Of a DNA stretch of 64,000 nt, positions 1-64,000 are shown one piece after another. The notes beneath the pieces were generated by a model, which worked only from the letters and a program-made list of their open reading frames with translations, was not told the DNA's origin and searched no databases. Positions within the stretch are counted from its first letter, which is position 1. Each line of letters starts with the position of its first letter. Origin of the DNA: Rubrobacter aplysinae (lineage in GTDB: Bacteria > Actinomycetota > Rubrobacteria > Rubrobacterales > Rubrobacteraceae). Both the position numbers and the translations under genes were made by a program. The stretch covers positions 186,001-250,000 of the forward strand of contig NZ_LEKH01000002.1 in assembly GCF_001029505.1 (NCBI RefSeq), written 5' to 3'.

Positions 1-2
1 CC

Positions 3-1310
3 CAGGCCCGGGTAAAAGAGATTCTGACCCTGGGCCGTAAGAGCTACGGCGACGAGTTCGTGGCTCTAAAGGACATTGATCTGGAGATAGAGCCGGGGAC
101 CACGCTGGGCATCCTGGGCCGCAATGGGGCCGGAAAGAGCACGCTGCTAAAGATAGTCTCCGGTGTCCTGACCCCGACCGAGGGCAGCGTCGAGGTAAAC
201 GGGCGGCTGGTGCTGTTACAGCTCGGGGCCGGGTTCAACAACGAGTTCACGGGCCGGGAGAACGTGCTGCTCAATGGCCTGATCCTGGGCATAGGGCGGG
301 AAGAGATGCTCCGGCGCTTCGACGAGATCGAGGAGTTCGCAGACCTCGGGAAGTTCATGGACCGTCCGGTAAAGACGTACTCCAGCGGGATGCGCGCCCG
401 GCTCGGGTTCGCCGTGGCGGTAAACGTCGAGCCGGACATACTGATCCTGGACGAGACTCTTTCCGTCGGGGATGCGATCTTCAAGCAGGTCGGCCTGCAG
501 AAGATGCGGAACCTCAGAGACCGGGGCACGACCATCCTCTTCGTCTCCCACAGCATGGGCATGGTTAGGAACTTCTGCACCGAGGCCGTCCTGCTGCACC
601 AGGGCGAGATCGTGGCCCGGGGCGGCACCAGCGAGACCGCCGACCGCTACCAGGCCCTACTCTCCGGCAGGGAGGCGGGTAACCGGGCCAAGAAGGAGGG
701 CTCCGGCTGGGACTATGGCGTCGAGCTGGACGAGGAGTCCGAGGTACTCGGCGAAGAGGAACCGGACTTCAAGGAGGACCCAGAGCTTTCCCGAGGGGCG
801 AGGGCCAGCCTGCGACACGGCACGGGCGAGGGACGCATCGCTGGGGTGGAGGTGCTGGACCGGGAAGGGGAACCCGTAGACGAGATCCGGGCCGGGGAGA
901 GCGTTACCGTCCGGGCGCACCTGCAGTACGAGGAGACGTTCAGCGGCAGCGTGTTCGGCATCACGCTCAGGAACAGGACCGGGCTCGACATCTTCACCAC
1001 GAACACGAAGCAGGAAGGGGTCCCGCTGCGCAAGCGGGAGCGGGGCGAGCGGGTGATCGTTGACTTCGTCTTCGAGGTTCCCCTGCAACCCGGCCCGTAC
1101 AGTGTAACCGCCTCCCTATCCCCATCCGGCGGCGACAACGTGTATCTGGACTGGGTAGACGTGGCGGCGGCGTTCAAGATCTCCCGCCCCGAAAGGGGGA
1201 CTATAAAGGGCCTGGTACATCTGGCGACACAGGCCAGGCTCCACAGCCCGGACAGTGAAGAGGAGCCCGGGAACGTGGAGCACTCCAGCCGGTCGGCCCA
1301 GAGCACCTAG
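3..1310 (+). CDS. ABC transporter ATPase of Wzt type with C-terminal glycan-binding domain (5'-truncated)
   Basis: Powers export of a finished polysaccharide through a two-component ABC exporter. The frame stays open to the left edge of the window, so the gene starts upstream; the first GTG at 60 is internal. The nucleotide-binding domain shows Walker A GRNGAGKST, signature YSSGM and Walker B ILILDET. About 190 residues follow from position 660, beginning with a charged linker and then a beta-rich region (GEGRIAGVEVLDREGEPV onward) typical of Wzt C-terminal domains, which bind the terminal modification of the chain. The membrane partner (Wzm) is not in the window. It lies head to head at its 3' end with the convergent sugar dehydrogenase. 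The family call is firm; the glycan is unknown. Confidence 0.92.
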   Translation, partial: QARVKEILTLGRKSYGDEFVALKDIDLEIEPGTTLGILGRNGAGKSTLLKIVSGVLTPTEGSVEVNGRLVLLQLGAGFNNEFTGRENVLLNGLILGIGREEMLRRFDEIEEFADLGKFMDRPVKTYSSGMRARLGFAVAVNVEPDILILDETLSVGDAIFKQVGLQKMRNLRDRGTTILFVSHSMGMVRNFCTEAVLLHQGEIVARGGTSETADRYQALLSGREAGNRAKKEGSGWDYGVELDEESEVLGEEEPDFKEDPELSRGARASLRHGTGEGRIAGVEVLDREGEPVDEIRAGESVTVRAHLQYEETFSGSVFGITLRNRTGLDIFTTNTKQEGVPLRKRERGERVIVDFVFEVPLQPGPYSVTASLSPSGGDNVYLDWVDVAAAFKISRPERGTIKGLVHLATQARLHSPDSEEEPGNVEHSSRSAQST

Positions 1311-1315
1311 AATAC

Positions 1316-2635
1316 CTAGAGTATCTCCACATTCTCAAGGTCCTCCAGGGAATGCGCGCCGAGCCGATTACGCACGGCGTTCCGCAGGTCTACGATCTTG
1401 CTCGCCCGGGCGACCACGGGCTCCAGATCCACCACCTTGTGGTCCGTGGCTATCACCACGCAGTCAGCCTCCTCTATCTGGCCCTCGGTTAGCTCGACGG
1501 ACTCCAGGCCGTTATCCGGGAGCTCTGGTACGTACGGGTCGTGGTAGGCGACGTCCGCGCCGTCCCTGGCGAGCAGTTCGAGTATTTTTAGAGACGGGCT
1601 CTCTCTGAGGTCCCCGACGTTCGGCTTGTAGCTGACCCCGAGCATCAATATCCGGCTGCCGTTCACGGGCTTCTTCTCGGCGTTCAGGGCCGACGTGACG
1701 CGGCTCTCGGCGTAGTAGGGCATGTTCACGTTGGTCCGGCCGGCGAGCTCTATGAACTCGGTGCTCATGTCGAAGGCGCGGGCGCGCCAGGAAAGATAGA
1801 AAGGGTCTACCGGGATGCAGTGCCCGCCGAGCCCGGGGCCGGGATAGAAGGGCATGAACCCGAACGGCTTGGTCTTGGCCGCGTCCACGACCTCCCACAC
1901 GTCTATGCCCATCCTGTGGCAGAGGATGGCGAGCTCGTTTACCAGGGCTATGTTCACCCCCCTGAACACGTTCTCGAGCAGCTTGGACATCTCCGCACTC
2001 TCGGGGCTGGAGACCACGTGAACTTCGTTTACCACCCTGGCGTATAGCTCCTCCGCAAGCGCCGCGCAGCCTTCCGTTACGCCCCCCACGACCTTCGGCG
2101 TGCTCTTGATGTTGTAGCCGATATTCCCCGGGTCCACCCGCTCGGGGCTAAAGGCCAGATGGAAATCGTCTCCTATCTCGCGTCTTCCATTCTGTTCCAG
2201 AATGGGCTGTACCACCTCCCGCGTCGTGCCGGGATAGGTGGTGCTCTCCAGCACGACGAGCGCGCCCGGACGCAGGTTAGCCGAGATCTCCTCTACCCCG
2301 GCCACGACTATCGAGAGGTCCGGCTCCCGATACTCATCGAGCGGTGTCGGCAGACATATAAGGACCGCTTCCGCCTCCTGTAAAGGCTCGTATTCCTGCG
2401 AGAACCTCGCCTTTCTGCTTGAAACGAGATCTAACAACATCGCCGACGATACGTCCTGTACGTACGACTCACCCGCGTTCAGGGCCTCTACCTTGCTCGC
2501 GCTATTATCCACGCCCACGACGGAGAGACCGGCCTCTGCGAAAGTCGCGGCGAGTGGCAAACCCACGTAGCCAAGCCCTACGATACCTACGGTTTCTACA
2601 GTCCGTATATTATGAGCGTTACGGGCGTCGGACAT
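1316..2635 (-). CDS. UDP-sugar 6-dehydrogenase (UDP-GlcNAc/ManNAc dehydrogenase type)
   Basis: NAD-dependent four-electron oxidation of a UDP-hexose or UDP-N-acetylhexosamine to the uronic acid, supplying acidic sugars for the neighbouring glycan cluster. The Rossmann motif VGIVGLGYVGLPLA is near residues 16-29 and the catalytic cysteine lies in GGHCIPVDPFYLSW. That wording is closer to the WbpA/WecC/TviB group than to plain UDP-glucose dehydrogenase, but the substrate is not certain. The length, 439 residues, is normal. I chose ATG 2635 because GGAGG lies 8 bases upstream; the longer TTG-started reading would begin before this ribosome site. Confidence 0.9.
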   Translation of the reverse strand: MSDARNAHNIRTVETVGIVGLGYVGLPLAATFAEAGLSVVGVDNSASKVEALNAGESYVQDVSSAMLLDLVSSRKARFSQEYEPLQEAEAVLICLPTPLDEYREPDLSIVVAGVEEISANLRPGALVVLESTTYPGTTREVVQPILEQNGRREIGDDFHLAFSPERVDPGNIGYNIKSTPKVVGGVTEGCAALAEELYARVVNEVHVVSSPESAEMSKLLENVFRGVNIALVNELAILCHRMGIDVWEVVDAAKTKPFGFMPFYPGPGLGGHCIPVDPFYLSWRARAFDMSTEFIELAGRTNVNMPYYAESRVTSALNAEKKPVNGSRILMLGVSYKPNVGDLRESPSLKILELLARDGADVAYHDPYVPELPDNGLESVELTEGQIEEADCVVIATDHKVVDLEPVVARASKIVDLRNAVRNRLGAHSLEDLENVEIL

Positions 2636-2707
2636 ATCAGGAACCTCCAACAATGAAAAGCGACGAGAAACGACGAGAAACTTCTACGGCGACAGCTACC
2701 CGCCGAG

Positions 2708-3736
2708 CTACCTGTCCAACAACCGACCGCGTAGGCTATCCAGTCTTTTGAGAAGCCTGGAGCCCGTGGAGCCTCTCATCTCCTTTACCTGAATCTCAAG
2801 GCTTCTCAAGCGAGCCTCAAGATACTGAGTCTTATCTTGCTCCTTTTCGAGGCTCTGCTCCAGCGTGACGATCCGCTGCTTGAGCTGCTGCGGGTTCGGG
2901 CCCCTGGGAGCCGCTTTCTGTGAGGTGGTCTGCTCCGTGCCCGCCTCCGTTTTACCCTGATGTTCCTGTTGGGCGGGCAGCGTGCTCCTGAAAGGCAACT
3001 CCGGATCGTCCCACTGGCGCTGGATGCGGTCCAGCACCCAGGCTTCCGTCTCGTGGTCCTTGTTCTCCTGGATGTAGCGCGCTTGCTCCTGGCTCAGGGG
3101 CTCCTTCCGCCGACGGCGGTTCTCGAAGGAGCGTGACATCTTCTCCCAGGCTCGCCGGACCTCATCATCGAACTCGATCTCCAGAAACCTGGACACGAGC
3201 GGTATGCAGGACTCGCTGCGGGAAAAGAAATCATGGTAGCTGATGATGAGCAGCTCGGGATCTCGCGGCCCCTCCACGAACTGCCGGGTCTTCTTCATGG
3301 CGATGTTCCAGTCCCGTACCCCTAGCTCGAAGCCGTTCTTACCCCCGAGCCAGGCATCCTCCGGGTTCTTGGACCTCGCATCGTACGACTCCGCAACCTC
3401 CTCTATAGGCCGGTAGAGCACTATAAAGCGGGAGCCAGGATTGTTCTTATGCAGCTTCCCCAGGTTTCTGACGTAGGACGGGGTCTTATCACCGATCCAA
3501 GCTAGCTCGTCCGGGCTCTTACCGGCGAGCAGCTCCTCGTGATAGCTTTTGGGCAGGTTCGTCTCGCCCTCTCTGTAGTCCAGTATCCTATCGAAGCTGA
3601 ATAGATCCGGTGTGATCTCGGGCTGCAGGAACTTATAACGCTCACGGCAGATCAAGAGCCTTGGATGCTGATTGAGATAGTTGGCGAACGCCGTCGTACC
3701 GCTCCGGCCCGGTCCCGCGACGAATAAGATGTTCAA
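2708..3736 (-). CDS. sulfotransferase family protein with C-terminal coiled coil
   Basis: Predicted PAPS-dependent sulfotransferase. The 5'-phosphosulfate loop reads GPGRSGTTAF at about residues 8-17, and a 3'-phosphate-binding segment reads FIVLYRPIEEVAESY. The last 63 residues are a long charged helix with heptad-like spacing, so this enzyme carries its coiled coil at the C-terminus, unlike its neighbours. The start is chosen at TTG 3736, giving MNILFVAGPGRSG, because GGAGG sits 6 bases upstream. A longer frame to 3946 encodes an unlikely cysteine-rich leader. It is divergent from the methyltransferase at 4050. The acceptor is probably the exported glycan (inferred from context). Confidence 0.82.
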   Translation of the reverse strand: MNILFVAGPGRSGTTAFANYLNQHPRLLICRERYKFLQPEITPDLFSFDRILDYREGETNLPKSYHEELLAGKSPDELAWIGDKTPSYVRNLGKLHKNNPGSRFIVLYRPIEEVAESYDARSKNPEDAWLGGKNGFELGVRDWNIAMKKTRQFVEGPRDPELLIISYHDFFSRSESCIPLVSRFLEIEFDDEVRRAWEKMSRSFENRRRRKEPLSQEQARYIQENKDHETEAWVLDRIQRQWDDPELPFRSTLPAQQEHQGKTEAGTEQTTSQKAAPRGPNPQQLKQRIVTLEQSLEKEQDKTQYLEARLRSLEIQVKEMRGSTGSRLLKRLDSLRGRLLDR

Positions 3737-4049
3737 GTCAGCCTCCAAAAGTCTCCGTGCGGTAACCTGAAGCGTATCATCCTTCTCCCGCTCTCCGTCT
3801 ACTGGTAGAACAAGAAGACATACCGCGTAACATGCACCAGCCCGGTAGTCTAACCAATCGCTCACGATACAGCATACGGAGGCCCCGGCCGACGAGTAGG
3901 TATCAGGAACCTGGTTACCCACAGAGTGTGACTCGCATGACTCCAAACACGGGCTTATGGCTCCGCAAGCCCGTTCGAGTCTTTTATGAACTTCTGTTAG
4001 CCTTTTTTGTGGTCGTTATTTGTCAGTGTGCTGTTTGTGGAGGGCTAAA
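3737..4049. promoter_or_regulatory. divergent intergenic region with a strong hairpin
   Basis: No convincing gene. It must hold promoters for the two divergent genes. A perfect 8-bp stem (ACGGGCTT with AAGCCCGT) with a 10-base loop lies at 3949-3974, followed within a few bases by TCTTTT on the + strand, so it resembles a weak terminator or attenuator ahead of the methyltransferase. The final 80 bases are clearly AT-richer than the surroundings. Confidence 0.45.
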
Positions 4050-4895
4050 ATGCCGGTGTTCGAGTGGAATAACGACGGACGCTTTGGAAAGTTGATCGCT
4101 TTCGCAAACGTGGAAGTGGGACTTTCAAAGACTGCCTCTTCTAGCTACATGCGCCTCGAAGCAGAGCGTAAGCGACGAGAAGCATCCGAGAGACGCGAAG
4201 CTACGTTAACCGCAGAGACTGGTAAGCTCAAATCCAGGGCAGAAGACGCAGAGAAAGTTCTCGCTGACACTAGAAAGCAACTTCAGAATTTCAAGCGCCA
4301 GCGTTTCCGGCTAGAGAGCCCTGATCCAGAACAGGATAGAGTTGAGACATTCAAGACCCTTCTTTCTCCTCTGCCAGAGGGCAGGTTGCTCGACTTGGGG
4401 TGCGGCCACGGTAAGTTCTCACTTGCCGCCGCGAGCCTGGGCTGGAAGGTTACGGCGGTTGACGCGAGAACCGAGAGGATGCCCACTAGTGCAGATCAGA
4501 ACATAGAGTGGCTCCAGGGCGACGTGCGGGAGTTCTCCTTTGACAAAGACGACTTCGACTGCATCTCTGTGCTCGGGCTACTCTACCATCTCGAACAGCC
4601 CGCCCAGATGGACCTCCTCAAAAGGTGCGCCGGTACGCTAACGATCCTCGACACCAGGGTCGGCCTCAACCAAGGGGCCACCGAGAACGGTTATAGAGGC
4701 GAGTACTACAAGGAGCCGGGTGAAACGGAGGAGGAACGCAAGACGAGGCTCGCTGCTTCCTGGGGTAACGCCCAATCATTTTGGCCCACGGAGGATTCGC
4801 TCATAAAGATGGCCCGCGACGCGGGCTTCTCGCTAGTAGCTCCGGTGAGGCCTCCACGCCGCAAGTATAGGACTTTCTACGTCTGCTATCCGTAA
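4050..4895 (+). CDS. class I SAM-dependent methyltransferase with shared N-terminal module and coiled coil
   Basis: Predicted small-molecule or glycan methyltransferase. Residues 1-27 (MPVFEW... to GLSK) match the N-termini of the enzymes at 7040, 7220 and 9507. Residues 33-85 form a charged coiled coil, and the SAM motif I LLDLGCGHGKF is at 113-123, followed by TAVDA for motif II. The start is ATG 4050 with GGAGGG 5 bases upstream; an upstream in-frame TTG at 4020 is rejected for lack of a ribosome site. It is followed 12 bases later by the propeller-like gene, so the two are probably co-transcribed. Methylation of a sugar in the exported glycan is inferred. Confidence 0.82.
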   Translation: MPVFEWNNDGRFGKLIAFANVEVGLSKTASSSYMRLEAERKRREASERREATLTAETGKLKSRAEDAEKVLADTRKQLQNFKRQRFRLESPDPEQDRVETFKTLLSPLPEGRLLDLGCGHGKFSLAAASLGWKVTAVDARTERMPTSADQNIEWLQGDVREFSFDKDDFDCISVLGLLYHLEQPAQMDLLKRCAGTLTILDTRVGLNQGATENGYRGEYYKEPGETEEERKTRLAASWGNAQSFWPTEDSLIKMARDAGFSLVAPVRPPRRKYRTFYVCYP

Positions 4896-4907
4896 AGCGG
4901 GGGAGCT

Positions 4908-5969
4908 GTGCGTATTTTGGAGACTGAAGTTCTCCACTTTAGACATCCTATAATGCGCGGCATGTTCGACACGGTGAAAGGAATCTTCCGAGACAAAGAC
5001 CAGAGTCTGCGGTCTTCTGACCGTGTGGTGGATGGTACGGTAGAAGCTCTACTGGTGAGCTTCTGCAACATGCCTCGCAGCCGCAGGTCGCCTATGGCGG
5101 TGGTGGACTTGCTAGATACCTCAGGCCCCTCGTATGAGTGGCTCAGCCTGGATGGCGCAAATACGAACAGTGGACCACCAAACCACGGCGGACGGGCGTT
5201 GTGCTGGTATGGTGATCTGGTCTGCGCTGCCTACAGGGCTAGCGCCAGGGTAGCGGAGTTCGCCCTTTTCGATCCCTATGATTGGACGGTCCTCTCGCGG
5301 ACCCCGGTCCCGGCGGGCGTACACTCCGCCACCTCCGATGGAAAGTGCATCTACTTCTCGGTAAGCCTAGAAGACTCCATATACAGAGCGGTGCCGGAGA
5401 GACGCGGCACCTGGAGGCTGGAGAGGCACTGGACGCTCCCTGGCTCCACGGGTAGGGAGGACGAGAGCCATATAAACGGCTTGGGCTTCGTAAGCGGCGA
5501 GTTGTGTGTGAGCGGTATAGGCCGCAAAAGAGGCCGGAGCTGGGCGGAGACCGGCAGAGGCTTCATCTACAATGCGGAGCGCGAGGAGGTGCTTGCCGAC
5601 GGGATACTCCACCCCCACTCGATGCTCTCCGAGGGCGAGAGAATCTGGACCTGCTCGTCCCAGACCAATCAGATTTTGTGCATGAACACGGCGGGCGAAG
5701 CTCAGAAGGAGTTTGACTTCCCAACCACCTACCTGCGCGGCTTCGCGCTGGATGATCATGAGCTGTTCGCAGGCTCCTCAAAGCGCCGGACTCATTCGCT
5801 CTCGACCGGGGAGGAGACTGGCGTCTCACGCAAGACGAGCGGGGAGTGTTCTCTGTGGAAGCGATACAAGAACGGCGTGACAGCCGAGAGAATCGTTGAC
5901 TTCTCCACACACAGGGATGAAATCTACGACCTGCTACCCATCCCATCGCCCTCGCGCAGGCCGCACTAG
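4908..5969 (+). CDS. probable beta-propeller protein, DUF4915/TIGR03032-like
   Basis: No catalytic motif is recognised. The 353-residue sequence has repeated short beta-rich blocks (GGRALCWYGDLVCAAY, HSATSDGKCIYFSV, HPHSMLSEGERIWTCSS, YLRGFALDDHELFAGSSKR). The His-Pro-His-Ser and LRGFA...LFAGSSKRR stretches resemble the DUF4915/TIGR03032 family, often found near glycan or TPR proteins. GTG 4908 follows a GGGGGAG ribosome site at an unusually short distance, so a later start such as ATG 4953 is possible. It is in an apparent operon with the upstream methyltransferase. Function is unknown; a sugar-binding or scaffold role is only a guess. Confidence 0.6.
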   Translation: MRILETEVLHFRHPIMRGMFDTVKGIFRDKDQSLRSSDRVVDGTVEALLVSFCNMPRSRRSPMAVVDLLDTSGPSYEWLSLDGANTNSGPPNHGGRALCWYGDLVCAAYRASARVAEFALFDPYDWTVLSRTPVPAGVHSATSDGKCIYFSVSLEDSIYRAVPERRGTWRLERHWTLPGSTGREDESHINGLGFVSGELCVSGIGRKRGRSWAETGRGFIYNAEREEVLADGILHPHSMLSEGERIWTCSSQTNQILCMNTAGEAQKEFDFPTTYLRGFALDDHELFAGSSKRRTHSLSTGEETGVSRKTSGECSLWKRYKNGVTAERIVDFSTHRDEIYDLLPIPSPSRRPH

Positions 5970-5990
5970 ACGAGGATAGAGCGGAACCGC

Positions 5991-7040
5991 CTAGCTAGTG
6001 GATCTCGTGTAGTACTCCTCGATCAGGGGGGCGGTTATCTTCTCCACCGTCTCCACCTGCTGCGGAGTGAGATCCTCCTTCCATCCCCCCGGGCTCGCCT
6101 TGCGGTAGAACTTGCCGTCGCCCTTCTTCTTGTCGGGTATGTTTTCCCAGGAGTGCTTCTTGACGACCTGCTCCAGCTTCCGCTCGTCCACGTACAGACC
6201 TAGCTCGGAGTAGATGCGCTTCATGGAGCCCAGGGCATCGGCGTTCAGCTCCTCGTACCTTACGAACGCCTTGCGTCCCTCGTGGGCGTCGTAGGCTTCC
6301 TTGGCCTTACTCACCTTCTCCTGATAGCGTCTGGCCGGGCCTTTTATGAACTCGTCCGGCTCGGTATCGGCCTTGCGCGCACTCCGCCAGTTGCCCTTGT
6401 TGTTCCTCTCGTACAGCCAGTTACCCTCTCTCGCTCCGTCGAGGGTAGAGGAGACGACGTCCCGGGGGTCCCGCACTATAAACAGCATCCGGCTCTCCGG
6501 CAAGGCTTCCATTAGCAGCGGCGCGCCCTCGGAGCCATTCGGTTCTTTTATAACGAGGTAGTCCTCAGGACCCATATCAGGGAACCTCGCCGCCGCGCCG
6601 TCGAGCACGAGGCTGCGGATGGCTTTCATCCACACGCCGCGATGCGTCTCGCTGAGGATGAAGTTCCGCGCCTTGAGCTGGTTTGGTCCCGAGTTGTTGT
6701 AGAAGTTGCCGACGAAGCTGCCGACACGAGGCTCTTCCCAGGCCCAGTGACCGGGCAGGTCACGCATCATGTCCCTGACCCAGGTGGTGCCGGATCGGCC
6801 GCTGCTGAAGATCCAGACGATGTTCTCCGGCCTCGGTCCTCCGCCAGGGCCTCCGCCCAGAGCAGGCTTTTCTCCGCCTCTTCTTGCCAGCTCCCCGCGA
6901 AGACGCTCGATCTCGCGGCTCTGATCCGGGCGGCTGTTTGCCCGGGGCGTTCCGTCGCGAGTCACCCCGGCTTCGAGCCTCAGGAAGGCCTTTAGATTTC
7001 TGGCTATCTCCATTGATGAGAAGTGCTCAAAGAGCGGCAT
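5991..7040 (-). CDS. sulfotransferase with shared N-terminal module
   Basis: Predicted PAPS-dependent sulfotransferase of 349 residues. The N-terminus MPLFEHFSSMEIARNLKAF continues to GVTR and matches three other enzymes in the locus. A short charged helix (about 44-55) and a glycine-rich hinge (GGGPGGGP) lead to the PAPS loop FSSGRSGTTWVRDMM at about 79-93. The 3'-phosphate motif FIVRDPRDVVSS lies at 187-198. ATG 7040 is chosen because GAGGT is 7 bases upstream and because it aligns the conserved module; the longer ATG at 7088 adds 16 unrelated residues. It is divergent from the sulfotransferase at 7220. The acceptor is unknown, most likely the surface glycan. Confidence 0.85.
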   Translation of the reverse strand: MPLFEHFSSMEIARNLKAFLRLEAGVTRDGTPRANSRPDQSREIERLRGELARRGGEKPALGGGPGGGPRPENIVWIFSSGRSGTTWVRDMMRDLPGHWAWEEPRVGSFVGNFYNNSGPNQLKARNFILSETHRGVWMKAIRSLVLDGAAARFPDMGPEDYLVIKEPNGSEGAPLLMEALPESRMLFIVRDPRDVVSSTLDGAREGNWLYERNNKGNWRSARKADTEPDEFIKGPARRYQEKVSKAKEAYDAHEGRKAFVRYEELNADALGSMKRIYSELGLYVDERKLEQVVKKHSWENIPDKKKGDGKFYRKASPGGWKEDLTPQQVETVEKITAPLIEEYYTRSTS

Positions 7041-7219
7041 CTTTTGTACCTCGCGCGTCGGTGCTGGTCTCTGTCGGTTGCAGCGCACATGTTACCTGAC
7101 GTTCCCGCTACCCGACACCAGGCACGATGGAGGTTCGGCTGGAGCTGAAAATCAGGGTCCGCCGCTGGTAGACTTTTGTGGCTCGCATGCCCCTTGAAAG
7201 CCCTTGAAAGGTTTTACAG

Positions 7220-8434
7220 ATGCCCGATTTCGAGACTTCAACTAGCCTTCAGCTCTTCCGTCAACTAAAGGTGTTTTTGAATCTGAGATTTGGCGCTACC
7301 CGGGAACAGCTCCCCCTCTTGGATAAAGACTCTCAAGGAAATATTGCAGAGGAGCAGGAGTTACAGCGAACCCGCGAGCGGCTGCGGGCCAAGGATGAGC
7401 AGATAAGGCATAGAGACCGTGAGATCAAGAGCCTGCGCGCCCAGCTCAAAGACGGAGGAAAAGCTGCATCCTCCTCCTTGGGCAACGACGGCTCCGAGGC
7501 TCCGGCGTTCTTCGTCGTTGGGAGGGGCAAGTCGGGTACCTCGTGGTTGATGAGGATCTTCGACGCCCACCCCGACATACTGTGCAGGGGCGAAGGCCGG
7601 TTCTTCGGACGCGACTGGAAAAGGGAGGATCTAAAAAGCGAGCAGGTAGGCGTCCCACCGAGATCGCTCTACGGCGCTATCCGGGAATCGGAGTATCTGA
7701 GATACTGGATCGAGCGCTCGGTGTGGAGCCGGGGAGGAGATCTGGAAGAGCACCTCGCCGGGGTCACCCGCGCGGCGGCGGATTACTTCCTGGAACAGAA
7801 GCTCGCGGAGTCCGGCAAGAGAATAGTCGGAGACAAGACACCGCTACTCACCCCGGAGTTCGTCCGGGATATTGCGGAAGTCTACCCAGATGCGAAGGTC
7901 GTCCACATAGTACGGGACGGTAGGGACGTTACCGTCTCGGCGGTACATCATCAGTGGAACAAAGCAACTGACCAGGGCGGCAGCCTCAGAATGACGCCGG
8001 ACGCTACCAGGAGACGTGAGGCGTATCGTCAGGACCCTAGCTCCACGAGCATGTTCTCCGAAGACAACCTGCGAGGCAGAGCCAGGGCTTGGAGAAACTT
8101 CGTGGGCCGCGCGTCGGAGGACGGTCCGGCCTTGCTAGGCGACAACTACACCGAGGTCCGCTACGAGGATCTGCTAGAGCGTCCCGAGGAAGAGACGAAG
8201 CGCCTGTTATCTCTCCTAGGAGCCAAATCCGACGAGAAAACCGTCAAGCAGTGCGTCGAAAAGACCAGCTTCGAGAAGCTATCCAGGGGCCGGAAGCCGG
8301 GCGAGGAAGACGCAACGTCGTTCTTCCGCAAGGGCATAGCCGGAGACTGGAAGAACGTCTTTACCGAAAGAGACCGTGAAATCTTCGAGGAGGAAGCCGG
8401 AGACCTGCTGACAAGGCTTGGTTATGAGAGATAG
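7220..8434 (+). CDS. sulfotransferase with shared N-terminal module and coiled coil
   Basis: A 404-residue predicted PAPS-dependent sulfotransferase. It begins MPDFETSTSLQLFRQLKVF and runs to GATRE, the same module as its neighbours. Residues 44-78 are a strongly charged coiled coil. The PAPS loop GRGKSGTSWL is at 101-110 and the 3'-phosphate motif VVHIVRDGRDVTVS at 227-240. A conserved HRKG-like tail appears as FFRKGIAGDWKN near the C-terminus, as in many bacterial sulfotransferases. A tandem 10-bp duplication (CCCTTGAAAG twice, 7191-7210) lies just before the start. The sulfotransferase call is firm, the acceptor unknown. Confidence 0.87.
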   Translation: MPDFETSTSLQLFRQLKVFLNLRFGATREQLPLLDKDSQGNIAEEQELQRTRERLRAKDEQIRHRDREIKSLRAQLKDGGKAASSSLGNDGSEAPAFFVVGRGKSGTSWLMRIFDAHPDILCRGEGRFFGRDWKREDLKSEQVGVPPRSLYGAIRESEYLRYWIERSVWSRGGDLEEHLAGVTRAAADYFLEQKLAESGKRIVGDKTPLLTPEFVRDIAEVYPDAKVVHIVRDGRDVTVSAVHHQWNKATDQGGSLRMTPDATRRREAYRQDPSSTSMFSEDNLRGRARAWRNFVGRASEDGPALLGDNYTEVRYEDLLERPEEETKRLLSLLGAKSDEKTVKQCVEKTSFEKLSRGRKPGEEDATSFFRKGIAGDWKNVFTERDREIFEEEAGDLLTRLGYER

Positions 8435-8472
8435 AGTAGTTAGCAAGTTGGCTCAGGGAAGAATTGCCGTGG

Positions 8473-9507
8473 CTAGTCTTTTCTAGAAACGTACACGCGG
8501 CGCTGGAAACCTACTCTTTCGGAGTCGAAGCCGTCTAGCTGGAACCCGTTCTCTTCCAGCAGCCCCTCGAAGAAGTCTTTATTGTAGCGGACGCAGTGTA
8601 GCGGCCCGCTCCAGTCTTTGCCTTTGTAGTCCTCCGGGTTCTCGGTAACGTCCGGGACGCCCTCCTCCAGGAAAGCCGTGAGGAATACGCGACCTCCGGG
8701 TTGGAGTATTCTCTGAAACTCCTTCAGGTATGCTCTTACATCTTCCGTGAGCATGTGACTAAACACCGAGTAAACACAGATGATGTCGAACTCGCCGTCC
8801 TTGAAAGGGAGTTCAAACTTTTCGTCTATCGCCTCACCCTGTGGATTATAGCGAGTATTCTCGGCATTTACGTGGAGGAACTGGAAGTTCGGGCTGCGAG
8901 TGGTTACATAGTGCTGGCCCCAACGGATTGACCTTTCGCTGACGTCCATGCCGCGATACTCCCGGATCTCACCGACATTCTCGAGTATCCCTATTGCGAG
9001 CCTTCCAGGTCCCGATCCGACATCAAGCAGCGCACTCTCTGCTGTCAGGCCGAGATTCCGCACCAGATGATCCGCCTCCTTCTTGGCAGAAGAGAGGTAG
9101 AACTCGTCTTCTTGGAGGTTCTTGCCGCAGGGCCGGATGTTTTTGGGCGGTAGTGCGATACCGTTGTACAGTATCCTGCCAGGTTGGCCGGGGGCCTTTT
9201 TTGAGCCTGCAGTGTTCTCCTTGCCAGACTTTTCCTTACCAGAGGTCTTCAGTTGCTCTATGCGCTGATCCCGCTGCTTCAGTTGCTCCTTGAGGCGTTG
9301 GAGACGTTGATCCCGCTCTGCGACCTGCTGTTTGAGTCGCTGGAGCCTCTGGTCCCGCTCTGCAATCTGCTGTTTGAGAGTTTGGTTGTGCAAAAGGGTA
9401 TCATCCGGGTTTCGTACCTCGCCGCGAGTAATACCAGTTCGCAGACTCAGAAATGCTTTTAATCCGCGGGCTATGTTGAATATCGTGTGGGTATCGTAAG
9501 TAGGCAT
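8473..9507 (-). CDS. class I SAM-dependent methyltransferase with shared N-terminal module and repeated coiled coil
   Basis: A 344-residue predicted methyltransferase. Residues 1-29 (MPTYDTHTIFNIARGLKAF to GITRG) match the N-terminal module of the neighbouring sulfotransferases. Residues 44-85 are three nearly identical 14-residue coiled-coil units (LKQQIAERDQRLQR type), followed by a lysine/glycine-rich hinge. The SAM loop LLDVGSGPGRLA starts near 160, with motif II MDVSE and a motif IV-like FDIICVYSVF. It is convergent with the sulfotransferase at 7220. It probably modifies the same glycan; the exact acceptor cannot be read from sequence. Confidence 0.84.
   Translation of the reverse strand: MPTYDTHTIFNIARGLKAFLSLRTGITRGEVRNPDDTLLHNQTLKQQIAERDQRLQRLKQQVAERDQRLQRLKEQLKQRDQRIEQLKTSGKEKSGKENTAGSKKAPGQPGRILYNGIALPPKNIRPCGKNLQEDEFYLSSAKKEADHLVRNLGLTAESALLDVGSGPGRLAIGILENVGEIREYRGMDVSERSIRWGQHYVTTRSPNFQFLHVNAENTRYNPQGEAIDEKFELPFKDGEFDIICVYSVFSHMLTEDVRAYLKEFQRILQPGGRVFLTAFLEEGVPDVTENPEDYKGKDWSGPLHCVRYNKDFFEGLLEENGFQLDGFDSERVGFQRRVYVSRKD
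9253..9378 (-). repeat. three tandem 42-bp units encoding a coiled coil
   Basis: Units 9337-9378, 9295-9336 and 9253-9294 each encode 14 residues: LKQQIAERDQRLQR, LKQQVAERDQRLQR and LKEQLKQRDQRIEQ. Two heptads per unit means copies can be gained or lost without breaking the coiled-coil register, so the rod length can vary in whole steps. Confidence 0.9.
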
Positions 9508-9589
9508 TCCGCAATCCTAGCATTATGGTTCGTAACGGTACACCAAGGCTAAGGGGAACCATAAAAGACCGAGCCAATCGGTTTTGCGC

Positions 9590-10423
9590 TCACTTGCGTG
9601 GCCCGGATCTCCCGAGATACTCGATAAGCGCCTCGTGCCAGTGGCGAAGTTCTGGGCTGCCGAGGGAAGAGAGTAGTCCGTTAGCGGGTCTCGGAGCAGG
9701 TAGCGGGTACTCCGATCCAGGTACGGGCTCTACCTCGACCTCGATGCCCGAGAGGTGGAAGATTTCCTGAGCGAACTCATACCAAGAGCATGATCCTGCG
9801 TTCGTTACGTGGTACGTACCATACAGTCCGCCCTCTATTACTTCCGCTATACCTTCGCCCAGGTCCCTGGCGTAGGTCGGTGCGATAAACTCATCGTCTT
9901 TAACCTTCAGAGAGTCACGCTCCGCGCCGACACGGAGCATGGTCCTCACAAAATTACGCCCCTCACCGTAGACCCCGGCGGAGCGCACGACGTACCAACG
10001 GTTCGATAGGGTCTTTACGTACTCCTCTCCGGCAAGCTTCGTACGTCCGTACACGCTTATCGGGTTTGGTAGATCGCCTGGACTATAGGGGTGTTCGGAG
10101 AGTCCGTCGAATACGTAGTTCGTACTAACATGGAGGATTTCGCAGCCCAGTCGCTCACCATATTGAGCCAGATTGCGAGGTCCCAGAGCGTTGATCCAGT
10201 ATGCAGTTTCTGTCTCGGTTTCGCAGCCGTCTACATCTGTATAGGCTGCGGCGTTGACTATTAGATCTGGTTGTTGTTCGTATAAGACTCGCTCGACGGC
10301 CATAGCGTTGGCTACGTCGAGTCCTCCGTGATCCAGCGCGATTACCTCATGCCCTCTTTGGGAAAGCTGCTCCCCCAACTCGCTGCCAAGCTGTCCTCCA
10401 GAGCCTGCAATTAGCACTCTCAT
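9590..10423 (-). CDS. rfbD: dTDP-4-dehydrorhamnose reductase
   Basis: Last step of dTDP-L-rhamnose synthesis: NAD(P)H-dependent reduction of dTDP-4-dehydro-L-rhamnose. It is an extended SDR protein of normal length (277 residues). The N-terminal nucleotide loop reads LIAGSGGQLGSELG, with NAAAYTDVDGCE and the catalytic region STNYVFDG followed by YGRTKLAGE. ATG 10423 has GAGGGAG 5 bases upstream. It stands apart from rfbC/rfbA (19797-21265) by about 9 kb, and rfbB is absent from the window. The surrounding glycosyltransferases suggest rhamnose goes into the surface glycan. Confidence 0.92.
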   Translation of the reverse strand: MRVLIAGSGGQLGSELGEQLSQRGHEVIALDHGGLDVANAMAVERVLYEQQPDLIVNAAAYTDVDGCETETETAYWINALGPRNLAQYGERLGCEILHVSTNYVFDGLSEHPYSPGDLPNPISVYGRTKLAGEEYVKTLSNRWYVVRSAGVYGEGRNFVRTMLRVGAERDSLKVKDDEFIAPTYARDLGEGIAEVIEGGLYGTYHVTNAGSCSWYEFAQEIFHLSGIEVEVEPVPGSEYPLPAPRPANGLLSSLGSPELRHWHEALIEYLGRSGPRK

Positions 10424-10719
10424 GGAACTCCCTCTACTAGATCATCAGTCAGGCAAGGTTACCGGAAGACTACGACGGCTGATGCGATGACCCCTCATTG
10501 AATGAACTGATACCCGGATAGCCAGTACATAAAGCGCCAGGGCTATCGTCCTGGAGCCCAGAGGGAGACAATCTCTACGAGTCTTCAAAAGTAGAACGCA
10601 GTCCAGACGAGACACGAGGCCCTCCATAAGTCGTGGTGCTTTATACGGCCTCTGTGCCCCGTCCTGTTCTTTAAGACTGCTCTATCGGGCGATCTGACTT
10701 TGAGTTACTTGATCAAAAG
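10424..10719. other. intergenic region, no supported gene
   Basis: A 60-codon minus-strand frame at 10445-10627 has no recognisable domain and an unlikely composition, so I do not call it. The region should contain the rfbD promoter and the 3' end signals of the RTX-type gene, but no clear terminator is seen. Confidence 0.4.
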
Positions 10720-12279
10720 CTACGGGCAGTTTGTGGTTCCATCTCTGGGGTCCGCCACGCAATCGTCCCGTCCGGCTCCGCCGTTTATGAAGTCGTTACC
10801 TCGTACTCCGTCCTTGCTTCTCAGGTAATCGCTACCTCCTTTACCAATGTGACGGTCGCTGCCAGCTCTACCGGCAAGGTTGTCGTTGTCGGCCCCGCCT
10901 ACAAGCCGGTCGTCGCCGGAGCCACCCCGGAGGACATCCTCTCCTTGACGCCCATAGAGCACGTCATCTCCTACACTCCCCAGGAGTTTGTCGCCGCCGG
11001 TGCCGCCGCCAAGATTGTCTGTACCAGCGCCGCCGAAGAGCCGATCAGCTCCTGCACCGCCCCTTAGAGTGTCGTTACCATCCTGACCATAAAGGTCATC
11101 ATCACCTTCTTGCCCAAAGATCCTGTCCCTATCGCTCCCACCACCGAGGTTGTCGTTGCCGAGACCGCCGACCACTCGATCTTCGCCTTCTTTACCCCGA
11201 AGGAGGTCGTTACCATCCTGACCGTATACCAGGTCGTCTCCATCCTGACCGACGACCTTGTCGTCTCCGTCGCCACCGCCGAGGTTGTCATCGCCGGTGC
11301 CGCCATCAAGCCGGTCTTCACCCGCATTGCCCCGGAGAGTGTCGTTACCGAAGCTACCCCTGATGGTGTCGTCTCCGCCAAGGCCCTTTATCCGGTCGAC
11401 GCCTTCAAGACCACAGATCACGTCGTCGCCAGTGGTTCCCTGGAGCCTCTCATCATATGGAGTCCCGACTACCGTACAGTCGGGCGCGGCCACCAGGACT
11501 TCGTCGGATCGGTTCTTGTCCTGTGACTGGGGAGGTCCCGAGCCACCTCCGGCACCAACCACGGCGTTTGCCTCTATCGAGGCGCCGACCGCATTCTCGA
11601 CGTTGGTGCCACTTCCGAAGGTAACCCTCACGCGCGTGGGGTCGCCCGTTAGTATGTTCGCGCTACTCACGTTGCTGCTCTCGGTGCTGTCCGCAAAGTA
11701 AATGTTGAAGCCGCTGGTGTCGCCTATCTCGGTGATCTCCTCGTCGAACTCGTAGACCAGGAAGTTACCGACCTCGTTACCCCGGACGACCTGGACCAGA
11801 TCCGGCTTGCCACTGTTTCCCTGATTGCTAATGTCCGCCGACTCAAGAGGGTTTACTTTGCCGTCCTGCGAGCTAGCAAGCTGTACCGTACCCGGATCGA
11901 CGTAGCCGCGGGCGAGCTTGCTGGGGTCTACCTTGCTAGACTCACTCGACTTGTCCGTAAAAGCGATGGTAATCGTCTCAGTGCCGTCCCCGGCCAACGG
12001 CTCTCCGATACCGTCGAGCTCCTGATTCTGGAACTCAGAGGCGTCTATAGGGACTAGTTGGAAGTTTCCGGGTCCGCCCTGTAAGTCGGCGGGCTGATCA
12101 AAGGTAAAGTCTACAGCAGTGTCGGTAAACCCGTCTCCGTTTACGTCCCCGACGGTGCGGAAGTTGTCTACTTTCAAAAGATCCGGGGCGGTAGTAGGTC
12201 CATTCTGTGCCAGAGCCGGAGTTGCAGCTAGTAAGGTCGTTGCGAATAAAGCCAACGTCACTAATGTCAACTTTCCCAA
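10720..12279 (-). CDS. secreted RTX-type calcium-binding repeat protein
   Basis: A 519-residue exported protein. TTG 12279 (GGAGG 7 bases upstream) gives MGKLTLVTLALFATTLLAA and a cleavage site after PALA, a typical Sec signal peptide; an earlier start at 12321 would place the ribosome site inside the gene. Residues about 26-260 are two beta-rich, acidic regions of no recognised family (one begins NFRTVGDVNGDGFTD, with an EF-like acidic loop). Residues about 276-506 are GGxGxDxLxG-type nonapeptides that bind calcium in a beta-roll, arranged in 45-residue super-units. A cysteine pair lies at the C-terminus (DDCVADPRDGTTNC). With a Sec signal and no type I secretion tail evident, it is better read as a surface or matrix protein than a toxin. 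Confidence 0.85.
   Translation of the reverse strand: MGKLTLVTLALFATTLLAATPALAQNGPTTAPDLLKVDNFRTVGDVNGDGFTDTAVDFTFDQPADLQGGPGNFQLVPIDASEFQNQELDGIGEPLAGDGTETITIAFTDKSSESSKVDPSKLARGYVDPGTVQLASSQDGKVNPLESADISNQGNSGKPDLVQVVRGNEVGNFLVYEFDEEITEIGDTSGFNIYFADSTESSNVSSANILTGDPTRVRVTFGSGTNVENAVGASIEANAVVGAGGGSGPPQSQDKNRSDEVLVAAPDCTVVGTPYDERLQGTTGDDVICGLEGVDRIKGLGGDDTIRGSFGNDTLRGNAGEDRLDGGTGDDNLGGGDGDDKVVGQDGDDLVYGQDGNDLLRGKEGEDRVVGGLGNDNLGGGSDRDRIFGQEGDDDLYGQDGNDTLRGGAGADRLFGGAGTDNLGGGTGGDKLLGSVGDDVLYGRQGEDVLRGGSGDDRLVGGADNDNLAGRAGSDRHIGKGGSDYLRSKDGVRGNDFINGGAGRDDCVADPRDGTTNCP
10825..11337 (-). repeat. 135-bp higher-order repeats in the RTX region
   Basis: Three complete 135-bp units (11203-11337, 11068-11202, 10933-11067) and a partial fourth to about 10825. 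Each encodes five nonapeptides in fixed order, opening LRGxxGxDR, then xxGGxGxDN, LGGGxxxDx, xxGQxGDDx and xYGQDGND (the last unit diverges). The order within units shows duplication of whole 45-residue blocks, not of single nonapeptides. Confidence 0.88.
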
Positions 12280-12554
12280 CTTCAAACCTCCTGTTATACG
12301 GGGAACATCTACTTCCAGCAATTCGGAAGCCGGGCAGTCTTAAACTTATAATTTCGACTCGACTTAACAGGCTAGCCAGAGCAACACATCTTGCTAGTTC
12401 CAGTAAAGAGAGTACCATCAAATGACATATCCAAAACCACGCTAGATGTATGGTCTATGAGCGCGGCATTATCATGGGATCACGTAGAATCTGAGGTATG
12501 GAGCAGATCGGGCCTTCGTCTACTCGTGCGAGCCGTGCTACGGGCTGATCCGGA

Positions 12555-13520
12555 TTACCCTCTTGGCTTGTAACCAAGCTCCCGCATAAGCAAACCGGCC
12601 GCTGCCTCTACAAGCTCTACTTGCTCTTCTGTAAGATCTTCCTCCCAGCCGCCAGCTATACCTTTGCGGTGGAACTTTCCCGTACCTTTCTGATCCTCGC
12701 GCAATGCTTCCCAAGAGGTTGCCTGTATCGCCGCCCGCCTTTCACTCTCGTCATTCGGCAACTTCAGCGTCTCCTGCACGAACGCTAGAGACTCTTCGGG
12801 GCGCTCTCGAAGTCTCTCGTAGCTCATCGTTACCTTGGGACCCGGATGTGCCTGGTATGCTTCCTTCGCCGCCGAGATACTGTGAACCCAGCTCTCTGCC
12901 AGTGTTTTGGGATTCGCGCTCTCTGACCATTCAAACCTTTCGTATGGATACCAACTACCCGGCGCTGCGGCGTCCATAAGAGAGGCCACCACATCCCGCG
13001 GGTCACGGTAGAGGAAGATCGCCCGGCTCTCGGTGAAAGCTTCAAGCAAGAGCGATGCGCCGTCTCCGGCATTCGGCTCTTTTGCTATGAGGTAGTCTTC
13101 TGTATCTATCTCTGGCAGGTGAGTGGAGGTCACCTCTAAGAGCATACGCCTGTAGTGAGAGAGCCAGATATCCTTGTGTGAGTCTCCGAGAACGAACCGC
13201 TCGTTCGTCAAATATCCCTGATTCACGATGCTGGAACGCAGTCCGAGCACTCTTCCAAGCAAGGGCTCGCGCCACAGATGTCTCCCTTTAGGGTGAGAGA
13301 GCATTCTCCCGAGCCACGTGCTGCCCGTCCTCGGAGCTCCTAGAATCCACACTATCTTCCCTGGGTCCACACGTTCCGTGCCCTCTAGCCTGCGGATATG
13401 AGAATCGCGCTGCTGTAGGCTGACTCGTAGTGATTCGAGTTCCTGATCGAGTTCTCGGGCGCGGCACGCAGAACTGATCCTGAACTTTGCCTCTTCGAGA
13501 GCGTTCTTGAGCATCCTCAT
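12555..13520 (-). CDS. sulfotransferase with N-terminal coiled coil
   Basis: A 321-residue predicted PAPS-dependent sulfotransferase. Residues 1-47 are a charged helix, but without the MPxFE module of the genes at 4050-9507. The PAPS loop GAPRTGSTWLGRML is at 61-74 and the 3'-phosphate motif IFLYRDPRDVVASL follows near residue 170. The C-terminus has GKFHRKGIAGGWEEDLT, very like the sequence in the 5991-7040 enzyme, so the catalytic domains are paralogous. The start, ATG 13520 or the second ATG at 13514, lacks a strong ribosome site. Glycan sulfation is inferred from context. Confidence 0.84.
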   Translation of the reverse strand: MRMLKNALEEAKFRISSACRARELDQELESLRVSLQQRDSHIRRLEGTERVDPGKIVWILGAPRTGSTWLGRMLSHPKGRHLWREPLLGRVLGLRSSIVNQGYLTNERFVLGDSHKDIWLSHYRRMLLEVTSTHLPEIDTEDYLIAKEPNAGDGASLLLEAFTESRAIFLYRDPRDVVASLMDAAAPGSWYPYERFEWSESANPKTLAESWVHSISAAKEAYQAHPGPKVTMSYERLRERPEESLAFVQETLKLPNDESERRAAIQATSWEALREDQKGTGKFHRKGIAGGWEEDLTEEQVELVEAAAGLLMRELGYKPRG

Positions 13521-13654
13521 GCGTGCAGTGTAACGGAGCCCAGAAAGAGTATCTGAACGCTAAAGCATGTAGCGAGACAGCCTAATTGTAGATTAGGAGA
13601 AAACTCTAGGTAGCCCGAATCTTTGTGTGGCTGCAAAGTATTAGGTTAGAGTAA

Positions 13655-13681
13655 TGAGCTATGCGCGGCGCGCATAGCTCA
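13655..13681. promoter_or_regulatory. perfect 12-bp inverted repeat
   Basis: TGAGCTATGCGC and its exact complement flank a GGC loop. It lies in the divergent gap between the sulfotransferase and the giant glycosyltransferase. No T-run follows on either strand, so a protein-binding site or mRNA leader hairpin is more likely than a rho-independent terminator. Confidence 0.55.
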
Positions 13682-13757
13682 CCTAAACTGGTTTCGGATT
13701 ACGCGGTTGCGGTGTACTAGCGTCTGGATATCAAAGTGCCGAGAATGAGGTAGGGAT

Positions 13758-16700
13758 ATGTTGCAGTTCTGGGAAACGGTGATCGAACCCGCTCTTGAGG
13801 CTCTGGAGCCAGCCTCAGTGGTGGAGATTGGCTCGGACTACGGAGAGAACACCCGGAATATACTGGAATTTTGTCGACGGACCGGGGCGAGTCTTCATAC
13901 CATCGACCCATTTCCGAAATACGATGTCTCGGCCTGGCAGGAAGAATATGGGGACTCCTTTAGACCTTATCTCTCGCTGAGCCTCAATGCGCTACCCCAG
14001 ATAGACAAGATGGATGTCGTGCTCATAGACGGCGACCACAACTGGTATACGGTCTTTAACGAGCTGAAACTGATCGAGAAACGGTGCGCGGAGCTCTCCA
14101 GCCCTTTTCCACTAGTGATGCTACACGACATCGGCTGGCCCTACGGGCGTCGGGACCTCTACTATGACCCGGACAACATACCAGGTGCGTATCAGAAGCC
14201 TTACAAGAAAAAGGGTCTGAGCCCGGATTCGCGAGAGCTGCTCGAAGAAGGTGGCCTAAATCCGCACCTGTACCACGCAATCTATGAAAACGCCCTCCAG
14301 AACGGCGTTTTATCAGCATTAGAAGATTTTCTGGAAGATACGAATTTACAACTGGATCTCATCAAGATTCCTGGTCTCTATGGTCTGGGCATACTCACGT
14401 CGCTAGAAACCGAGCAGCAAAACGAGAGACTCAGAGAGCACCTGGAGAATTTGCGTTTAGCCGCTCCCGCCGCACGCCACCTAGAGGCTCTCGAGAAGTA
14501 TCGGATAGAGTCGCTGATCCATAGCCAAGAAGCCGAAACCAGGGCTAGAGAGATTAAAAAACAGCGCGAGGAGCTAAACCGGCGAGTCTCCAAATACGAG
14601 CAAGACTTCGAGGAGCTACAGCAGTCGCTGCAACATCAGAAGGAGCTCCTAGAATCCGAAAAGGCAAGGGCCGAGCAGGAACTTCGGGATGTGAGAGAAA
14701 CAGCGGCACAGCAATTAGCGCACCGCGACGAGTCGGTGGAGCAGCTAAAAGGCTGGATGGACTCTGTAAATGAGCTGATTCCGGCATTGCTCGGTTCCAG
14801 ACAATGGCGGGCCGGACGCCTGCTACACGAAGCGTATCGCAGAGTACGCCGTAAGCCCAGAGTCCCTACGGCCGCCACCCACCTGATCAGCACGCTGCAA
14901 CAGTACCGCTCCTGGAAAGGTGGTTCGTCCGCAAAGCCGGTAGAGATCCCGGAGAGCTCTCTGGAGACCAGAGCCCGGCACCTGATGGAGATCGCAGAGT
15001 CGAACAGGAGCATTCCGGGGACCCTGCGCTCTCTCCCAGGTAAGACCGTAGCCTCCGGCAAGCGCCGGGCGCGTCAGGAGTATAGAAGGCTAAAGCCCCG
15101 GATAGAAGAAGCTACGCTTGCAGAGAGGATACGCGAGAGGCTGGGACCGGCTCCCGGGCTGGCGAGCTGGCCCTTCGTGTCTGTGATTATCCTGAACCGG
15201 AATGGAAGCTCGTACCTGGAGAAGCTATTTTCTGGCCTCAAAGACAAGACGGACTACCCGGATTCGAGCCTTGAGGTCCTGGTTGTGGATAACGCTTCCA
15301 CCGACGGCTCGGTCGAGTTCGTCAAGTCCTTCGAGACTCCGTTCGCCGTGCGGGTGATCCAGAACTCCGAGAACGTCTCTTTCTCAGAAGGCAACAATCA
15401 GGGGGCGGAGATCGCATCCGGCAGTCTGCTCCTCTTCGCAAACAACGACATAGAGCCTTTCGAGCCGGGCTGGCTAAAGGAGATGGTGGCCCTGCAAACG
15501 AGGCAGGAGGCCGCGGCGGTGGGAGCCCGGCTCCTGTACCGGGGCGCCACCGAGCACGAAGTGTCCAGCGGCTACGCCGTGCAGCACCGGGGCGTGGGCT
15601 TCAGGAGAGAGGCCGGGGAGGAGTGGCACCGCAACCAAGGTATGGGCGAGGATGCCCTGGACGAGCGTCTGGGCGTGGACGAAGAGCGCCCGGCGGTCAC
15701 GGCCGCCTGCATGCTGGTAGAGCGTGGCGCGTTCGAGGGTGTCGGGGGCTTTACTGGAGGCTACCGTTACGGCAGCGAGGACGTGGACCTGTGCCTGAAG
15801 ATGCTGTCCGGGGGCCACGGCGTGATCTCCAGCGGCAGGGCCGTGCTCTTTCACGACGAGTCGCCCTCTCAGAAGGCGGCGGGCCGGGAGTTCATGCGGA
15901 TCAACCGCACCGGCAACCGGAAGATGTTCTGGGAACGCTGGGGGCCCGAGCTACACCGGAGATGCCGTCTGGACAGGCTCTCCGGCAGAGGCTTCTGGAG
16001 CGCGGAGGGTACGCCGCACGTGGCCCTGACGGTCACCAGCAAGGACCAGAGAGACGGCTACGGCGACTGGCACACCGCACACGAGATGGGCGGAGCCCTG
16101 GAAGAACTCGGCTGGCGGGTATCCTACGTGGAGCGCAAGGGCGAGCGGTGGTACTCTCTGCCGGACGACCTCGACTACCTGATGGTGCTTATAGACCTGT
16201 ACGACATCTCCCGGGTACCGGAGGGCGTGACGACGATAGCCTGGATCCGGAACTGGACCGAGCGCTGGCTCTCCCATCCCTGGTTCGAGCAGTACGACGT
16301 GGTGCTCGCATCCTCCGGCATCTCCAGGGACATGATCGAGGAACAGAGCGCGAAGAAGGTTGACGCCCTCTTCCCCATAGCCACCAACCCGAACCGCTTC
16401 ACGCCTGCCGCCCCGGAGCCGTCTTACGAGGCGGATTACGTTTTCACGGGCAACTTCTGGGGCGAGCTGCGGGGCATGGTAGACGCCGTGGAGGTCAGAG
16501 AGGGCGAGGCGTTCAAGATCTACGGCAAGGGCTGGGAGAACGTCCCGCAGGTCTCCCGCTACGCGGGGGGTACGCTCCCCTACGACGAGATGCCGAAGGT
16601 CTACTCCTCCTCGAAGCTCGTCATAGACGACACGGCCTCCCCCACGCTGCCGTACGGGGCCGTAAACTCCAGGGTCTTCGACGCCCTGGCCACGGGCACG

Positions 16701-17885
16701 CCGGTAGTAACCAACTGCGAGGCCGGAGCGCGGGAGCTCTTCGACGAGGACTTCCCGACCTACACGAACCGCCGGGAACTGCGGGAGCAGCTCGACCGGC
16801 TTTTAGGAGACGAGACGAGAAGACGGGAGCTTGGCGAACGCTACAAGAACAAGGTTCTCGCGGAACATACCTACGAGAAGAGGGCCGGGCAACTCACGGA
16901 GATATTGCGCACGAAGGCCGAGGCCTCTAGCTTCTGCATAAAGATCGGAGCCCCGAGCCGTAAAGAAGCCCCGAACTGGGGTGACACCCACTACGCGACG
17001 GCCATGCAGCGTCAGCTCGAGGCCGCCGGTCATCCCTGCACCATCCAGACCCTGGACGAGTGGGACTCTCTGGACGGTATGAGATACGACGTCGCCGTCC
17101 ACCTAAAGGGCCTCACCCCCTACAACACGAAACCCGGCCAGCTAAACGTCCTGTGGAATATAAGCCATCCCGAGAAGCTCGACGCCGGTGAGTGCGGCCT
17201 TTACGACGTGGTCTTTGTCGCCTCCGAGAGGTGGGCTAGCATACTAGAAGACCGGACGGATACCCCGGTCTATCCTCTACAGCAGGCCACGGACCCCCGC
17301 GTCTTCTACCCCGACCACGACGCCGCCCACGCCCGGGAGCTCGTATTCGTCGGGAACTCCCGGCGGGTGGAGCGCAGGATACTAAAGGACCTCCTGCCCA
17401 CGAACCGGGATCTCGCCGTGTGGGGTGGAGACTGGAAAGGTCTCATAGACGAGAGATACGTGGTCGGCGAGTACCTTCCAAACGAGGAGGTCAGGAAGGC
17501 CTACTCCTCCGCGGCGATAGTCTTGAACGACCACTGGGACGACATGCGCGAGTACGGCTTCGTCTCGAACCGCATCTACGACGCCCTGGCCTGCGGCGCG
17601 CTCGTGATCAGCGACCACCTGGAAGAGCTGGAGGAGCGTTTCGGGGAGGCTGTCGTGACCTATGAAGATGCCGGGCAACTAAAAGAGCTCGTGGACTACT
17701 ATCTCGACCACCCGGACGAGCGCAAGGCCCGCGGCGAGCGCGGCCGGCAGTTGGTGCTGGAGAAGCACACCTTCGGGCACAGGGTCCTGGAGATGATGAG
17801 CAGGCTCCCGGAGCCGGAGCGGGCCCGCCTCACACTCCCCGCGAGAGCCGCCAGCCGAGCGCCGGGCGCGGCGCTCCGGCGGTAA
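13758..17885 (+). CDS. multi-domain methyltransferase / coiled-coil / glycosyltransferase (1375 aa)
   Basis: One open frame with five parts. Residues about 1-215 are a Methyltransf_24-like domain (VVEIGSDYGENTRN, VVLIDGDHNW). About 225-335 is a coiled coil. About 470-740 is a GT2 domain (VSVIILNRNGSSYLEKLF, VVDNASTDGS, and FANNDIEP in the DxD place). About 753-1050 and 1060-1365 are two CgeB-like glycosyltransferase domains, each ending in the family's SRVFDALATGTPVV or NRIYDALACGALVI motif. ATG 13758 follows GAGGTAGG. It is followed at short spacing by two GT2 genes in the same direction. It probably builds and perhaps caps a glycan segment. Sugars and linkages are not predictable. Confidence 0.88.
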   Translation: MLQFWETVIEPALEALEPASVVEIGSDYGENTRNILEFCRRTGASLHTIDPFPKYDVSAWQEEYGDSFRPYLSLSLNALPQIDKMDVVLIDGDHNWYTVFNELKLIEKRCAELSSPFPLVMLHDIGWPYGRRDLYYDPDNIPGAYQKPYKKKGLSPDSRELLEEGGLNPHLYHAIYENALQNGVLSALEDFLEDTNLQLDLIKIPGLYGLGILTSLETEQQNERLREHLENLRLAAPAARHLEALEKYRIESLIHSQEAETRAREIKKQREELNRRVSKYEQDFEELQQSLQHQKELLESEKARAEQELRDVRETAAQQLAHRDESVEQLKGWMDSVNELIPALLGSRQWRAGRLLHEAYRRVRRKPRVPTAATHLISTLQQYRSWKGGSSAKPVEIPESSLETRARHLMEIAESNRSIPGTLRSLPGKTVASGKRRARQEYRRLKPRIEEATLAERIRERLGPAPGLASWPFVSVIILNRNGSSYLEKLFSGLKDKTDYPDSSLEVLVVDNASTDGSVEFVKSFETPFAVRVIQNSENVSFSEGNNQGAEIASGSLLLFANNDIEPFEPGWLKEMVALQTRQEAAAVGARLLYRGATEHEVSSGYAVQHRGVGFRREAGEEWHRNQGMGEDALDERLGVDEERPAVTAACMLVERGAFEGVGGFTGGYRYGSEDVDLCLKMLSGGHGVISSGRAVLFHDESPSQKAAGREFMRINRTGNRKMFWERWGPELHRRCRLDRLSGRGFWSAEGTPHVALTVTSKDQRDGYGDWHTAHEMGGALEELGWRVSYVERKGERWYSLPDDLDYLMVLIDLYDISRVPEGVTTIAWIRNWTERWLSHPWFEQYDVVLASSGISRDMIEEQSAKKVDALFPIATNPNRFTPAAPEPSYEADYVFTGNFWGELRGMVDAVEVREGEAFKIYGKGWENVPQVSRYAGGTLPYDEMPKVYSSSKLVIDDTASPTLPYGAVNSRVFDALATGTPVVTNCEAGARELFDEDFPTYTNRRELREQLDRLLGDETRRRELGERYKNKVLAEHTYEKRAGQLTEILRTKAEASSFCIKIGAPSRKEAPNWGDTHYATAMQRQLEAAGHPCTIQTLDEWDSLDGMRYDVAVHLKGLTPYNTKPGQLNVLWNISHPEKLDAGECGLYDVVFVASERWASILEDRTDTPVYPLQQATDPRVFYPDHDAAHARELVFVGNSRRVERRILKDLLPTNRDLAVWGGDWKGLIDERYVVGEYLPNEEVRKAYSSAAIVLNDHWDDMREYGFVSNRIYDALACGALVISDHLEELEERFGEAVVTYEDAGQLKELVDYYLDHPDERKARGERGRQLVLEKHTFGHRVLEMMSRLPEPERARLTLPARAASRAPGAALRR

Positions 17886-17896
17886 CGCTCCAACGG

Positions 17897-18940
17897 GTGA
17901 CGGCTCCCGGTAACACTGGCTCGCACCGGGTGACGGTCGTCGTCCCGAACTGGAATGGCGCAGGGCTTCTTAGAAGCTGCCTCGAGTCCTTGTTCGATCA
18001 GGTTTTCGAGGACTTCGAGACGCTGGTCGTTGACAACGGCTCCACCGACGGCTCGGTGGAGATGCTGGGCTCCGAGTTTCCAGAGGTTCGCGTCGTCGCC
18101 CTGAAAGATAACCGGGGCTTCAGCGCGGCCGCGAACCTGGGGGTGTCCGAGTCTGACTCCGAGCTCGTCGCGCTGCTCAACAACGACACCCGGCAGGACC
18201 CCGACTGGCTCGCCGCCCTGGTGAGGGCCGCAGACGCTTACCCGGAGGCTGGGTCCTTCGCCACCAAGATGCTCGACCTCGAAAAGCACGGCGTGATGGA
18301 CGGAGCGGGCGACGCCCTGCGTCGTAGCGGCTTACCGTACAGGCTGGGACACGGCGAGACCGACCGGGGTCACTACGAGAAACCCCGCCCGGTGTTCGGG
18401 GCGTGCGCGGCGGCGGCGTTGTACCGGCGAGACATGCTAGAGAGCGTGGGCCCGTTCGACGAGGATTTTTTCGCCTACTGTGAGGATACGGACCTCTCTT
18501 TTCGGGCGCAGCTTGCGGGTTATACCTGTCGGTACATCCCGGAGGCCGTCGTCTATCATCTCGGCGGCGCTTCCAGCGGGGGCAAACGAAGCCCGACCGC
18601 GACCCGGCTCGGAACACAGAATGGGATCAACCTTCTCGTAAAGAACCTGCCGGCGCCCCTGTTTCCGCGTCTTGCGCCGTTTATGGTCGCGGGCCAGTTT
18701 TCCCGCCTCGCCATGACCGCCAGGAACTTTACGGGGCTCCGGGCGAATCTGGCGGGCTACGCCGGGGCGCTCCGGCTGCTCCCCGTAATGCTCCGCAAGC
18801 GGCGAGCTATACAGGCCGGGCGCAAGGCCCCGGACGAGTACATAAGTGGCCTGTTACGCAACTCTTTCCGCGCGGCGAATGCCAGCATGGCTCGCAGACT
18901 GCGCGACGCGGTGTCGAGGCGTTTGGGATGGCCCGGTTGA
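17897..18940 (+). CDS. GT2 family glycosyltransferase
   Basis: Inverting GT-A glycosyltransferase of 347 residues. The N-terminal nucleotide-sugar fold shows VVVPNWNGAGLLRSCLESL, VVDNGSTDGSVEML and ALLNNDTRQDPDWL, where NND takes the DxD position, then FFAYCEDTDLSFRAQLAGY with the ED catalytic-base motif. This pattern is close to the rhamnosyltransferase-like GT2 group, which fits the rfb genes downstream, but the donor is not proven. The start is GTG 17897, 11 bases after the giant gene. The 3' end overlaps the next glycosyltransferase by 13 bases, indicating one operon. Confidence 0.88.
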   Translation: MTAPGNTGSHRVTVVVPNWNGAGLLRSCLESLFDQVFEDFETLVVDNGSTDGSVEMLGSEFPEVRVVALKDNRGFSAAANLGVSESDSELVALLNNDTRQDPDWLAALVRAADAYPEAGSFATKMLDLEKHGVMDGAGDALRRSGLPYRLGHGETDRGHYEKPRPVFGACAAAALYRRDMLESVGPFDEDFFAYCEDTDLSFRAQLAGYTCRYIPEAVVYHLGGASSGGKRSPTATRLGTQNGINLLVKNLPAPLFPRLAPFMVAGQFSRLAMTARNFTGLRANLAGYAGALRLLPVMLRKRRAIQAGRKAPDEYISGLLRNSFRAANASMARRLRDAVSRRLGWPG

Positions 18941-19800
18941 AGTTCTCGGTGGTTATCGTGGACTATGACTCCTGGCCGCTGTCCCTGCGGTGTATCGGGG
19001 CGTTGCAGGCTACCGGGCGCGAGGACTTCGAGGTCATCGTCGTAGCCAACGGGCCGGGCGAGCCGCCGGAGCTCCCCTCTGTGGCCTCTGGGGTACGGGT
19101 GATCCGGAACCCGGCAAACGCGGGCTTCGCCCGCGCCTGCAACCAGGGTATCTCGGCCGCCGCCGGCGAGCTCGTGGTCTTCATAAACCCGGACGCGAGG
19201 GTAGAGAAGGACTTCTTCGACCTCGTGGAGGCTTTCTTCGCGGAGAGCCCCGGAGCGGGGGTAGCCGGCCCGAGAGTGCTGGATAGCGACGGAGAGGTCC
19301 AGCTCTCCGCCCGCAGGGAGATAGGCTTGCTCTCCGGCATTCTGGGCCGCACCTCGCTGCTTACCCGGCTCTTTCCGAAGAGCTCAATGGTCAAGAGCCA
19401 GTTCCCGGCTCTGGAAGAGTTGGGCGGACCAACCAGCGTGGACTGGGTGTCCGGGGCGTGCATGATCTCGCGCCGCCGGACCCTGGAGAGGCTCGGCGGG
19501 CTGGACGAGCGCTTTTTCATGTACTTCGAGGACGCGGACCTGTGCCGCAGGGCCAGAGCCGCAGGATGGGGGGTCTTCTACCTGCCAGAGGTCGAGGTCA
19601 CGCACGAGGCGGGCGGGAGCACCGGGGACAGGCCGCGGGCGATCTGGCGCCTGCACAAAAGCGCGTTCCTCTACCACCGCAAGCACGACCCTCCCGGCCC
19701 GCTACAGCTGTATAGCCTGCTGGTTCTCGTGGGGCTCGCCGTCCGGGCGCTGGCGAAGCTGGCGGTATCCATAGCCGCCAGCCGCAAGAAGACTGCCTAG
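18928..19800 (+). CDS. GT2 family glycosyltransferase
   Basis: A 290-residue GT-A glycosyltransferase. Motifs are FSVVIVDYDSWPLSLRCI, ANAGFARACNQGI, FINPDARVEKDF (NPDA in the DxD place) and FFMYFEDADLCRRARAAGW with the ED motif. A hydrophobic segment near the C-terminus (LYSLLVLVGLAVRAL) may tether it to the membrane. It overlaps the preceding GT2 gene by 13 bases and ends in a CTAG shared with the stop of the convergent rfbC. The acceptor is probably the same glycan chain. Confidence 0.88.
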   Translation: MARLKFSVVIVDYDSWPLSLRCIGALQATGREDFEVIVVANGPGEPPELPSVASGVRVIRNPANAGFARACNQGISAAAGELVVFINPDARVEKDFFDLVEAFFAESPGAGVAGPRVLDSDGEVQLSARREIGLLSGILGRTSLLTRLFPKSSMVKSQFPALEELGGPTSVDWVSGACMISRRRTLERLGGLDERFFMYFEDADLCRRARAAGWGVFYLPEVEVTHEAGGSTGDRPRAIWRLHKSAFLYHRKHDPPGPLQLYSLLVLVGLAVRALAKLAVSIAASRKKTA

Positions 19801-20357
19801 GCCGTCTCGTATCGTGGCAGGCTCCCGGTGGAGACCTCGGCCAGCCGTGGGGCGGCGGCGTCCTTCTCCGACAATACGGGCTCGACGTCGGGCCAGTGTA
19901 TTCCGATCTCCGGGTCGTCGTACAGGATCGAGCCCTCCGCCTCGCGGTTGTAGCGGTCCGTGCACTTGTAGGCGAAAAGGGCAGCGTCGCTCGTGACCAC
20001 GAAGCCGTGGGCAAACCCTTCCGGCACCCAAAGCTGGCGTTTGTTCTCGGCCGAGAGAGTGGCACCGGTCCACTCGCCGAAGTTCGGCGAGCCGGCACGG
20101 ATGTCTACGGCCACGTCGAACACCTCGCCCTGCAAGACGTAGACCAGCTTGCCCTGCTGGTTCGGATTCTGGAAGTGCAGGCCGCGCAGGACGCCGTGCT
20201 GAGAGAAGGAGAGATTGTCCTGGACGAACTCGTGGGGCAGGCCGGCCTCCCGGTAGCGGTCGGCGTTGAAGGTCTCCATGAAGAACCCACGCTCGTCGCC
20301 GAACACGTCCGGCTCGACGAGGAGCACCTCGGGCAGGCCGGTCTCCTCTACGTTCAT
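19797..20357 (-). CDS. rfbC: dTDP-4-dehydrorhamnose 3,5-epimerase
   Basis: Epimerises dTDP-4-dehydro-6-deoxyglucose at C3 and C5 in dTDP-L-rhamnose synthesis. It is a cupin of 186 residues, normal for RfbC, with [28 protein letters not shown] (catalytic His) and [15 protein letters not shown] 20357 overlaps the stop of rfbA by four bases (ATGA), giving translational coupling. A longer reading to 20522 runs through the end of rfbA and is not used. Confidence 0.94.
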
Positions 20358-21265
20358 CCGGCACCTCGCACCGTCGCGGGCGAGCCGGGCGTTAGCTCCG
20401 TGCTGTTTATCATCTCCAGGAGGTACTGGCCGTAGCCGTTCTTCTTCATCGGCTCCGCGAGGCGCTCGACCTGCCCGGCGCTGATGTAGCCCATGCGGTA
20501 CGCGATCTCCTCGGGACAGCATATCTTCAGGCCCTGGCGATTCTCTATGGTCTCTATGAAGCTCGTGGCCTGCTGTAAGGCCTCGTGGGTTCCCGTGTCG
20601 AGCCAGGCCATCCCCCGGCCCATCAGCTCGACCTGGAGCTCACCGCGCTCCAGATACCTCAGGTTGACGTCCGTGATCTCGAGTTCTCCCCTCGGCGAGG
20701 GCGTAAGGTCCTGCGCTATGTCCAGCACCCGATTGTCGTAGAAGTACAGACCCGTAACGGCGTAGTGGGATTTCGGCTTTTCGGGCTTCTCTTCGAGGCT
20801 CACGGCGCTCCCGGCGGAGTCGAACTCGACGACGCCGTAGCGCTCGGGGTCCCGGACGTAGTAGCCGAAGACCGTCGCGCCCTCTTCCCGGCTCGCGGCC
20901 CGCCGGACGGCGTCGCCGAAGCCCTGGCCGTAGAAGACGTTGTCGCCGAGCACGAGGGCGACGGAGCTGTCCCCGACGAACTCGCGCCCGATCACGAACG
21001 CCTGCGCCAGCCCGTCTGGGCTCGGCTGCACGGCGTAGCTGAGATCCAGACCCCAGCGGGAACCGTCGCCGAGTAGCTCCCTGAAGCGGCCTATGTCCTG
21101 CGGGGTAGAGATCAGGAGTATCTCTCGTATCCCCGAGAGCATCAGGGTGGATAACGGGTAGTAGATCAAGGGCTTGTCGTAGACCGGCAAGAGCTGCTTG
21201 CTGACCACGTGGGTAAGCGGATACAACCGCGTGCCGGAGCCTCCGGCGAGGATTATCCCTTTCAT
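20354..21265 (-). CDS. rfbA: glucose-1-phosphate thymidylyltransferase
   Basis: First step of dTDP-rhamnose synthesis: glucose-1-phosphate plus dTTP gives dTDP-glucose. The 303 residues include the nucleotidyl-transfer signature [11 protein letters not shown] at 8-18, [25 protein letters not shown] and EKPEKPKS. It leads an rfbA-rfbC pair with a four-base overlap. The 4,6-dehydratase (rfbB) needed between these steps is not in this window and must lie elsewhere. Confidence 0.95.
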
Positions 21266-21784
21266 CTACGCGCCTCTACCTGCCTTCTTTCCGGGGGAGG
21301 ACCTTCAACGGCACAGGTTCTCATCATAACGGCAGGTTCTCAAGACGCCACGCCTTGACGCCTTGACCCATTAGCCCGCCAGCGGCTCTATGCGCGCCGG
21401 CTCTTCCCTCCCGCGGGTGTCGTGGGAGGGCTTGTAAAATAGAGATCTGCGGCGTGCTCGCCAGATGGCCGGGACCGGGGTGGCACCGAGGAGCTTTCCC
21501 AGAGGCAGGGCCGTAGAGATGGTCACTCGCCACTTGCCGTGTGTCATCTCACTGGCGGCTTCGGAGGCCCTCCTTTCAGCATACGCGTCGCGCTCTTTGC
21601 GCTCATCTTCTACCTCTCTTCTAGGCCTCGGCCAAGCTCCGGCGTCTAATGCTAGCCGACTATCTGTTATACGTATTCCCTGAGCACCCCCCTGGTGCCT
21701 CCGTGGTAGAGGAGCCACTTCCAGCTATACTCCACGGAGTACGGGTAACCGGAGAAACACGGAGAGAAAGCGCCTTTCACGCAC
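21266..21784. other. divergent intergenic region between rfbA and thrC
   Basis: 519 bases with no gene I can support; overlapping frames on both strands (for example 21371-21718 minus) have no recognisable domain. It holds a 6-bp inverted repeat (CCTCCC...GGGAGG, near 21408-21430). A GGGGTGGCACCG string at 21477-21488 resembles a T-box core but lacks the rest of that structure. Promoters for rfbA and thrC should lie here. Confidence 0.4.
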
Positions 21785-22876
21785 ATGAGCCAAGCCGAGT
21801 CTTCCATCGCCCAGGCCCCTCAACATCGGGGCGTAATAAACCGCTACCGGGGCTGGCTGCCCGGGATCCCGGACCACGCGGTAGCCACCCTCGGCGAGGG
21901 CGGTACGCCGCTCATCGAGGCCCCGTGCGTCTCGGAGAAGGTGGGAGCAAGCGTCCACCTCAAGTTCGAGGGGCTGAACCCGACAGCCTCTTTCAAGGAC
22001 CGGGGCATGACCGTGGCGCTCTCGCGGGCGGCGGCCCGGGGCGAGCGGCTCTCGATCTGCGCCTCTACCGGGAACACGGCGGCCTCGGCGGCGGCGTACT
22101 CCGCGAGGGCCGGGATGACGTGCTTCGTGGTGGTGCCGGTCGGCAAGATAGCGATGGGCAAGGCGGTCCAGATTCTGGCCCACGGCGCGCGCGTCGTCCA
22201 GATCGAGGGCAACTTCGACGACGCCTTGAGGATCTCACAGCGGGCCGCCGCCGAGATGGACGACGTCGCCCTGGTGAACTCCGTGAACCCCGACCGCATC
22301 GAGGGCCAGAAGACCTCCGCGTTCGAGATCTCAGAGTCACTCGGCGCGCCGCCCGAGGCGCTGGCGCTGCCGGTCGGCAATGCGGGCAACATCACGGCCT
22401 ACTGGCGCGGCTTCTCCGAGTGGCGCGACGCGGGATATTCGGAACACGCCCCCAGGATGCTCGGCTTCCAGGCCGCCGGCTCCGCCCCGCTCGTGGAGGG
22501 GCACGACGTACAGAACCCGGAGACGGTTGCCAGCGCGATCCGCATCGGCGCACCGGCGAGCAAGGAGGGGGCGCTGGCGGCGATGCGGGAGTCCGGCGGT
22601 CTAATAGAGAGCGTGACGGACGAGGAGATACTGGACGCACAGCTACTCCTCGCCCGCGAGGAGGGCGTGTTCTGCGAGCCCGCTTCGGCTGCGGGTGTCG
22701 CCGGGCTGCTCAAGCTCGCGGGCGAAGGCCGCGCCCCGACGGGCACGGTGGTAAGCGTCCTGACCGGCCACGGGCTCAAGGACCCGGACGTGATCCTGGC
22801 CCGAAACCGCCTGCCAGACCCGCTACCAGCGGACTTCGACACCGTCGCGGACTACATGCGCCGGGAGGGCGGTTGA
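21785..22876 (+). CDS. thrC: threonine synthase
   Basis: PLP enzyme converting O-phosphohomoserine to threonine. The 363-residue protein has the PLP lysine in NPTASFKDRGM (K71), the phosphate-binding loop GNAGNI and a C-terminal SAAGVAGLLKLA. Size and motifs fit the short, plant/actinobacterial type. ATG 21785 is used. thrB follows 22 bases later, so the last two steps of threonine synthesis form an operon; homoserine dehydrogenase is not in the window. Confidence 0.95.
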   Translation: MSQAESSIAQAPQHRGVINRYRGWLPGIPDHAVATLGEGGTPLIEAPCVSEKVGASVHLKFEGLNPTASFKDRGMTVALSRAAARGERLSICASTGNTAASAAAYSARAGMTCFVVVPVGKIAMGKAVQILAHGARVVQIEGNFDDALRISQRAAAEMDDVALVNSVNPDRIEGQKTSAFEISESLGAPPEALALPVGNAGNITAYWRGFSEWRDAGYSEHAPRMLGFQAAGSAPLVEGHDVQNPETVASAIRIGAPASKEGALAAMRESGGLIESVTDEEILDAQLLLAREEGVFCEPASAAGVAGLLKLAGEGRAPTGTVVSVLTGHGLKDPDVILARNRLPDPLPADFDTVADYMRREGG

Positions 22877-22898
22877 GGCATCCCGTAAGGGCGCACAG

Positions 22899-23831
22899 AT
22901 GATAAGCGTCCGGGTTCCGGCGACCTCGGCGAACCTGGGGCCGGGCTACGACGCGGTCGGGCTCGCCCTGTCGCTGTACATGCGCATAAGCCTCGAACGC
23001 GCCCCGGAGCCGCTGGTGGAGGTGAAAGGGACCGGGGCGGACCTTATTCCGCGCGGCCCCGAACACCCGGCCTACCGCGCCGCCGCCTTCGTGGCCGAGT
23101 ACATCGGCGAGCCGGACGTCGCCTTCCACCTCGTGCAGGAGAACGCCATCCCCCCGGCCCGTGGCCTAGGCGGGTCGGCGGCCGCTCTAGTCGGCGGGGC
23201 GGTAGCCGCCAACGACCTGCTCGGCCGGGGGATAGCCGCGCCGGATCTCCTGAACATCGTCTGCGAGCTCGATGGCCACCCGGACAACGCCGCCCCGGCC
23301 CTGCTCGGCGGGCTCGTCATCGGCTCCCTTACGCCGGAGGGCATCCGCAGCGTGCGACTCGAGCCTCAGGGCCTCAAGGCGGTCGTCGCCGTGCCGGACT
23401 TCGCCGTCTCCACCACCGCCGCCCGCCAGGCTCTACCGACCGAGGTATCCCACCGCGACGCCGCGTTCAACGTCGGTCGCGCCGGGCTGCTGCTCGGGGC
23501 GCTCGCAACCGGCGAGTATGGTCTGCTGGACGTGGCGATGCAGGATAGGCTGCACCAGAACTACCGCGCCCACCTCATACCGGGTCTGGAGGAGGTAATA
23601 TCCGCCGCCCACGACACCGGGGCCTACGGCTCGTGCCTATCGGGCTCCGGCCCGACCGTCCTCGCCTTCGCCCCGGAAGACCGGGCGCAGAAGGTCGCCC
23701 GGGCCATGCGTGACGCCTTCGAGAAGCAGAAAGTCAGCACGAGGGCCTGGGCGCTGACCATAGACCTCGGCGGCGCGCAGACCGAGCCACCGGGAGCGGG
23801 CGGCCTGGAGGATCTAGAGCCAGAGCTCTAG
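22899..23831 (+). CDS. thrB: homoserine kinase
   Basis: GHMP-fold kinase phosphorylating homoserine with ATP, producing the substrate of the adjacent threonine synthase. The N-terminus SVRVPATSANLGPGYDAVGLAL and the ATP loop PPARGLGGSAAALVGG at about 85-100 are diagnostic, with a C-terminal GSCLSGSGPTVLAF motif. The length, 310 residues, is normal. Confidence 0.95.
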   Translation: MISVRVPATSANLGPGYDAVGLALSLYMRISLERAPEPLVEVKGTGADLIPRGPEHPAYRAAAFVAEYIGEPDVAFHLVQENAIPPARGLGGSAAALVGGAVAANDLLGRGIAAPDLLNIVCELDGHPDNAAPALLGGLVIGSLTPEGIRSVRLEPQGLKAVVAVPDFAVSTTAARQALPTEVSHRDAAFNVGRAGLLLGALATGEYGLLDVAMQDRLHQNYRAHLIPGLEEVISAAHDTGAYGSCLSGSGPTVLAFAPEDRAQKVARAMRDAFEKQKVSTRAWALTIDLGGAQTEPPGAGGLEDLEPEL

Positions 23832-24221
23832 GGTCCGGCCGCGAATCATCGCTACAGAGCAATTCAGAGCAGCAAAGAGTACTCCAGAGCAACAACCGCC
23901 GGGCGGCTACATCCCGCCGTAGCTCACGACACTCCTCTCGCGGCGGGTGACGAGGCGTCGTTACTGTTTTAGACGCTTGAACGGCGGTTTCACCAGGGGC
24001 TGCGCCGCCGGCACGCCGGCGTCAACGGTCGGGGCCCTCCATCCGGTTTCTGCAAGATCCATCTGCAGGATAACGTTGGTCACGACTCTATGACTATGCC
24101 CGTGTACCTGGTCCACTGCGGGGTGGCCGCCGTCAAGCGGGTCCGGTCTTCGCCTATGACTCTCCCCCGCTGCCGCGAGCCACGCTCGGGTAGACGCGTG
24201 AATAGGAATGTCCTGGCTGCG
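23832..24221. other. convergent intergenic region
   Basis: About 390 bases between the 3' ends of thrB and the DMT transporter. No gene is supported. Three short CAGAGCA copies occur between about 23860 and 23900. GC-rich inverted segments are present, but there is no clear stem followed by a T-run. Confidence 0.4.
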
Positions 24222-25190
24222 CTACGTGCCGTATTCGGCCTCCTCCGGGCTATCGTCGTGTGCGCCGGCTCGACGCCCTCGGCCGCGTAGCAGATGGTCG
24301 CCAACCAGCAGGCCGGCTATGGCCAGGGCTCCTCCGAGTAGCTGAACAGGGGCAACGCTCTGCCCGGCTATGATCGCGATGACGAGGCCACTGACCGGCA
24401 CGAGGTTGAAGTACAGTCCCGCGCCTCCCGCCTCGATAAAGCGCAGCGCGTAGTTCCACAGGAAGATGGTCGCGGCGGTGGTGCCGACCCCGAGGTACAG
24501 GAGGAGCAGCCACTGGCCCGCCCCGATCTGGGGAAGCCCCTGCAGGTATACTTCGCCGGCCGCCGGCGGCAGGAGGAACAGCAGCCCGGCCCCGAAGCTC
24601 GCTGCGGTGACCAGGGCGGCGGGCTGGCTGGTGCCGAGTGCCCGGCCCTGCGCCGCGTACACGCCGTAGGCCAGTATGGAGCCGACCATCAGCGCGTTGC
24701 CGAGCAGCACGTGATGCCCGCCGCTGGAGGAGATCGTGCTGCTAACCAGCACCACGCCCGCCACGGAGACGACTATGCCTACCAGCCGCGGCAGGGGCAG
24801 CCGCTCCCGCAGAAACAACACGCCCATCAGGGCTATGGCGGCGGGCATCCCGGCGACGATCAGGGCGGCGCTCGACGCCGAGGTGAACTGCAGCGCGACA
24901 TTCTGCAGGCCGTAGGAGAAGAACACCCCGGTCAGGCCGAACAACAGGTACCTCCTGGTGAATACCAGCCTGGCCCTGAAGCCTTCCCGGTAGGCCAGCG
25001 GCAGGAGCACCGCGAGCCCGACGGCGAACCGTCCCGCGGCCAGGGTAAAGGCTCCCGTGTCCTTGAGAAGCTGCTCGGTTCCCACGAACACCGAGCCCCA
25101 CAAGAGCATCGCCACCAAAAGCGCCGCAACGGCCGTGGGCCTGCCGCCCACGGGAGGCCGGGTCTTTAGGCGTCCGATCAGGGCCGTCAT
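24222..25190 (-). CDS. DMT/EamA-family transporter
   Basis: A 322-residue membrane protein with about ten hydrophobic helices in two EamA repeats. The first opens AALLVAMLLWGSVFVGTEQLL, split here as LLVAMLLWGSVF; glycine/proline helix ends (GMPAAIALMGVLFLRERL) are typical of the family. It is a metabolite or drug exporter, substrate unknown. The start ATG overlaps the stop of the small gene 25187-25390 by four bases. The divergent TetR gene and the operator-like repeats between them suggest it is the regulated efflux pump. Confidence 0.88.
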   Translation of the reverse strand: MTALIGRLKTRPPVGGRPTAVAALLVAMLLWGSVFVGTEQLLKDTGAFTLAAGRFAVGLAVLLPLAYREGFRARLVFTRRYLLFGLTGVFFSYGLQNVALQFTSASSAALIVAGMPAAIALMGVLFLRERLPLPRLVGIVVSVAGVVLVSSTISSSGGHHVLLGNALMVGSILAYGVYAAQGRALGTSQPAALVTAASFGAGLLFLLPPAAGEVYLQGLPQIGAGQWLLLLYLGVGTTAATIFLWNYALRFIEAGGAGLYFNLVPVSGLVIAIIAGQSVAPVQLLGGALAIAGLLVGDHLLRGRGRRAGAHDDSPEEAEYGT

Positions 25191-25390
25191 CTGCCGCGGC
25201 CCTCTCGTATCTGGATCCGCACTACCGGGCCGGCCGACTTGACCGGCTCACCGCTATCGTCCCGGCCCCCGAAAAGCCCGGGCCGCTCCGCACCCCGGTA
25301 AGAGCCGGGCTCCACCTCGCCCCGCATCGTGGCCATACCCCGGTCCAACTCCTCGAAAAACCCCGCAAGCCTCTGAAAACGACCGCGCAT
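25187..25390 (-). CDS. small hypothetical protein coupled to the DMT transporter
   Basis: A 67-residue protein of no known family, starting MRGRFQRLAGFFEELDRGM and ending in a VVRIQIREGRGR segment. ATG 25390 has GGGAGG 7 bases upstream; ATG 25405 lacks proper spacing. Its stop overlaps the transporter start (ATGA), so the two are translationally coupled. The N-terminal amphipathic helix could touch the membrane, but no function is assigned. Confidence 0.6.
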   Translation of the reverse strand: MRGRFQRLAGFFEELDRGMATMRGEVEPGSYRGAERPGLFGGRDDSGEPVKSAGPVVRIQIREGRGR

Positions 25391-25426
25391 ACCTCTGCCT
25401 CCCATCCTCTAATAAACAACCTACTG

Positions 25427-25462
25427 TACCGACTGGTCGGCAAATATACCGAACGGTCTGGT
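25427..25462. promoter_or_regulatory. two tandem TetR-type operator candidates
   Basis: TACCGACTGGTCGGCA at 25427-25442 and TACCGAACGGTCTGGT at 25447-25462 are imperfect palindromes with 20-bp spacing, two helical turns. A minus-strand TATATT at 25443-25448 lies between them and could be the -10 of the small gene/transporter promoter. The site sits between the divergent TetR gene and its presumed target. Confidence 0.65.
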
Positions 25463-25505
25463 GTTTTTCAAGGCGAAACAAAAAGCGAGGAGCTAAACTG
25501 CTCAC

Positions 25506-26120
25506 ATGAGAGAGAGGCATGGTGAGGGGCACGAAGAGGAGCAGGTCGAATCCGACACCCGCCAGCGGCTACTAGAGGCCGCCGAGAAGGTCACCTTGCG
25601 GGAGGGGGTCTCGAAGATGACCCTCGACGCCGTCTGCGAGGAGGCGGGTATGAGCAAGGGCGGGCTTTTCTACCATTTCTCGGGCAAGGACGACCTGATA
25701 AGCGGCATGATCTCGCGTCTCGTGGAGCGTTTTGAGCGCGACATAGAGGCCAACCTGGCCGGGGAGGGGGCGGGCCGGTGGGTTGGAGCGTACGCCGAGG
25801 CCGCCTCTCCCCTGTCGGGAGACAAGGAGAGGGAGCTCTCGGTCACCGCCGCCCTGATGGCCGCCATGGCCAACGACCCGGCGCTGGCCGAGCCGCTCAG
25901 GGAGCGCTACGCGTTCTGGCAGGCCCAGATGGAGGACGACGGGTTAGACCCGGCGTTCGCCACCCTCATGCGGCTGGCCATAGATGGGCTGTGGCTTTCC
26001 AAGCTCTTTGGTCTGGCCCCGCCTTCAGGCGAGTTCCGCGAAGAGGTTCTCGCCGAAGCTCTGCGGATGATCGGGCAGGCCGCGGACACGGCGGACCAGG
26101 AGGATAAAGAGAGCCCGTAA
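25506..26120 (+). CDS. TetR-family transcriptional regulator
   Basis: A 204-residue repressor. The N-terminal HTH is typical: RQRLLEAAEKVTLREGVSKM, then VCEEAGMSKGGLFYHFSGKDDL. The C-terminal ligand domain is of the TetR_C type with a MRLAIDGLWLSKLF helix. It is divergent from the DMT transporter pair with tandem palindromes between, so auto-repression and control of efflux are inferred. The inducer is unknown. Confidence 0.92.
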   Translation: MRERHGEGHEEEQVESDTRQRLLEAAEKVTLREGVSKMTLDAVCEEAGMSKGGLFYHFSGKDDLISGMISRLVERFERDIEANLAGEGAGRWVGAYAEAASPLSGDKERELSVTAALMAAMANDPALAEPLRERYAFWQAQMEDDGLDPAFATLMRLAIDGLWLSKLFGLAPPSGEFREEVLAEALRMIGQAADTADQEDKESP

Positions 26121-26171
26121 ACTCCGGGAGCGCCCGGAACGCCGACCACGCCTGCCGGTATCTTCATACGG

Positions 26172-26204
26172 CAGCTCTGTAACAGCTCTATAACAGCTCT
26201 GTAA
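26172..26204. repeat. three tandem 11-bp repeats
   Basis: CAGCTCTGTAA, CAGCTCTATAA, CAGCTCTGTAA in direct tandem, about one helical turn each, in the 139-base gap between convergent genes. No function is evident. Confidence 0.7.
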
Positions 26205-26259
26205 TTCGCGGACACGCCCTAAGGCCCGCTCTACTACATGCCCTGACGCCTGCCACGGG

Positions 26260-27252
26260 TTAGTCCCGGGCCATCGTCACCTTGCCCAGAGCCTCGCCGG
26301 ACTCAAGCCTCTCGTGAGCTTCGGCGGCGTCGAAGAGCCCGAACCGCGTCTCGTCCAGCAGCGGCTTTACCCGGCCCGACTCGACGAGCCGGGTCACGCG
26401 GCCGAGCACCTCGCCGTGGTGCGCCCGGCCCTCGCCGCTTACGAGCGGGATGAGCATCAGCACGACGTGCAGCGAGAGGCTCTTGTCGTGCAGCGGCGAG
26501 AGGTCGTAGGTCTCGTGCGTGGCAATGGACGCAACCTGGCCCTCGGGGCGGGTGGCCTTGAAGGACCGGGTCAGGTTCTCGCCGCCGACGGTGTCGAAGA
26601 CCACGTCGAAGCCCCGGCCGCCCGTGTACTCCCCGACGTAGTCCTCGACGGAACGCTCGCGGTAGTTGATACCCACGTCCGCACCTAGCTCGCGCGCGAC
26701 GCGCAGCTTCTCGTCAGAGGAGCCGGTCGTGAAGACGGTGGCGCCGGCGGCGCGGGCGATCTGGATTGCGACGTGTCCAACGCCGCCCGTCGCGCCGTGG
26801 ACGAGCACGTTCTGGCCGGGACCGACGTTTGCGCGCGTGATCAGGATCTCCCACGCGGTGATGGACACGAGCGGCAGGGCGGCGGCCTCGCGCATCGAGA
26901 GAGTCTCTGGTTTTTTGGCCAAAAGATCCGCGTCGGCCAGCAGGTACTCGGCGGAGGCCCCGCCTTCCATACCGGCGAATCCCCCGGCGCAGCCGTAGAC
27001 CTCGTCTCCGGAGGAGAAGCCGGCGACGCCCTCGCCGACCTCCTCGATCACACCCGCGACGTCGCCGTGCAGGACGGCGGGGGGCTCTGGTGCGGCGGGC
27101 ACGGAGCCGGCCCGGATCTTGTAATCCACCGGGTTCACACTGCTCGCCTCGACCCGGATCAAGACGTGCCCGGCCTTCACCCCGGGCTTCGCAACGTCCC
27201 GCTCCTCGAATACCTCCGGCCCGCCGTACCGCTCTATTACCTGCGCCCTCAT
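26260..27252 (-). CDS. zinc-independent medium-chain dehydrogenase, NADPH:quinone reductase type
   Basis: MDR-superfamily oxidoreductase of 330 residues. The GroES-like N-terminal half has KIRAGSVPAAPEPPAVLHGD, shortened here to PAVLHGDVAGVIEEVG. The NADPH-binding loop is VHGATGGVGHVAIQIARAAG. The structural zinc cysteines of alcohol dehydrogenases are lacking, so quinone or enone reduction is likelier than alcohol oxidation. GGGAGG lies 4-5 bases before ATG 27252. The physiological substrate is unknown. Confidence 0.88.
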   Translation of the reverse strand: MRAQVIERYGGPEVFEERDVAKPGVKAGHVLIRVEASSVNPVDYKIRAGSVPAAPEPPAVLHGDVAGVIEEVGEGVAGFSSGDEVYGCAGGFAGMEGGASAEYLLADADLLAKKPETLSMREAAALPLVSITAWEILITRANVGPGQNVLVHGATGGVGHVAIQIARAAGATVFTTGSSDEKLRVARELGADVGINYRERSVEDYVGEYTGGRGFDVVFDTVGGENLTRSFKATRPEGQVASIATHETYDLSPLHDKSLSLHVVLMLIPLVSGEGRAHHGEVLGRVTRLVESGRVKPLLDETRFGLFDAAEAHERLESGEALGKVTMARD

Positions 27253-27307
27253 GCAGCCTCCCGGCTCCGTAGCTTCTCGCCGCGCCGGATTCTAACGCGG
27301 CGGTCCG

Positions 27308-28120
27308 CTAACATGGCGGTCCGGCCTGGATTCGCCGCCGTAGCTCACGTGGGCCATTTGGCGCCTCCCACATGCTCTCCAGCCACCACGAAGCCCCGGC
27401 CTCCGCAAAGGCTCCCACCCGCGCGGCGTCTCCGGCATCATCCCCGGCCGTCGTACCCTCGACGACGATGTCGAAGGGCTCGTCCGGCTTCTGATCGTCG
27501 GCGTAGAGGCGCATCTCCCGCACCTTCTCCGGCGTGAGATCGGTCATCTTTCCCGTCGCATCCAGTACGTTCGGTAGCAGCCCATCGTAGCGCAGCGCCC
27601 GGCGCATGGACCGCTCCCGGTACCACGCGCCCACGGCCCAGATCGGTATCCGCGGGCTCTGGACCGGCGGCGGGGGCGGGAAGAAGTCCGTCGGGCGTAC
27701 ACGGTAATGCCCGCCCTCGTAGGAGAACGGCTGTCCGGCCCACAACCCCGTGAGCACATCCAGCCCCTCATCCAGCAACTCCGCGCGTTTTTTGCGGTCC
27801 GTCTCCTCGCCAAACTCGTGGAACCCGGTATCCGGAGCGCCGAGCCCGGCAGCCAGGATCACACGCCCATCCGAGAGGTTGTCCAGCGTCGCCGTCTCCG
27901 AGGCGAGCTTCCACGGCCTACGGCGGGAAAGCGGCGTGAGCATGGTCCCGAGCCGGATGCTTTCGGTGGTCATCGCGGCGGCGGCGAGGGTGACCCACGG
28001 GTCTATCCCCCACACCGTGTCCGCCACGAACACGCCGTCCCAGCCGTACTCCTCGGCCTCCCGCGCAAGATCCGCCGTCGCTCTCGCCTCCACGAACGGC
28101 AGCACGAAACCACATCGCAA
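27308..28120 (-). CDS. LLM-class flavin/F420-dependent oxidoreductase
   Basis: Luciferase-like monooxygenase family, TIM barrel, 270 residues. Typical segments are FVADTVWGIDPWVTLAAAAM, IRLGTMLTPLSRRRPWKLA and LSDGRVILAAGLG. In actinobacteria such proteins often use F420, but cofactor and substrate cannot be decided here. TTG 28120 follows GAGGAGG by 5 bases. It lies 55 bases upstream of the quinone-reductase-type gene on the same strand, a possible operon. Confidence 0.85.
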   Translation of the reverse strand: MRCGFVLPFVEARATADLAREAEEYGWDGVFVADTVWGIDPWVTLAAAAMTTESIRLGTMLTPLSRRRPWKLASETATLDNLSDGRVILAAGLGAPDTGFHEFGEETDRKKRAELLDEGLDVLTGLWAGQPFSYEGGHYRVRPTDFFPPPPPVQSPRIPIWAVGAWYRERSMRRALRYDGLLPNVLDATGKMTDLTPEKVREMRLYADDQKPDEPFDIVVEGTTAGDDAGDAARVGAFAEAGASWWLESMWEAPNGPRELRRRIQAGPPC

Positions 28121-28494
28121 GCGCGCCTCCTCAAACCTCTTCGTCTTAAGACCCTCAGGTATCGTATTCAGCAGCGACGAAAATCCAATACCCGTTTCAC
28201 TGGAGCGGCTCTATTAGACTCCAGGCAGTGTTCGTTTAACATCTACAGCCCCCCTTTGCATGGCCTGTACGGTACAGGGCCACAGAGCAACCTCGGGTGG
28301 AACTCAGGGATCTCCGCTCGCACCCGGGATGGTAGCAACAGTCGGCGTCGCCAATTACTACCGGCTAGAACCAGGAGAAGTGGTGGAGCTGTTGCCCGGT
28401 GGTGGGAGTCTGGCGCTCGATGGGGAGCGGGAGATAGAGCTAGGCCCCGGTGACCGGATACAGGTAAGCCTGGATGCGACCGGGCCGCTAACTA

Positions 28495-29501
28495 ACCCCG
28501 TGTGCAAGTTTAGTTGCCGAAGTTGAAGTTCGTTGAAGTCCAGGTCCGAGTACCTCTACGGTGGAAGCGTGAACTTTCCTCTCGTGGAGGTGCTCTATGG
28601 ACCTGGACGACCTCATTGTAAGCGTCTACTGTCTGTTGGACGATGAACTCAAAGCCTGGCTCTCGGGCGAAACTCTCAGGGAGCGAGGTCCGAATCCCAC
28701 GCTCTCGGACGCCGAGGTCTTGACCATCGAGGCGGTGGGTGAGTACCTCGGCCTCTCTCAGGGCAAGGAACTGTTTGGCTACTTCCGGCGTCACTACGCT
28801 CACTTCTTCCCGGCTCTGGGGCAAGTCCACCGCACTACCTTCACAAGGTAGGCCGCCAACCTCTGGAAGGTCAAGGAGCGTCTTTGGCAACGTCTGCTCG
28901 CCCGGACTCACCACGATCAAAGCTTCGCGCTGGTGGACTCCTTTCCTCTTCCGGCGTGTCTTTTCGCTCGCGCCCCCAGGTGCCGACGTTTTCGCGGAGA
29001 GGCTGCTTTTGGCCGGGATACCCTGCTCAGGCAAACCTTCTACGGCTTCAGGATGCACGTGAGAGTCTCGTGGCCCGGTGTTATCACGAACTTCTCCATA
29101 GCTCCGGCAAACGTCCACGAACTGTGGGTGGCGCCCGAGATCGTAGAGGGCACCAGTGGCATCGTTGTCGGAGATCGCAACTACCACTCTCCCAAAACGG
29201 TGCAGGAACTTCGTGCGGGCGGTCTCGAATTGGTTGCTCCGTACGCGAGCAGGTCCAAAGATCCCAACCCGCGCAAGAGCGCCTTCTTGAGTAAGCTCCG
29301 CTACCGTATAGATACCGTCTTCTCTCAACTCACCGGTCGCTACACGATCAAGCAATTGTGGGCGCGGGACTCTTGACACCTGGCGAGTAGAGTGCTCAGG
29401 AAGGTCTTGAGTCACACGCTGGCCTTCCTTCTTGGCGAGAAGTCTGGTCATAGTCCTCTGCAACTAGCTCGACTCCTCGACTAAAAACCTGCACATCGGG
29501 T
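28495..29501 (+). mobile_element. IS982-family insertion sequence, 1007 bp
   Basis: The left end begins ACCCCGTGTGCAAGTTT and the right end, read inward, ACCCGATGTGCAGGTTT, matching at 14 of 17 positions and starting with ACC as usual for IS982. A 6-bp duplication (TAACTA) flanks it. It carries one transposase frame with two nonsense codons, so it cannot move on its own. It lies inside a kinase-like gene remnant. Confidence 0.9.
28597..29484 (+). pseudogene. IS982-family transposase with two in-frame stops
   Basis: A single reading frame starts at ATG 28597 with GGAGG 6 bases upstream: MDLDDLIVSVYCLLDDELKA, PTLSDAEVLTIEAVGEYLG, FFPALGQVHRTTF. TAG at 28849-28851 then stands where relatives have Gln (RQAANLW). 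The frame continues through ALVDSFPLPACLFARA, RRFRGEAAFG, VVGDRNYHSP and FLSKLRYRIDTVFSQL. TGA at 29374-29376 replaces a Trp in the WARDLWHL-like region, and the tail VLRKVLSHTLAFLL runs to TAA 29482-29484. The DDE-type D residues (VDSF, GDRNY) remain. There is no frameshift, only two point nonsense changes, so the decay is recent. Confidence 0.88.
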
Positions 29502-29718
29502 TAACTATAGATGTCGAAGGAGTTATGAGGCAAGCATCCCGGCGCGGTTTGTTGAACGGGACTTTCTAACAGAGCACGGCACAATGGCCCCGGCGGTTCT
29601 TCGAGCGGCGTTGGTAGTAAGCCTCCAGGCTGTTTTGGTTAGAGGGCTTTTGTGAGATCATTCGAGACATCGGATACATCCAGGCTGTTCGAGGCCCGTG
29701 TAACCCCGGGAGGAGCTC

Positions 29719-30498
29719 ATGCAAGAGTCGAGAGCAGAGCGGGCGAGATCCAGCATCCGGGCCGGGGATCACACCGGACCCACATCCGGCCTGGCACCGG
29801 GGTACGTGCAGACCAACCTGGTGGTCTTGCCAGAAGAGTACGCCTTCGACTTTCTGAAGTTCTGCACCAGGAATCCGAGATCCTGCCCGGTGCTAGAGGT
29901 TATGGACGCTGGCTCCACGGCACCTGCGGTGATGGCTCCGGGAGCGGACCTGCGGACGGACGTGCCAGAGTACAGGGTGTACGAACGTGGCGAGCTCGTA
30001 GACGAGCCTTCGGATATAAGCTCGTACTGGCGTGAGGACCTGGTCTCATTTCTTCTGGGTTGTAGCTTCACGTTCGAGACGGCGCTGCTGTCCGCGGGGC
30101 TCGGTCTGGCGCATCTGGAGCAGGGCCGGAACGTCCCGATGTACGTGACCAGCCGGGAGTGCGCCGCTTCCGGGCCATTCTCGGGTCCGATGGTCGTGAG
30201 CATGAGGCCATACCGGGCGGAGGAGATACCGCACGCCGTCGCGGTGTCGGGACGCTACCCGGGTATGCACGGAGCCCCGATACACGTCGGGAGCCCGGAG
30301 TCGCTCGGGATACGAAGCCTGGAGGAGCCGGAGTTCGGAGATCCCGTCCAGGTGGAAGAGGATCAGTTACCGGTTTTCTGGGCGTGCGGGGTGACGCCGC
30401 AGGCGGTCGCGATGCGGGCCAGACCACCGTTCATGATCACGCACAGCCCCGGTCACATGTTCATCACGGACCGGCTGAATTCCGAGTACGAGATCTGA
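29719..30498 (+). CDS. YcsI/DUF1445-family putative hydro-lyase (D-glutamate cyclase-like)
   Basis: A 259-residue protein of the DUF1445 family, related to B. subtilis YcsI and the mitochondrial D-glutamate cyclase domain. Typical blocks are GYVQTNLVVLPEEYAFDFLK, CTRNPRSCPVLEV, FLLGCSFTFETALL, PMYVTSRECAASGPF and FMITHSPGHMFITD. ATG 29719 follows GGGAGGAG. The next genes encode an NRAMP-like carrier and the two oxoprolinase/hydantoinase subunits, so a role in 5-oxoproline (pyroglutamate) formation or use is inferred. Confidence 0.85.
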   Translation: MQESRAERARSSIRAGDHTGPTSGLAPGYVQTNLVVLPEEYAFDFLKFCTRNPRSCPVLEVMDAGSTAPAVMAPGADLRTDVPEYRVYERGELVDEPSDISSYWREDLVSFLLGCSFTFETALLSAGLGLAHLEQGRNVPMYVTSRECAASGPFSGPMVVSMRPYRAEEIPHAVAVSGRYPGMHGAPIHVGSPESLGIRSLEEPEFGDPVQVEEDQLPVFWACGVTPQAVAMRARPPFMITHSPGHMFITDRLNSEYEI

Positions 30499-30554
30499 GT
30501 AGAGTCTGAGCAGGGCGGGACGCCGGTAACAGAATAGAGGGGGCGGGCGAAGAC

Positions 30555-31781
30555 GTGATGGAGAGACTAAAAAATCTGGGGCCGGGCTTGCTGGTCGCCG
30601 CGGCGTTTATTGGGCCGGGGACGGTTACGACGGCCAGTGTGGCGGGGGCGAGCACGGGGTACGCCTTGTTGTGGGCGCTGGTTTTCTCCATCTTCGCCAC
30701 GATAATCCTGCAGGAAATGAGCGCCCGGCTCGGGATCGTGAGCCGCGAAGGACTCGGCGAGGCCCTGAGGACCACGTTCGACAACGTCGTCGTCAAGGTA
30801 CTCGTGGTGCTCCTGGTCGTGACGGCCATAGGCTTCGGGGCCGCCGCTTTCCAGACCGGGAACATAACCGGCGCGTCGCTCGGGCTAGAGACCATTATCG
30901 GCCTCCCATCCCAGGTATGGGCTCTCGTGGTCGGCGGGGTCGCCTTCGCGCTCCTGGGCTCGGGAATATACAAGCTCATAGAGCGGGCCCTGGTCGTGCT
31001 GGTGATCGTGATGAGCGTGGTGTTCTTGGTCACGGCCGTAATCGTGCGGCCGAACCCGCTGGACATACTCGGGGGGCTGTTCGCGCCGGGGATACCCTCG
31101 GGCTCGGTACTCACGGTGATCGCACTGGTCGGCACGACGGTCGTTACCTACAACCTCTTTCTGCACGCGAGCTCCGTGCAGGATAAGTGGTCCGTCAGTA
31201 CCCCGACCGACGAGGCGCTCGGTCTGTCCCGAACGGACACCACGGCCTCGGTCATTCTCGGGGGCATAATCACGCTGGCGATAGTCATCACCGCGGCGGC
31301 GGCCTTCGCCGGCACGGGCACCGAGGTCACGGGCGCCGGGCAGATGGCCGTGCAGCTAGAGCCTCTACTCGGACCGGCGGCTAAGTGGTTCTTTGCGATC
31401 GGTCTCTTCGGAGCGGGCATGACGAGCGCCGTCACCGCCCCGCTCGCGGCGGCCTACGCGACCACGGGCGCGCTCGGCTGGGAGCGCAACTTGCGGAGCT
31501 GGAAGTTCCGTGGCGTCTGGGGGATAGTGGTGCTCGTGGGCACCGTTCTCGCGTTCTTCGGAACCAACCCGGTGCAGGCGATCCTCGTGGCCCAGGCGGC
31601 GAACGGTGTCCTTCTGCCGCTGGTCGCGATAGTCCTGCTGGTCGTGATGAACCGCAGCGACCTTCTCGGCGAGTATCGTAACGGGGTTCTGGGAAATATC
31701 CTGGGCGGCATCGTCGTGCTGGTCGCCACATTTCTCGGCGGTTACACGCTGCTTAGCGTATTCGGAGTGGTTGGAGGATAA
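30555..31781 (+). CDS. NRAMP-related membrane transporter (YcsG-like)
   Basis: A 408-residue protein with about eleven hydrophobic helices and an NRAMP-like first segment. The metal-binding TM1 motif DPGN is replaced by GPGT (VAAAFIGPGTVTTASVAG), and the TM6 region reads VVTYNLFLHASS, without the Met-Pro-His of true metal carriers. It is therefore unlikely to be an ordinary Mn/Fe importer. In B. subtilis the relative ycsG lies beside ycsI and oxoprolinase genes, as here. GTG 30555 and ATG 30558 are adjacent start options. An organic substrate such as 5-oxoproline is a reasonable guess. Confidence 0.8.
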   Translation: MMERLKNLGPGLLVAAAFIGPGTVTTASVAGASTGYALLWALVFSIFATIILQEMSARLGIVSREGLGEALRTTFDNVVVKVLVVLLVVTAIGFGAAAFQTGNITGASLGLETIIGLPSQVWALVVGGVAFALLGSGIYKLIERALVVLVIVMSVVFLVTAVIVRPNPLDILGGLFAPGIPSGSVLTVIALVGTTVVTYNLFLHASSVQDKWSVSTPTDEALGLSRTDTTASVILGGIITLAIVITAAAAFAGTGTEVTGAGQMAVQLEPLLGPAAKWFFAIGLFGAGMTSAVTAPLAAAYATTGALGWERNLRSWKFRGVWGIVVLVGTVLAFFGTNPVQAILVAQAANGVLLPLVAIVLLVVMNRSDLLGEYRNGVLGNILGGIVVLVATFLGGYTLLSVFGVVGG

Positions 31782-31799
31782 ACGATACAGGGGGGCGAC

Positions 31800-33791
31800 A
31801 TGAGGCTCGGGGTAGACGTCGGGGGAACCTTTACGGACCTGGTCGCGCTCGGCGGCGGCAAGATCATAACCGCGAAGGTACCTTCCACCCCACGCGACCA
31901 GTCCGAGGGCGTTATGTCTGGCGTGGAGGCGTCCGGGATACAGGCTCAGGAGGTATCTGCTTTCGCCCACGGGATGACGGTCGCGACGAACGCGCTCTTG
32001 GAGCGGCGTGGGGCGCGGACGGCGCTCGTAACGACGGAAGGTTTCCGGGACGTTATCGAGATCTCCCGCCAGAACAGGCCCTCGCTCTACGACCTTACCC
32101 TGGGCCGCTCTCCGGCGCTGGTGCCGCGCGGGCTACGCTTTACCGTCGGGGAAAGGATGGGGCCGGAGGGCGAAGTAGAACCGCTGGACGAGGATAGCCT
32201 GGAGGATACAGTCGAGGCGCTGCGAGAATCCGGGGTCGAAGCGGTCGCGGTGTGCCTCCTGTTCTCGTTTCTCCACCCCGAGCACGAGCGCCGGGTCGGG
32301 GAGAGGCTGCGAGAGGCGCTGCCGGAGACCCACGTCTCGCTTTCGAGCGAGGTGCTGCCGGAGTTCCGAGAGTACGAGAGGTTCTCGACGACCGCCGCGG
32401 ACGCCTACCTCGGACCGAAGCTGGCCGCGTATCTTAATAACCTCGCGGATAAGGTCGAGGCAGCCGGGATGCCGGAGCCGCTGGTGATGCGGTCCTCCGG
32501 CGGGGTCGTGGAGCTCGAGACGGCGGCGCGCTCGGCGGCGTCTTGCGTCCTCTCCGGTCCGGCGGGCGGCGTCGTTGGCGCGGCCTACGTCGCGGCGGCC
32601 TCAGAATACCGAGACCTGCTCACCTTCGACATGGGCGGCACGAGCACGGACGTCGCGCCCGTTATCGGGGGCGAGGCCCTGACCACGACCGAGGCCGAGG
32701 TCTCCGGTGTGCCGATCAAGCTGCCGATGGCCGACGTCCACACGGTGAGCGCGGGCGGCGGCTCCGTCGCCTGGGCCGACGCCGGGGGAGCCCTGCGCGT
32801 CGGGCCTCATTCCGCCGGCGCGGACCCCGGCCCGGCAGCCTACGGTCTCGGCGGCGAGCAGGTAACCGTAACGGACGCGAACCTGTACCTGGGGTACTTG
32901 CGGGACGGCGTGGAGCTCGGCGGACAGGTCACGCTCTCCCGCAAGAGCTCGGAGGAGGCACTCGCCCGTCTCGGGGAGGAGCTTGGCCTGAGCCCCCTCC
33001 AGGCCGCGCTCGGCGTCGTGCAACTGGCGGACACGGAGATGGTCCGGGCGCTGCGTGTCATAAGCGTGGAGCGGGGCCTGGACCCCAGGGAGTTCGCCCT
33101 CGTCGCCTTCGGCGGGGCCGGGCCGCTCCACGCCTGTTCTATAGCCGAGGAGCTCGGGGCGGACACCGTACTCGTCCCGAAAGCGAGCGGCGTGCTCTCT
33201 GCGCTCGGGCTTGCCGTCTCGGACGTGCGCCGCGACCTCCTGACCCCCTACCTCTCCCCGCTCGCCGAGGCCGACGCGCAGGAGGTACAGGAGTCTTTCG
33301 AGGGGCTGGAGCGTACGGCGGCGGAAGAGTTGCGCGCCCGGGGCGAGCCCGTTTTCGAGCGGCGGGCGGATCTCCGCTACGGCGGGCAGTCGTTCGAGTT
33401 GCCGGTCGGGGCGGACGGCATCGGGGAGGTTTGGGATCTCGCATCCCGATTCCACGAAGCCCACGAGCGGCGCTACGGCTACCGGATGCAGGAGGAGCCT
33501 GTAGAGCTGGTAAACCTGCGGCTCGTCGCGACAGTCCCGGTAGAGAAGCCGCCTATCTCCGAAGGCCCGCCAACCGGAGAGCCGGAGCCCGGCTCCAGGG
33601 AGGCCCACTTCGGCGGCGGGTGGCGGGAGGTCCCCGTGCTCGACCGCTCGGAGATGGGCCGAGGCTCCCCTGTCGAGGGGCCGGCGGTGGTCGAGTTCGC
33701 GGAATCCACCTGCGTCGTGCAGCCCGGCTGGAGCGGTGCGGTAGACGCAGCCGGTACGCTGGTACTGATAAAGGAGGCCGGAGATGAGTAA
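31800..33791 (+). CDS. hyuA: hydantoinase/5-oxoprolinase subunit A
   Basis: ATP-dependent ring-opening amidohydrolase subunit of 663 residues. The N-terminal actin-like ATPase motif is RLGVDVGGTFTDLVAL. A second ATP-fold signature is LLTFDMGGTSTDVAPVIGG, and FGGAGPLHACSIAEELG is diagnostic of the HyuA family. Its last 8 bases overlap hyuB. It pairs with HyuB to hydrolyse hydantoins, 5-oxoproline or related lactams, or to carboxylate acetone-like substrates; context favours 5-oxoproline. Confidence 0.92.
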   Translation: MRLGVDVGGTFTDLVALGGGKIITAKVPSTPRDQSEGVMSGVEASGIQAQEVSAFAHGMTVATNALLERRGARTALVTTEGFRDVIEISRQNRPSLYDLTLGRSPALVPRGLRFTVGERMGPEGEVEPLDEDSLEDTVEALRESGVEAVAVCLLFSFLHPEHERRVGERLREALPETHVSLSSEVLPEFREYERFSTTAADAYLGPKLAAYLNNLADKVEAAGMPEPLVMRSSGGVVELETAARSAASCVLSGPAGGVVGAAYVAAASEYRDLLTFDMGGTSTDVAPVIGGEALTTTEAEVSGVPIKLPMADVHTVSAGGGSVAWADAGGALRVGPHSAGADPGPAAYGLGGEQVTVTDANLYLGYLRDGVELGGQVTLSRKSSEEALARLGEELGLSPLQAALGVVQLADTEMVRALRVISVERGLDPREFALVAFGGAGPLHACSIAEELGADTVLVPKASGVLSALGLAVSDVRRDLLTPYLSPLAEADAQEVQESFEGLERTAAEELRARGEPVFERRADLRYGGQSFELPVGADGIGEVWDLASRFHEAHERRYGYRMQEEPVELVNLRLVATVPVEKPPISEGPPTGEPEPGSREAHFGGGWREVPVLDRSEMGRGSPVEGPAVVEFAESTCVVQPGWSGAVDAAGTLVLIKEAGDE

Positions 33792-35331
33792 CCGGCTCGA
33801 CCCGGTAACCCTCTCGGTGCTCTCCGGGGCGCTCTCGGGCATAGCGGAGGAGATGGGGGCCGTGCTCATAAGGGGCTCCTACTCCTCGAACATCAAGGAG
33901 CGCCGCGACTGCTCTACCGCGCTCTTCGACTCGCGGGGCAGGACGGTTTCGCAAGCAGAGCACATCCCGGTCCACCTCGGCGCGATGCCAGAGGCGGTTG
34001 CGGCGGTCATGCAGCGGGACCCCGAGCCCGGCGACGTGTTCGCCCTCAACGACCCGTACTCCGGCGGCACCCACCTGCCGGACATAACGCTCGTCTCTCC
34101 GGTGTCACACGGAGGTGAGATAATCGGGTACGCCGTCAGTCGGGCGCACCACTCGGACGTCGGCGGCATGAGCCCGGGCTCGATGCCGGTCGGCTCGCGC
34201 GAGGTTTACCAGGAGGGTACCGTGATACCGCCGGTGCGGCTGGTGAGCGGCGCGAGCGGCGGCGAGTACGTCCCGGACGTGCTGGACCTGATACTCGCAA
34301 ACGTGCGCACCCCGCGTCTCAGGAGAGGCGACCTACGAGCCCAGATCGCGGCGAATCGTCTGGCCGAGGAGCGCGTTGTAGAGTTGATCGAGCGCCGTAG
34401 CAAAGACACCGTACGGGCGGCGTTCGACGAGGTGATCTCCTACGCCGAACGCCGCACCCGCGAGGCGATCCGGGAGCTGCCGGACGGCACGTACGCGGCG
34501 GGGAGCGAGATCGAGGGCGACGGCGTCACCGACTCCGACATCCCGCTCCAGGTAGAGATAAACATATCCGGCGACGAGCTGAGCGTGGACTTCTCCGGCA
34601 CCTCGGACGCCGTAGCCGGAAACGTGAACTGCCCGCTCGCCGTGACCCGCTCGGCCTGCTACTTCGCCCTACGCGTCCTGCTGCCGGACGATGTGCCCGC
34701 AAACGCCGGGACCTACGCCCCGCTCTCCATACACGCCCCGGAGGGCAGCCTCGTGAACGCCCAGAGCCCATCGGCGGTCGTCGCCGGAAACGTAGAGACC
34801 AGCCAGCGCGTCGCCGACACGCTCCTGCTCGCCCTCTCAGGAGCGGCGGACCTCATCGCCGGAGGGCAGGGCACGATGAACAACCTCATAATCGGCGGCA
34901 CCGGGGACGGGGGCTGGACCTACTACGAGACCATCGGCGGCGGCCAGGGCGCGAGCGCCACAGGTCCGGGTCCATCCGGGGTCCACGTCGGCATGTCGAA
35001 TACCCTGAACACGCCCATAGAGGCGCTTGAGCTGGAGTACCCGATGCGTGTAACCCGCTACGAGCTACGCTACGGCTCCGGCGGTGCCGGGAAATACGCG
35101 GGCGGGGACGGCCTTGCCCGTTCCGTCAGGTTGCTCGCCCCGGCACAGCTATCCCTGATCTCCGACCGCCGCCGCCACGGGACGCACGGCCTCGGCGGCG
35201 GAGAGCCCGGAGATACCGGCAAGAATCTACTCAATAACGAGGAGCTACCCCCGAAGGCGAGCCGCGAGCTACGGCCGGGAGACGAGGTGACGGTCGAGAC
35301 ACCGGGCGGCGGAGGTTACGGGAGAGAATAG
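33784..35331 (+). CDS. hyuB: hydantoinase/5-oxoprolinase subunit B
   Basis: Partner subunit of the HyuA-type amidohydrolase, 515 residues, normal length. Family markers include IKERRDCSTALFDSRG, AEHIPVHLGAMPEAV, FALNDPYSGGTHLPD and the C-terminal ETPGGGGYG. ATG 33784 lies within the last codons of hyuA and follows GGAG, so translation is coupled. It probably acts with the YcsI- and YcsG-like genes just upstream as one catabolic operon. Confidence 0.92.
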   Translation: MSNRLDPVTLSVLSGALSGIAEEMGAVLIRGSYSSNIKERRDCSTALFDSRGRTVSQAEHIPVHLGAMPEAVAAVMQRDPEPGDVFALNDPYSGGTHLPDITLVSPVSHGGEIIGYAVSRAHHSDVGGMSPGSMPVGSREVYQEGTVIPPVRLVSGASGGEYVPDVLDLILANVRTPRLRRGDLRAQIAANRLAEERVVELIERRSKDTVRAAFDEVISYAERRTREAIRELPDGTYAAGSEIEGDGVTDSDIPLQVEINISGDELSVDFSGTSDAVAGNVNCPLAVTRSACYFALRVLLPDDVPANAGTYAPLSIHAPEGSLVNAQSPSAVVAGNVETSQRVADTLLLALSGAADLIAGGQGTMNNLIIGGTGDGGWTYYETIGGGQGASATGPGPSGVHVGMSNTLNTPIEALELEYPMRVTRYELRYGSGGAGKYAGGDGLARSVRLLAPAQLSLISDRRRHGTHGLGGGEPGDTGKNLLNNEELPPKASRELRPGDEVTVETPGGGGYGRE

Positions 35332-35446
35332 CATCGGTCAATCTTCCCGAACCTGATCTCACGCCTGGTTTGAGGAGTGTGTGCGAGGCACTTGTGCGAA
35401 GACGGAGCAGCATTAGAATGAGGCTTGGCTAGCGGACGGAGCGGTC

Positions 35447-35893
35447 GTGAGCGAGCCGGAACGGCGAGAGCAAGAACCAGACGCGTCAGAGGGTGGCGTA
35501 GACACCACTGCGGCATACGCGAGCTCCGCGGTGGGCGTAGCGCTCCTGATCGGCGCGATCCTCCTGATAATCTCCACCGGAACGCCCGTGGCCGGTATGG
35601 GCCTTATTATAGGCGGCGCCGCATGCCTCGGCTGGGGGATTCCGCAGGTCCTGAAGCACAAAAATTCTCTCCCCGGCCCCGTTAGCAAGGAGCGCGAGCT
35701 ACTCTCCGCAATCCGGGATAACGGTGGCAGCATTACCCCGGCGGAGGCCGCGATGGAGACCTCGCTAACCGTGCGCGAGGCCGACGAGATGCTCTCGGAG
35801 CTAACGAGCGGCGGTCACCTCCGGCTAGAGAGCCAGTCGGGATCTCTCCACTACTCCCTCCCCACCAGGAGGGAACAAGAGCTCGGAGGATGA
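35447..35893 (+). CDS. small membrane protein with C-terminal winged-helix-like region
   Basis: 148 residues with no recognised family. A hydrophilic N-terminus is followed by two hydrophobic helices at about 25-45 and 50-68 (ALLIGAILLIISTG and GMGLIIGGAACLGWG). The cytoplasmic tail ERELLSAIRDNGGSITPAEA, VREADEMLSELTSGGHLRLE looks like a small HTH or winged helix of the kind that senses or regulates. GTG 35447 is the start; a weak promoter (TTGTGC, 16 bases, TAGAAT at 35414-35419) lies before it. Function is unknown. Confidence 0.6.
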   Translation: MSEPERREQEPDASEGGVDTTAAYASSAVGVALLIGAILLIISTGTPVAGMGLIIGGAACLGWGIPQVLKHKNSLPGPVSKERELLSAIRDNGGSITPAEAAMETSLTVREADEMLSELTSGGHLRLESQSGSLHYSLPTRREQELGG

Positions 35894-35961
35894 CTCCCGG
35901 CAGACGGCTCCGACAACGGACCCCCGGACGCCCGTCGCCTCACGCGCCCGGCTCGACACTG

Positions 35962-35998
35962 TATAATCCTCGCTTACACGTATAGTTGTCCATACCAA
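35962..35998 (+). promoter_or_regulatory. gntR -10 element and dre-like operator
   Basis: TATAAT at 35962-35967 is a good -10 with no clear -35. TTGTCCATACCAA at 35986-35998, whose complement reads TTGGTATGGACAA, matches the site before the PTS gene at 11 of 13 positions. It resembles the operators of DasR/NagR-type regulators. Its place about 20 bases after the -10 suggests auto-repression. Confidence 0.65.
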
Positions 35999-36021
35999 AT
36001 TTTGTATTCGAACGGAGGATC

Positions 36022-36750
36022 TTGTCCGGTCTGGATACGAGCAGCCCGCTGCCGAAGTACCACCAGCTCAAGGAGATACTGCGCGGCATGATCGAGCGCG
36101 AGGATCTGCAGCGGGGCGAGATCATCCCTCCGGAGCGTGAGCTGTGCGAGGAGTACGGCATAAGCCGCATGACGGCGCGGCAGGCCATAGTCGAGCTGGT
36201 AAACGAGGGCATCCTGTACCGGGAGCAGGGCCGGGGCACCTTCGTAGCCGGAGAGAAGGTAAAGCAAGAGGCCGAGCGTCTGGCGAGCTTTACCGAGGAC
36301 ATGGCCGGGCGGGGCCACGAGACGACCAGCTCCGTGCTGGACGCGGAGTCGGTAGAGGCCGGGCCGGTGGTCGCGCGCCTGCTTGGTATAGAGGAGACCG
36401 AAAAGGTGGTCCGCATCCGGCGCGTGCGCCACGCGGACGGGGAGCCGATGGCGCTTGAGACCAGCCACCTCTTGCACGAGGTGGCGGAGGGGCTGCTTAG
36501 GCTCGACCTCTCCTCACGCTCCATCTACGACGAGCTCCGCACCGGCGGCCTGAGCATAGCCTGGGCCGAGCAGAGCTACGAGGCGACCGTGATCAACGAG
36601 CTCGAGGCGGAGCACCTCGGGATCTCGACCGGCAGCCCCGCGCTCCTCATAGAACGCGTCACCCACGACGACCGGGATCTCGCCTTCGAGTACGTGAAAA
36701 GCACCTACCGCGGAGACCGCTACCGCATCACCACCACCCTCCGTCCCTGA
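36022..36750 (+). CDS. GntR-family (HutC/UTRA) regulator of amino-sugar use
   Basis: A 242-residue regulator. The N-terminal winged HTH reads LPKYHQLKEILRGMIERE, then IIPPERELCEEYGISRMTAR and GTFVAGEKV. The C-terminal UTRA effector domain has VVRIRRVRHADGEPMALE and LLIERVTHD. It resembles NagR/DasR, which bind GlcN-6-P or GlcNAc-6-P. The start is placed at TTG 36022, after GGAGG at 36014-36018; a TTG at 35986 lies inside the operator and is not used. The matching operators before this gene and before the PTS gene indicate that it controls the nag operon. Confidence 0.88.
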   Translation: MSGLDTSSPLPKYHQLKEILRGMIEREDLQRGEIIPPERELCEEYGISRMTARQAIVELVNEGILYREQGRGTFVAGEKVKQEAERLASFTEDMAGRGHETTSSVLDAESVEAGPVVARLLGIEETEKVVRIRRVRHADGEPMALETSHLLHEVAEGLLRLDLSSRSIYDELRTGGLSIAWAEQSYEATVINELEAEHLGISTGSPALLIERVTHDDRDLAFEYVKSTYRGDRYRITTTLRP

Positions 36751-36783
36751 GCGTCGTCCGGGCAAGCCCCCGTAAAAAAGCTC

Positions 36784-36827
36784 TTGACATCCCCGTTCTT
36801 AGTCAATATCGTAATTGGTATAGTCAA
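36784..36827 (+). promoter_or_regulatory. nag operon promoter and dre-like operator
   Basis: TTGACA at 36784-36789, 17 bases, then TATCGT at 36807-36812. The operator TTGGTATAGTCAA at 36815-36827 overlaps the expected transcription start. AGTCAATAT occurs twice, at 36801-36809 and 36822-36830, 21 bases apart, so a second half-site is possible. Position and similarity to the gntR site support repression by the GntR protein. Confidence 0.68.
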
Positions 36828-36852
36828 TATGACCATGAAGGGAAGGGGAAGC

Positions 36853-38403
36853 ATGGCCGCGAGTACGAGCGGGCAGGGGCGAAAGTTTAGCTGGGGCTCC
36901 ATTCTAGGCCCTTTGCAGAGCATCGGACGAGCATTGATGCTGCCGATAGCGGTGTTACCGGCGGCGGCGTTGCTGCTCAGGCTCGGGCAGGACGACCTGC
37001 TGGGATTGCCGTGGATGGCCGCGGCTGGCGGGGCGATCTTCGATAACCTCTCGTTGATCTTCGCGATAGGCATTGCGATAGGGTTGACCGGCTCCGCGGG
37101 GGCCGCGGCGGTGGCCGCGATCGTTGGTTACCTCGTCTTTTCCGGGGTGTTCAACTCCCTGGCCCCGCAGCTCGCCGAGGAGGGCGCTGATCCCCTGGCC
37201 AGCATGGGCGCCGTGGACAGCATGGGCGTGTTCTCCGGGATCATAATCGGGCTGACGGCCGCCGGCCTCTACCGGCGCTACAACGACATCCGGTTGCCGG
37301 ACTACCTGGCCTTCTTCGGCGGCAAGCGGTTCGTCCCCATAGTCACGGCTCTGGTGGCGCTCGTGCTGGGCGCGGTCTTCGGGTTCGTGTGGCCCGTGGT
37401 GGGCTCCGGGATCGAGGCGATGGGGCAGTGGCTCGTCGGGCTCGGAGCCGTGGGGACCGGGATCTACGGCTTCTTCAACCGCCTGCTCATACCGCTCGGG
37501 CTGCACCACGTGCTGAACACCTACATCTGGTTCCAGCTCGGCTCGTTCCAGGGGGCGGACGGCGTGGTCCACGGCGAGATCACGCGCTACTTCGCCGGGG
37601 ACCCGGACGCCGGAAGCTTCCTCGCCGGGTTCTTCCCCATAATGATGTTCGGCCTCCCGGCGGCTTGCCTGGCCATGATCCGGCACGCCCATCAGACCAA
37701 GGTCGCCTCGGGTATCCTGCTCTCCGCGGCCTTCGCCTCGTTCCTCACGGGCATAACGGAGCCCATAGAGTTCGCGTTCCTGTTCGTCGCGCCGGTGCTC
37801 TTCCTGGTCCACGCCATACTGACGGCCTCCGCGATGGTCGTGACCACGCTGCTCGGCATTCAGATGGGCTTCGGCTTCTCCGCCGGGGCCATAGACTACG
37901 TGCTCAACTTCTTCGCGGAAAACACCGACAAGCCGCTGCTGCTGTTGCTGGTCGGGATCCTCTACGGCGGCGTCTACTACTTCGTGTTCAGCTTCTTTAT
38001 CAAGCGGTTCGACCTCGCGACGCCGGGCCGTGGCGGGGCCGAGGGCACCGGCGGGGCGGATTGGATCCTGCCCGAGAGCCAGCGCGGCCCGGCAAAGGGT
38101 ACGGAGGGTGGCGAGGAAAGCGAAGCCTCCGAAAAGCCGGAGGAGGAGCGCGACGCCGACGACGTGCTGGCCGGGAACGCGCTCGCGGCGCTCGGTGGCC
38201 GGGAGAACGTCGAGAGCGTCGAGGGCTGCATAACCCGCCTGCGGTGCGTAGTCTCCGAGCCGGAGAGCGTGGACGAGACGCGGCTGAAGGGGCTGGGCGC
38301 CTCGGGTGTCGTGAAGCGCGGCCAGGTGGTGCAGGTGGTCATGGGCACCCAGTCCGACCGCATCGCCGAGCGCATGAACCGCCAGCTAAAGACGGAGGCA
38401 TAG
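36853..38403 (+). CDS. nagE: PTS EIIBC component, N-acetylglucosamine/glucose family
   Basis: Membrane permease-kinase of the phosphotransferase system, 516 residues. The EIIC part (about 10-395) has some ten helices with GRALMLPIAVLPAAALLLRL at the front and the GITEPIEFAFLFVAP sugar-site motif. A charged linker (about 405-435) joins the EIIB domain, whose phospho-cysteine lies in VEGCITRLRCVV. ATG 36853 follows a purine-rich GGAAGGGGA site; the frame upstream overlaps the promoter and operator. The nagB/nagA genes downstream make GlcNAc the likeliest substrate, with MurNAc also possible. Confidence 0.9.
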   Translation: MAASTSGQGRKFSWGSILGPLQSIGRALMLPIAVLPAAALLLRLGQDDLLGLPWMAAAGGAIFDNLSLIFAIGIAIGLTGSAGAAAVAAIVGYLVFSGVFNSLAPQLAEEGADPLASMGAVDSMGVFSGIIIGLTAAGLYRRYNDIRLPDYLAFFGGKRFVPIVTALVALVLGAVFGFVWPVVGSGIEAMGQWLVGLGAVGTGIYGFFNRLLIPLGLHHVLNTYIWFQLGSFQGADGVVHGEITRYFAGDPDAGSFLAGFFPIMMFGLPAACLAMIRHAHQTKVASGILLSAAFASFLTGITEPIEFAFLFVAPVLFLVHAILTASAMVVTTLLGIQMGFGFSAGAIDYVLNFFAENTDKPLLLLLVGILYGGVYYFVFSFFIKRFDLATPGRGGAEGTGGADWILPESQRGPAKGTEGGEESEASEKPEEERDADDVLAGNALAALGGRENVESVEGCITRLRCVVSEPESVDETRLKGLGASGVVKRGQVVQVVMGTQSDRIAERMNRQLKTEA

Positions 38404-38404
38404 A

Positions 38405-38863
38405 GTGAGCAAGATTCAGGTACTCGCGCCGATCGCCGGTCAGGCCATCCCCATGAGCCAGGTGCCGGACGAGGTGTTCGCCGAGGGGATGGCCGGAGAA
38501 GGAGCCGCCGTGGTGCCCTCCGGGAGCGGCGAGGCGGTCGCCCCCATCTCCGGCACGCTGGCAAAGCTGTTCGAGGGCGGCCACGCCTTTGGCATCGCCG
38601 CCGCGGGCGGGGTGGAGCTCATAGTACACCTCGGCCTCGACACCATCGAGATGGAGGACGGGGGCTTCGAGAAGCTCGCCACCCAGGGGGACGAGGTGGA
38701 GGCCGGACAGCCTATAGTGCGCTTCGACCTGGAGGCCATAAACGCCGCCGGCTACGAGCCCACGACCCCCGTGGTCGTTACCAACTCCGACGAGCACGCC
38801 GTAACCGGCCAGCAGACCGGCGAGGTCGGGGCCGGAGACCCGCTGTTCGAGGTCGAGGGTTGA
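38405..38863 (+). CDS. PTS EIIA component, glucose type
   Basis: Cytoplasmic phosphocarrier, 152 residues. The phosphorylated histidine lies in GVELIVHLGLDTI, and VLAPIAGQAIPMSQVPDEVF and the C-terminal FDLEAI fit the PTS_EIIA_1 family. It starts at GTG 38405, immediately after the EIIBC stop, and its stop overlaps the next start (TTGA). It supplies phosphate from HPr to the preceding EIIBC. Confidence 0.93.
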   Translation: MSKIQVLAPIAGQAIPMSQVPDEVFAEGMAGEGAAVVPSGSGEAVAPISGTLAKLFEGGHAFGIAAAGGVELIVHLGLDTIEMEDGGFEKLATQGDEVEAGQPIVRFDLEAINAAGYEPTTPVVVTNSDEHAVTGQQTGEVGAGDPLFEVEG

Positions 38864-39678
38864 CCCGAAAAGCCCGGATCCTGGACTGCGGCCCGGAGGA
38901 GTTCCGCGGCATGGACGGCGGGGAGCTGCTGCAGTCCATCCGGCTCTCCGAGGGCCGCACCCTGATGGCCGAGATCCTCCACCCCTCCCCGCCGCTGGTG
39001 GACGGGGCCTCGAACGCCGCCGTCGCCGTGGCTTTCGGCGCGGATCTCGTCTTGCTCAACAAGTTCGGCGGCGAGGATCTCGCAGGAATCAAACGCTCCC
39101 TCGGACGTCCCGTGGGCGTCAACGTCGAGCCCTCCGAAGAGGTCGAGGAGCACCGCCGGGCGAGCCGGGAGAACCTCTCGCGGCTGGAGGATGCGGACTT
39201 CCTCGTGATAACCGCCAACCCCGACGCAAGGATAGAGACCGGTGACCTCGTCTCCGCCGCCCACACGGCGAGAGACGAGCTGCCCGACACCCCGCTATTG
39301 TGCGGCAAGATGCATGGCAGCGGTGGCCGGGGCATGCCCGAGGCGTCCGAGATCGGTACCCTCGCCGAGGGGGCGGATGCCGTGCTGATACCGGCGCCGG
39401 GCACGGTGCCCGGCAGCCTGGAGTCGGCCGTCGCGGAGCTGGCGCAGGCGGTTCACGAAGGAGGAGCCCTGGCGGTGGCGGCTGTCGGCACGTCCCAGGA
39501 AGGCGCGGACCGGGAGACGGTGCGGGGGATCTCGCTCTCCGCCAAACGTGCCGGGGCCGACGTGCTCCACCTGGGAGACGCGGGCCTCTCCGGCGTCGCG
39601 GAGCCCGAGAACCTGATGTCGGCCTCCCTGGCTATTAGAGGCCGCCGCCACACCTACCGGCGCATGGCGATGAGATAG
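38860..39678 (+). CDS. PTS-linked protein of unknown function (DUF7916-like TIM-barrel)
   Basis: 272 residues. Barrel-like blocks include ELLQSIRLSEGRTLMAEIL, GASNAAVAVAFGADLVLLN, LGRPVGVNVEPSEEV, ADFLVITANPDARIETGD and PLLCGKMHGSGG. These fit a family often mislabelled haloacid-dehalogenase hydrolase and now listed, as I recall, as DUF7916; it recurs beside PTS genes. No HAD or kinase motif is present. TTG 38860 overlaps the EIIA stop, so it is firmly within the operon. It may be a phosphosugar isomerase, epimerase or lyase; this is inference. Confidence 0.65.
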   Translation: MTRKARILDCGPEEFRGMDGGELLQSIRLSEGRTLMAEILHPSPPLVDGASNAAVAVAFGADLVLLNKFGGEDLAGIKRSLGRPVGVNVEPSEEVEEHRRASRENLSRLEDADFLVITANPDARIETGDLVSAAHTARDELPDTPLLCGKMHGSGGRGMPEASEIGTLAEGADAVLIPAPGTVPGSLESAVAELAQAVHEGGALAVAAVGTSQEGADRETVRGISLSAKRAGADVLHLGDAGLSGVAEPENLMSASLAIRGRRHTYRRMAMR

Positions 39679-39705
39679 AGACAGGGAAGATAAGGAGCAG
39701 TAGAG

Positions 39706-40443
39706 TTGGAACTCCACGTACACGACAGCCACGAAGGGGTTAGCCGGACCGCCGCCGAGACGGTAAGTGACACCGTTTCCGAAAACCCCGGCGCGAACCT
39801 GCTCCTGCCCACGGGCTCGACCCCCAGAGGCATGTACCGGGAGCTGGTGCGCCTGTACCGGGAGGGCGGCCTGAGCCTCTCCGATACGACCATCTTCAAC
39901 CTGGACGAGTACCTCGGCATCCCCCGCGACCACCCGGAGAGCTACCGGCGCTACATGCAGGAGAACCTCTATCGCCACGTGGACGCCGACCCTGCCAGAA
40001 CACACATCCCGGACGCCGAGACCCCGGCCCCGGAGGAAGAATGCCTGCGCTACGACGCCGCGATAAAGGAGACGGGCGGGGCCGACCTGTGCGTGCTCGG
40101 CATCGGGCGTAACGGGCACATCGGGTTCAACGAGCCGGGCTCCCCCTTCTCCTCGCGCACGCGGGTCATGGGGCTCGCCGAGTCCACCCGCCGCGCAAAC
40201 GCCGAGGGCTTCGACGCCGGGGCGGCGCCGGAGCAGGCGATCACGGTCGGCATGCAGACCATCTTCGAGTCGCGGAAGGTGCTGCTCCTCGCCTCCGGGC
40301 CCGAAAAGGCCGAGGCGGTCGCCGCCGCCGTCGAGGGCGAGGTTTCCCCCCAGACGCCGGCCTCGATGCTCCGGGAGCACCCGGACGTCACCTTCCTCCT
40401 AGACCGCGAAGCCGCCTCGGCGCTACGGAGGGAGGTCGCGTGA
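39706..40443 (+). CDS. nagB: glucosamine-6-phosphate deaminase
   Basis: Converts glucosamine-6-phosphate to fructose-6-phosphate and ammonia. The 245-residue protein has PTGSTPRGMYREL for phosphate binding, FNLDEYLGIPRDHPESY with the catalytic Asp, and GIGRNGHIGFNEPGSPF with the catalytic His/Glu. TTG 39706 has AAGGAG 8 bases upstream. Its stop overlaps the GTG start of the NagA-MurQ gene, giving coupling. Confidence 0.95.
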   Translation: MELHVHDSHEGVSRTAAETVSDTVSENPGANLLLPTGSTPRGMYRELVRLYREGGLSLSDTTIFNLDEYLGIPRDHPESYRRYMQENLYRHVDADPARTHIPDAETPAPEEECLRYDAAIKETGGADLCVLGIGRNGHIGFNEPGSPFSSRTRVMGLAESTRRANAEGFDAGAAPEQAITVGMQTIFESRKVLLLASGPEKAEAVAAAVEGEVSPQTPASMLREHPDVTFLLDREAASALRREVA

Positions 40444-42560
40444 GGGGCGGTATGAGGGGCAGTGTTAGGGACGGCGCGCAAAATCAGGCGGGGAGCCTCG
40501 CGATCCGGGGCCGGGTGGTTACCCCGGATGCGGTGTGGGACGGTGGCACGATCCTCGTCGAGAGTGGCGAGATAAGGGCCGTCAGCCGCGAGCCGCTCGC
40601 CGCGGACGCCGTGGTCGAGCTGCCGGACCATTATCTCGTGCCCGGCTTCGTGGACCTGCAGGTCAACGGCGGGTTCGGCGTGGACGCGGTGGATCGGCCG
40701 GGGCGTCTCGGAGAGCTCTCAGCCGCCCTGCCCGCGACCGGCGTCACCTCCTACCTCCCGACGCTGGTCACGCTGCCGCTCGGGCGCTATCCGGCCGTGA
40801 TCGGCGGTCTGGATCTGGACCCGGACAGAGGCGCGGTCCCGCTCGGGCTTCATCTCGAAGGCCCGTTCATAAGCCCCGAGAAGCGGGGCGCGCACGCGGC
40901 GGAGGCGGTCGCCGAGCCGGACCCGGACGCGCTCGCGGAGCTGCTGGACGCCGGGCCGGTAGAGATGGTAACGCTCGCCCCGGAGATGCCGGGCGCGGGA
41001 GCCCTGATCGAGCTCGCCGCGAGCCGGGGCACCGTCGCCTCCCTCGGCCACTCGGCCGCCTCGTTCGAGGAAGCTCTGTCGGGATTCGAGTCTGGAGCGG
41101 CGGGCGTGACGCACCTGTTCAACGCCATGAGCCCGCTGCACCACCGCGACCCCGGTCTCCCCGGCGCGGCGATGCTAAAAACGGCGGACTCCGCGCCACG
41201 CTGCGGCATGGTCGCCGACGGCCGTCATGTCCACCCCGAGATGGTCCGGCTCGCCTTCGAGCGGCTGGGGCCGGACCGGATGTACCTGGTCACGGACGCG
41301 ATGGCAGCCGCCGGGATGGGACCGGGCGAGTACGAGCTCGCCGGACGCACCGTTTCCATGCGGGATGGCATCCCGCGTCTGGAGGACGGCACGCTCGCCG
41401 GTAGCGTGCTCACGATGGACGAGGCGATACGCAACGCGCTGGAGTTTGCCGGCTGCTCGTTGCCGGAGGCGGTACGCATGGCGACGGCCACCCCGGCGGC
41501 CTTGATCGGGGCCGCCAAAAAGGGCCGCCTCACGCCGGGCTCCGACGCCGACGTGGTCGCGCTCTCGCCCGATCTGCTGGTGGAGGCAGCCTGGGTCGGC
41601 GGCAGGCTCGTGTACGAGAGAGACGTGCAGAGCACGCGGGACGGAGACCAGAGGGCCGTCGTGATCCGGGAGGGATCAAAGCCCCCGGCACTGGACGAGA
41701 TGGGTACCGGAGATCTGCTCCGGGCGATGAACAGGGCGGACGCGGCGGTGGCCCCGGCGGTAGAGGCGGCGGTACCGGATATCGAGCGCGTCGTGGAGCG
41801 CGCGCGGGAGACGGTGGCCGGGGGCGGGCGGGTGATCTACGCCGGAGCCGGGACCAGCGGCCGGCTCGCCGTTGCCGACGCCGCCGAGTGCTCCCCCACC
41901 TTCGGCGTCGCGCCGGGCACCTTTACCAGCGTCATGGCCGGCGGCCTCGAAGCGTTGTACGAGGAAGCGGCGGAGGCGGAGGACGGCGCGGCGGAGGGCC
42001 GCCGGGCGATACGGGAGCTGAATGTCGGGGCCGGAGACCTCGTGGTCGGGGTGTCGGCCAGCGGCGCCACGCCTTTCACCCTCGCGGCCCAGCTGGAGGC
42101 CCGGGAGCGCAGGGCCGCCACGGCCTGCATAGTGAACCTGGCGGGCTCGGATATGGCCCGGAATGCCGACCTCCCGGTAGAGATAGCAACGGGAGCGGAG
42201 ATCCTGCCCGGCTCCACCCGGCTAAAGGCCGGGACCGCCCAGAAGCTGGTCTTGAACATGATCTCCACCGCCACCCTGGCGGGGCTCGGCTACGTCCACG
42301 GCGACATGATGGTCGGCATGCGGCCCTACAACCACAAGCTCCGTGGGCGCGCGGAGAGCATGGTCCGGGAGATCACGGGCTGCAGCGAGCCCGAGGCCGC
42401 CTCGGCTCTCCAGAGCACGGAGTACGATATCCGCGGGGCGGTACTGCTGGTAGACGGGGTAACTTCCGCCCACGAAGCCGCCCGTCTGCTCCGGCTGGTG
42501 GAGGGAGACTTACGCAGAGCCCGGGAGTACGCCCCGCAATCCGAGACCACGAACAATTGA
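40440..42560 (+). CDS. NagA-MurQ fusion: GlcNAc-6-P deacetylase + MurNAc-6-P etherase
   Basis: A single 706-residue frame. Residues about 18-395 are N-acetylglucosamine-6-phosphate deacetylase, with DHYLVPGFVDLQVNGGFGVD, GLHLEGPFISPEKRGAH, ASLGHSAASF, THLFNAM and VTDAMAAAGMGPGEY. After a ~15-residue linker, residues about 403-706 are N-acetylmuramic acid 6-phosphate etherase, with VIYAGAGTSGRLAVADAAEC, the catalytic-type Glu in AAECSPTFG, GVSASGATPFTLAA and LKAGTAQKLVLNMIS. No stop or ribosome site separates the parts. The product could open the lactyl ether of MurNAc-6-P and then deacetylate the GlcNAc-6-P formed, feeding NagB just upstream. The start is GTG 40440, overlapping nagB. Confidence 0.92.
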   Translation: MRGGMRGSVRDGAQNQAGSLAIRGRVVTPDAVWDGGTILVESGEIRAVSREPLAADAVVELPDHYLVPGFVDLQVNGGFGVDAVDRPGRLGELSAALPATGVTSYLPTLVTLPLGRYPAVIGGLDLDPDRGAVPLGLHLEGPFISPEKRGAHAAEAVAEPDPDALAELLDAGPVEMVTLAPEMPGAGALIELAASRGTVASLGHSAASFEEALSGFESGAAGVTHLFNAMSPLHHRDPGLPGAAMLKTADSAPRCGMVADGRHVHPEMVRLAFERLGPDRMYLVTDAMAAAGMGPGEYELAGRTVSMRDGIPRLEDGTLAGSVLTMDEAIRNALEFAGCSLPEAVRMATATPAALIGAAKKGRLTPGSDADVVALSPDLLVEAAWVGGRLVYERDVQSTRDGDQRAVVIREGSKPPALDEMGTGDLLRAMNRADAAVAPAVEAAVPDIERVVERARETVAGGGRVIYAGAGTSGRLAVADAAECSPTFGVAPGTFTSVMAGGLEALYEEAAEAEDGAAEGRRAIRELNVGAGDLVVGVSASGATPFTLAAQLEARERRAATACIVNLAGSDMARNADLPVEIATGAEILPGSTRLKAGTAQKLVLNMISTATLAGLGYVHGDMMVGMRPYNHKLRGRAESMVREITGCSEPEAASALQSTEYDIRGAVLLVDGVTSAHEAARLLRLVEGDLRRAREYAPQSETTNN

Positions 42561-42570
42561 GCGGGCGGCA

Positions 42571-43494
42571 ATGAAGCATCGCGCGGGCATCGTCGGGCTC
42601 GGGAGCATCGCGTCGAAGATGTACCTGCCCCTACTCTGCAACCATCCCGGGGTAGAGGTCGCGGGGCTTGTGAGCCGCTCACCCGAAACCGTGCAGTCGT
42701 ACGGCGAGCAGTACGGCGTTTCTCACCGCTCTACCGATCTGCGGCAACTGCTGGTCCTGGAGCCGGAGATCGTGTTCGTCAGCTCCCCCACCGAAACCCA
42801 CTTCGAGATCGTGACGCAGTGCCTCAGAGCGGGCGTGAACGTATACGTGGACAAGCCGCTCTCCTACGATCTAGCCGAGGCCGAGGAGATGGCGGCGCTG
42901 GCGGAGGCGCGGGGGCTGCTGCTGGCGGTCGGATTCAACCGGCGGTTCGTGCCGCTCTACCGCGAGGCCCGGGACTGGATGGAAGCGGGAGGCGGCCTCG
43001 AGCTCGCGGTGGCGCACAAGAGCCGCACCGCCTCCCAGCGCGCCCCGGCCCGTCAGACCGTCTACGACGACCTCATACACGTTGTAGACACGCTCGTGTG
43101 GCTCGGCGGCCCCGCCGCCGAGACGCTGCACTACGCCCAACGCCTGGACGACGCCGGACGGCTCCTCACCGCGACCGGGACGCTGTCTCTGGGCGAGGCG
43201 GCGGCGCAGTTCTGGATGCAGCGCAGCTCCGGGGGCAACGGCGAGAGCCTGGAGCTGCACGGCGGGGGCAGATACGCCAGGGTCACCGGCCTCGAACGCG
43301 GGGTACTCGGGAAAGAGGGCACGGAGCTGACCCGGGTGCCCGGCGGCTGGGACCCCGTCGCCCACCGCAGAGGCTTCACCGGCATGATAGATCACGTGCT
43401 GCAGAGCCTCGCCGAACCCACAGCCTGCGAGGTGGGAGCGGAGAAGGTGCTCCCGACGCACCGCATCTGCGAACAGCTCCTTTTACGGCATTGA
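42571..43494 (+). CDS. Gfo/Idh/MocA-family oxidoreductase
   Basis: NAD(P)-dependent sugar dehydrogenase-like protein, 307 residues. The Rossmann loop RAGIVGLGSIASKMYLPLL is at the N-terminus, with VDKPLSYDLAEAEEM (the EKP motif as DKP) and FNRRFVPLYREA in the C-terminal domain. It is the last gene of the amino-sugar operon, 10 bases after the fusion gene. It may act on an N-acetyl or anhydro sugar from wall turnover; the substrate is not known. Confidence 0.87.
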   Translation: MKHRAGIVGLGSIASKMYLPLLCNHPGVEVAGLVSRSPETVQSYGEQYGVSHRSTDLRQLLVLEPEIVFVSSPTETHFEIVTQCLRAGVNVYVDKPLSYDLAEAEEMAALAEARGLLLAVGFNRRFVPLYREARDWMEAGGGLELAVAHKSRTASQRAPARQTVYDDLIHVVDTLVWLGGPAAETLHYAQRLDDAGRLLTATGTLSLGEAAAQFWMQRSSGGNGESLELHGGGRYARVTGLERGVLGKEGTELTRVPGGWDPVAHRRGFTGMIDHVLQSLAEPTACEVGAEKVLPTHRICEQLLLRH

Positions 43495-43697
43495 GCCGCG
43501 AGGCTAAAAAGGTCTTACGTCTTACCGGCCAGAGCCGATCCCGGACAGCTTCCGCGCGGTTATGCAGGGTAACCAACGTGAGGGAGCCGGCACGGGGCGG
43601 AATCTACGGGTGGCGGGAGGCTGGAGCTTCGGTAGGGCCTATCCTGGGTTAGGGCCCGGCACCGGAGACCGCCACGCAGGGCCCGCCTCGTCGTACG

Positions 43698-45143
43698 TCA
43701 CGGGCTCCCGGTCAAGGTTTTCTCCGGCTCATCTTCCGTGGGCTCCTCGGAGACACCGGGGATCGTGACCAGGATGGCGTCCACGTCGGTGTCGCGCTGC
43801 TTGCCCCTGTACCAGTAGATGCCGAATATGACGAGGCCGACGGCCAGCCACGGGATGTAGATGGCGAGCGTCGAGAGCTCCCCGAAGTTTCCGGTGAATA
43901 ACGCTCCCCAGTTCGCCGCTTGTGTGATGGTCCCGGCTGACCCGATTATCGCGACGGGGATGGTTAGATAGAACCACGCCCCCGGCTGAAAAGCGGCCTG
44001 AGAGGCCAACGAGTTCGCCTCCCGCCGCTTCAGGTAGAGGTAGCCGGCCGCCAGCGAGACGGCCAGGTATGCGATCAGGTAGCTGAACGTCGAGATGGCG
44101 ATGATCTGGTTGACCCCACTAGACCAGAACGTGAGCGCGGAGGCGGCGACGTACATCGTGAGCAGCGACCAGTGAGGCGTCCGGAACCGCTCGCTAACCC
44201 GCGAGAACTGCTTGGGGAACACCTCGTCCCACGACCACGAGTACGGGATCTTGATGGCCGCGGCCATCACCGCGTGGACGGTGGAGGAGGTGGCGAGCAG
44301 ACCTCCGACGGCGACGACGGCGGTGGCGTAGCCGCCGAGGAACGTGGAGGCGGCGGTCGCCAGCGGCTGCGTGGAGTCCGACAGCACGGTGTAATCGCTC
44401 ACGACGCCGTAGATGACAAATGCCGTCAGCATGTACAGGACGATAAGGATGCCGGTCCCGCCGAGCATCGCCAACGGTAGGTTGCGCCCGGGATTTCTGA
44501 CCTCCGCTCCAAACTGTGCTGCGATCTCGATGCCGAGGAACGCGAAAAACAGCGGGACGATGGCGGTGGTGAACCCGCCTAGCCCACCCGTGAAGAACGG
44601 CTGGTAGCTCGCGGTGTCTATGGAGAACATCCCCGGTATCACGAGCAAGAGGAGGGTGGCGATGAGGAGCCAGAACAGGAGGCTCTGCGCCACGCTATAC
44701 CCTTTCACCCCGATGAGATTGATAACAAAGAGGACCGTCAGCAACCCGAACCCGGAGAGCACGGGAGGGACGCCGGGGAAGAACACGTTGAGATAGCTGC
44801 CGAACCCGAGGGCGACGACCGCGGCGGCCGCCATGTAGCCCAGCCACTTGGTCCAGGTAACGACGAACCCTAACAAGCGGCTGTTGAACGACCGCGAAAC
44901 GAAGGTGTACGCCCCGCCCGCCGCGGGGAAGATGGTCGCCATCCAGCCGTAGTTTATGGCGACGGCCAGCGCGACGACGCCCAGCAGCGCCACCGCGAGG
45001 ATCACGCTCGGCCCCGTAGTGCTGCTGGCGGTGCCTATCGTAACGAATAGCCCCGCCCCGAGCGTACCGGCGATCACGGTGGCGATGGCCCCCACCGGCC
45101 CCATGCTCCGCGAAAGGCTGTTATCCCTGCTCTCCGACTCCAC
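43698..45143 (-). CDS. APC-superfamily amino-acid permease
   Basis: A 481-residue transporter with about twelve helices. The N-terminal GPVGAIATVIAGTLGAGLFV loop and AAGGAYTFVSRSFNSRLLGF in helix 3 are typical of the APC family. GTG 45143 follows GGAGGTGG. The C-terminus is a charged tail. It stands alone, convergent with the amino-sugar operon. The substrate cannot be decided. Confidence 0.9.
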   Translation of the reverse strand: MESESRDNSLSRSMGPVGAIATVIAGTLGAGLFVTIGTASSTTGPSVILAVALLGVVALAVAINYGWMATIFPAAGGAYTFVSRSFNSRLLGFVVTWTKWLGYMAAAAVVALGFGSYLNVFFPGVPPVLSGFGLLTVLFVINLIGVKGYSVAQSLLFWLLIATLLLLVIPGMFSIDTASYQPFFTGGLGGFTTAIVPLFFAFLGIEIAAQFGAEVRNPGRNLPLAMLGGTGILIVLYMLTAFVIYGVVSDYTVLSDSTQPLATAASTFLGGYATAVVAVGGLLATSSTVHAVMAAAIKIPYSWSWDEVFPKQFSRVSERFRTPHWSLLTMYVAASALTFWSSGVNQIIAISTFSYLIAYLAVSLAAGYLYLKRREANSLASQAAFQPGAWFYLTIPVAIIGSAGTITQAANWGALFTGNFGELSTLAIYIPWLAVGLVIFGIYWYRGKQRDTDVDAILVTIPGVSEEPTEDEPEKTLTGSP

Positions 45144-45375
45144 GTACCACCTCCCCGACGATCAGGAACAGCCCGAAAGCATCCCCACCCGACTCCCGTA
45201 TGCGCGCCAATGTACACGAAGGCTCACATAGTCGCAACGGATACGAAAATCCTACCCGCCCGGTCCCCGGCGCCCACCGGCTTGCCCCACGAGAGGAGGA
45301 TGGCCGCCACCCCGGCCAGGCATCTGACTCTACGCGGGCCGGGACGATTCGCCTTAACGGCCCCCGAGCCTGCTT

Positions 45376-45546
45376 CTAGGAATGCTCCTCGACTATCCGT
45401 ATCTCCTCGTCGGTGAGGCCGGCTCGTACACGAGGGCGTCTATCTGCCTGTCAGTCGCCGTGATTTGGTGCCCGATAACGGTCCGCTCCCGCTCGATCCT
45501 CGCCTCCGCCAATCTCTCGTGCAGCCCGAGAATCCGCTCCACCACA
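45376..45546 (-). pseudogene. relic A of a type IIG restriction-methylase C-terminus
   Basis: Read on the minus strand it gives GLHERLAEARIERERTVIGH, QITATDRQIDALVYE, then a 4-bp deletion that breaks the frame before GLTDEEIRIVE-like sequence and TAG. The ATDRQIDxLVYELYGLTDEE ending is typical of Eco57I-type restriction-modification proteins. It is the first of three related relics; the upstream end runs into the mazF-like stop. Confidence 0.7.
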
Positions 45547-45894
45547 TCATCCGAGGTCGAACAGCCTGCAAAGCTTCTCTTGTACCTCGTTCCACACGTC
45601 GGGCGGCAGTGAGCCCAGTTCGCGCCGGATCAAGGGCGCCGCCACCGTCATCAGGCGGTACAGCCGCAGCACGGAGACCACGCGCAAGCCCGTCTCGCCG
45701 TAACCCTGACGTTCAGGGTCCAGCACCACGTCGGTATCCAATGGTTGATCCGGCATCCGGCTGGTTATGAAAGCGAGGACCACGTGATCGTAAGGACCGA
45801 TGGGGTCCGTCAGGCAGACCGCGGGCCGAACCTTGGAGGTGGAGAGATCGTCAAACGGGAATGGTAGGAGGACTACCTTACCCCTGGTCGCCAA
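45547..45894 (-). CDS. MazF/PemK-family toxin
   Basis: 115 residues, probable mRNA endonuclease of a type II toxin-antitoxin pair. KVVLLPFPFDDLSTSKVRPA is the family N-terminus, with VLAFITSRMP and the C-terminal basic helix after RLYRLMTV. The start TTG 45894 overlaps the antitoxin gene by 17 bases, as expected for a co-expressed pair. The 3' end merges with relic A. Confidence 0.85.
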   Translation of the reverse strand: MATRGKVVLLPFPFDDLSTSKVRPAVCLTDPIGPYDHVVLAFITSRMPDQPLDTDVVLDPERQGYGETGLRVVSVLRLYRLMTVAAPLIRRELGSLPPDVWNEVQEKLCRLFDLG

Positions 45895-46180
45895 AAGGCC
45901 GCCCGTCCTCCAGAGTGTAGATGTCCTCTTCGGCGTCGTGCAGAAAGCCGAATGCGGGATTGTTGGCGGCGGATCGGAGCCACTCCCCCTCTTCAGAAAC
46001 TTCCGCGCTCTCCGATGCCTCCTCGGAGATCAGCACGATCACCCGCACCTTGCCGGAGCCACCGAACGGCAGCGGCTCGTCGAGATGCAGCCGCCGCTGC
46101 TCGTCTATGCTCCCAGTAACCTCGATGGCTCTAACAGCGCCCTCCACGGCGGTGCTCCTTTTCGGCTCTCTGGCCTGCAT
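45878..46180 (-). CDS. probable antitoxin of the MazF-like toxin
   Basis: 100 residues. A short beta-rich N-terminal part (AIEVTGSIDEQRRLHLDEPL, KVRVIVLISEE) resembles small antitoxin DNA-binding domains, and the acidic C-terminus (EWLRSAANNPAFGFLHDAEE, DIYTLEDGRPF) would wrap the toxin. It precedes and overlaps the toxin gene. Family assignment rests mainly on context and on this recurring tail pattern. Confidence 0.72.
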   Translation of the reverse strand: MQAREPKRSTAVEGAVRAIEVTGSIDEQRRLHLDEPLPFGGSGKVRVIVLISEEASESAEVSEEGEWLRSAANNPAFGFLHDAEEDIYTLEDGRPFGDQG

Positions 46181-46237
46181 TATAGTCTCTCGTCTTCCAT
46201 CTCTGAGTCGGCTGACTCTAGTCTAGCGAGTCGTAGC

Positions 46238-46360
46238 CTACTCGGCTATCCGTATCTCCTCGTTGGTGAGGCCGTACAGCTCGTACACGAGAGCGTCTAT
46301 CTGCTTGTCGGTGGCCGAGATCTGGTGCCCGATCACGCGGTCCTCTTCGGCTCGATCTAC
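46238..46360 (-). pseudogene. relic B of a type IIG restriction-methylase C-terminus
   Basis: The minus strand reads RAEEDRVIGHQISATDKQID, ALVYELYGLTNEEIRIAE and TAG, in one intact frame of about 38 codons with no credible start. It lies between the STAND gene and the antitoxin gene and matches relics A and C. Confidence 0.7.
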
Positions 46361-46374
46361 CCTCTAACAGTCAT

Positions 46375-49047
46375 TTATTCAGGTGCCCCACGCTCTCTGA
46401 GCCACGTGATAACCATCTGTTGCTTGGGGTCTCCGACCGTCTCATATAGCGAGCGTGCCCGACGGACGAGGGCAACGGCCTCGGTAAAATTTCTCGCTTC
46501 GATTAATTGCGCCAAGTTAAACGAGGCGTCTGCTTCTTCCTCAGGTGCACAGGCGTTGTGCGCAGAGACGACTGCGCGACGATAAAGGTCCTCGGCTCGA
46601 TCCGGATGACCAAGACAATCCATAACGTTGCCCTTATCCATCAACGCGACGGCCAGCGACTGCTCATCGTTGTTTTCTTCGGCCCAGGCGATTACACGTT
46701 CAAAGTAGTCGATAGCCTCTTCGTACTCTTCTTCGTTCATACATAGAATGCCTAAGCTCAAGAGCGTCCTGTTGCACTCCAGATCGTCTCCAAGTTCCCC
46801 AAAGACAGAAGCCGCTGCCTTGAAAAATACCCCCGCCCGCCAGGTGTTTCCTGACTGCCGGTAAAAAATACCCAGCTTACGCAAGGTCCGAGCCTCGGTG
46901 TACGAGTCTCTATTTACACGGGAAACGTCTCGCGAGCCTTTGAAGCACCGAAGAGCTTGCTGGTGCTGGCCCGTTGCCGCATAACTTTCTCCTAAAGTTC
47001 CGAGAGCCTGGGATTCGGTGCGCCACTCTTCGATTTCTCGTGCTACTTCCAAGCAGCCCTGTGTGTACTCAATGGCCCTCGCGTAGTCACCGAACGAGTA
47101 GTAGGCTCGTCCGAGGTTGCCCAGGGCCGCGCTCTCTGCGGGACGATCCTCGTTGTTGCGGGCGTTGCGGAGGGCTTGCTCAAAGTAGGGAAGCGCACTG
47201 CGCGGGTCGCCGGCCATCGCGTGCGCAGCCCCCAGATTAGCCTTGTGAGCTTTCACATCTTCCTCGAATCCGAGCATCCCGGCAGCCTCGATCGCCTTTT
47301 CTATCCACCGAATGAGCTCCCGCGGCGGCAGCCGGATTAGAAAGATGTTGGGACCGGCGCTGGCGTATGCCGTGACAATCCGCGCGGCCTCTTCGTCCTC
47401 ACACATGTGGGCCACCGCCCAGGCGTGGGCGGCGCGAATACAGTCGTAATCCTGGTTCAGGTCTTCCAGGGCACGCCGTTGTTCATCCCCACCCTGGTTG
47501 TAAGCCTCGTTGAAGTAGAAGATCTTGGTCTCGTAGTATCTCAGGCGGCGCAGTTGGAGCTCTCTAATGTTTGGTAGTTCGGCATCGTCTTCGATCATTG
47601 AAACAGCGAACGCGGAGAGCAGTGAGTGCATCTGGAATCGTCCGTTGCCGTCCGGTTCGATCAGGCCGCGATCCGTGAGGGCTCGCAGGGTCATGCGTGG
47701 GCCGGATCGCATATCCCACACGTCTTGCGCTGCCGGGATATCGAACGAGATCGGCCGGGGTGGGAAGACGCCGAGCATGGCAAACCTCTTGCGATATAGT
47801 GGTCTCAGCCGCTCGGTGCTTCTACGCAGCAACGCGGTGACAGTAACCGGCACCTCCTGCTCGGCGGCTTGCACGTAGGAAGGAGGGGCTTGTGCCGCGA
47901 GTAATCTCTTGCCCTCGCGCAGTTCTTCGAGCAGTTCCGGAACGTCCAGCCCTCGATAGGACTCTGCGGCGAGAAGGCCACCAGCGACCCGGATAGCCAG
48001 CGGTAAGCCGTCGAGTTCCTGCACCAGTTGGCCCGACTCTTCCAGATGCTCTGTTACGACGTCTAGGGCGAGTTGCCTCAAAAGTTCTAGCGACTCCTCC
48101 TTAGATAACACCCCGAGTCTGTAGATACCTTCAGTCCTCGGAGAGATCTCTTGCGCCACCCGACTGAGGCGGGTGGTGACCAGCGTGCCGCAGCGCCGGC
48201 TTCCTACAGCTAGAGAGGCAGCGTGTGCAGACTCCCAGACATCATCTAGTATTAGCAGCGCCCGCTTCTCGCGCATCGCAGCCGCCAGACGCGCCGAAGC
48301 CTCCGATACGCTCTCTGCATCCGACAAGTCTCCTGCGCCCAAAGCCCTAGCCCAGGTAACGAGAGTAGAGAGGATCTCAGGCTCCTGTCCGAGAGAGGCA
48401 AAGAGCACCCCGTCGGGGAACATCTCCTCTACCTCTCTGTCACAGGCGAGAGCTGCGGCGACCGTAGTCTTTCCGACCCCAGGCCAGCCATGAACCACGG
48501 TAAGCACCTGCACTGGTGCCGACGTCTCATCCTCGACGCCCGTTCTCAGGTTTTCCTTCAACTCGGCAAGATCGTTCTCTCTGCCGACGAACGTCTCAGG
48601 CAGGGCAGGAACCATGCCGAACATTGAAGGCACGGATGTCCTAGCCGCGGACTCTTCATAGAGCTCCCCGCCGAACTTGAAGTTTAGTTCGTAGCGATTG
48701 CCGGTCGCGACGTTCCCACGTATATCGCCGCCTGCACTAACGCTCCGTTCACCCAACGCGACGCTTCTTTTACCAGTGTCCTTCCCACGCCCTGATAGTA
48801 ACCCCAACGCGGTGAGAATCAGGGTCAGCGGCCCGAAGACAAAGTAAGACAAGGATTCGCCATAAACATTCAACGTCCTTACGGTCTCCTCGTTCTCTCC
48901 GGCGGAGCGAACAACCGCTGGCACCCATCCCTCAGCCGTAACTCCCATAACCGACAGAACGGCGGCGAGCACCGCGCCAGCAAGCACTACCGCTCGTCTA
49001 CTGTTCAGCCCTAACCTCCATGCAACAAGATGGCAGCAAGAAGACAC
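46375..49047 (-). CDS. membrane-anchored NB-ARC/TPR STAND protein (defence candidate)
   Basis: 890 residues. Two hydrophobic helices (about 18-38 and 66-86) are followed by a RSVSAGGDIRGNVATGN linker of the kind that joins effector parts to STAND NTPases. The NB-ARC domain has Walker A GWPGVGKTT at 187-195, Walker B ALLILDDVW near 263 and GLPLA at 347-351. A winged helix and about eight TPR-like repeats (from about 600, e.g. SALGNLGRAYYSFGDYARAI) end the protein. STAND proteins with this plan include regulators and anti-phage sensors; a membrane-acting effector is inferred from the two helices. GTG 49047 is the first start, but GGAGG sits at codons 10-11, so a start near 49008 (CTG) or later is possible. 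Confidence 0.85.
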   Translation of the reverse strand: MSSCCHLVAWRLGLNSRRAVVLAGAVLAAVLSVMGVTAEGWVPAVVRSAGENEETVRTLNVYGESLSYFVFGPLTLILTALGLLSGRGKDTGKRSVALGERSVSAGGDIRGNVATGNRYELNFKFGGELYEESAARTSVPSMFGMVPALPETFVGRENDLAELKENLRTGVEDETSAPVQVLTVVHGWPGVGKTTVAAALACDREVEEMFPDGVLFASLGQEPEILSTLVTWARALGAGDLSDAESVSEASARLAAAMREKRALLILDDVWESAHAASLAVGSRRCGTLVTTRLSRVAQEISPRTEGIYRLGVLSKEESLELLRQLALDVVTEHLEESGQLVQELDGLPLAIRVAGGLLAAESYRGLDVPELLEELREGKRLLAAQAPPSYVQAAEQEVPVTVTALLRRSTERLRPLYRKRFAMLGVFPPRPISFDIPAAQDVWDMRSGPRMTLRALTDRGLIEPDGNGRFQMHSLLSAFAVSMIEDDAELPNIRELQLRRLRYYETKIFYFNEAYNQGGDEQRRALEDLNQDYDCIRAAHAWAVAHMCEDEEAARIVTAYASAGPNIFLIRLPPRELIRWIEKAIEAAGMLGFEEDVKAHKANLGAAHAMAGDPRSALPYFEQALRNARNNEDRPAESAALGNLGRAYYSFGDYARAIEYTQGCLEVAREIEEWRTESQALGTLGESYAATGQHQQALRCFKGSRDVSRVNRDSYTEARTLRKLGIFYRQSGNTWRAGVFFKAAASVFGELGDDLECNRTLLSLGILCMNEEEYEEAIDYFERVIAWAEENNDEQSLAVALMDKGNVMDCLGHPDRAEDLYRRAVVSAHNACAPEEEADASFNLAQLIEARNFTEAVALVRRARSLYETVGDPKQQMVITWLRERGAPE

Positions 49048-49209
49048 TCAAGTGGATTTTGATTCATAACCACCCATCTTGACACTCGTTCTCTCGTGTA
49101 CCAACAAACTCATGTAAGCATCTACTTTCGACTGCAAGAGTACCTCACCCTCGGCCCACTGAAGCACTTTCCCTAATAATTACGCGTATTGATGTGGGAA
49201 CCCCCAAAT

Positions 49210-49390
49210 CTAATGCATCACCGCCTCGACTATCTGGACCTCCTCGTCAGTGAGGCCGTATAGCTCGTACACGAGGGGAGTCTATCTGACGGTCGGTTGC
49301 CGTGATCTGGTGCCCGACGACCCTCCTCTCCCGCTCGATCTTCGCCTCCGCCAACCTCTCGTGCAGCCCGACCATCCGCTCGTGCCGCTC
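49210..49390 (-). pseudogene. relic C of a type IIG restriction-methylase C-terminus
   Basis: On the minus strand it reads RMVGLHERLAEAKIERERRV, VGHQITATDRQID, then a 1-base insertion shifts the frame before LVYELYGLTDEEVQIVEA and a TAG. It is closely similar to relic A over about 170 bases. It lies upstream of the STAND gene. The remaining bases 49048-49209 hold no gene. Confidence 0.7.
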
Positions 49391-49512
49391 CGCGTTTGAG
49401 AAGTCTATGATTCTATCCTCTACAAAACTACAGAGCCCGTGGGCGGGCCCGTGGGCGGGTGCGCAAGCGCGGCCCCGGACACGCTAAAGACCCGAAACAC
49501 CCGAAACGCACG

Positions 49513-49551
49513 AAAAAGCGTGGCGCCCGGACCGAAGCCCGCGCGCCACGC
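49513..49551 (-). terminator. rho-independent terminator of the YciE-like gene
   Basis: GCGTGGCGC and GCGCCACGC pair over 9 bp, with the minus-strand transcript running into TTTTT (A-run at 49513-49517 on the + strand). It is about 90 bases beyond the stop of the gene at 49643. Confidence 0.85.
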
Positions 49552-49642
49552 GTGATGATCTGGGTATCTAGGCTTCCGGTGCGGGGGCGGGCGCTCGGAC
49601 CCGTCGCCCGGACGCCGGGCTTCCTGGTTACCCTAGTTGCCT

Positions 49643-50245
49643 CTAGTTGCCCTTCAGCTTGTCCATGAGGCCCTTCTTCTCGCCCTGGTCGTCGTCCTGG
49701 TCCGACTTCTGCACCTTGCGGAAGGCCCCGGCCTTCTTCGCCACGTCGGAGAGGCCCGGGACGTTGTCCTCGGCGGCCTTCGCGGCCTTCTCGGCGTGGT
49801 CCAGGTTCTCCTGTAGCAGGGAGGAGATCTCATCCCGCCCCTCCATCGGAGAGTCGTTCTCGTTCTCCAGCGACTGCACGCTGTTGATGATGCTGCGGTA
49901 CGCGGCGGACTTGTAAAGCTCCTCTTTTATGATCGCCGCGTTTATGAGGATGTCGCGCACGGCTCCGCCTTCGGCCTCTCCTATGCCGGACTGGGCCTCG
50001 CTTATGAGGCCCTGCGTGGCCTGGCAGGTCTCGCGCTCCGGCTCCTCGCCGAGCTTCTCGAATACCTTCTCGATGTTCTGTATCCGCCGCTGGGACTCCT
50101 CGTGGTCCTCCTGCAGCGCGCTCTTGAGGTTACCGTCGTTGGCGCTCTCGGCCCTGTTCTCCCGATCCTCCTGGAGCCGGTGCTCGGCATCGTAGACGTC
50201 ACCCAACTCGTGGACGAATACCTCGTACATGCTGCTGACAGCCAT
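49643..50245 (-). CDS. YciE/DUF892-family ferritin-like protein
   Basis: 200 residues of alpha-helical ferritin-like fold. Markers are YEVFVHELGDVYDAEHRLQE, EDHEESQRRIQNIEKVFEKL, GLISEAQSG and an EELYKSAAYRSI helix. The family is linked to stress responses. The metal-ligand Glu/His pattern is only partly visible by eye. ATG 50245 follows GAGAGG by 6 bases. A lysine/aspartate-rich tail ends the protein. Confidence 0.82.
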   Translation of the reverse strand: MAVSSMYEVFVHELGDVYDAEHRLQEDRENRAESANDGNLKSALQEDHEESQRRIQNIEKVFEKLGEEPERETCQATQGLISEAQSGIGEAEGGAVRDILINAAIIKEELYKSAAYRSIINSVQSLENENDSPMEGRDEISSLLQENLDHAEKAAKAAEDNVPGLSDVAKKAGAFRKVQKSDQDDDQGEKKGLMDKLKGN

Positions 50246-50396
50246 CCTCTACCTCTCTTCTAGCTTCTACGCTTCTTCCGCGTTTACGCGGTAATTTTAC
50301 CCTCTACCAGCATTACCCAGAGGATCGGCGGCTCGAAACATGGCCCGGGGAGCAGATATCCCGGGCGAGGGTGCTTCTCGACCTTCTCCGGCTTCT

Positions 50397-51602
50397 TTAC
50401 CGCACGGCGCCCTGCTCCCGGTCGCGGAGGAGCATCTGCCGCCCGATGAGCACCGCCGTCAGTGCGGCCACGGCCAGCAGAGCCGAGGTCATCCAGGCCG
50501 CACCATAGGAGAAGAGCGCGACCATTACCCCGAACAGGAGAGGTCCGGCGGCGGCCCCGGTGGAGGCCCCGGTCTGGGTGACGCCGGTCGCGGCGGCGGG
50601 AGCCTGCGGGTTCGTCTTTACCACGGCGAAGTTGAAGATCCCGGGCCAGCCCCAGCCGGCGACGAAGGAGATCACGGTCCCCGCCAAGATGGACGCCGGG
50701 CTCCCGACGGCGAGCAGCCCGAACCCGAGCGTCCCCACCCCGAGCATCGCCGCGACCAGCCGGAGCCGGCCGCTCCTCATCCCGTCCGCGAGGTGCCCGA
50801 AGAGCACCCGGACCCCGATACCAGCCGCGCTGCCTACCGCGAGCAGTATCCCCGCCTTCTCGGCCCGTATCCCGGAGGCTACGGAGGCCTCCACCAGGAA
50901 GCCCCCGAGCGGCGTCGCGGCTGCGGAGCCGAGGCCGACCCCGAGCGCGAGCACCGCCATCGGCGCGGCGCGCACGTCCCCGCCTCTACCCTTGGCTCCC
51001 CGCTCTCCGGGCGCCCCCGGGGCGTGCGCCGTCGCCGGGGCATCCCGGGGCACCAGGGCCGCCACGCACAGCGCGAGCGCCGCCGCTCCGACGTAGGCCC
51101 AGCGCCAGCCGACGGTAAGCGCCAGGGTCGGCACCGCGGCCCCGGCCAGCAGGGTCGCCGTCGGTATGGCGGACTGCTTGATCCCGAACGTGAGCCCCTG
51201 GCGGTGCGCCGGGACCTCGCGGGCCAGCGACAGGTTCGCCGCCGGTTGGGCGAGCGAGTTGCCGAACCCGCCGACCACCAGACAGGCCACGAGCGCGCCC
51301 CAGGACCCGGCGAGCACCGCGACCGCAAGCAGAGATGCGGCGCTCACCGTCGCGGCGAGCCGCATCCCGCCGTGGTAGCCGATCCTCTCTACCACCCTTC
51401 CGGATAGCACCGACCACAGCGCCGAGGAGGCGAAGAACGCCGCAACCGCGAGCCCGAGGTAGGCGGCCCCGAAGCCGAGCTCCCCCCGCACCTGAAAAGC
51501 GAGCCCCCCGGTGAGAAATGCCGGCAACACGCCGCAGGTGGCGACCGCCACCGCCAGCAGTACCGGCCGGTACCTTACCCTGATCCAGGCCCCCTGGCTC
51601 AC
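50397..51602 (-). CDS. MFS transporter
   Basis: A 401-residue major facilitator with about twelve helices. The helix 2-3 loop reads SVLSGRVVERIGYHGGMRLA, a variant of the MFS A-motif, and the second half repeats it as FGHLADGMRSGRLRL. GTG 51602 has GGTAGGG upstream. The substrate is unknown; CynX/NimT-like or multidrug-type roles are possible. Confidence 0.87.
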   Translation of the reverse strand: MSQGAWIRVRYRPVLLAVAVATCGVLPAFLTGGLAFQVRGELGFGAAYLGLAVAAFFASSALWSVLSGRVVERIGYHGGMRLAATVSAASLLAVAVLAGSWGALVACLVVGGFGNSLAQPAANLSLAREVPAHRQGLTFGIKQSAIPTATLLAGAAVPTLALTVGWRWAYVGAAALALCVAALVPRDAPATAHAPGAPGERGAKGRGGDVRAAPMAVLALGVGLGSAAATPLGGFLVEASVASGIRAEKAGILLAVGSAAGIGVRVLFGHLADGMRSGRLRLVAAMLGVGTLGFGLLAVGSPASILAGTVISFVAGWGWPGIFNFAVVKTNPQAPAAATGVTQTGASTGAAAGPLLFGVMVALFSYGAAWMTSALLAVAALTAVLIGRQMLLRDREQGAVR

Positions 51603-51828
51603 GCCCTACCGGGCCCCACGATGGGCTCCCCGGCGTGCTCTAAAGGCCCTGCAACGTTCCAGAAGGCGTACACCCGACGATGATAGCACGGTCTCGCCGT
51701 CCCTCCCCCGCTCCGGTCCTCCCGGGCCGGCTCGGGAAAGCTCCGTTGCGGGCGGTGTGGGGCTGTGCAAGAATCGCCTCGGGAGGGGGCTATAAGAGGG
51801 GCAACCAGGAACGACGGGAAGGTGGCGC

Positions 51829-53094
51829 GTGGATTTCTACTACTCGGAGAAGGTACGGGAGCTACAGGAGCGGGTGGGCGTGTTCATGGACGAGCACGTC
51901 TACCCCAACGAGCCGGTCTTCCACCGGCAGCTCCGGGAGGCCACCGAGCGTGGCGAGCGCTGGAGCGTGCCGCCCGTCATGGAGGAGATGAAGGCACAGG
52001 CCAGGGCCGAGGGGCTATGGAACCTCTTTTTGCCCGATTCCGAGCTAGGCGCGGGGCTAACGAACCTGGAGTACGCGCCCCTGTGCGAGATCATGGGTCG
52101 GAGCCCAATTGGCCCGGAAGCATTCAACTGCTCCGCGCCGGACACGGGTAACATGGAGGTCCTGGACCGCTACGGCACCGAGAAGCAGAAAGAGCGGTGG
52201 CTCAAGCCGCTTCTGGAAGGTGAGATCCGCTCGGCCTTCTGCATGACCGAGCCGGACGTCGCCTCCTCCGACGCCACCAACATCGAGGCTTCCATAGTCC
52301 GCGACGGCGACGAGTACGTCATAAACGGCCGCAAGTGGTGGTCCTCGGGGGCCGGAGACCCGCGGTGTGAGATCTCCATCTTCATGGGCAAGACCGATTT
52401 CGATGCAGCGAAGCACGAGCAGCAGTCCATGATCCTGGTGCCCCTGGATCTCCCCGGCGTCCACGTCCGGCGTGTGCTGCCCGTCTTCGGCTACGACGAC
52501 GCCCCCCACGGCCACGCGGAGATAGACTTCGAGGACGTGCGCGTCCCGGCGGAGAACATGCTCTGGGACGAGGGCAAGGGCTTCGCCATAGCCCAGGGCC
52601 GGCTCGGGCCGGGCAGGATACACCACTGCATGCGCCTCATCGGGGTCGCAGAGCGGTCGCTGGAGCTGATGTGCCACCGGGCCAACGAGCGCGTCGCCTT
52701 CGGCAAGCCCGTCGCCGAACAGGGCGTCGTGCAGGAGTGGATCGCCGACAGCCGCATGGAGATAGAGCAGGCCCGCCTCCTGACGCTGAACGCCGCCCAC
52801 ATGATGGACACGGTCGGCAACAAGGAGGCGAGAAGCGAGATCGCCCAGATAAAGGTCGTCGCCCCGAACATGGCGCTGCGCGTCATAGACCGCGCCATAC
52901 AGGCTCACGGCGGCGGCGGGGTCTCCGACGACTTCCCGCTGGCGAGCTTCTGGGCGAACTCCCGCACCCTGCGCCTGGCCGACGGCCCCGACGAGGTCCA
53001 CCGCGCCTCCGTCGCCAAGCAAGAGCTTAAAAAGCAGGAGCAAAAGCGGCGGCCCGCAAACCAGAAATCGGCGGCAGAGCGCGCCACCCGATAG
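51829..53094 (+). CDS. acyl-CoA dehydrogenase family protein
   Basis: 421 residues, FAD-dependent acyl-CoA dehydrogenase fold of the ACAD10/11-like group. [16 protein letters not shown] is the substrate/FAD motif, [13 protein letters not shown] lies in the beta domain, and [20 protein letters not shown] in the C-terminal helical domain. GTG 51829 follows GGGAAGG. It is 42 bases upstream of the phosphotriesterase-family gene and probably co-transcribed. The substrate is not predictable. Confidence 0.92.
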
Positions 53095-53136
53095 AATTCT
53101 CTCTGGGATAAGGGAATCGGCTAAAAGGAGGATGCC

Positions 53137-54126
53137 GTGGCAGCGTCTGTGCAAACGGTAAACACGGTAGCGGGCGGGGTGTCTCCGGACGACCTCGGCA
53201 AGACCCTGATGCACGAGCACTTCATCTTCGGCTATCCGGGATATTACGGGGACGTGGGCTTCGGCGGCTTCGACCGCGACGAGCACATGCGCGTGGCGCT
53301 GGACGTGGCCGAGCGGGCCAGGGGAGCCGGGGTCCAGACCATCGTGGACGCGACCCCGAACGACTGCGGCCGCGACGCGGAGTTTCTAAAGGAGGCTTCG
53401 GAGCGCGGCGGGATAAACATCGTCTGCTCGACCGGCTACTACTACGAGGGAGAGGGCGCCCCGGCGTACTTCAAGTTCCGCTCCTCTCTCGGCGACGCGG
53501 AGACCGAGATCTACGAGCTGATGATGCGTGAGATCACAGAGGGCATCGGCGATACCGGAGTGAAGGCCGGCGTCATAAAGCTCGCCACGAGCAAGGGCGA
53601 GATGACGCCCTACGAGCAGATGTTCTTCAGCGCCGGAGCCAAGGCCCAGCGCGATACGGGCGTCCCGATCATCACCCACACCCAGGAGGGCACGATGGGC
53701 CCCGAGCAGGCCGAGTTCCTGATCGGGGCCGGAGCGGACCCCTCCCGCGTGGCCATCGGCCACATGGACGGCAACACCAACGTCGCCTACCACATGGCGA
53801 CCCTGGCCCACGGCGTGAACATCGCCTTCGACCGCTTCGGCGTGCAGGGCATCGTCGGCGCGCCGATGGACGAGATGCGCACCGCCTGTCTCATAGGGCT
53901 GCTCGGCATGGGCTACGGTGACAGCATGCTGCTCTCCCACGACAAGGTAAACGTGTGGCTCGGCCGCCCCCTGCACTTCCCCGACGCCGTGCAGGAGCTA
54001 CTCAGGAACTGGCACACCACCCACCTCTTCGACAACGTCGTGCCGAAGCTAAAGGACGCCGGCGTGCCCGAGAAGAGGATAGACGACATCTTCACCGGCA
54101 ACGTGCGGCGGCTTTTCGGCGGTTGA
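53137..54126 (+). CDS. phosphotriesterase-family metal-dependent hydrolase
   Basis: A 329-residue TIM-barrel amidohydrolase. Metal ligands are visible as LMHEHFIFG (HxH), GVIKLATS (bridging Lys), PIITHTQEGT and AIGHMDGNT (two His) and LLSHDKVN (Asp). This is a full set, so it should be active. Lactonase or esterase activity is common in the family. GTG 53137 follows AGGAGG. It ends NVRRLFGG, overlapping the next gene by four bases. Confidence 0.9.
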   Translation: MAASVQTVNTVAGGVSPDDLGKTLMHEHFIFGYPGYYGDVGFGGFDRDEHMRVALDVAERARGAGVQTIVDATPNDCGRDAEFLKEASERGGINIVCSTGYYYEGEGAPAYFKFRSSLGDAETEIYELMMREITEGIGDTGVKAGVIKLATSKGEMTPYEQMFFSAGAKAQRDTGVPIITHTQEGTMGPEQAEFLIGAGADPSRVAIGHMDGNTNVAYHMATLAHGVNIAFDRFGVQGIVGAPMDEMRTACLIGLLGMGYGDSMLLSHDKVNVWLGRPLHFPDAVQELLRNWHTTHLFDNVVPKLKDAGVPEKRIDDIFTGNVRRLFGG

Positions 54127-54428
54127 GCCGGGCCGGAGACCACATCCCGGATAACGGCAGCAAGAACGACAAGAACGAGCTGCTCCTCGGCGTAAAGTAC
54201 GAGGCGGCCCGGCTCGGCGGCGCGGGCGAGGGTACCGTGGCCGCCATAGAGGAGCAGGCGCGGGGCGAGATCGGCCCGGCCTGGGAGTCTGACGAGGGCT
54301 TCGTGGCCGGCCGCAACGCCGTCCGCGCCGAGCACGGCCTCGACCGCCTCGGCGGAGTAGCGGACCCAGCCTCCGCCCCGGCGCAAAAGCCCTGGCGGGA
54401 GAGGGTTAGACGGCTCTTCGGCGGCTGA
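54123..54428 (+). CDS. hypothetical small protein coupled to the phosphotriesterase-family gene
   Basis: 101 residues of no known family, starting at TTG 54123 within the TTGA overlap. It is polar, with an ELLLGVKYEAARLGGAGEGT segment and a basic end, ERVRRLFGG. The last six residues repeat the end of the upstream hydrolase exactly (RRLFGG). The coding call rests on the overlap and open frame. Confidence 0.5.
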   Translation: MSRAGDHIPDNGSKNDKNELLLGVKYEAARLGGAGEGTVAAIEEQARGEIGPAWESDEGFVAGRNAVRAEHGLDRLGGVADPASAPAQKPWRERVRRLFGG

Positions 54429-54656
54429 GCAGAGCTTTGGTCGGCGTCCTCGAGACCCGACGCCGGAACCGTGGACCGCCACGTAGAGAGTCACGTCGAG
54501 AGTCACGTAAAGGGAACCCTCGTGTGGTGCCGCGCGCGGGCCTCCGGAGAGACTCCGAGAGGGTGGACGGCCCTCGTGCTCGAGGGGATGATAAACGGCT
54601 AGACTGGAGCCATCGCGCCAGCGGACGCTGGCGGAACGGGAGGATGAGACACCCGG

Positions 54657-56093
54657 CTAGCCGTTAGGCTCGACCTTGCTGGCGCTTTTGGCCCGGCGTC
54701 CGAGCCAGACGTCTATGAGGCCGACGATCAGCGCGAGGACGACGAAGGCAAGCGTGAGGATAAGGCCGGTGCTGATCGCGTCGCCGTAGTCGCCGCCGGA
54801 AGCGCCGAGGCGGCTGAAGAAGATGGCCCCGACCGCGGAGATCCCGATGGCGGTCCCGACCCTCTGGCCGGTCTGCTGCACCCCGGAGGCGGTGCCGCCC
54901 TCGGAGGGTGGGATCTCGCTGAGGGTAATGGTCTGGTTGGGCGAGATCACCAGCCCGCTGCCGAGGCCGGCGATCAACAGTGGCAGCGCGGTGGCCAGGC
55001 CAACGTGGGCGGGCTCCAGACGCAGCACGACGGCGGTGGCGGCGAGCCCGACGACCACGATCCCGAGGCCCGCGACCACCAGCGGCCTGCCGAACCGCGG
55101 CACCAGTCGGCCGCCGACCACCGAGTTCACGGCGGAGCCGACCGCGAACGGCGTTAGCGCGAGCCCGGCCGCCAGTGGCGAGTACGAGTGCCCCTGCTGG
55201 TAGTAGATGCTCAGGACGAAGAAGATCGAGGTGAACCCGGCGAAGTACAGCAGGATGAGCGTCGAGCCCAGGGCGTAGCTGCGGGTGCGCAGCAGGGCGA
55301 AGTCCACCAGCGGCTGGCCGTGCCGGCGCTTGGCCCGCCGCTCCCAGGCCACGAACGCCCCGAGCAGTACCGCGAAGACCCCGATCAGCCACCACGGCGC
55401 CGACGCCGGGCTCTGCTCGGCGATCACCAGCGGCAGCATCAAAGACACGACAGCCCCGCCGAGCAGCGCCGCGCCGATCACGTCGAGCCGCTGGCGCCCG
55501 CCGGGGGCCTCGTCCCGGGGCAGGAGCCGGAGGCCCAGCGCCAGCGCGGCGAAGCCGATGGGGACGTTTACCCAGAAGACGTAGCGCCAGCTCCCCTCCG
55601 ACCCGAGCATCAAGAGCAGACCGCCGAGCAGCGGTCCTATAGCGGTGGAGATGCCCACGGTGGCCCCGAACAGCCCGAACGCCCGGCCCCGCTCGGAGCC
55701 GCGAAAGAGCTGCTGGATAAACCCGAGGACCTGTGGGTTGAGCATCCCGGCCGTCGCGCCCTGCAGAAGACGGAGGATCACCAGGACGATCGCGTTCGGC
55801 GCGAGGCCGGCCAGCGCGCTGGTGAGCGTGAACAGCGCCAGCGCGATCAGGAACATCTTCTTGCGGCCGTAGTCGTCCCCGAGCCGGCCCGCCGGGACCA
55901 GCACGAGACCGAAGGTCAGTGCATACCCGGAGACCACCCAGGACAGCTCGGCCGCCGACGCGTCGAGATCCCGCTGTATGGAGGGCAGGGCGACGTTGAC
56001 GATGCTGACGTCGAGCAGGATCATAAAACCCGCGACCAGACACACCACCAGGGCACGCCACCGTCCGGGGTCGGGCTGCCGCGAGTCGCTCAC
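54657..56093 (-). CDS. MFS drug exporter, DHA2/EmrB-QacA type
   Basis: A 478-residue transporter with about fourteen helices. LLDVSIVNVALPSIQRDLDA is the D1 motif of the DHA2 family, and RLGDDYGRKKMFLIALALF is the A-motif. AVSSMLPL-like helices and a C-terminal basic tail complete it. GTG 56093 is the start. Regulator genes are not adjacent. Confidence 0.93.
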   Translation of the reverse strand: MSDSRQPDPGRWRALVVCLVAGFMILLDVSIVNVALPSIQRDLDASAAELSWVVSGYALTFGLVLVPAGRLGDDYGRKKMFLIALALFTLTSALAGLAPNAIVLVILRLLQGATAGMLNPQVLGFIQQLFRGSERGRAFGLFGATVGISTAIGPLLGGLLLMLGSEGSWRYVFWVNVPIGFAALALGLRLLPRDEAPGGRQRLDVIGAALLGGAVVSLMLPLVIAEQSPASAPWWLIGVFAVLLGAFVAWERRAKRRHGQPLVDFALLRTRSYALGSTLILLYFAGFTSIFFVLSIYYQQGHSYSPLAAGLALTPFAVGSAVNSVVGGRLVPRFGRPLVVAGLGIVVVGLAATAVVLRLEPAHVGLATALPLLIAGLGSGLVISPNQTITLSEIPPSEGGTASGVQQTGQRVGTAIGISAVGAIFFSRLGASGGDYGDAISTGLILTLAFVVLALIVGLIDVWLGRRAKSASKVEPNG

Positions 56094-56768
56094 CGGACGA
56101 ACCTTACACCGGGCGACCCGCCGCGAGTCGTCATAAGAATTACTGGATGAACGATACTCTCAGCTCCATTTTGCTCGTCTTCTCGGCCTCTACCTCCTCG
56201 GACACCACCGACTCGGGCGACCGTGGACGCTGGCCCCGGATCGTAAGTCAACGCGCGGTAAGCCCTGGCGGCCCACGAGGACCCGGCGCTTTGCACCCGA
56301 CTTACCCTCATCCGTAGGATTTGGTCCAGTACCGGAGCCCCCCGGTAGCGGCTACAGAAGCTGTAGTACATAAGCTATAAAACCTACCGAGGCCCGGGGT
56401 CAATCTATGTGGTTCGCTTCTGCCAGACGGCAGAGCAGGACCTTAGCAATTCTTCCCACACGCCGGCCGTATGCCGCTCTTTAGGACGAAGACGAGGCCC
56501 GTGGGTATCGTCCGATCGTCCCGCCGAAGGAGCCAAAGGTCTCGTTCGGCGCTCGGGGCGGCGGAGACTCTACCGCTTCCCGTAGCTCGTCGCTAACCAA
56601 CCTCTTTGCCCCACCCCGGCCGCGCCCTCCTGACCCCGTTCTGTTATGCGCGCTTAACATCGGTACCGGGGCGTGGCGGATACAATCTCCCTGTGAGGCC
56701 GCAGGGCTTTTTCGGGGTTTACGCCCTCCCAGAGACCCGCGCCCGGCGAGAGATTCGGAGGAGAAGAG
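56094..56768. other. intergenic region between divergent genes
   Basis: 675 bases with no supported gene; frames on both strands lack domains and start signals. TACAAT at 56681-56686 is a possible -10 for the zinc-ribbon gene. An AT-richer patch near 56340-56390 could hold a promoter for the exporter or another transcript. Confidence 0.4.
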
Positions 56769-56984
56769 TTGGCTACGACCATAGAGATAGAGGGCGGCGA
56801 GATCGTGCACACGCGGGGGACGGTGGTCACCTACAAGCAGAAGTGCAGCGTCTGCGGCCACGCCTACCCGTACAACAAGACCACCATCGTCCCCGCCTAC
56901 GGGGTCCGTAGCTGCCGCCCTTTCACCTGCCCGGAGTGCGGCCACTACCAGGAGGTGAGCATGAAGTATCTGGGCGCAGAATAA
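56769..56984 (+). CDS. small zinc-ribbon protein
   Basis: 71 residues with two knuckles, QKCSVCGHAYPYNK and FTCPECGHYQEVSM, forming a CxxC-x(n)-CxxC zinc ribbon. The N-terminal part, IEIEGGEIVHTRGTVVTYKQ, is beta-rich. TTG 56769 has GGAGGAGAAG upstream. It could bind nucleic acid or a protein partner; no family name is certain. Confidence 0.72.
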   Translation: MATTIEIEGGEIVHTRGTVVTYKQKCSVCGHAYPYNKTTIVPAYGVRSCRPFTCPECGHYQEVSMKYLGAE

Positions 56985-57004
56985 TGCGAGGTAACCCGGG
57001 ATAG

Positions 57005-57391
57005 CTACTCCGCGGGAGGCGTCTCCTCACCGGAGCCTCCGGGCTCCTCGCCGGTCTCCTGTGCGGACGAGACAGCGGAGGAACCGAGGCTCCCGCCCTG
57101 GCTCTGTATTAGCTGGCGCTCGGAGGTGTAGGCCTGGACGGCCATCGCGAGCTCCAGCTTCTCACGCTCTGCGGGTAGCTCACCGGTCTCCTCCTGCCCT
57201 AGTAGCTCCCTGCCGGAGACGCCGAGCGAGGACTCCATCTCTCCGATCCTGCGCCGCAGCTTTAGTCGGCCGCCGGGGGTCAGCCGGAGATACTGCTGCT
57301 CGTCGGGTCCCTGCTGAGGGTAGACCCAGGCGTTCCTGAGCCACTCCTGCAGGATCTCGTTCCGTATCTCATCCTTGGTCTTTAGCTCCAA
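57005..57391 (-). CDS. hypothetical protein
   Basis: 128 residues, no recognised family. The N-terminal half is helical and charged (TKDEIRNEILQEWLRNAWVY, LTPGGRLKLRRRIGEMESSL), and the last 40 residues are disordered, rich in Gly, Ser, Glu and Pro. TTG 57391 has AAGGA upstream. It is convergent with the zinc-ribbon gene. Confidence 0.6.
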   Translation of the reverse strand: MELKTKDEIRNEILQEWLRNAWVYPQQGPDEQQYLRLTPGGRLKLRRRIGEMESSLGVSGRELLGQEETGELPAEREKLELAMAVQAYTSERQLIQSQGGSLGSSAVSSAQETGEEPGGSGEETPPAE

Positions 57392-57534
57392 AGCTATCCT
57401 TTCTGCGTGTAGCCGCCTTGCGTATCTTGCATGCTCTCTGTACTCCTCACCAATCTAACCTCTCCCGCGCCGAAACTCTACCGGCCGGGCTCCGTATATG
57501 CGGATACCGTGGCTACGAGCGGGGCAAACGGAGA

Positions 57535-57540
57535 TATAAT
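57535..57540 (+). promoter_or_regulatory. candidate -10 element
   Basis: TATAAT lies 58 bases before the ATG of the DUF4870-like gene; no good -35 is visible at 17 bases. Confidence 0.4.
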
Positions 57541-57597
57541 CTACAGATAGCACCTAACACTACAAGTATCTACAAGTGTCCCGGATGGAGGTTGGAG

Positions 57598-58128
57598 ATG
57601 CAGCAGGACCGCGCCAACTATGGCAGGCCCAGAGAGCCCGGCGACGATCTGGAGACCGGCTCCAGCAGTTACGAGAGTTACGAAGGGTACGGAGATCGCG
57701 GCGGGCGGGCCGGCTACATCCCGATGCGCGACACCGGTAAGAGCCTCAGCCCGAGCGACGAGCGCTCGTGGTCGGCCCTCTCGCACCTGAGCGTGCTCGT
57801 GTGGCCCGTGACGGGGTTTCTTCCGGTGGCGCCCCTCATAATCTGGCTGGTCTACAAGAACCAGTCCCCGGCGGTGGGATTCCAGGCCCTGCAGTCGTTC
57901 TGGTATCAGGCGGCGTGGCTGCTGCTCGGAGCGGTCGGGAGCCTCGTCGCCACCCTTTTCGTGGTGCTAACCTTCGGTCTTGGAGCTTTCGTGGTGGCCC
58001 CGCTGGGCTTCCTGCTCGGGCTGGTGCCTTTCGTCCATCAGCTCTACGCCGCCTACAAGGTGCGGCAGGGCGTGGACTACCGCTACCCGTTTATCGCGAA
58101 CATGCTGGACAGCGGCGAAGGTCGGTAG
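57598..58128 (+). CDS. DUF4870-like membrane protein
   Basis: 176 residues. A polar, Gly/Ser/Tyr-rich N-terminus precedes LSPSDERSWSALSHLSVLVW, then about three helices (FLPVAPLIIWLVYKNQSPAV, WLLLGAVGSLVATLFVVL, VVAPLGFLLGLVPFVHQLYA), the usual DUF4870/TIC20-like layout. ATG 57598 follows GGAGGTTGGAG. Function is unknown. A shared terminator separates it from the convergent kinase. Confidence 0.8.
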   Translation: MQQDRANYGRPREPGDDLETGSSSYESYEGYGDRGGRAGYIPMRDTGKSLSPSDERSWSALSHLSVLVWPVTGFLPVAPLIIWLVYKNQSPAVGFQALQSFWYQAAWLLLGAVGSLVATLFVVLTFGLGAFVVAPLGFLLGLVPFVHQLYAAYKVRQGVDYRYPFIANMLDSGEGR

Positions 58129-58161
58129 GACCGGTAGTCGGCGGGAGAACATAGCAGGCTG

Positions 58162-58195
58162 AAAAGAGGCTCTGGAGGGTTCCGGGGCCTCTTTT
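58162..58195. terminator. bidirectional rho-independent terminator
   Basis: AAAAGAGGC and GCCTCTTTT form a perfect 9-bp stem with A and T ends, so it can end transcripts from both the DUF4870-like gene (+) and the kinase gene (-), which converge here. Confidence 0.88.
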
Positions 58196-58213
58196 GGTGT
58201 CTCCTAGAGCTTC

Positions 58214-59659
58214 CTAGAGCTGGGGCTGGGGCTGATCCTTGGGGGTGGCGTAGATCGTAACGGTCGAGCCCTCCGGGACCCGCTCCCCGTACAGCGGGTC
58301 AGTGCCCCAGGTTACGCCCCGGTCGCTGTAGCCCTCGTGGTACTCGTGGACGACCTTCGTCTCGAAGCCCCGGCTGGCGAGCACGTCCTCGGCGTAGTAG
58401 TCGTAGTAGGCGTCCACGTCCGGTACGGCGACGAGGTCCCCCTCCGAGGTACTCCCGGACCCATTATCACCGCTGGCGGTATCCCCGGCCGCCGTTTCAC
58501 CGGAGCCGGTGTCCTCGTCCGAGCCTCCGAGACCGCCGAAGACCGAGAGTCCCCGGCTCTGTTCCGCCTCTCCCGACTGCCCCGCCTGGCCGCTCTCCCC
58601 GGACTTGCCGGTGATCCCGGCGCCCTGCTGGGACGAGCGGCTGGCCGCCAGGTCTTCCGGGCCTTCGACGTAGCCCGAGACTCCCGCCGCCGCGACCCCC
58701 GAGAGCAGGACGGCGGCCAGCGCGGCGGTCGCCAGCGATCTCTTGCGGTCGCCGAGGAGACGCCCGAAGGTCGCCGGTGAGAGGAGCTTTGCCGGGGCCT
58801 CCTTGCGCAGGGCCGAGAGCATGGCGTCTGCGGAAGGGTAACGGGCCGAAGGGTCCTTGGAAAGGGCCTTCAGGATCACGTCTTCGAGCCCCTGCGGGAT
58901 CTTGCGGTTCAGCCGGCGCGGCGGAAGCGGGTCGCGGTGTATCTGCTGGCGGGCCACGCTCCTGGTGTCGCCCGAGAACGGCGGCTCGCCGGTCAGACAG
59001 TGATACAGGAGTATCCCCACGGAGTAGATGTCGCTCTGGGGCGTCGCCTGGCGGCCCATGATCTGCTCCGGCGACATGTAGCGGGCGCTGCCTATGACCT
59101 CGCCGGACTGGAGCTCGTCCTGGTCGTCCTGGTCGTCCTGATCGTGCTGTCTGTCGGGGGCCCCGTTGCGGGCCTCCTCGACGATGCGCGCGATGCCGAA
59201 GTCCGCGACCTTTATGGAGCCGCCGGTGAGCATCACGTTAGAGGGCTTGACGTCGCGGTGGATTATCCCCTGCTCGTGGGCGTAGGAGAGGGCCTCGAGG
59301 AGCTGCCCGGCGATCCTGACCGCCTCCCCTATCTCCAGGCTGCCGATCCGGGACAGCCTCTGGCCCGCGTCCTCGCCCTCGACGCACTCCGCCACGATAA
59401 AGGGCGCCTCGCCCTCCTCGCAGATGTCGTATACCCGGACGATCTTGGGATGATCCAGGGACGCCATCGCCCGGGCCTCCCGCTTGAAGCGTCTCAGGAA
59501 GGCGCGCTCCTCGGCGTAGCTCTGTCTCAGGGTCTTCAAGGCGACCTCGCGGCCCAGGATGGCATCCTCGGCCCGATACACCACGGCCATCCCGCCCGCC
59601 CCGAGCGTGCCCTTTACCCTGTATCTCCCTCCAAGGACTTTTCCTACCGGGGCTTCCAG
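58214..59659 (-). CDS. membrane Ser/Thr protein kinase (PknB-like), non-AUG start
   Basis: Hanks-type kinase. The glycine loop GTLGAGGMAVVYRAE, the lysine in VALKTL, catalytic IIHRDVKPSNVM, ADFGIA and SPEQ are present. The first ATG (59590) lies inside the glycine loop. The frame stays open upstream, with GGRYRVKGTLGAGG read before it, and reaches a stop without ATG, GTG or TTG; CTG 59659 with nearby GGTGGAG is my best start. The activation segment has an acidic insert (DRQHDQDDQDDQDELQ). A single helix (TAALAAVLLSGVAAAGVSG) is followed by a Ser/Gly-rich linker and one PASTA-like domain (VPDVDAYY to STVTIYATP) outside the cell. A role in wall sensing is inferred. Confidence 0.85.
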   Translation of the reverse strand: MEAPVGKVLGGRYRVKGTLGAGGMAVVYRAEDAILGREVALKTLRQSYAEERAFLRRFKREARAMASLDHPKIVRVYDICEEGEAPFIVAECVEGEDAGQRLSRIGSLEIGEAVRIAGQLLEALSYAHEQGIIHRDVKPSNVMLTGGSIKVADFGIARIVEEARNGAPDRQHDQDDQDDQDELQSGEVIGSARYMSPEQIMGRQATPQSDIYSVGILLYHCLTGEPPFSGDTRSVARQQIHRDPLPPRRLNRKIPQGLEDVILKALSKDPSARYPSADAMLSALRKEAPAKLLSPATFGRLLGDRKRSLATAALAAVLLSGVAAAGVSGYVEGPEDLAASRSSQQGAGITGKSGESGQAGQSGEAEQSRGLSVFGGLGGSDEDTGSGETAAGDTASGDNGSGSTSEGDLVAVPDVDAYYDYYAEDVLASRGFETKVVHEYHEGYSDRGVTWGTDPLYGERVPEGSTVTIYATPKDQPQPQL

Positions 59660-60161
59660 CGCTCCACCGCCTTTACGAACTACGAACCTCTGCGAAATGT
59701 TCTAGACGCCTCCCTCGACAGCGCATTATATATCGCTTGTCTCATGCTGGATACCGTCCGGGCCGCGGACCATCCGGTTACCCAACATGGAGGAATCTGA
59801 CACGATAATATGCCACATTTTGTTGCCTTTTGCTCGCCTTTACCGCCAGTGGGAGCGCCGGTAAACAGGATATTTCACACATCCGGCCCCGGGGCCGGCC
59901 GCTAGCGTAACCCGCACCGGGATGTAGCTGGGCGTGGGTGGCCGCCGGTACGACGGTTGTCGGCGCGGTGGCCACCGGCGGCGTTTTACCGGATTTCGGA
60001 GCCGAGCGGGTCCGGGTGGGACAGGGCTAACCTCGGCTCTAACCCCGTGCATCGTGGTGGTGCCAACCGTATCACCCGCCGCGAGGCTTTCTACCTTGCA
60101 TGCTTTACCCGCCCTGAGCATCTACGACGTCCGCACCCCTGGGCACGGACCGCTCTGGGGG
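59660..60161. other. intergenic region upstream of the kinase gene
   Basis: No gene is supported. It contains a 16-bp perfect palindrome CCGGCCCCGGGGCCGG at 59883-59898. A hairpin has 9-bp arms GCCGCCGGT (59941-59949) and ACCGGCGGC (59974-59982) and is followed by GTTTT on the + strand. An AT-rich patch around 59800-59830 may carry the kinase promoter. No known riboswitch is recognised. Confidence 0.45.
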
Positions 60162-60899
60162 TCATTTGACGCGGCTGCGGCTCTTTTCTCTGCGCCGGCG
60201 GAGAAAGACGGTCACCAAGGCGACGGCGATAATGACGCCGAAGGCCAGGAAGAGGATCTCGACGTACTGCGGGGCGTGGCCCCCGAGGTAGGCGTACACG
60301 AAGGTCGCCGGGGAGGCCCCGATCACGGTGGCGATCAGGAAGCCCGGGAACCTCATGCGTGTGAGTCCCGCGGCGAAGGAGATCACGTCGAACGACAATA
60401 CCGGGACCAGCCGCCCGACGAGAACGGCGTAGGCCCCGTAGCGGGCAAACCAGTGGTCCGCCGACTCCAGGCTCGTGTTCCCGACGAGCGCCTCCACCGG
60501 CCCCCGGCCCAGGGTGCGTGAGATCCAGAAGCTCACCACGGCCGCCGCCGAGGCCCCGAACACGCTCAACAGCCCGCCCCAGAACGCCCCGAAGGCGAGG
60601 CCGTTCGCGAACGTTATGAGGAAAGCCGGCAGCGGCGCAACTATCGCCTGCAACACCATCAAGAGCGTCGAGACCACGGGCGCCCACGCCCCGAAGGAGA
60701 GGATGTAGTCCCGCAGCCCGGAGACGTCGCCCCGGGCGAGTATGCGGATGACGGACTCGATCCCGGTCCTGAACGCCGGCGAAAGGAGGTATGCGAGCCC
60801 CGACGCCGCCAGCATCGCGACGATGATAACCAGCCTGATGCGTCTCACCCGGCGGGTGTCGAGCCTTATCGAGTCAACAGAGCCCCCGGCCGGCTTCAT
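60162..60899 (-). CDS. TVP38/TMEM64-family membrane protein
   Basis: 245 residues with about six helices. The family core is visible as LPAFLITFANGLAFGAFWGG, then GRLVPVLSFDVISFAAGLTR and a final ATVIGASPATFVYAYLGG. It belongs to the DedA/SNARE-associated group, with possible lipid scramblase-like roles. ATG 60899 overlaps the stop of the upstream methyltransferase by one base (TGATG), so the two are coupled. Confidence 0.9.
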   Translation of the reverse strand: MKPAGGSVDSIRLDTRRVRRIRLVIIVAMLAASGLAYLLSPAFRTGIESVIRILARGDVSGLRDYILSFGAWAPVVSTLLMVLQAIVAPLPAFLITFANGLAFGAFWGGLLSVFGASAAAVVSFWISRTLGRGPVEALVGNTSLESADHWFARYGAYAVLVGRLVPVLSFDVISFAAGLTRMRFPGFLIATVIGASPATFVYAYLGGHAPQYVEILFLAFGVIIAVALVTVFLRRRREKSRSRVK

Positions 60900-61513
60900 C
60901 AGGCCCGCCGGGCGTGAATGCGGAGCACCACACCGCCCAGATAACGCCCGATCCGCTCGACCTCGAAGCCCACCGAGCTCACCCCTTCCAGCGTCCGCCG
61001 GTCCAGGTGGCAGCCTCCGGCGAGCCGGCTCCAGGCCGGCGTCAGCGCTTCCTGTAGGCGGCCGAGCGGCTTACGTTCGACCCGCACGTGCTCCAGCAGC
61101 CGCAGCTCGCCGCCGGGCGCGAGCACCCGCCACGCCTCCCGCAACGCGGCCTCCTGGCTCTGCACCGTACACAGGGTCAAGAAAGCGGTAACGGCGTCGA
61201 AGCTCCCGTCAGGGAAGGGTAGATCCTCGCCGGCGGCCCGCAGGAGCCGGACCGGCATCCCGGCCTCCGGCAAGCGGCGGGCGGCCCGGTCGAGCATCGT
61301 CTCGTCGGGATCTACGCCGGTCACCGACGAGACGGAGTCCGGGTAGGAGCGGAGGCTCCTTCCGGTGCCGACCCCGAGCTCCAGCACGGCCCCCGAGAGC
61401 CCCCGCAACGTCTCCCGCCGCAGTCCCCCCAGCCCGAGCCGCTCGAAGGGCGCGATAACGGGATCGTAGATGCCGGCGAATACGCCGGTTCGTGGGTGGC
61501 TAGGTCCGTCCAT
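60899..61513 (-). CDS. class I SAM-dependent methyltransferase
   Basis: 204 residues. Motif I is AVLELGVGTGRSLRSYPD, followed by GVDPDETMLDRAARR, AEDLPFPDGSFDAVTAFLTL and RVLAPGGELRLLEHV. It resembles UbiE/phospholipid methyltransferases. Coupling with the TVP38-family gene suggests a lipid substrate, which is inference. Confidence 0.88.
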   Translation of the reverse strand: MDGPSHPRTGVFAGIYDPVIAPFERLGLGGLRRETLRGLSGAVLELGVGTGRSLRSYPDSVSSVTGVDPDETMLDRAARRLPEAGMPVRLLRAAGEDLPFPDGSFDAVTAFLTLCTVQSQEAALREAWRVLAPGGELRLLEHVRVERKPLGRLQEALTPAWSRLAGGCHLDRRTLEGVSSVGFEVERIGRYLGGVVLRIHARRA

Positions 61514-61624
61514 ACCCCGATGATGCCACCCGGAGGCCCGGGAAGAGCGAAGATTATCGCCCCTCCCGGGAAATATGTGACGTGCTCCGCTCTTTCAGGG
61601 CCTGCCAGGGTCCTTCAGGGTTCT

Positions 61625-62482
61625 TTAGCGGAACGGGTTACGGTACCCGACGTGGTAGCGGGGCTGTATCGGGTCGTAGCGCACGACGGTGCCCGGATAG
61701 GGGGCGTTGATCATCTTCTTCCTGCCGGAGTAGATGCCGACGTGTCCGATCCTGCCGCTGTTGTTGTAGTCCCCGAAGGCGAGGTCCGCGACCCGGGGCG
61801 TGCGGGTGGCGCCTCCGCTCCTGTACTGTGAGGCCGCCGTGCGCGGCAGGGACACGTTGACCTTATCGAAGACCCGCATCGTGAGGCCGGAGCAGTCCAC
61901 CCCCTGGCGTGAGGTCCCGCCGTAACGGTACGGCACCCCGAGCCAGGTCTTCGCCTCCCGCAGAGCCTTCTGACGCCGCGTGAGGGTGGTCCTCTTCCTC
62001 TGCACCTCCCTGACCATCACCGCGTCGGCGATAACATACCCCTTGCCCTTACCCCGCCGGCTTACGAAGACCTTCCTGGAGTCTCCGGCCTTGAGCTTGA
62101 AGGTGCCCAGCCGCACCCACTTACCGCCGTTCTTGGTCTGATTCACCCGGTCCCACTTAATCCCCGAGGTGGTGCGAACCCCGAAAGGCGTAGAGCTGTT
62201 GTAGCCTCTGCTCGCGGGCCAGCGGGCGAAGACCCTGTACCTCTTGGTCTTCGGCACCCGGACCTTGTACGAGGCATTGTCCCGGATTGACCGGGGCTTG
62301 GCGTAGCGGTAGTTCCTGCCGACCTTCTGGTCGCTCCAGGAGCTGCCCTTCCAGTTACCGGAGGCGGAGAATCGCTTGGAGGCGTTGTCCACCACCTGTT
62401 TGTAAGGGCTGGCGGAGACCGCCGGCGCAAAGATCAGGGATACAACCAGCGCGGCCGTCAAGGCCAAGGTCAAACGTAGCAA
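61625..62482 (-). CDS. secreted golvesin-domain NlpC/P60 peptidase
   Basis: 285 residues. TTG 62482 with GGAGGGGG upstream gives a signal peptide, LTLALTAALVVSLIFAPAVS, cut near ASA. Residues about 27-160 match the golvesin/xanthan-lyase-like beta domain (YRVFARWPASRGYNSSTPFG, VIADAVMV). Residues about 175-285 are NlpC/P60 with the catalytic Cys in GVDCSGLTMRVF and His in GRIGHVGIY. It probably cleaves peptide stems of peptidoglycan outside the cell, with the front domain binding wall glycan. Confidence 0.92.
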   Translation of the reverse strand: MLRLTLALTAALVVSLIFAPAVSASPYKQVVDNASKRFSASGNWKGSSWSDQKVGRNYRYAKPRSIRDNASYKVRVPKTKRYRVFARWPASRGYNSSTPFGVRTTSGIKWDRVNQTKNGGKWVRLGTFKLKAGDSRKVFVSRRGKGKGYVIADAVMVREVQRKRTTLTRRQKALREAKTWLGVPYRYGGTSRQGVDCSGLTMRVFDKVNVSLPRTAASQYRSGGATRTPRVADLAFGDYNNSGRIGHVGIYSGRKKMINAPYPGTVVRYDPIQPRYHVGYRNPFR

Positions 62483-62700
62483 TCTTCCCCCTCCGTATAT
62501 TTACGGGCCGGCCCCCTGCCGGACCCGAATTTTCAAACTTTCAAACTCCGCTGACTCCGGTTTTACGCGAGACTACGACCGTGCGGTGCGCGGCTCGTAC
62601 CTCACATGTCTCGTGTAGCGCCTCGTATTATCGGCCGGGCGGTAAAGGAACTTTAGCATCATGCAGAGCCCCGAGGAAGATTTATTAAGAATCCGGCCTC

Positions 62701-63477
62701 TCAGGCCCGGCCTCTAACAGAACTTTCGGGGGCGAGAAAACGATGACCGGTCGAGCGCGCGACATCCAGCGTGGCCTTATCCAGGGCGGCGGGCACGGCC
62801 CCGTAGCGCAGGCGGGCCTCCTCCGCGAAGGCGTGTACCGCCTCCTGGGTGGTGGCCCCGGAGCCGGTCCGGTGCAGGCTGCCGACGCTTTCGGGGCGAA
62901 AAGGGAGTTCGAGGGCGGAGTACACCCGGCCCAGTACCCGGGCGAGCCGCTCTTCGCCGCTGACGAGCACTATGCCGCCGACGCTCGTGGCCCGGCGAGT
63001 CAGGCGCTGGGCGATGCCGACCAGCTTCATGCCGTCTTCGGGGCCGCCGTGCCGGATGCTGTGGTCGCCGGGGCAGAACTCCGCCCGCACCTCGCCGACC
63101 TCGGCCCGGACGCCGAGACGGCCGAAGGCGGCGAGGACCAGGTCGGCGGCCTCGTCGTAACGCTCCCCGATGCTCCTGGCGCCGTCTTCGGCGGCGGGCC
63201 GGACTATGGAGAACCCGAAGGTGCCGGAGTCGGCGGCCGTGGCGCCCCCGCCGGAGCCCCTGAGAAACACCGGATAGCCCTCCTCCTCCGACTCCCGCAC
63301 GGCCTGCTCGAAACCCGGTCTCCGGGCGTCGCGCCGCGTCATCCCGACGTGCCGGGATGAGGGCAGTATGGAGACGGTGGCCGGCCTCTCGCCCGAGGCG
63401 ACCTGATCGAAGACCGCCCCGACGTAACCGTACTGGGTGCGAGGGTCGTCGAACCTCTCCGGCGTCAGCAGCTCCAT
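62701..63477 (-). CDS. lipoate-protein ligase A family protein
   Basis: 258 residues of the BPL/LplA fold. RGSGGGATAADSGTFGFSIV carries the binding loop, EFCPGDHSIRHGG lies in the core, and KLVGIAQRLTRRA holds the lysine that binds lipoyl-AMP. No C-terminal accessory domain is present; a separate such protein is encoded divergently at 63593. It could be a ligase, an octanoyl/lipoyl transferase or a paralogue with another acyl substrate. Confidence 0.87.
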   Translation of the reverse strand: MELLTPERFDDPRTQYGYVGAVFDQVASGERPATVSILPSSRHVGMTRRDARRPGFEQAVRESEEEGYPVFLRGSGGGATAADSGTFGFSIVRPAAEDGARSIGERYDEAADLVLAAFGRLGVRAEVGEVRAEFCPGDHSIRHGGPEDGMKLVGIAQRLTRRATSVGGIVLVSGEERLARVLGRVYSALELPFRPESVGSLHRTGSGATTQEAVHAFAEEARLRYGAVPAALDKATLDVARSTGHRFLAPESSVRGRA

Positions 63478-63592
63478 CCCGGCTCCCCCGGCGCAGGTTG
63501 GTGGATCACGCTTAGCATATCCGGAAGAGTCTATCAGCCTCCGTTGCGGAAGCCCCGGCTCTCTGGTTTCATCGGGAAGTTAGACGGGTTGG

Positions 63593-63949
63593 ATGGTGGC
63601 TTGTGTAGTTTATGAAGTTCACGCGAGAGGAGGGGCCACGCACGGGGAGTACAAGACGCCGCAGGGTAAGCTGGTCGCGGTGGACCTCACGGTAGAAGAC
63701 GGCAGGCTCTCCGGCGTCGGGGTCACCGGAGACTTCTTCCTGGAGCCCGCCGAGGAGCTCGCGGCGCTGGTCCGGGCGCTCGAAGGAGCCCCGGAGGATG
63801 CACCCGAGGAGGATCTCGCCGGGATGGTGCGGGAGGCGCTCGACCCGCGGACCGAGATGATCGGCTTCTCCCCGGAGGCGATCGCGAAGGCCGTCCGGCG
63901 GGCGCTCGGCACTGAAAGTGCGGAGAGCGCGGAGAGGAGCGAGTCGTGA
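63593..63949 (+). CDS. stand-alone lipoate-ligase accessory (C-terminal) domain
   Basis: 118 residues. GEYKTPQGKLVAVDLTVEDG and RLSGVGVTGDFFLEPAEEL match the C-terminal domain of LplA, found as a separate subunit (LplB) in some bacteria and archaea. Homologues usually begin near GEYKTP, so the first 15 residues from ATG 63593 may be untranslated; the usual starts are poor here. Its stop overlaps the next start (GTGA). Confidence 0.78.
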   Translation: MVACVVYEVHARGGATHGEYKTPQGKLVAVDLTVEDGRLSGVGVTGDFFLEPAEELAALVRALEGAPEDAPEEDLAGMVREALDPRTEMIGFSPEAIAKAVRRALGTESAESAERSES

Positions 63950-64000
63950 GCGTGGGCCCGAGGTGGTCTGAGTACTCGTGGCGTGTGATCCGGGGCGGCC
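63946..64000 (+). CDS. lipoate-protein ligase, N-terminal fragment (3' truncated by window edge)
   Basis: Only 18 codons are visible: GTG 63946, then SVGPRWSEYSWRVIRGG. The WRVIR segment is the usual opening of lipoate-protein ligase A, and the four-base overlap with the accessory-domain gene supports a catalytic partner. The rest lies beyond the window. Confidence 0.6.
   Translation, partial: MSVGPRWSEYSWRVIRGG

Follow-up and report, generated by a model that had tools for sequence, protein, structure and literature searches.

Four enzymes encoded in the 64,000-nucleotide stretch of DNA analysed here (the window) begin with a common tag of 27 or 28 residues, and the tag recurs on other glycan-tailoring enzymes across one bacterial class, which we take to be Rubrobacteria. 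It is conserved there as protein and absent from the sampled relatives, and is therefore probably an address for surface-glycan assembly. Our best reading, at a probability of roughly 55%, is that the tag is a putative docking peptide gathering glycan-tailoring enzymes.

The tag in the window

The first-pass annotation had noticed that the proteins starting at 4050 (+), 7040 (-), 7220 (+) and 9507 (-) begin alike. These starts are correct, with a Shine-Dalgarno-like site at each, and the common tag was confirmed by pairwise alignment, comparison with shuffled sequences and profile searches (Table 1). Gap-free alignments of the 7040, 7220 and 9507 tags have scores reached by 0 of 5,000 shuffled pairs. 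The 4050 tag diverges most and aligns more weakly (p = 0.001-0.02 against shuffles). The pattern written for this region, [RK]-x-L-x-[AV]-F, does not fit the 4050 tag literally, which has a residue deleted before L15. The same deletion was seen in 8 of 39 distinct tags, including those of the 4050-type methyltransferase family of other genomes, and it is via this family of its own (G001, G011, G014, G025, G027, G028 and G031) that the 4050 tag is linked.

Pfam assigned the four proteins to two unrelated catalytic folds, as two sulfotransferases and two class I methyltransferases. Their residues 1-28 were without a Pfam or NCBIfam match, in agreement with the earlier remark that no named domain was known to have this pattern. 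Searching PDB sequences with the tag profile gave no significant match (best E 0.84 across 12 residues), and neither the family libraries searched nor the open-access literature, to which the paper searches were confined, yielded a description of the tag. The source genome holds exactly four tagged proteins, compared with eight Sulfotransfer_3 matches.

The tag comprises the first 27-29 residues (consensus MPVFRxRxxFEVARGIKAFLNLEAGVTRG, continuing as ExP) and stands at residue 1 in all members. Conservation spans 28 residues and is strongest at positions 14-28. P2 and G25 are invariant among the 39 distinct tags and F19, L20 and R28 nearly so, a pattern that would suit specific recognition. 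ATG, GTG or TTG followed by a proline codon opens 56 of 57 tagged open reading frames. A Shine-Dalgarno match of ≥ 4 bases precedes 54 of the 55 tag starts tested but 41% of internal start codons, and the tag is therefore the true N-terminus. The linker behind it is 12-132 residues long and in many members coiled-coil-like, with several having no coiled coil. AF2 models, computed from shallow window-only alignments and poor over the tag (pLDDT 25-41), gave a low-confidence helix at residues 9-23 or 6-24 that was not packed into a confident fold; in the 7040 protein helix 9-23 was apart from the catalytic domain.

Table 1. Tags, enzymes and transporter genes of the glycan locus (window positions, except where a contig label is given; E values by profile or Pfam family).
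Feature	Position	Strand	Evidence
Tag of methyltransferase, 27 residues, one-residue deletion class: MPVFEWNNDGRFGKLIAFANVEVGLSK	4050..4130	+	profile A2 E 2e-8
Tag of sulfotransferase, 28 residues: MPLFEHFSSMEIARNLKAFLRLEAGVTR	6957..7040	-	profile A2 E 5.6e-16
Tag of sulfotransferase, 28 residues: MPDFETSTSLQLFRQLKVFLNLRFGATR	7220..7303	+	profile A2 E 3.7e-12
Tag of methyltransferase, 28 residues: MPTYDTHTIFNIARGLKAFLSLRTGITR	9424..9507	-	profile A2 E 2e-14; sulfotransferase-only profile E 3.7e-13
Class I SAM methyltransferase, coiled-coil-like linker, catalytic domain from ~residue 105	4050..4895	+	Pfam Methyltransf_25 4e-13
PAPS-type sulfotransferase, short linker, catalytic domain from ~residue 74	5991..7040	-	Pfam Sulfotransfer_3 2e-16
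Sulfotransferase, charged coiled-coil-like linker	7220..8434	+	Pfam Sulfotransfer_3 1e-25
Class I SAM methyltransferase, long coiled-coil linker (residues 34-93)	8473..9507	-	Pfam Methyltransf_25 3e-15; AF2 helix 34-93
Wzt-type ATPase, C-terminal glycan-binding Wzt_C; ORF start upstream of the window	60..1310	+	Pfam Wzt_C 8e-31
Wzm, just before the window	L107:19095-19943		ABC2_membrane 1e-13
Untagged sulfotransferase, C-terminal coiled-coil-like tail; start codon uncertain	2708..3946	-	Sulfotransfer_3 7e-16
Untagged sulfotransferase, same locus	12555..13520	-	
Multidomain methyltransferase-GT2-GT1 glycosyltransferase	13758..17885	+	homologue adjoins tagged genes in G011

Beside Wzm and the Wzt with its Wzt_C domain, the locus encodes nucleotide-sugar enzymes and glycosyltransferases. 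The 1375-residue protein at 13758-17885 combines a methyltransferase domain with a GT2 and a pair of GT1-like domains, and also has a coiled coil. Not every enzyme of the locus is tagged, as the sulfotransferases at 2708-3946 and 12555-13520 illustrate. In the middle of the locus, 10720-12321 (-) encodes a protein that looks secreted and carries numerous calcium-binding (RTX-like) repeats of the form GGxGxDxL; it has a possible relative in the G036 locus (L054:11553-12326). Directly 3' of the 4050 methyltransferase gene, 4908-5969 (+) encodes a DUF4915/TIGR03032-like protein.

Distribution, enzyme folds and glycan loci

Searching a class set of 39 genomes (13 genera, one family) with a profile built from the window's four tags (A1), as the first-pass annotation had proposed, gave strong matches in sister genomes on glycan-modifying enzymes: about 50 further tags. 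Collecting these loci and iterating yielded a second profile (A2) and 57 tagged open reading frames. At E ≤ 0.05, A2 matched 21 of the 39 genomes, in all 13 genera. The search extended over the phylum Actinomycetota, where ~357 other genomes contained no convincing tag; five marginal matches there (E 0.001-0.009) equalled the number expected by chance and were dropped. Within the genomes searched, the tag is thus confined to a single class, and a search of plasmids gave nothing. A match in a response-regulator-like open reading frame (L101) was judged false, and a scan of genome contigs with the 9507 protein returned generic methyltransferases only. Within the class the tag is uneven: in genus g10, seven genomes are tag-free despite 3-21 sulfotransferases each, against 7 and 6 tags in the remaining two. 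Draft completeness may be a partial cause of this contrast, although G021 and G024 are nearly complete. G014, G027 and G028 each encode a single tagged protein.

BLAST linkage, together with Pfam searches of representatives, placed three folds behind the tag: P-loop sulfotransferases, class I methyltransferases and polysaccharide pyruvyl transferases. The 41 sulfotransferases came from three subclades. The 13 methyltransferases (8 4050-like, 3 9507-like, 1 TylF-like and 1 probable, the last with no Pfam match) represent at least three families plus the probable one, and there were two pyruvyl transferases and one truncated remnant. In G011, four tagged genes are grouped in one 10-kb stretch around a homologue of the 13758-17885 glycosyltransferase: two encode window-type methyltransferases, one the probable methyltransferase and one a pyruvyl transferase. 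On L055, a 71-residue open reading frame (1298-1735, -) joins a tag to a sulfotransferase-like C-terminal tail, with an apparent internal deletion.

The placement of tags in glycan loci was borne out when their proximity to Wzt genes was scored: 21 of 55 tags lay ≤ 25 kb from a Wzt_C gene, where about one would be expected if tags were evenly spread. Tags within this distance were found in the window and in seven further genomes, and 34 of the 55 had another tag ≤ 15 kb away. For many tags away from Wzt the contigs were too short to tell, and about half of the tags were not placeable near Wzt. A comparison of gene content between the loci of 13 tagged and 10 untagged genomes revealed no gene that occurred throughout the tagged loci and was missing from every untagged one. 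Only the cluster of the 2708-3946-type untagged sulfotransferase stood out, in 5 of the 13 tagged and 0 of the 10 untagged loci, a signal too weak for it to be claimed as a partner. The 13758 multidomain glycosyltransferase was rejected as a universal partner, being present in just 5 of the 39 genomes.

Homology and selection

A sulfotransferase-only profile recognised the 9507-type methyltransferase tags of the window and G001 (E 3e-13 to 4e-13), the pyruvyl transferase tags (1e-6 and 4e-8) and the TylF tag (2e-4). It reached just E 1.2 for the 9507-type tag of G011 and missed the window 4050 tag itself; 4050-family tags were found in G028 and G001 (1.9e-5 and 3.7e-5). The reciprocal profile of non-sulfotransferase tags recovered 34 of 41 sulfotransferase tags, and 20 column-shuffled decoy profiles found zero tags. 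Shuffles, profile searches and decoys together clearly favour a specific tag over a segment that turns up in random contexts or aligns no better than shuffled sequence.

Tag identity was ~0.39 at catalytic identities of 0.3-0.4 and of 0.1-0.2 alike, and linker identity was lower (0.26). The tag is decoupled from the catalytic domains. At residues common to tags on unrelated catalytic domains the same codon was used at a frequency of 0.396, compared with 0.407 expected from codon usage. Synonymous codons have thus been randomised while residues were kept, and therefore selection acts on the peptide. The DNA upstream of the tags is not common either (mean 0.27 versus 0.26 shuffled). Taken with the codon randomisation, this indicates that the tag peptide is old and kept by selection rather than recently copied DNA. 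The shared tag observed in the window is confirmed and is larger than the window alone shows: the third fold, the further methyltransferase families, the class restriction and the protein-level selection extend the first reading.

On the sulfotransferase tree the tag requires 15 changes, at least 6 of them forced by well-supported branches; it comes and goes repeatedly there. In contrast, two other conserved N-termini are each confined to one group of related sulfotransferases. One N-terminus of this enzyme type, LERLRDYRxxNERFDRLVxAVMSNE, marks a single clade (L110, L111, L053, L054, L042, L117 and L124). Sulfotransferases lacking the full tag were also seen in genomes without it (L120:6845-8038, L115:5906-7024, L116:16862-17614 and L119:13296-14639). 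That of L120 has kept the first half of the tag (VPVFGSRKALEVLREAK) and differs in the second, which looks like decay or replacement of the tag.

Docking and its alternatives

The first-pass annotation had offered a docking or a membrane-contact address. For the latter, the tag would be an amphipathic helix that keeps the enzymes at the inner leaflet, the site at which the lipid-linked glycan is extended. Hydrophobic positions 10, 12, 16, 19 and 20 with R14 and K17 interspersed are compatible with such a helix, as is the AF2 helix at ~6-24, and WbdD associates with the membrane in this way (PMC11231755). The numbers speak against it: the mean hydrophobic moment of residues 8-25 (0.27) barely exceeds that of shuffled sequence (0.22), 2% of tags lie above the 95th percentile of this moment, and the mean HeliQuest-type discriminant, 0.59, falls short of the 0.68 customarily required for lipid binding. 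The fixed P2, G25 and R28 are also more specific than lipid binding requires. We therefore consider membrane contact unlikely. We rate slightly lower the idea that the tag is a self-association cap, with tags and coiled-coil linkers building mixed oligomers of tailoring enzymes and no third partner. Many members do have coiled-coil-like linkers behind the tag, and genomes often hold several clustered tags. Within a genome, the tags of different enzyme families also resemble one another slightly more than chance predicts, at a borderline permutation p = 0.04 driven by two genomes. However, linkers vary from 12 to 132 residues, several dispense with the coiled coil, and three genomes encode a single tagged protein each.

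Two readings give the tag no role in location. Control of stability or translation, through an N-terminal proline exposed after removal of methionine or through a degron, would agree with the M-P start of 56 of 57 tags, GTG and TTG starts included. It is very improbable given 28 conserved residues, constrained most at 14-28, and the limitation of the tag to glycan-tailoring enzymes. A neutral 5' cassette, that is, a start region spread among neighbouring genes by recombination, would suit the patchy distribution on the sulfotransferase tree and the occurrence of tagged genes in the same neighbourhoods. Kept amino acids with randomised synonymous codons, unshared upstream DNA and a tag better conserved than the linker disfavour this reading and leave it with hardly any probability.

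Docking is favoured because of the sequence specificity of the tag, its N-terminal position, the variable linker and the spread over unrelated enzymes. It is the most likely of these readings, in which we infer both protein binding and decoration before export. Counted against it are the low AF2 confidence in the tag, the five tags of G011, all > 1 Mb from Wzt_C, and the single methyltransferases of G014, G027 and G028, which lie outside obvious glycan loci. Homologous sulfotransferases also presumably function without a tag. As a docking peptide, the tag would form a short helix (~residues 8-22) followed by the conserved E-A-G-hydrophobic-T-R-G turn, and the variable, often coiled-coil linker would join it to whichever catalytic domain comes next. 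Sulfotransferases, methyltransferases and pyruvyl transferases would thereby meet at a single shared partner within the cytoplasmic glycan-making machine. The nascent chain would be decorated with sulfate, methyl and pyruvate ahead of export by a Wzm/Wzt-type ABC transporter.

A further, more tentative proposal, which we hold somewhat less probable than its negation, is that the tag is a class-wide sorting peptide defining membership of a glycan-decorating assembly, such that any enzyme acquiring it would be recruited to the same nascent-glycan machine. If so, surface-glycan chemistry would be modular and evolvable through tag swapping. Accounts of how ABC-exported bacterial glycans are modified usually take the enzymes one at a time; an address transferable across unrelated folds would mean that decoration is the work of an assembly into which enzymes are recruited. 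The tag would then be a sequence handle for new tailoring enzymes, possibly for artificial ones.

In polyketide synthases and peptide synthetases, the order of partner proteins is set by docking domains, short helical or coiled-coil segments at the N-terminus that act pairwise between consecutive modules. The tag differs in being single and common to all its enzymes, and a cognate tail was not found. Encapsulation peptides of bacterial microcompartments resemble it as short helical addresses fused by linkers to different enzymes (PMC12339742). However, the catalytic domains behind the tag are glycan-tailoring rather than metabolosome enzymes, and a microcompartment shell protein (PF00936) was found in 0 of the 39 class genomes, with matches in control genomes.

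The nearest described counterpart is the ABC-transporter-dependent O-antigen pathway of E. coli O9a, where the coiled coil and C-terminal region of WbdD recruit WbdA to the membrane (PMC3482155, PMC11231755). As there, a non-catalytic helical region would co-locate glycan enzymes at a Wzm/Wzt pathway, a coiled-coil spacer would separate the catalytic from the docking part, and tags in the window and seven further genomes lie near a Wzt_C gene, with Wzm directly upstream in L107. The docking region of WbdD, in contrast, is C-terminal and belongs to one chain-terminating enzyme, whereas the tag is short, N-terminal and recurrent on many unrelated enzymes, including sulfotransferases. The multidomain protein at 13758-17885 is reminiscent of the Klebsiella O7 multidomain ORF6 (PMC11231755).

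Follow-up and report, generated by a model that had tools for sequence, protein, structure and literature searches.

The window analysed here is a stretch of 64,000 nucleotides from Rubrobacter aplysinae (contig NZ_LEKH01000002.1, positions 186,001 to 250,000 of the forward strand), and all coordinates refer to it. The source genome is a 3.19 Mb draft in 33 contigs with a completeness of 98.94%. The plus strand of the window carries a gene run in the order GntR/UTRA regulator, PTS IICB, PTS IIA, DUF7916 protein, NagB, NagA-MurQ and Gfo/Idh oxidoreductase. The features of the locus are as follows:

35986..36750, plus strand, GntR/UTRA regulator (Pfam)
36784..38403, plus strand, PTS IICB, NagE-like (Pfam, NCBIfam)
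38405..38863, plus strand, PTS IIA (Pfam PF00358)
38860..39678, plus strand, DUF7916 protein (Pfam PF25509)
39706..40443, plus strand, NagB, glucosamine-6-phosphate deaminase (TIGR00502 over its cut-off)
40440..42560, plus strand, nagA-murQ fusion, 706 aa (begins with GTG at 40440, ends with TGA at 42558-42560)
40440..41615, plus strand, NagA half, residues 1-392 (TIGR00221 over its cut-off)
41616..41687, plus strand, junction, residues 393-416, between the NagA match (ending at 386-391) and the MurQ match (beginning at 417)
41661..41664, plus strand, GTGA, likely the former MurQ start codon and a possible internal start, aligning with the E. coli MurQ N-terminus
41661..42557, plus strand, MurQ half, residues 408-706 (family match 417-695; NF003915 and NF009222 over their cut-offs)
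42571..43494, plus strand, Gfo/Idh/MocA oxidoreductase (Pfam), last gene of the run

GlcNAc-6-P deacetylase (NagA) and MurNAc-6-P etherase (MurQ) are normally separate enzymes that catalyse consecutive steps on cell-wall sugar. The first-pass annotation of this DNA had placed both in one polypeptide, and this was borne out at the exact coordinates: 40440-42560 on the plus strand is a single open frame of 706 aa without an internal stop. The whole-fusion query matched its own genome only once, so the gene represents the sole NagA and the sole MurQ of this genome. The nagB/nagA boundary at 40440 is a GTGA overlap, and the PTS and NagB that had been assigned to the same operon were both recovered by family models. 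The DUF7916 gene lies between those for PTS IIA and NagB, and a counterpart with 66% identity occupies the same place in another genome (G007). Upstream of the operon, a hydantoinase A/B pair was found at 31800-35331; this block, which directly precedes the operon, is conserved at 74% DNA identity up to about 35322 in G012, a genome of the same genus in which neither NagA nor MurQ was found. The window also encodes an NB-ARC and TPR protein of 890 aa at 46375-49047 on the minus strand.

Curated family models and solved relatives identify the N-terminal half as NagA. Residues 23-386 match NagA, with family matches ending at 386-391, and the score against TIGR00221 was 277 bits (cut-off 225.65). 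The narrower model NF008371 was not reached by the fusion (233 of the 483 needed), nor was its cut-off attained by the stand-alone NagA of G007. Residues E140, H152, H204, H225, H263 and D286 are all identical to E. coli K-12 NagA E131, H143, H195, H216, H251 and D273, which are active-site (metal and catalytic) residues. The best solved relative is PDB 7nut (3e-68). In the NagA-half tree the end branch was ordinary (0.40, median 0.35); the half clustered with 25 other Rubrobacteraceae rows at a support of 100/99, and it matched a Rubrobacteraceae relative (L031) at 55-58%. The whole domain and the active-site positions are common to this half and to known NagA (TIGR00221; E. coli NagA; PDB 7nut and 2vhl), but only the fusion bears a MurQ domain at the C-terminal end.

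The C-terminal half scored 315 against NF003915 (cut-off 168) and 262.5 against NF009222 (cut-off 255). It remained below the equivalog model TIGR00274, which implies the same function (252-255, with 302 needed), and for this reason it is called here a MurQ-family domain whose MurQ-like function would follow by inference. Residues E483 and E514 are identical to E. coli MurQ E83 and E114, the catalytic glutamate pair. The active-site positions checked in NagA and MurQ are thus identical to those of E. coli, in line with the earlier statement that both sets of motifs are intact. Near-invariant MurQ positions are kept at 49 of 51 sites (E. coli MurQ keeps 48 of 50), the two altered ones being A511 and R558. 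The best solved relative was PDB 4s12 (2e-57). A structure was predicted for the MurQ half by itself, with a mean pLDDT of 89.4 and a pTM of 0.86. The model has the double-lobed SIS fold (TM of about 0.9 to 4s12_A and 4lzj), and the 11 PDB chains that match it best are MurQ without exception; residues 408-413, at the start of the half, are disordered in it. The MurQ half shares the whole domain, the predicted fold and the equivalents of E83 and E114 with known MurQ (NF003915; E. coli MurQ; PDB 4s12 and 4lzj), but sits behind NagA, is diverged and lies under the TIGR00274 cut-off.

The divergence was also evident in the MurQ-half tree, where the end branch was long (2.11, median 0.23) and the half had no supported placement, falling outside the four-member Rubrobacteraceae MurQ group. 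Judged from its sequence, the half is probably a separately acquired, diverged and working MurQ, and an altered specificity is possible. It could be argued that the MurQ half no longer works as an etherase or has a different sugar phosphate as its substrate, so that only NagA matters. The long branch, A511 and R558, and the failure to reach TIGR00274, which two stand-alone MurQs of the family (from G013 and G025) pass with 348 and 368, speak for this, as does the related SIS enzyme NagS, described as dehydrating GlcNAc-6-P in Streptomyces (PMC12680351). On the other hand, the equivalents of E83 and E114 and 49 of 51 near-invariant positions are retained, the top fold matches are MurQ only, and NagS is presented in the same study as a separate clade confined to Streptomycetaceae (PMC12680351). 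The family-model scores and the fold matches favour MurQ over NagS, which is represented here by its description rather than its sequence, and a lost or redirected etherase is considered unlikely.

The way in which the two halves are joined was analysed at the junction. The GC content at the three codon positions was 74/48/82% over residues 394-420, 76/53/87% in the NagA half and 72/54/87% in the MurQ half, and there is no break at the junction. Over the last 5-15 codons before the GTG at 41661, codon usage favoured the fused frame at every length tried, although weakly over the last 7-8 codons. These data bear on the objection that two separate genes, nagA and murQ, overlap briefly at 41661 and that a sequencing or assembly error in the last nagA codons hides the stop. 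The GTGA at 41661 would then be an ordinary overlap of start and stop codons, of the kind found at 40440; the frames are poorly discriminated in the last 7-8 codons, the genome is a draft of 33 contigs, and no relative has the fusion among the matches listed for 424 genomes. Against such an error, both the codon-position GC and the codon usage of the last 10-15 codons agree with the fused frame. A frameshift fossil in the NagA tail resembling the tail of G007 NagA was also sought, and the candidate was rejected, since, of 4000 segments drawn at random and in frame from genes of the window, 719 were as good; the frame-shifted likeness is not significant. Altogether, an error at this point seems improbable.

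A fusion could also be combined with internal initiation, so that a separate 299-aa MurQ would be made from the GTG at 41661 besides the 706-aa chain. This is compatible with a real fusion and is a somewhat better prospect than a hidden stop, yet still a minor one. A GAGG motif (41651-41654) lies 6 nt upstream of this in-frame GTG, which stands at the homologous MurQ start. However, such start motifs are frequent by chance, accompanying 4 of the 48 in-frame internal start codons of the fused ORF and 21 of 147 in the other window genes.

The closest NagA, that of G007 (63%), gives a view of the unfused state. In G007 the genes for PTS IIA, DUF7916 and NagB precede nagA in the same order and no MurQ lies behind it. 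In its tail, 15 residues separate a conserved Tyr from the stop. Counted from that Tyr, codon 16 in the window is the GTG at 41661, where the alignment to E. coli MurQ starts. The G007 stop thus corresponds to this GTG, and the two old gene ends therefore meet at one codon. A murQ gene was probably placed directly behind nagA and then joined to it through loss of the nagA stop. The gene order was surveyed in 160 loci, of which 17 have both nagA and murQ, four of these being the window's own. Among the remaining 13, eight have both genes on the same strand within 4 kb, and murQ comes first in all eight, which makes the nagA-before-murQ order of the window unusual. In two loci (G025 and G027) nagA is first with murQ 5-7 kb away, and in the three others the genes are on opposite strands.

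The survey of other genomes suggested by the first-pass annotation was carried out on 424 distinct genomes, obtained by combining an order set (39), a phylum draw (396) and a class draw (66). Among the matches listed, the fusion was found in one of them, its own, in agreement with the earlier view that it is unusual; a second genome with the same fusion was not found. In the order set, 34 of 39 genomes, own included, matched the fusion query at 1e-10, and only the own genome spanned both halves. No other genome spanned both halves in the phylum and class draws, among the matches listed; in the phylum draw two candidates per genome were scored, from score-sorted matches that end at a low-score cut. 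A fusion would be expected to lie well above this cut, although a very diverged one could escape. Clear MurQ was present in six of the 39 order genomes (own, G001, G013, G022, G025 and G027), and three more matched MurQ weakly, as other SIS proteins would. Phyla outside Actinomycetota were covered by a contig scan and a plasmid collection. The contig scan, which looks for exact matches to short peptide patterns and has little power to detect distant fusions, gave 43 named loci, none spanning both halves. Among 271 plasmid records none had the fusion; two covered at least 80% of the query, each through separate genes. A search of viral contigs for the junction returned nothing, and a search of open-licence papers retrieved none on a NagA-MurQ fusion.

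Apparent two-half alignments were discarded on inspection: in G419 (twice; loci L156 and L157) NagA is followed by a stop and then a separate GlmS-like SIS protein, and in G140 and G003 by a stop and then unrelated sequence. Related arrangements are murQ-nagA pairs such as those of Haliovirga abyssi plasmid pHIC and G329, which lie in one run and either overlap or almost adjoin each other; those remain separate genes with murQ first, whereas here they are fused with nagA first. A Bacillota MAG (JAMCQP010000034.1; L033, 2190-4724) encodes MurQ and a NagZ-like GH3 hydrolase in one 844-aa frame. MurQ is likewise joined there to a wall-sugar enzyme, but the partner differs and MurQ is N-terminal, while in NagA-MurQ it is C-terminal.

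The supply of MurNAc-6-P was evaluated next to the type of PTS. The operon PTS matches E. coli NagE IIC at 54% over 366 columns and scored 530 bits against TIGR01998 (553 needed). Its significant match to E. coli MurP was limited to 81 residues of IIB, and it does not qualify as MurP. The sole other IIC of the same PTS family in the genome lies near a mannitol dehydrogenase gene, the mannose-family PTS being outside this search. AnmK and NamZ were absent from the genome and no BadF-type kinase was over its cut-off; one GH3 protein is encoded. Among AnmK, NamZ, BadF-type kinases and the other IIC searched in the genome, no clear source of MurNAc-6-P emerged. Uptake of MurNAc by the operon PTS is possible. 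In G231, another actinobacterial genome, a PTS IIC 53% identical to that of the operon adjoins MurQ, and a study on M. smegmatis describes MurQ-dependent MurNAc use with no MurP homologue found (PMC13041923). Relatives of the operon's GntR regulator (62-66%) lie near MurQ in G001, G025 and G027. In G001 (L088, 4165-14204) hydantoinase A/B, MurQ, the GntR relative (62%) and AnmK occur together, which suggests a link between this type of GntR and the salvage of muramic acid. In G025 (L086, 7033-14017) a GntR relative, a GH3 hydrolase, a mannose-type PTS, an SIS protein and MurQ form an apparent wall-sugar cluster. The proposed role in wall recycling is plausible as such, but it stands in a genome with no AnmK, NamZ, over-cut-off BadF-type kinase or MurP-like PTS.

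In the proposed pathway, the MurQ half would cleave D-lactate off MurNAc-6-P, yielding GlcNAc-6-P. GlcNAc-6-P from this reaction, together with that supplied by the NagE-like PTS, would be deacetylated by the NagA half to GlcN-6-P, and the operon's NagB would convert the latter to fructose-6-P. The first-pass annotation had further proposed that the intermediate is channelled from MurNAc-6-P through GlcNAc-6-P to GlcN-6-P. In favour of such a transfer from MurQ to NagA, it can be said only that the steps are consecutive and share one chain. Neither genome comparison nor structure gave evidence for it, residues 408-413 are disordered in the predicted model as in a flexible linker, and the NagE-like PTS should deliver GlcNAc-6-P directly to NagA. 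Since the PTS is of this type, GlcNAc-6-P probably also reaches the NagA half by a route that bypasses MurQ. The channelling claim was not upheld and is regarded as very unlikely. The same low expectation applies to a wider proposal, in which the MurQ divergence is an adaptation to the NagA partner, GlcNAc-6-P is passed between the sites, salvage is coupled and the NagE-like PTS also takes up MurNAc. If true, muramic acid and glucosamine salvage would be coupled in one protein.

The likely explanation of this locus is that two enzymes of consecutive steps are truly fused, in a lineage-specific manner, because the frame is single, both halves exceed the cut-offs of curated models, active-site positions and 49 of 51 MurQ positions are kept, both are sole copies, a MurQ fold is predicted, codon-position GC is continuous, codon usage favours the fused frame and G007 NagA ends exactly at the equivalent of the GTG at 41661. 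It is weakened by the restriction to one genome among the matches listed, the long MurQ branch, the missed TIGR00274, A511 and R558, the lack of a clear MurNAc-6-P source and the weak codon-usage signal in the last 7-8 codons. The protein combines the domains of two well-known enzymes in a way that is new and has so far been seen in a single genome. It is probably the product of an ordinary gene fusion specific to its lineage, and not a novel type of enzyme. We infer that the full-length chain is made with both halves active, and the simplest gain would be fixed co-expression of the two steps.

If real, the fusion unites in one protein two steps of wall-sugar salvage, the last that is specific to MurNAc and the first that acts on GlcNAc, and it does so in an actinobacterial order with few MurQ genes (6 of 39 genomes). 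It would also point to MurQ-dependent use of muramic acid in an organism that lacks AnmK, NamZ and a MurP-like permease. With this one gene it could be tested whether enzymes of consecutive steps channel when they are fused.
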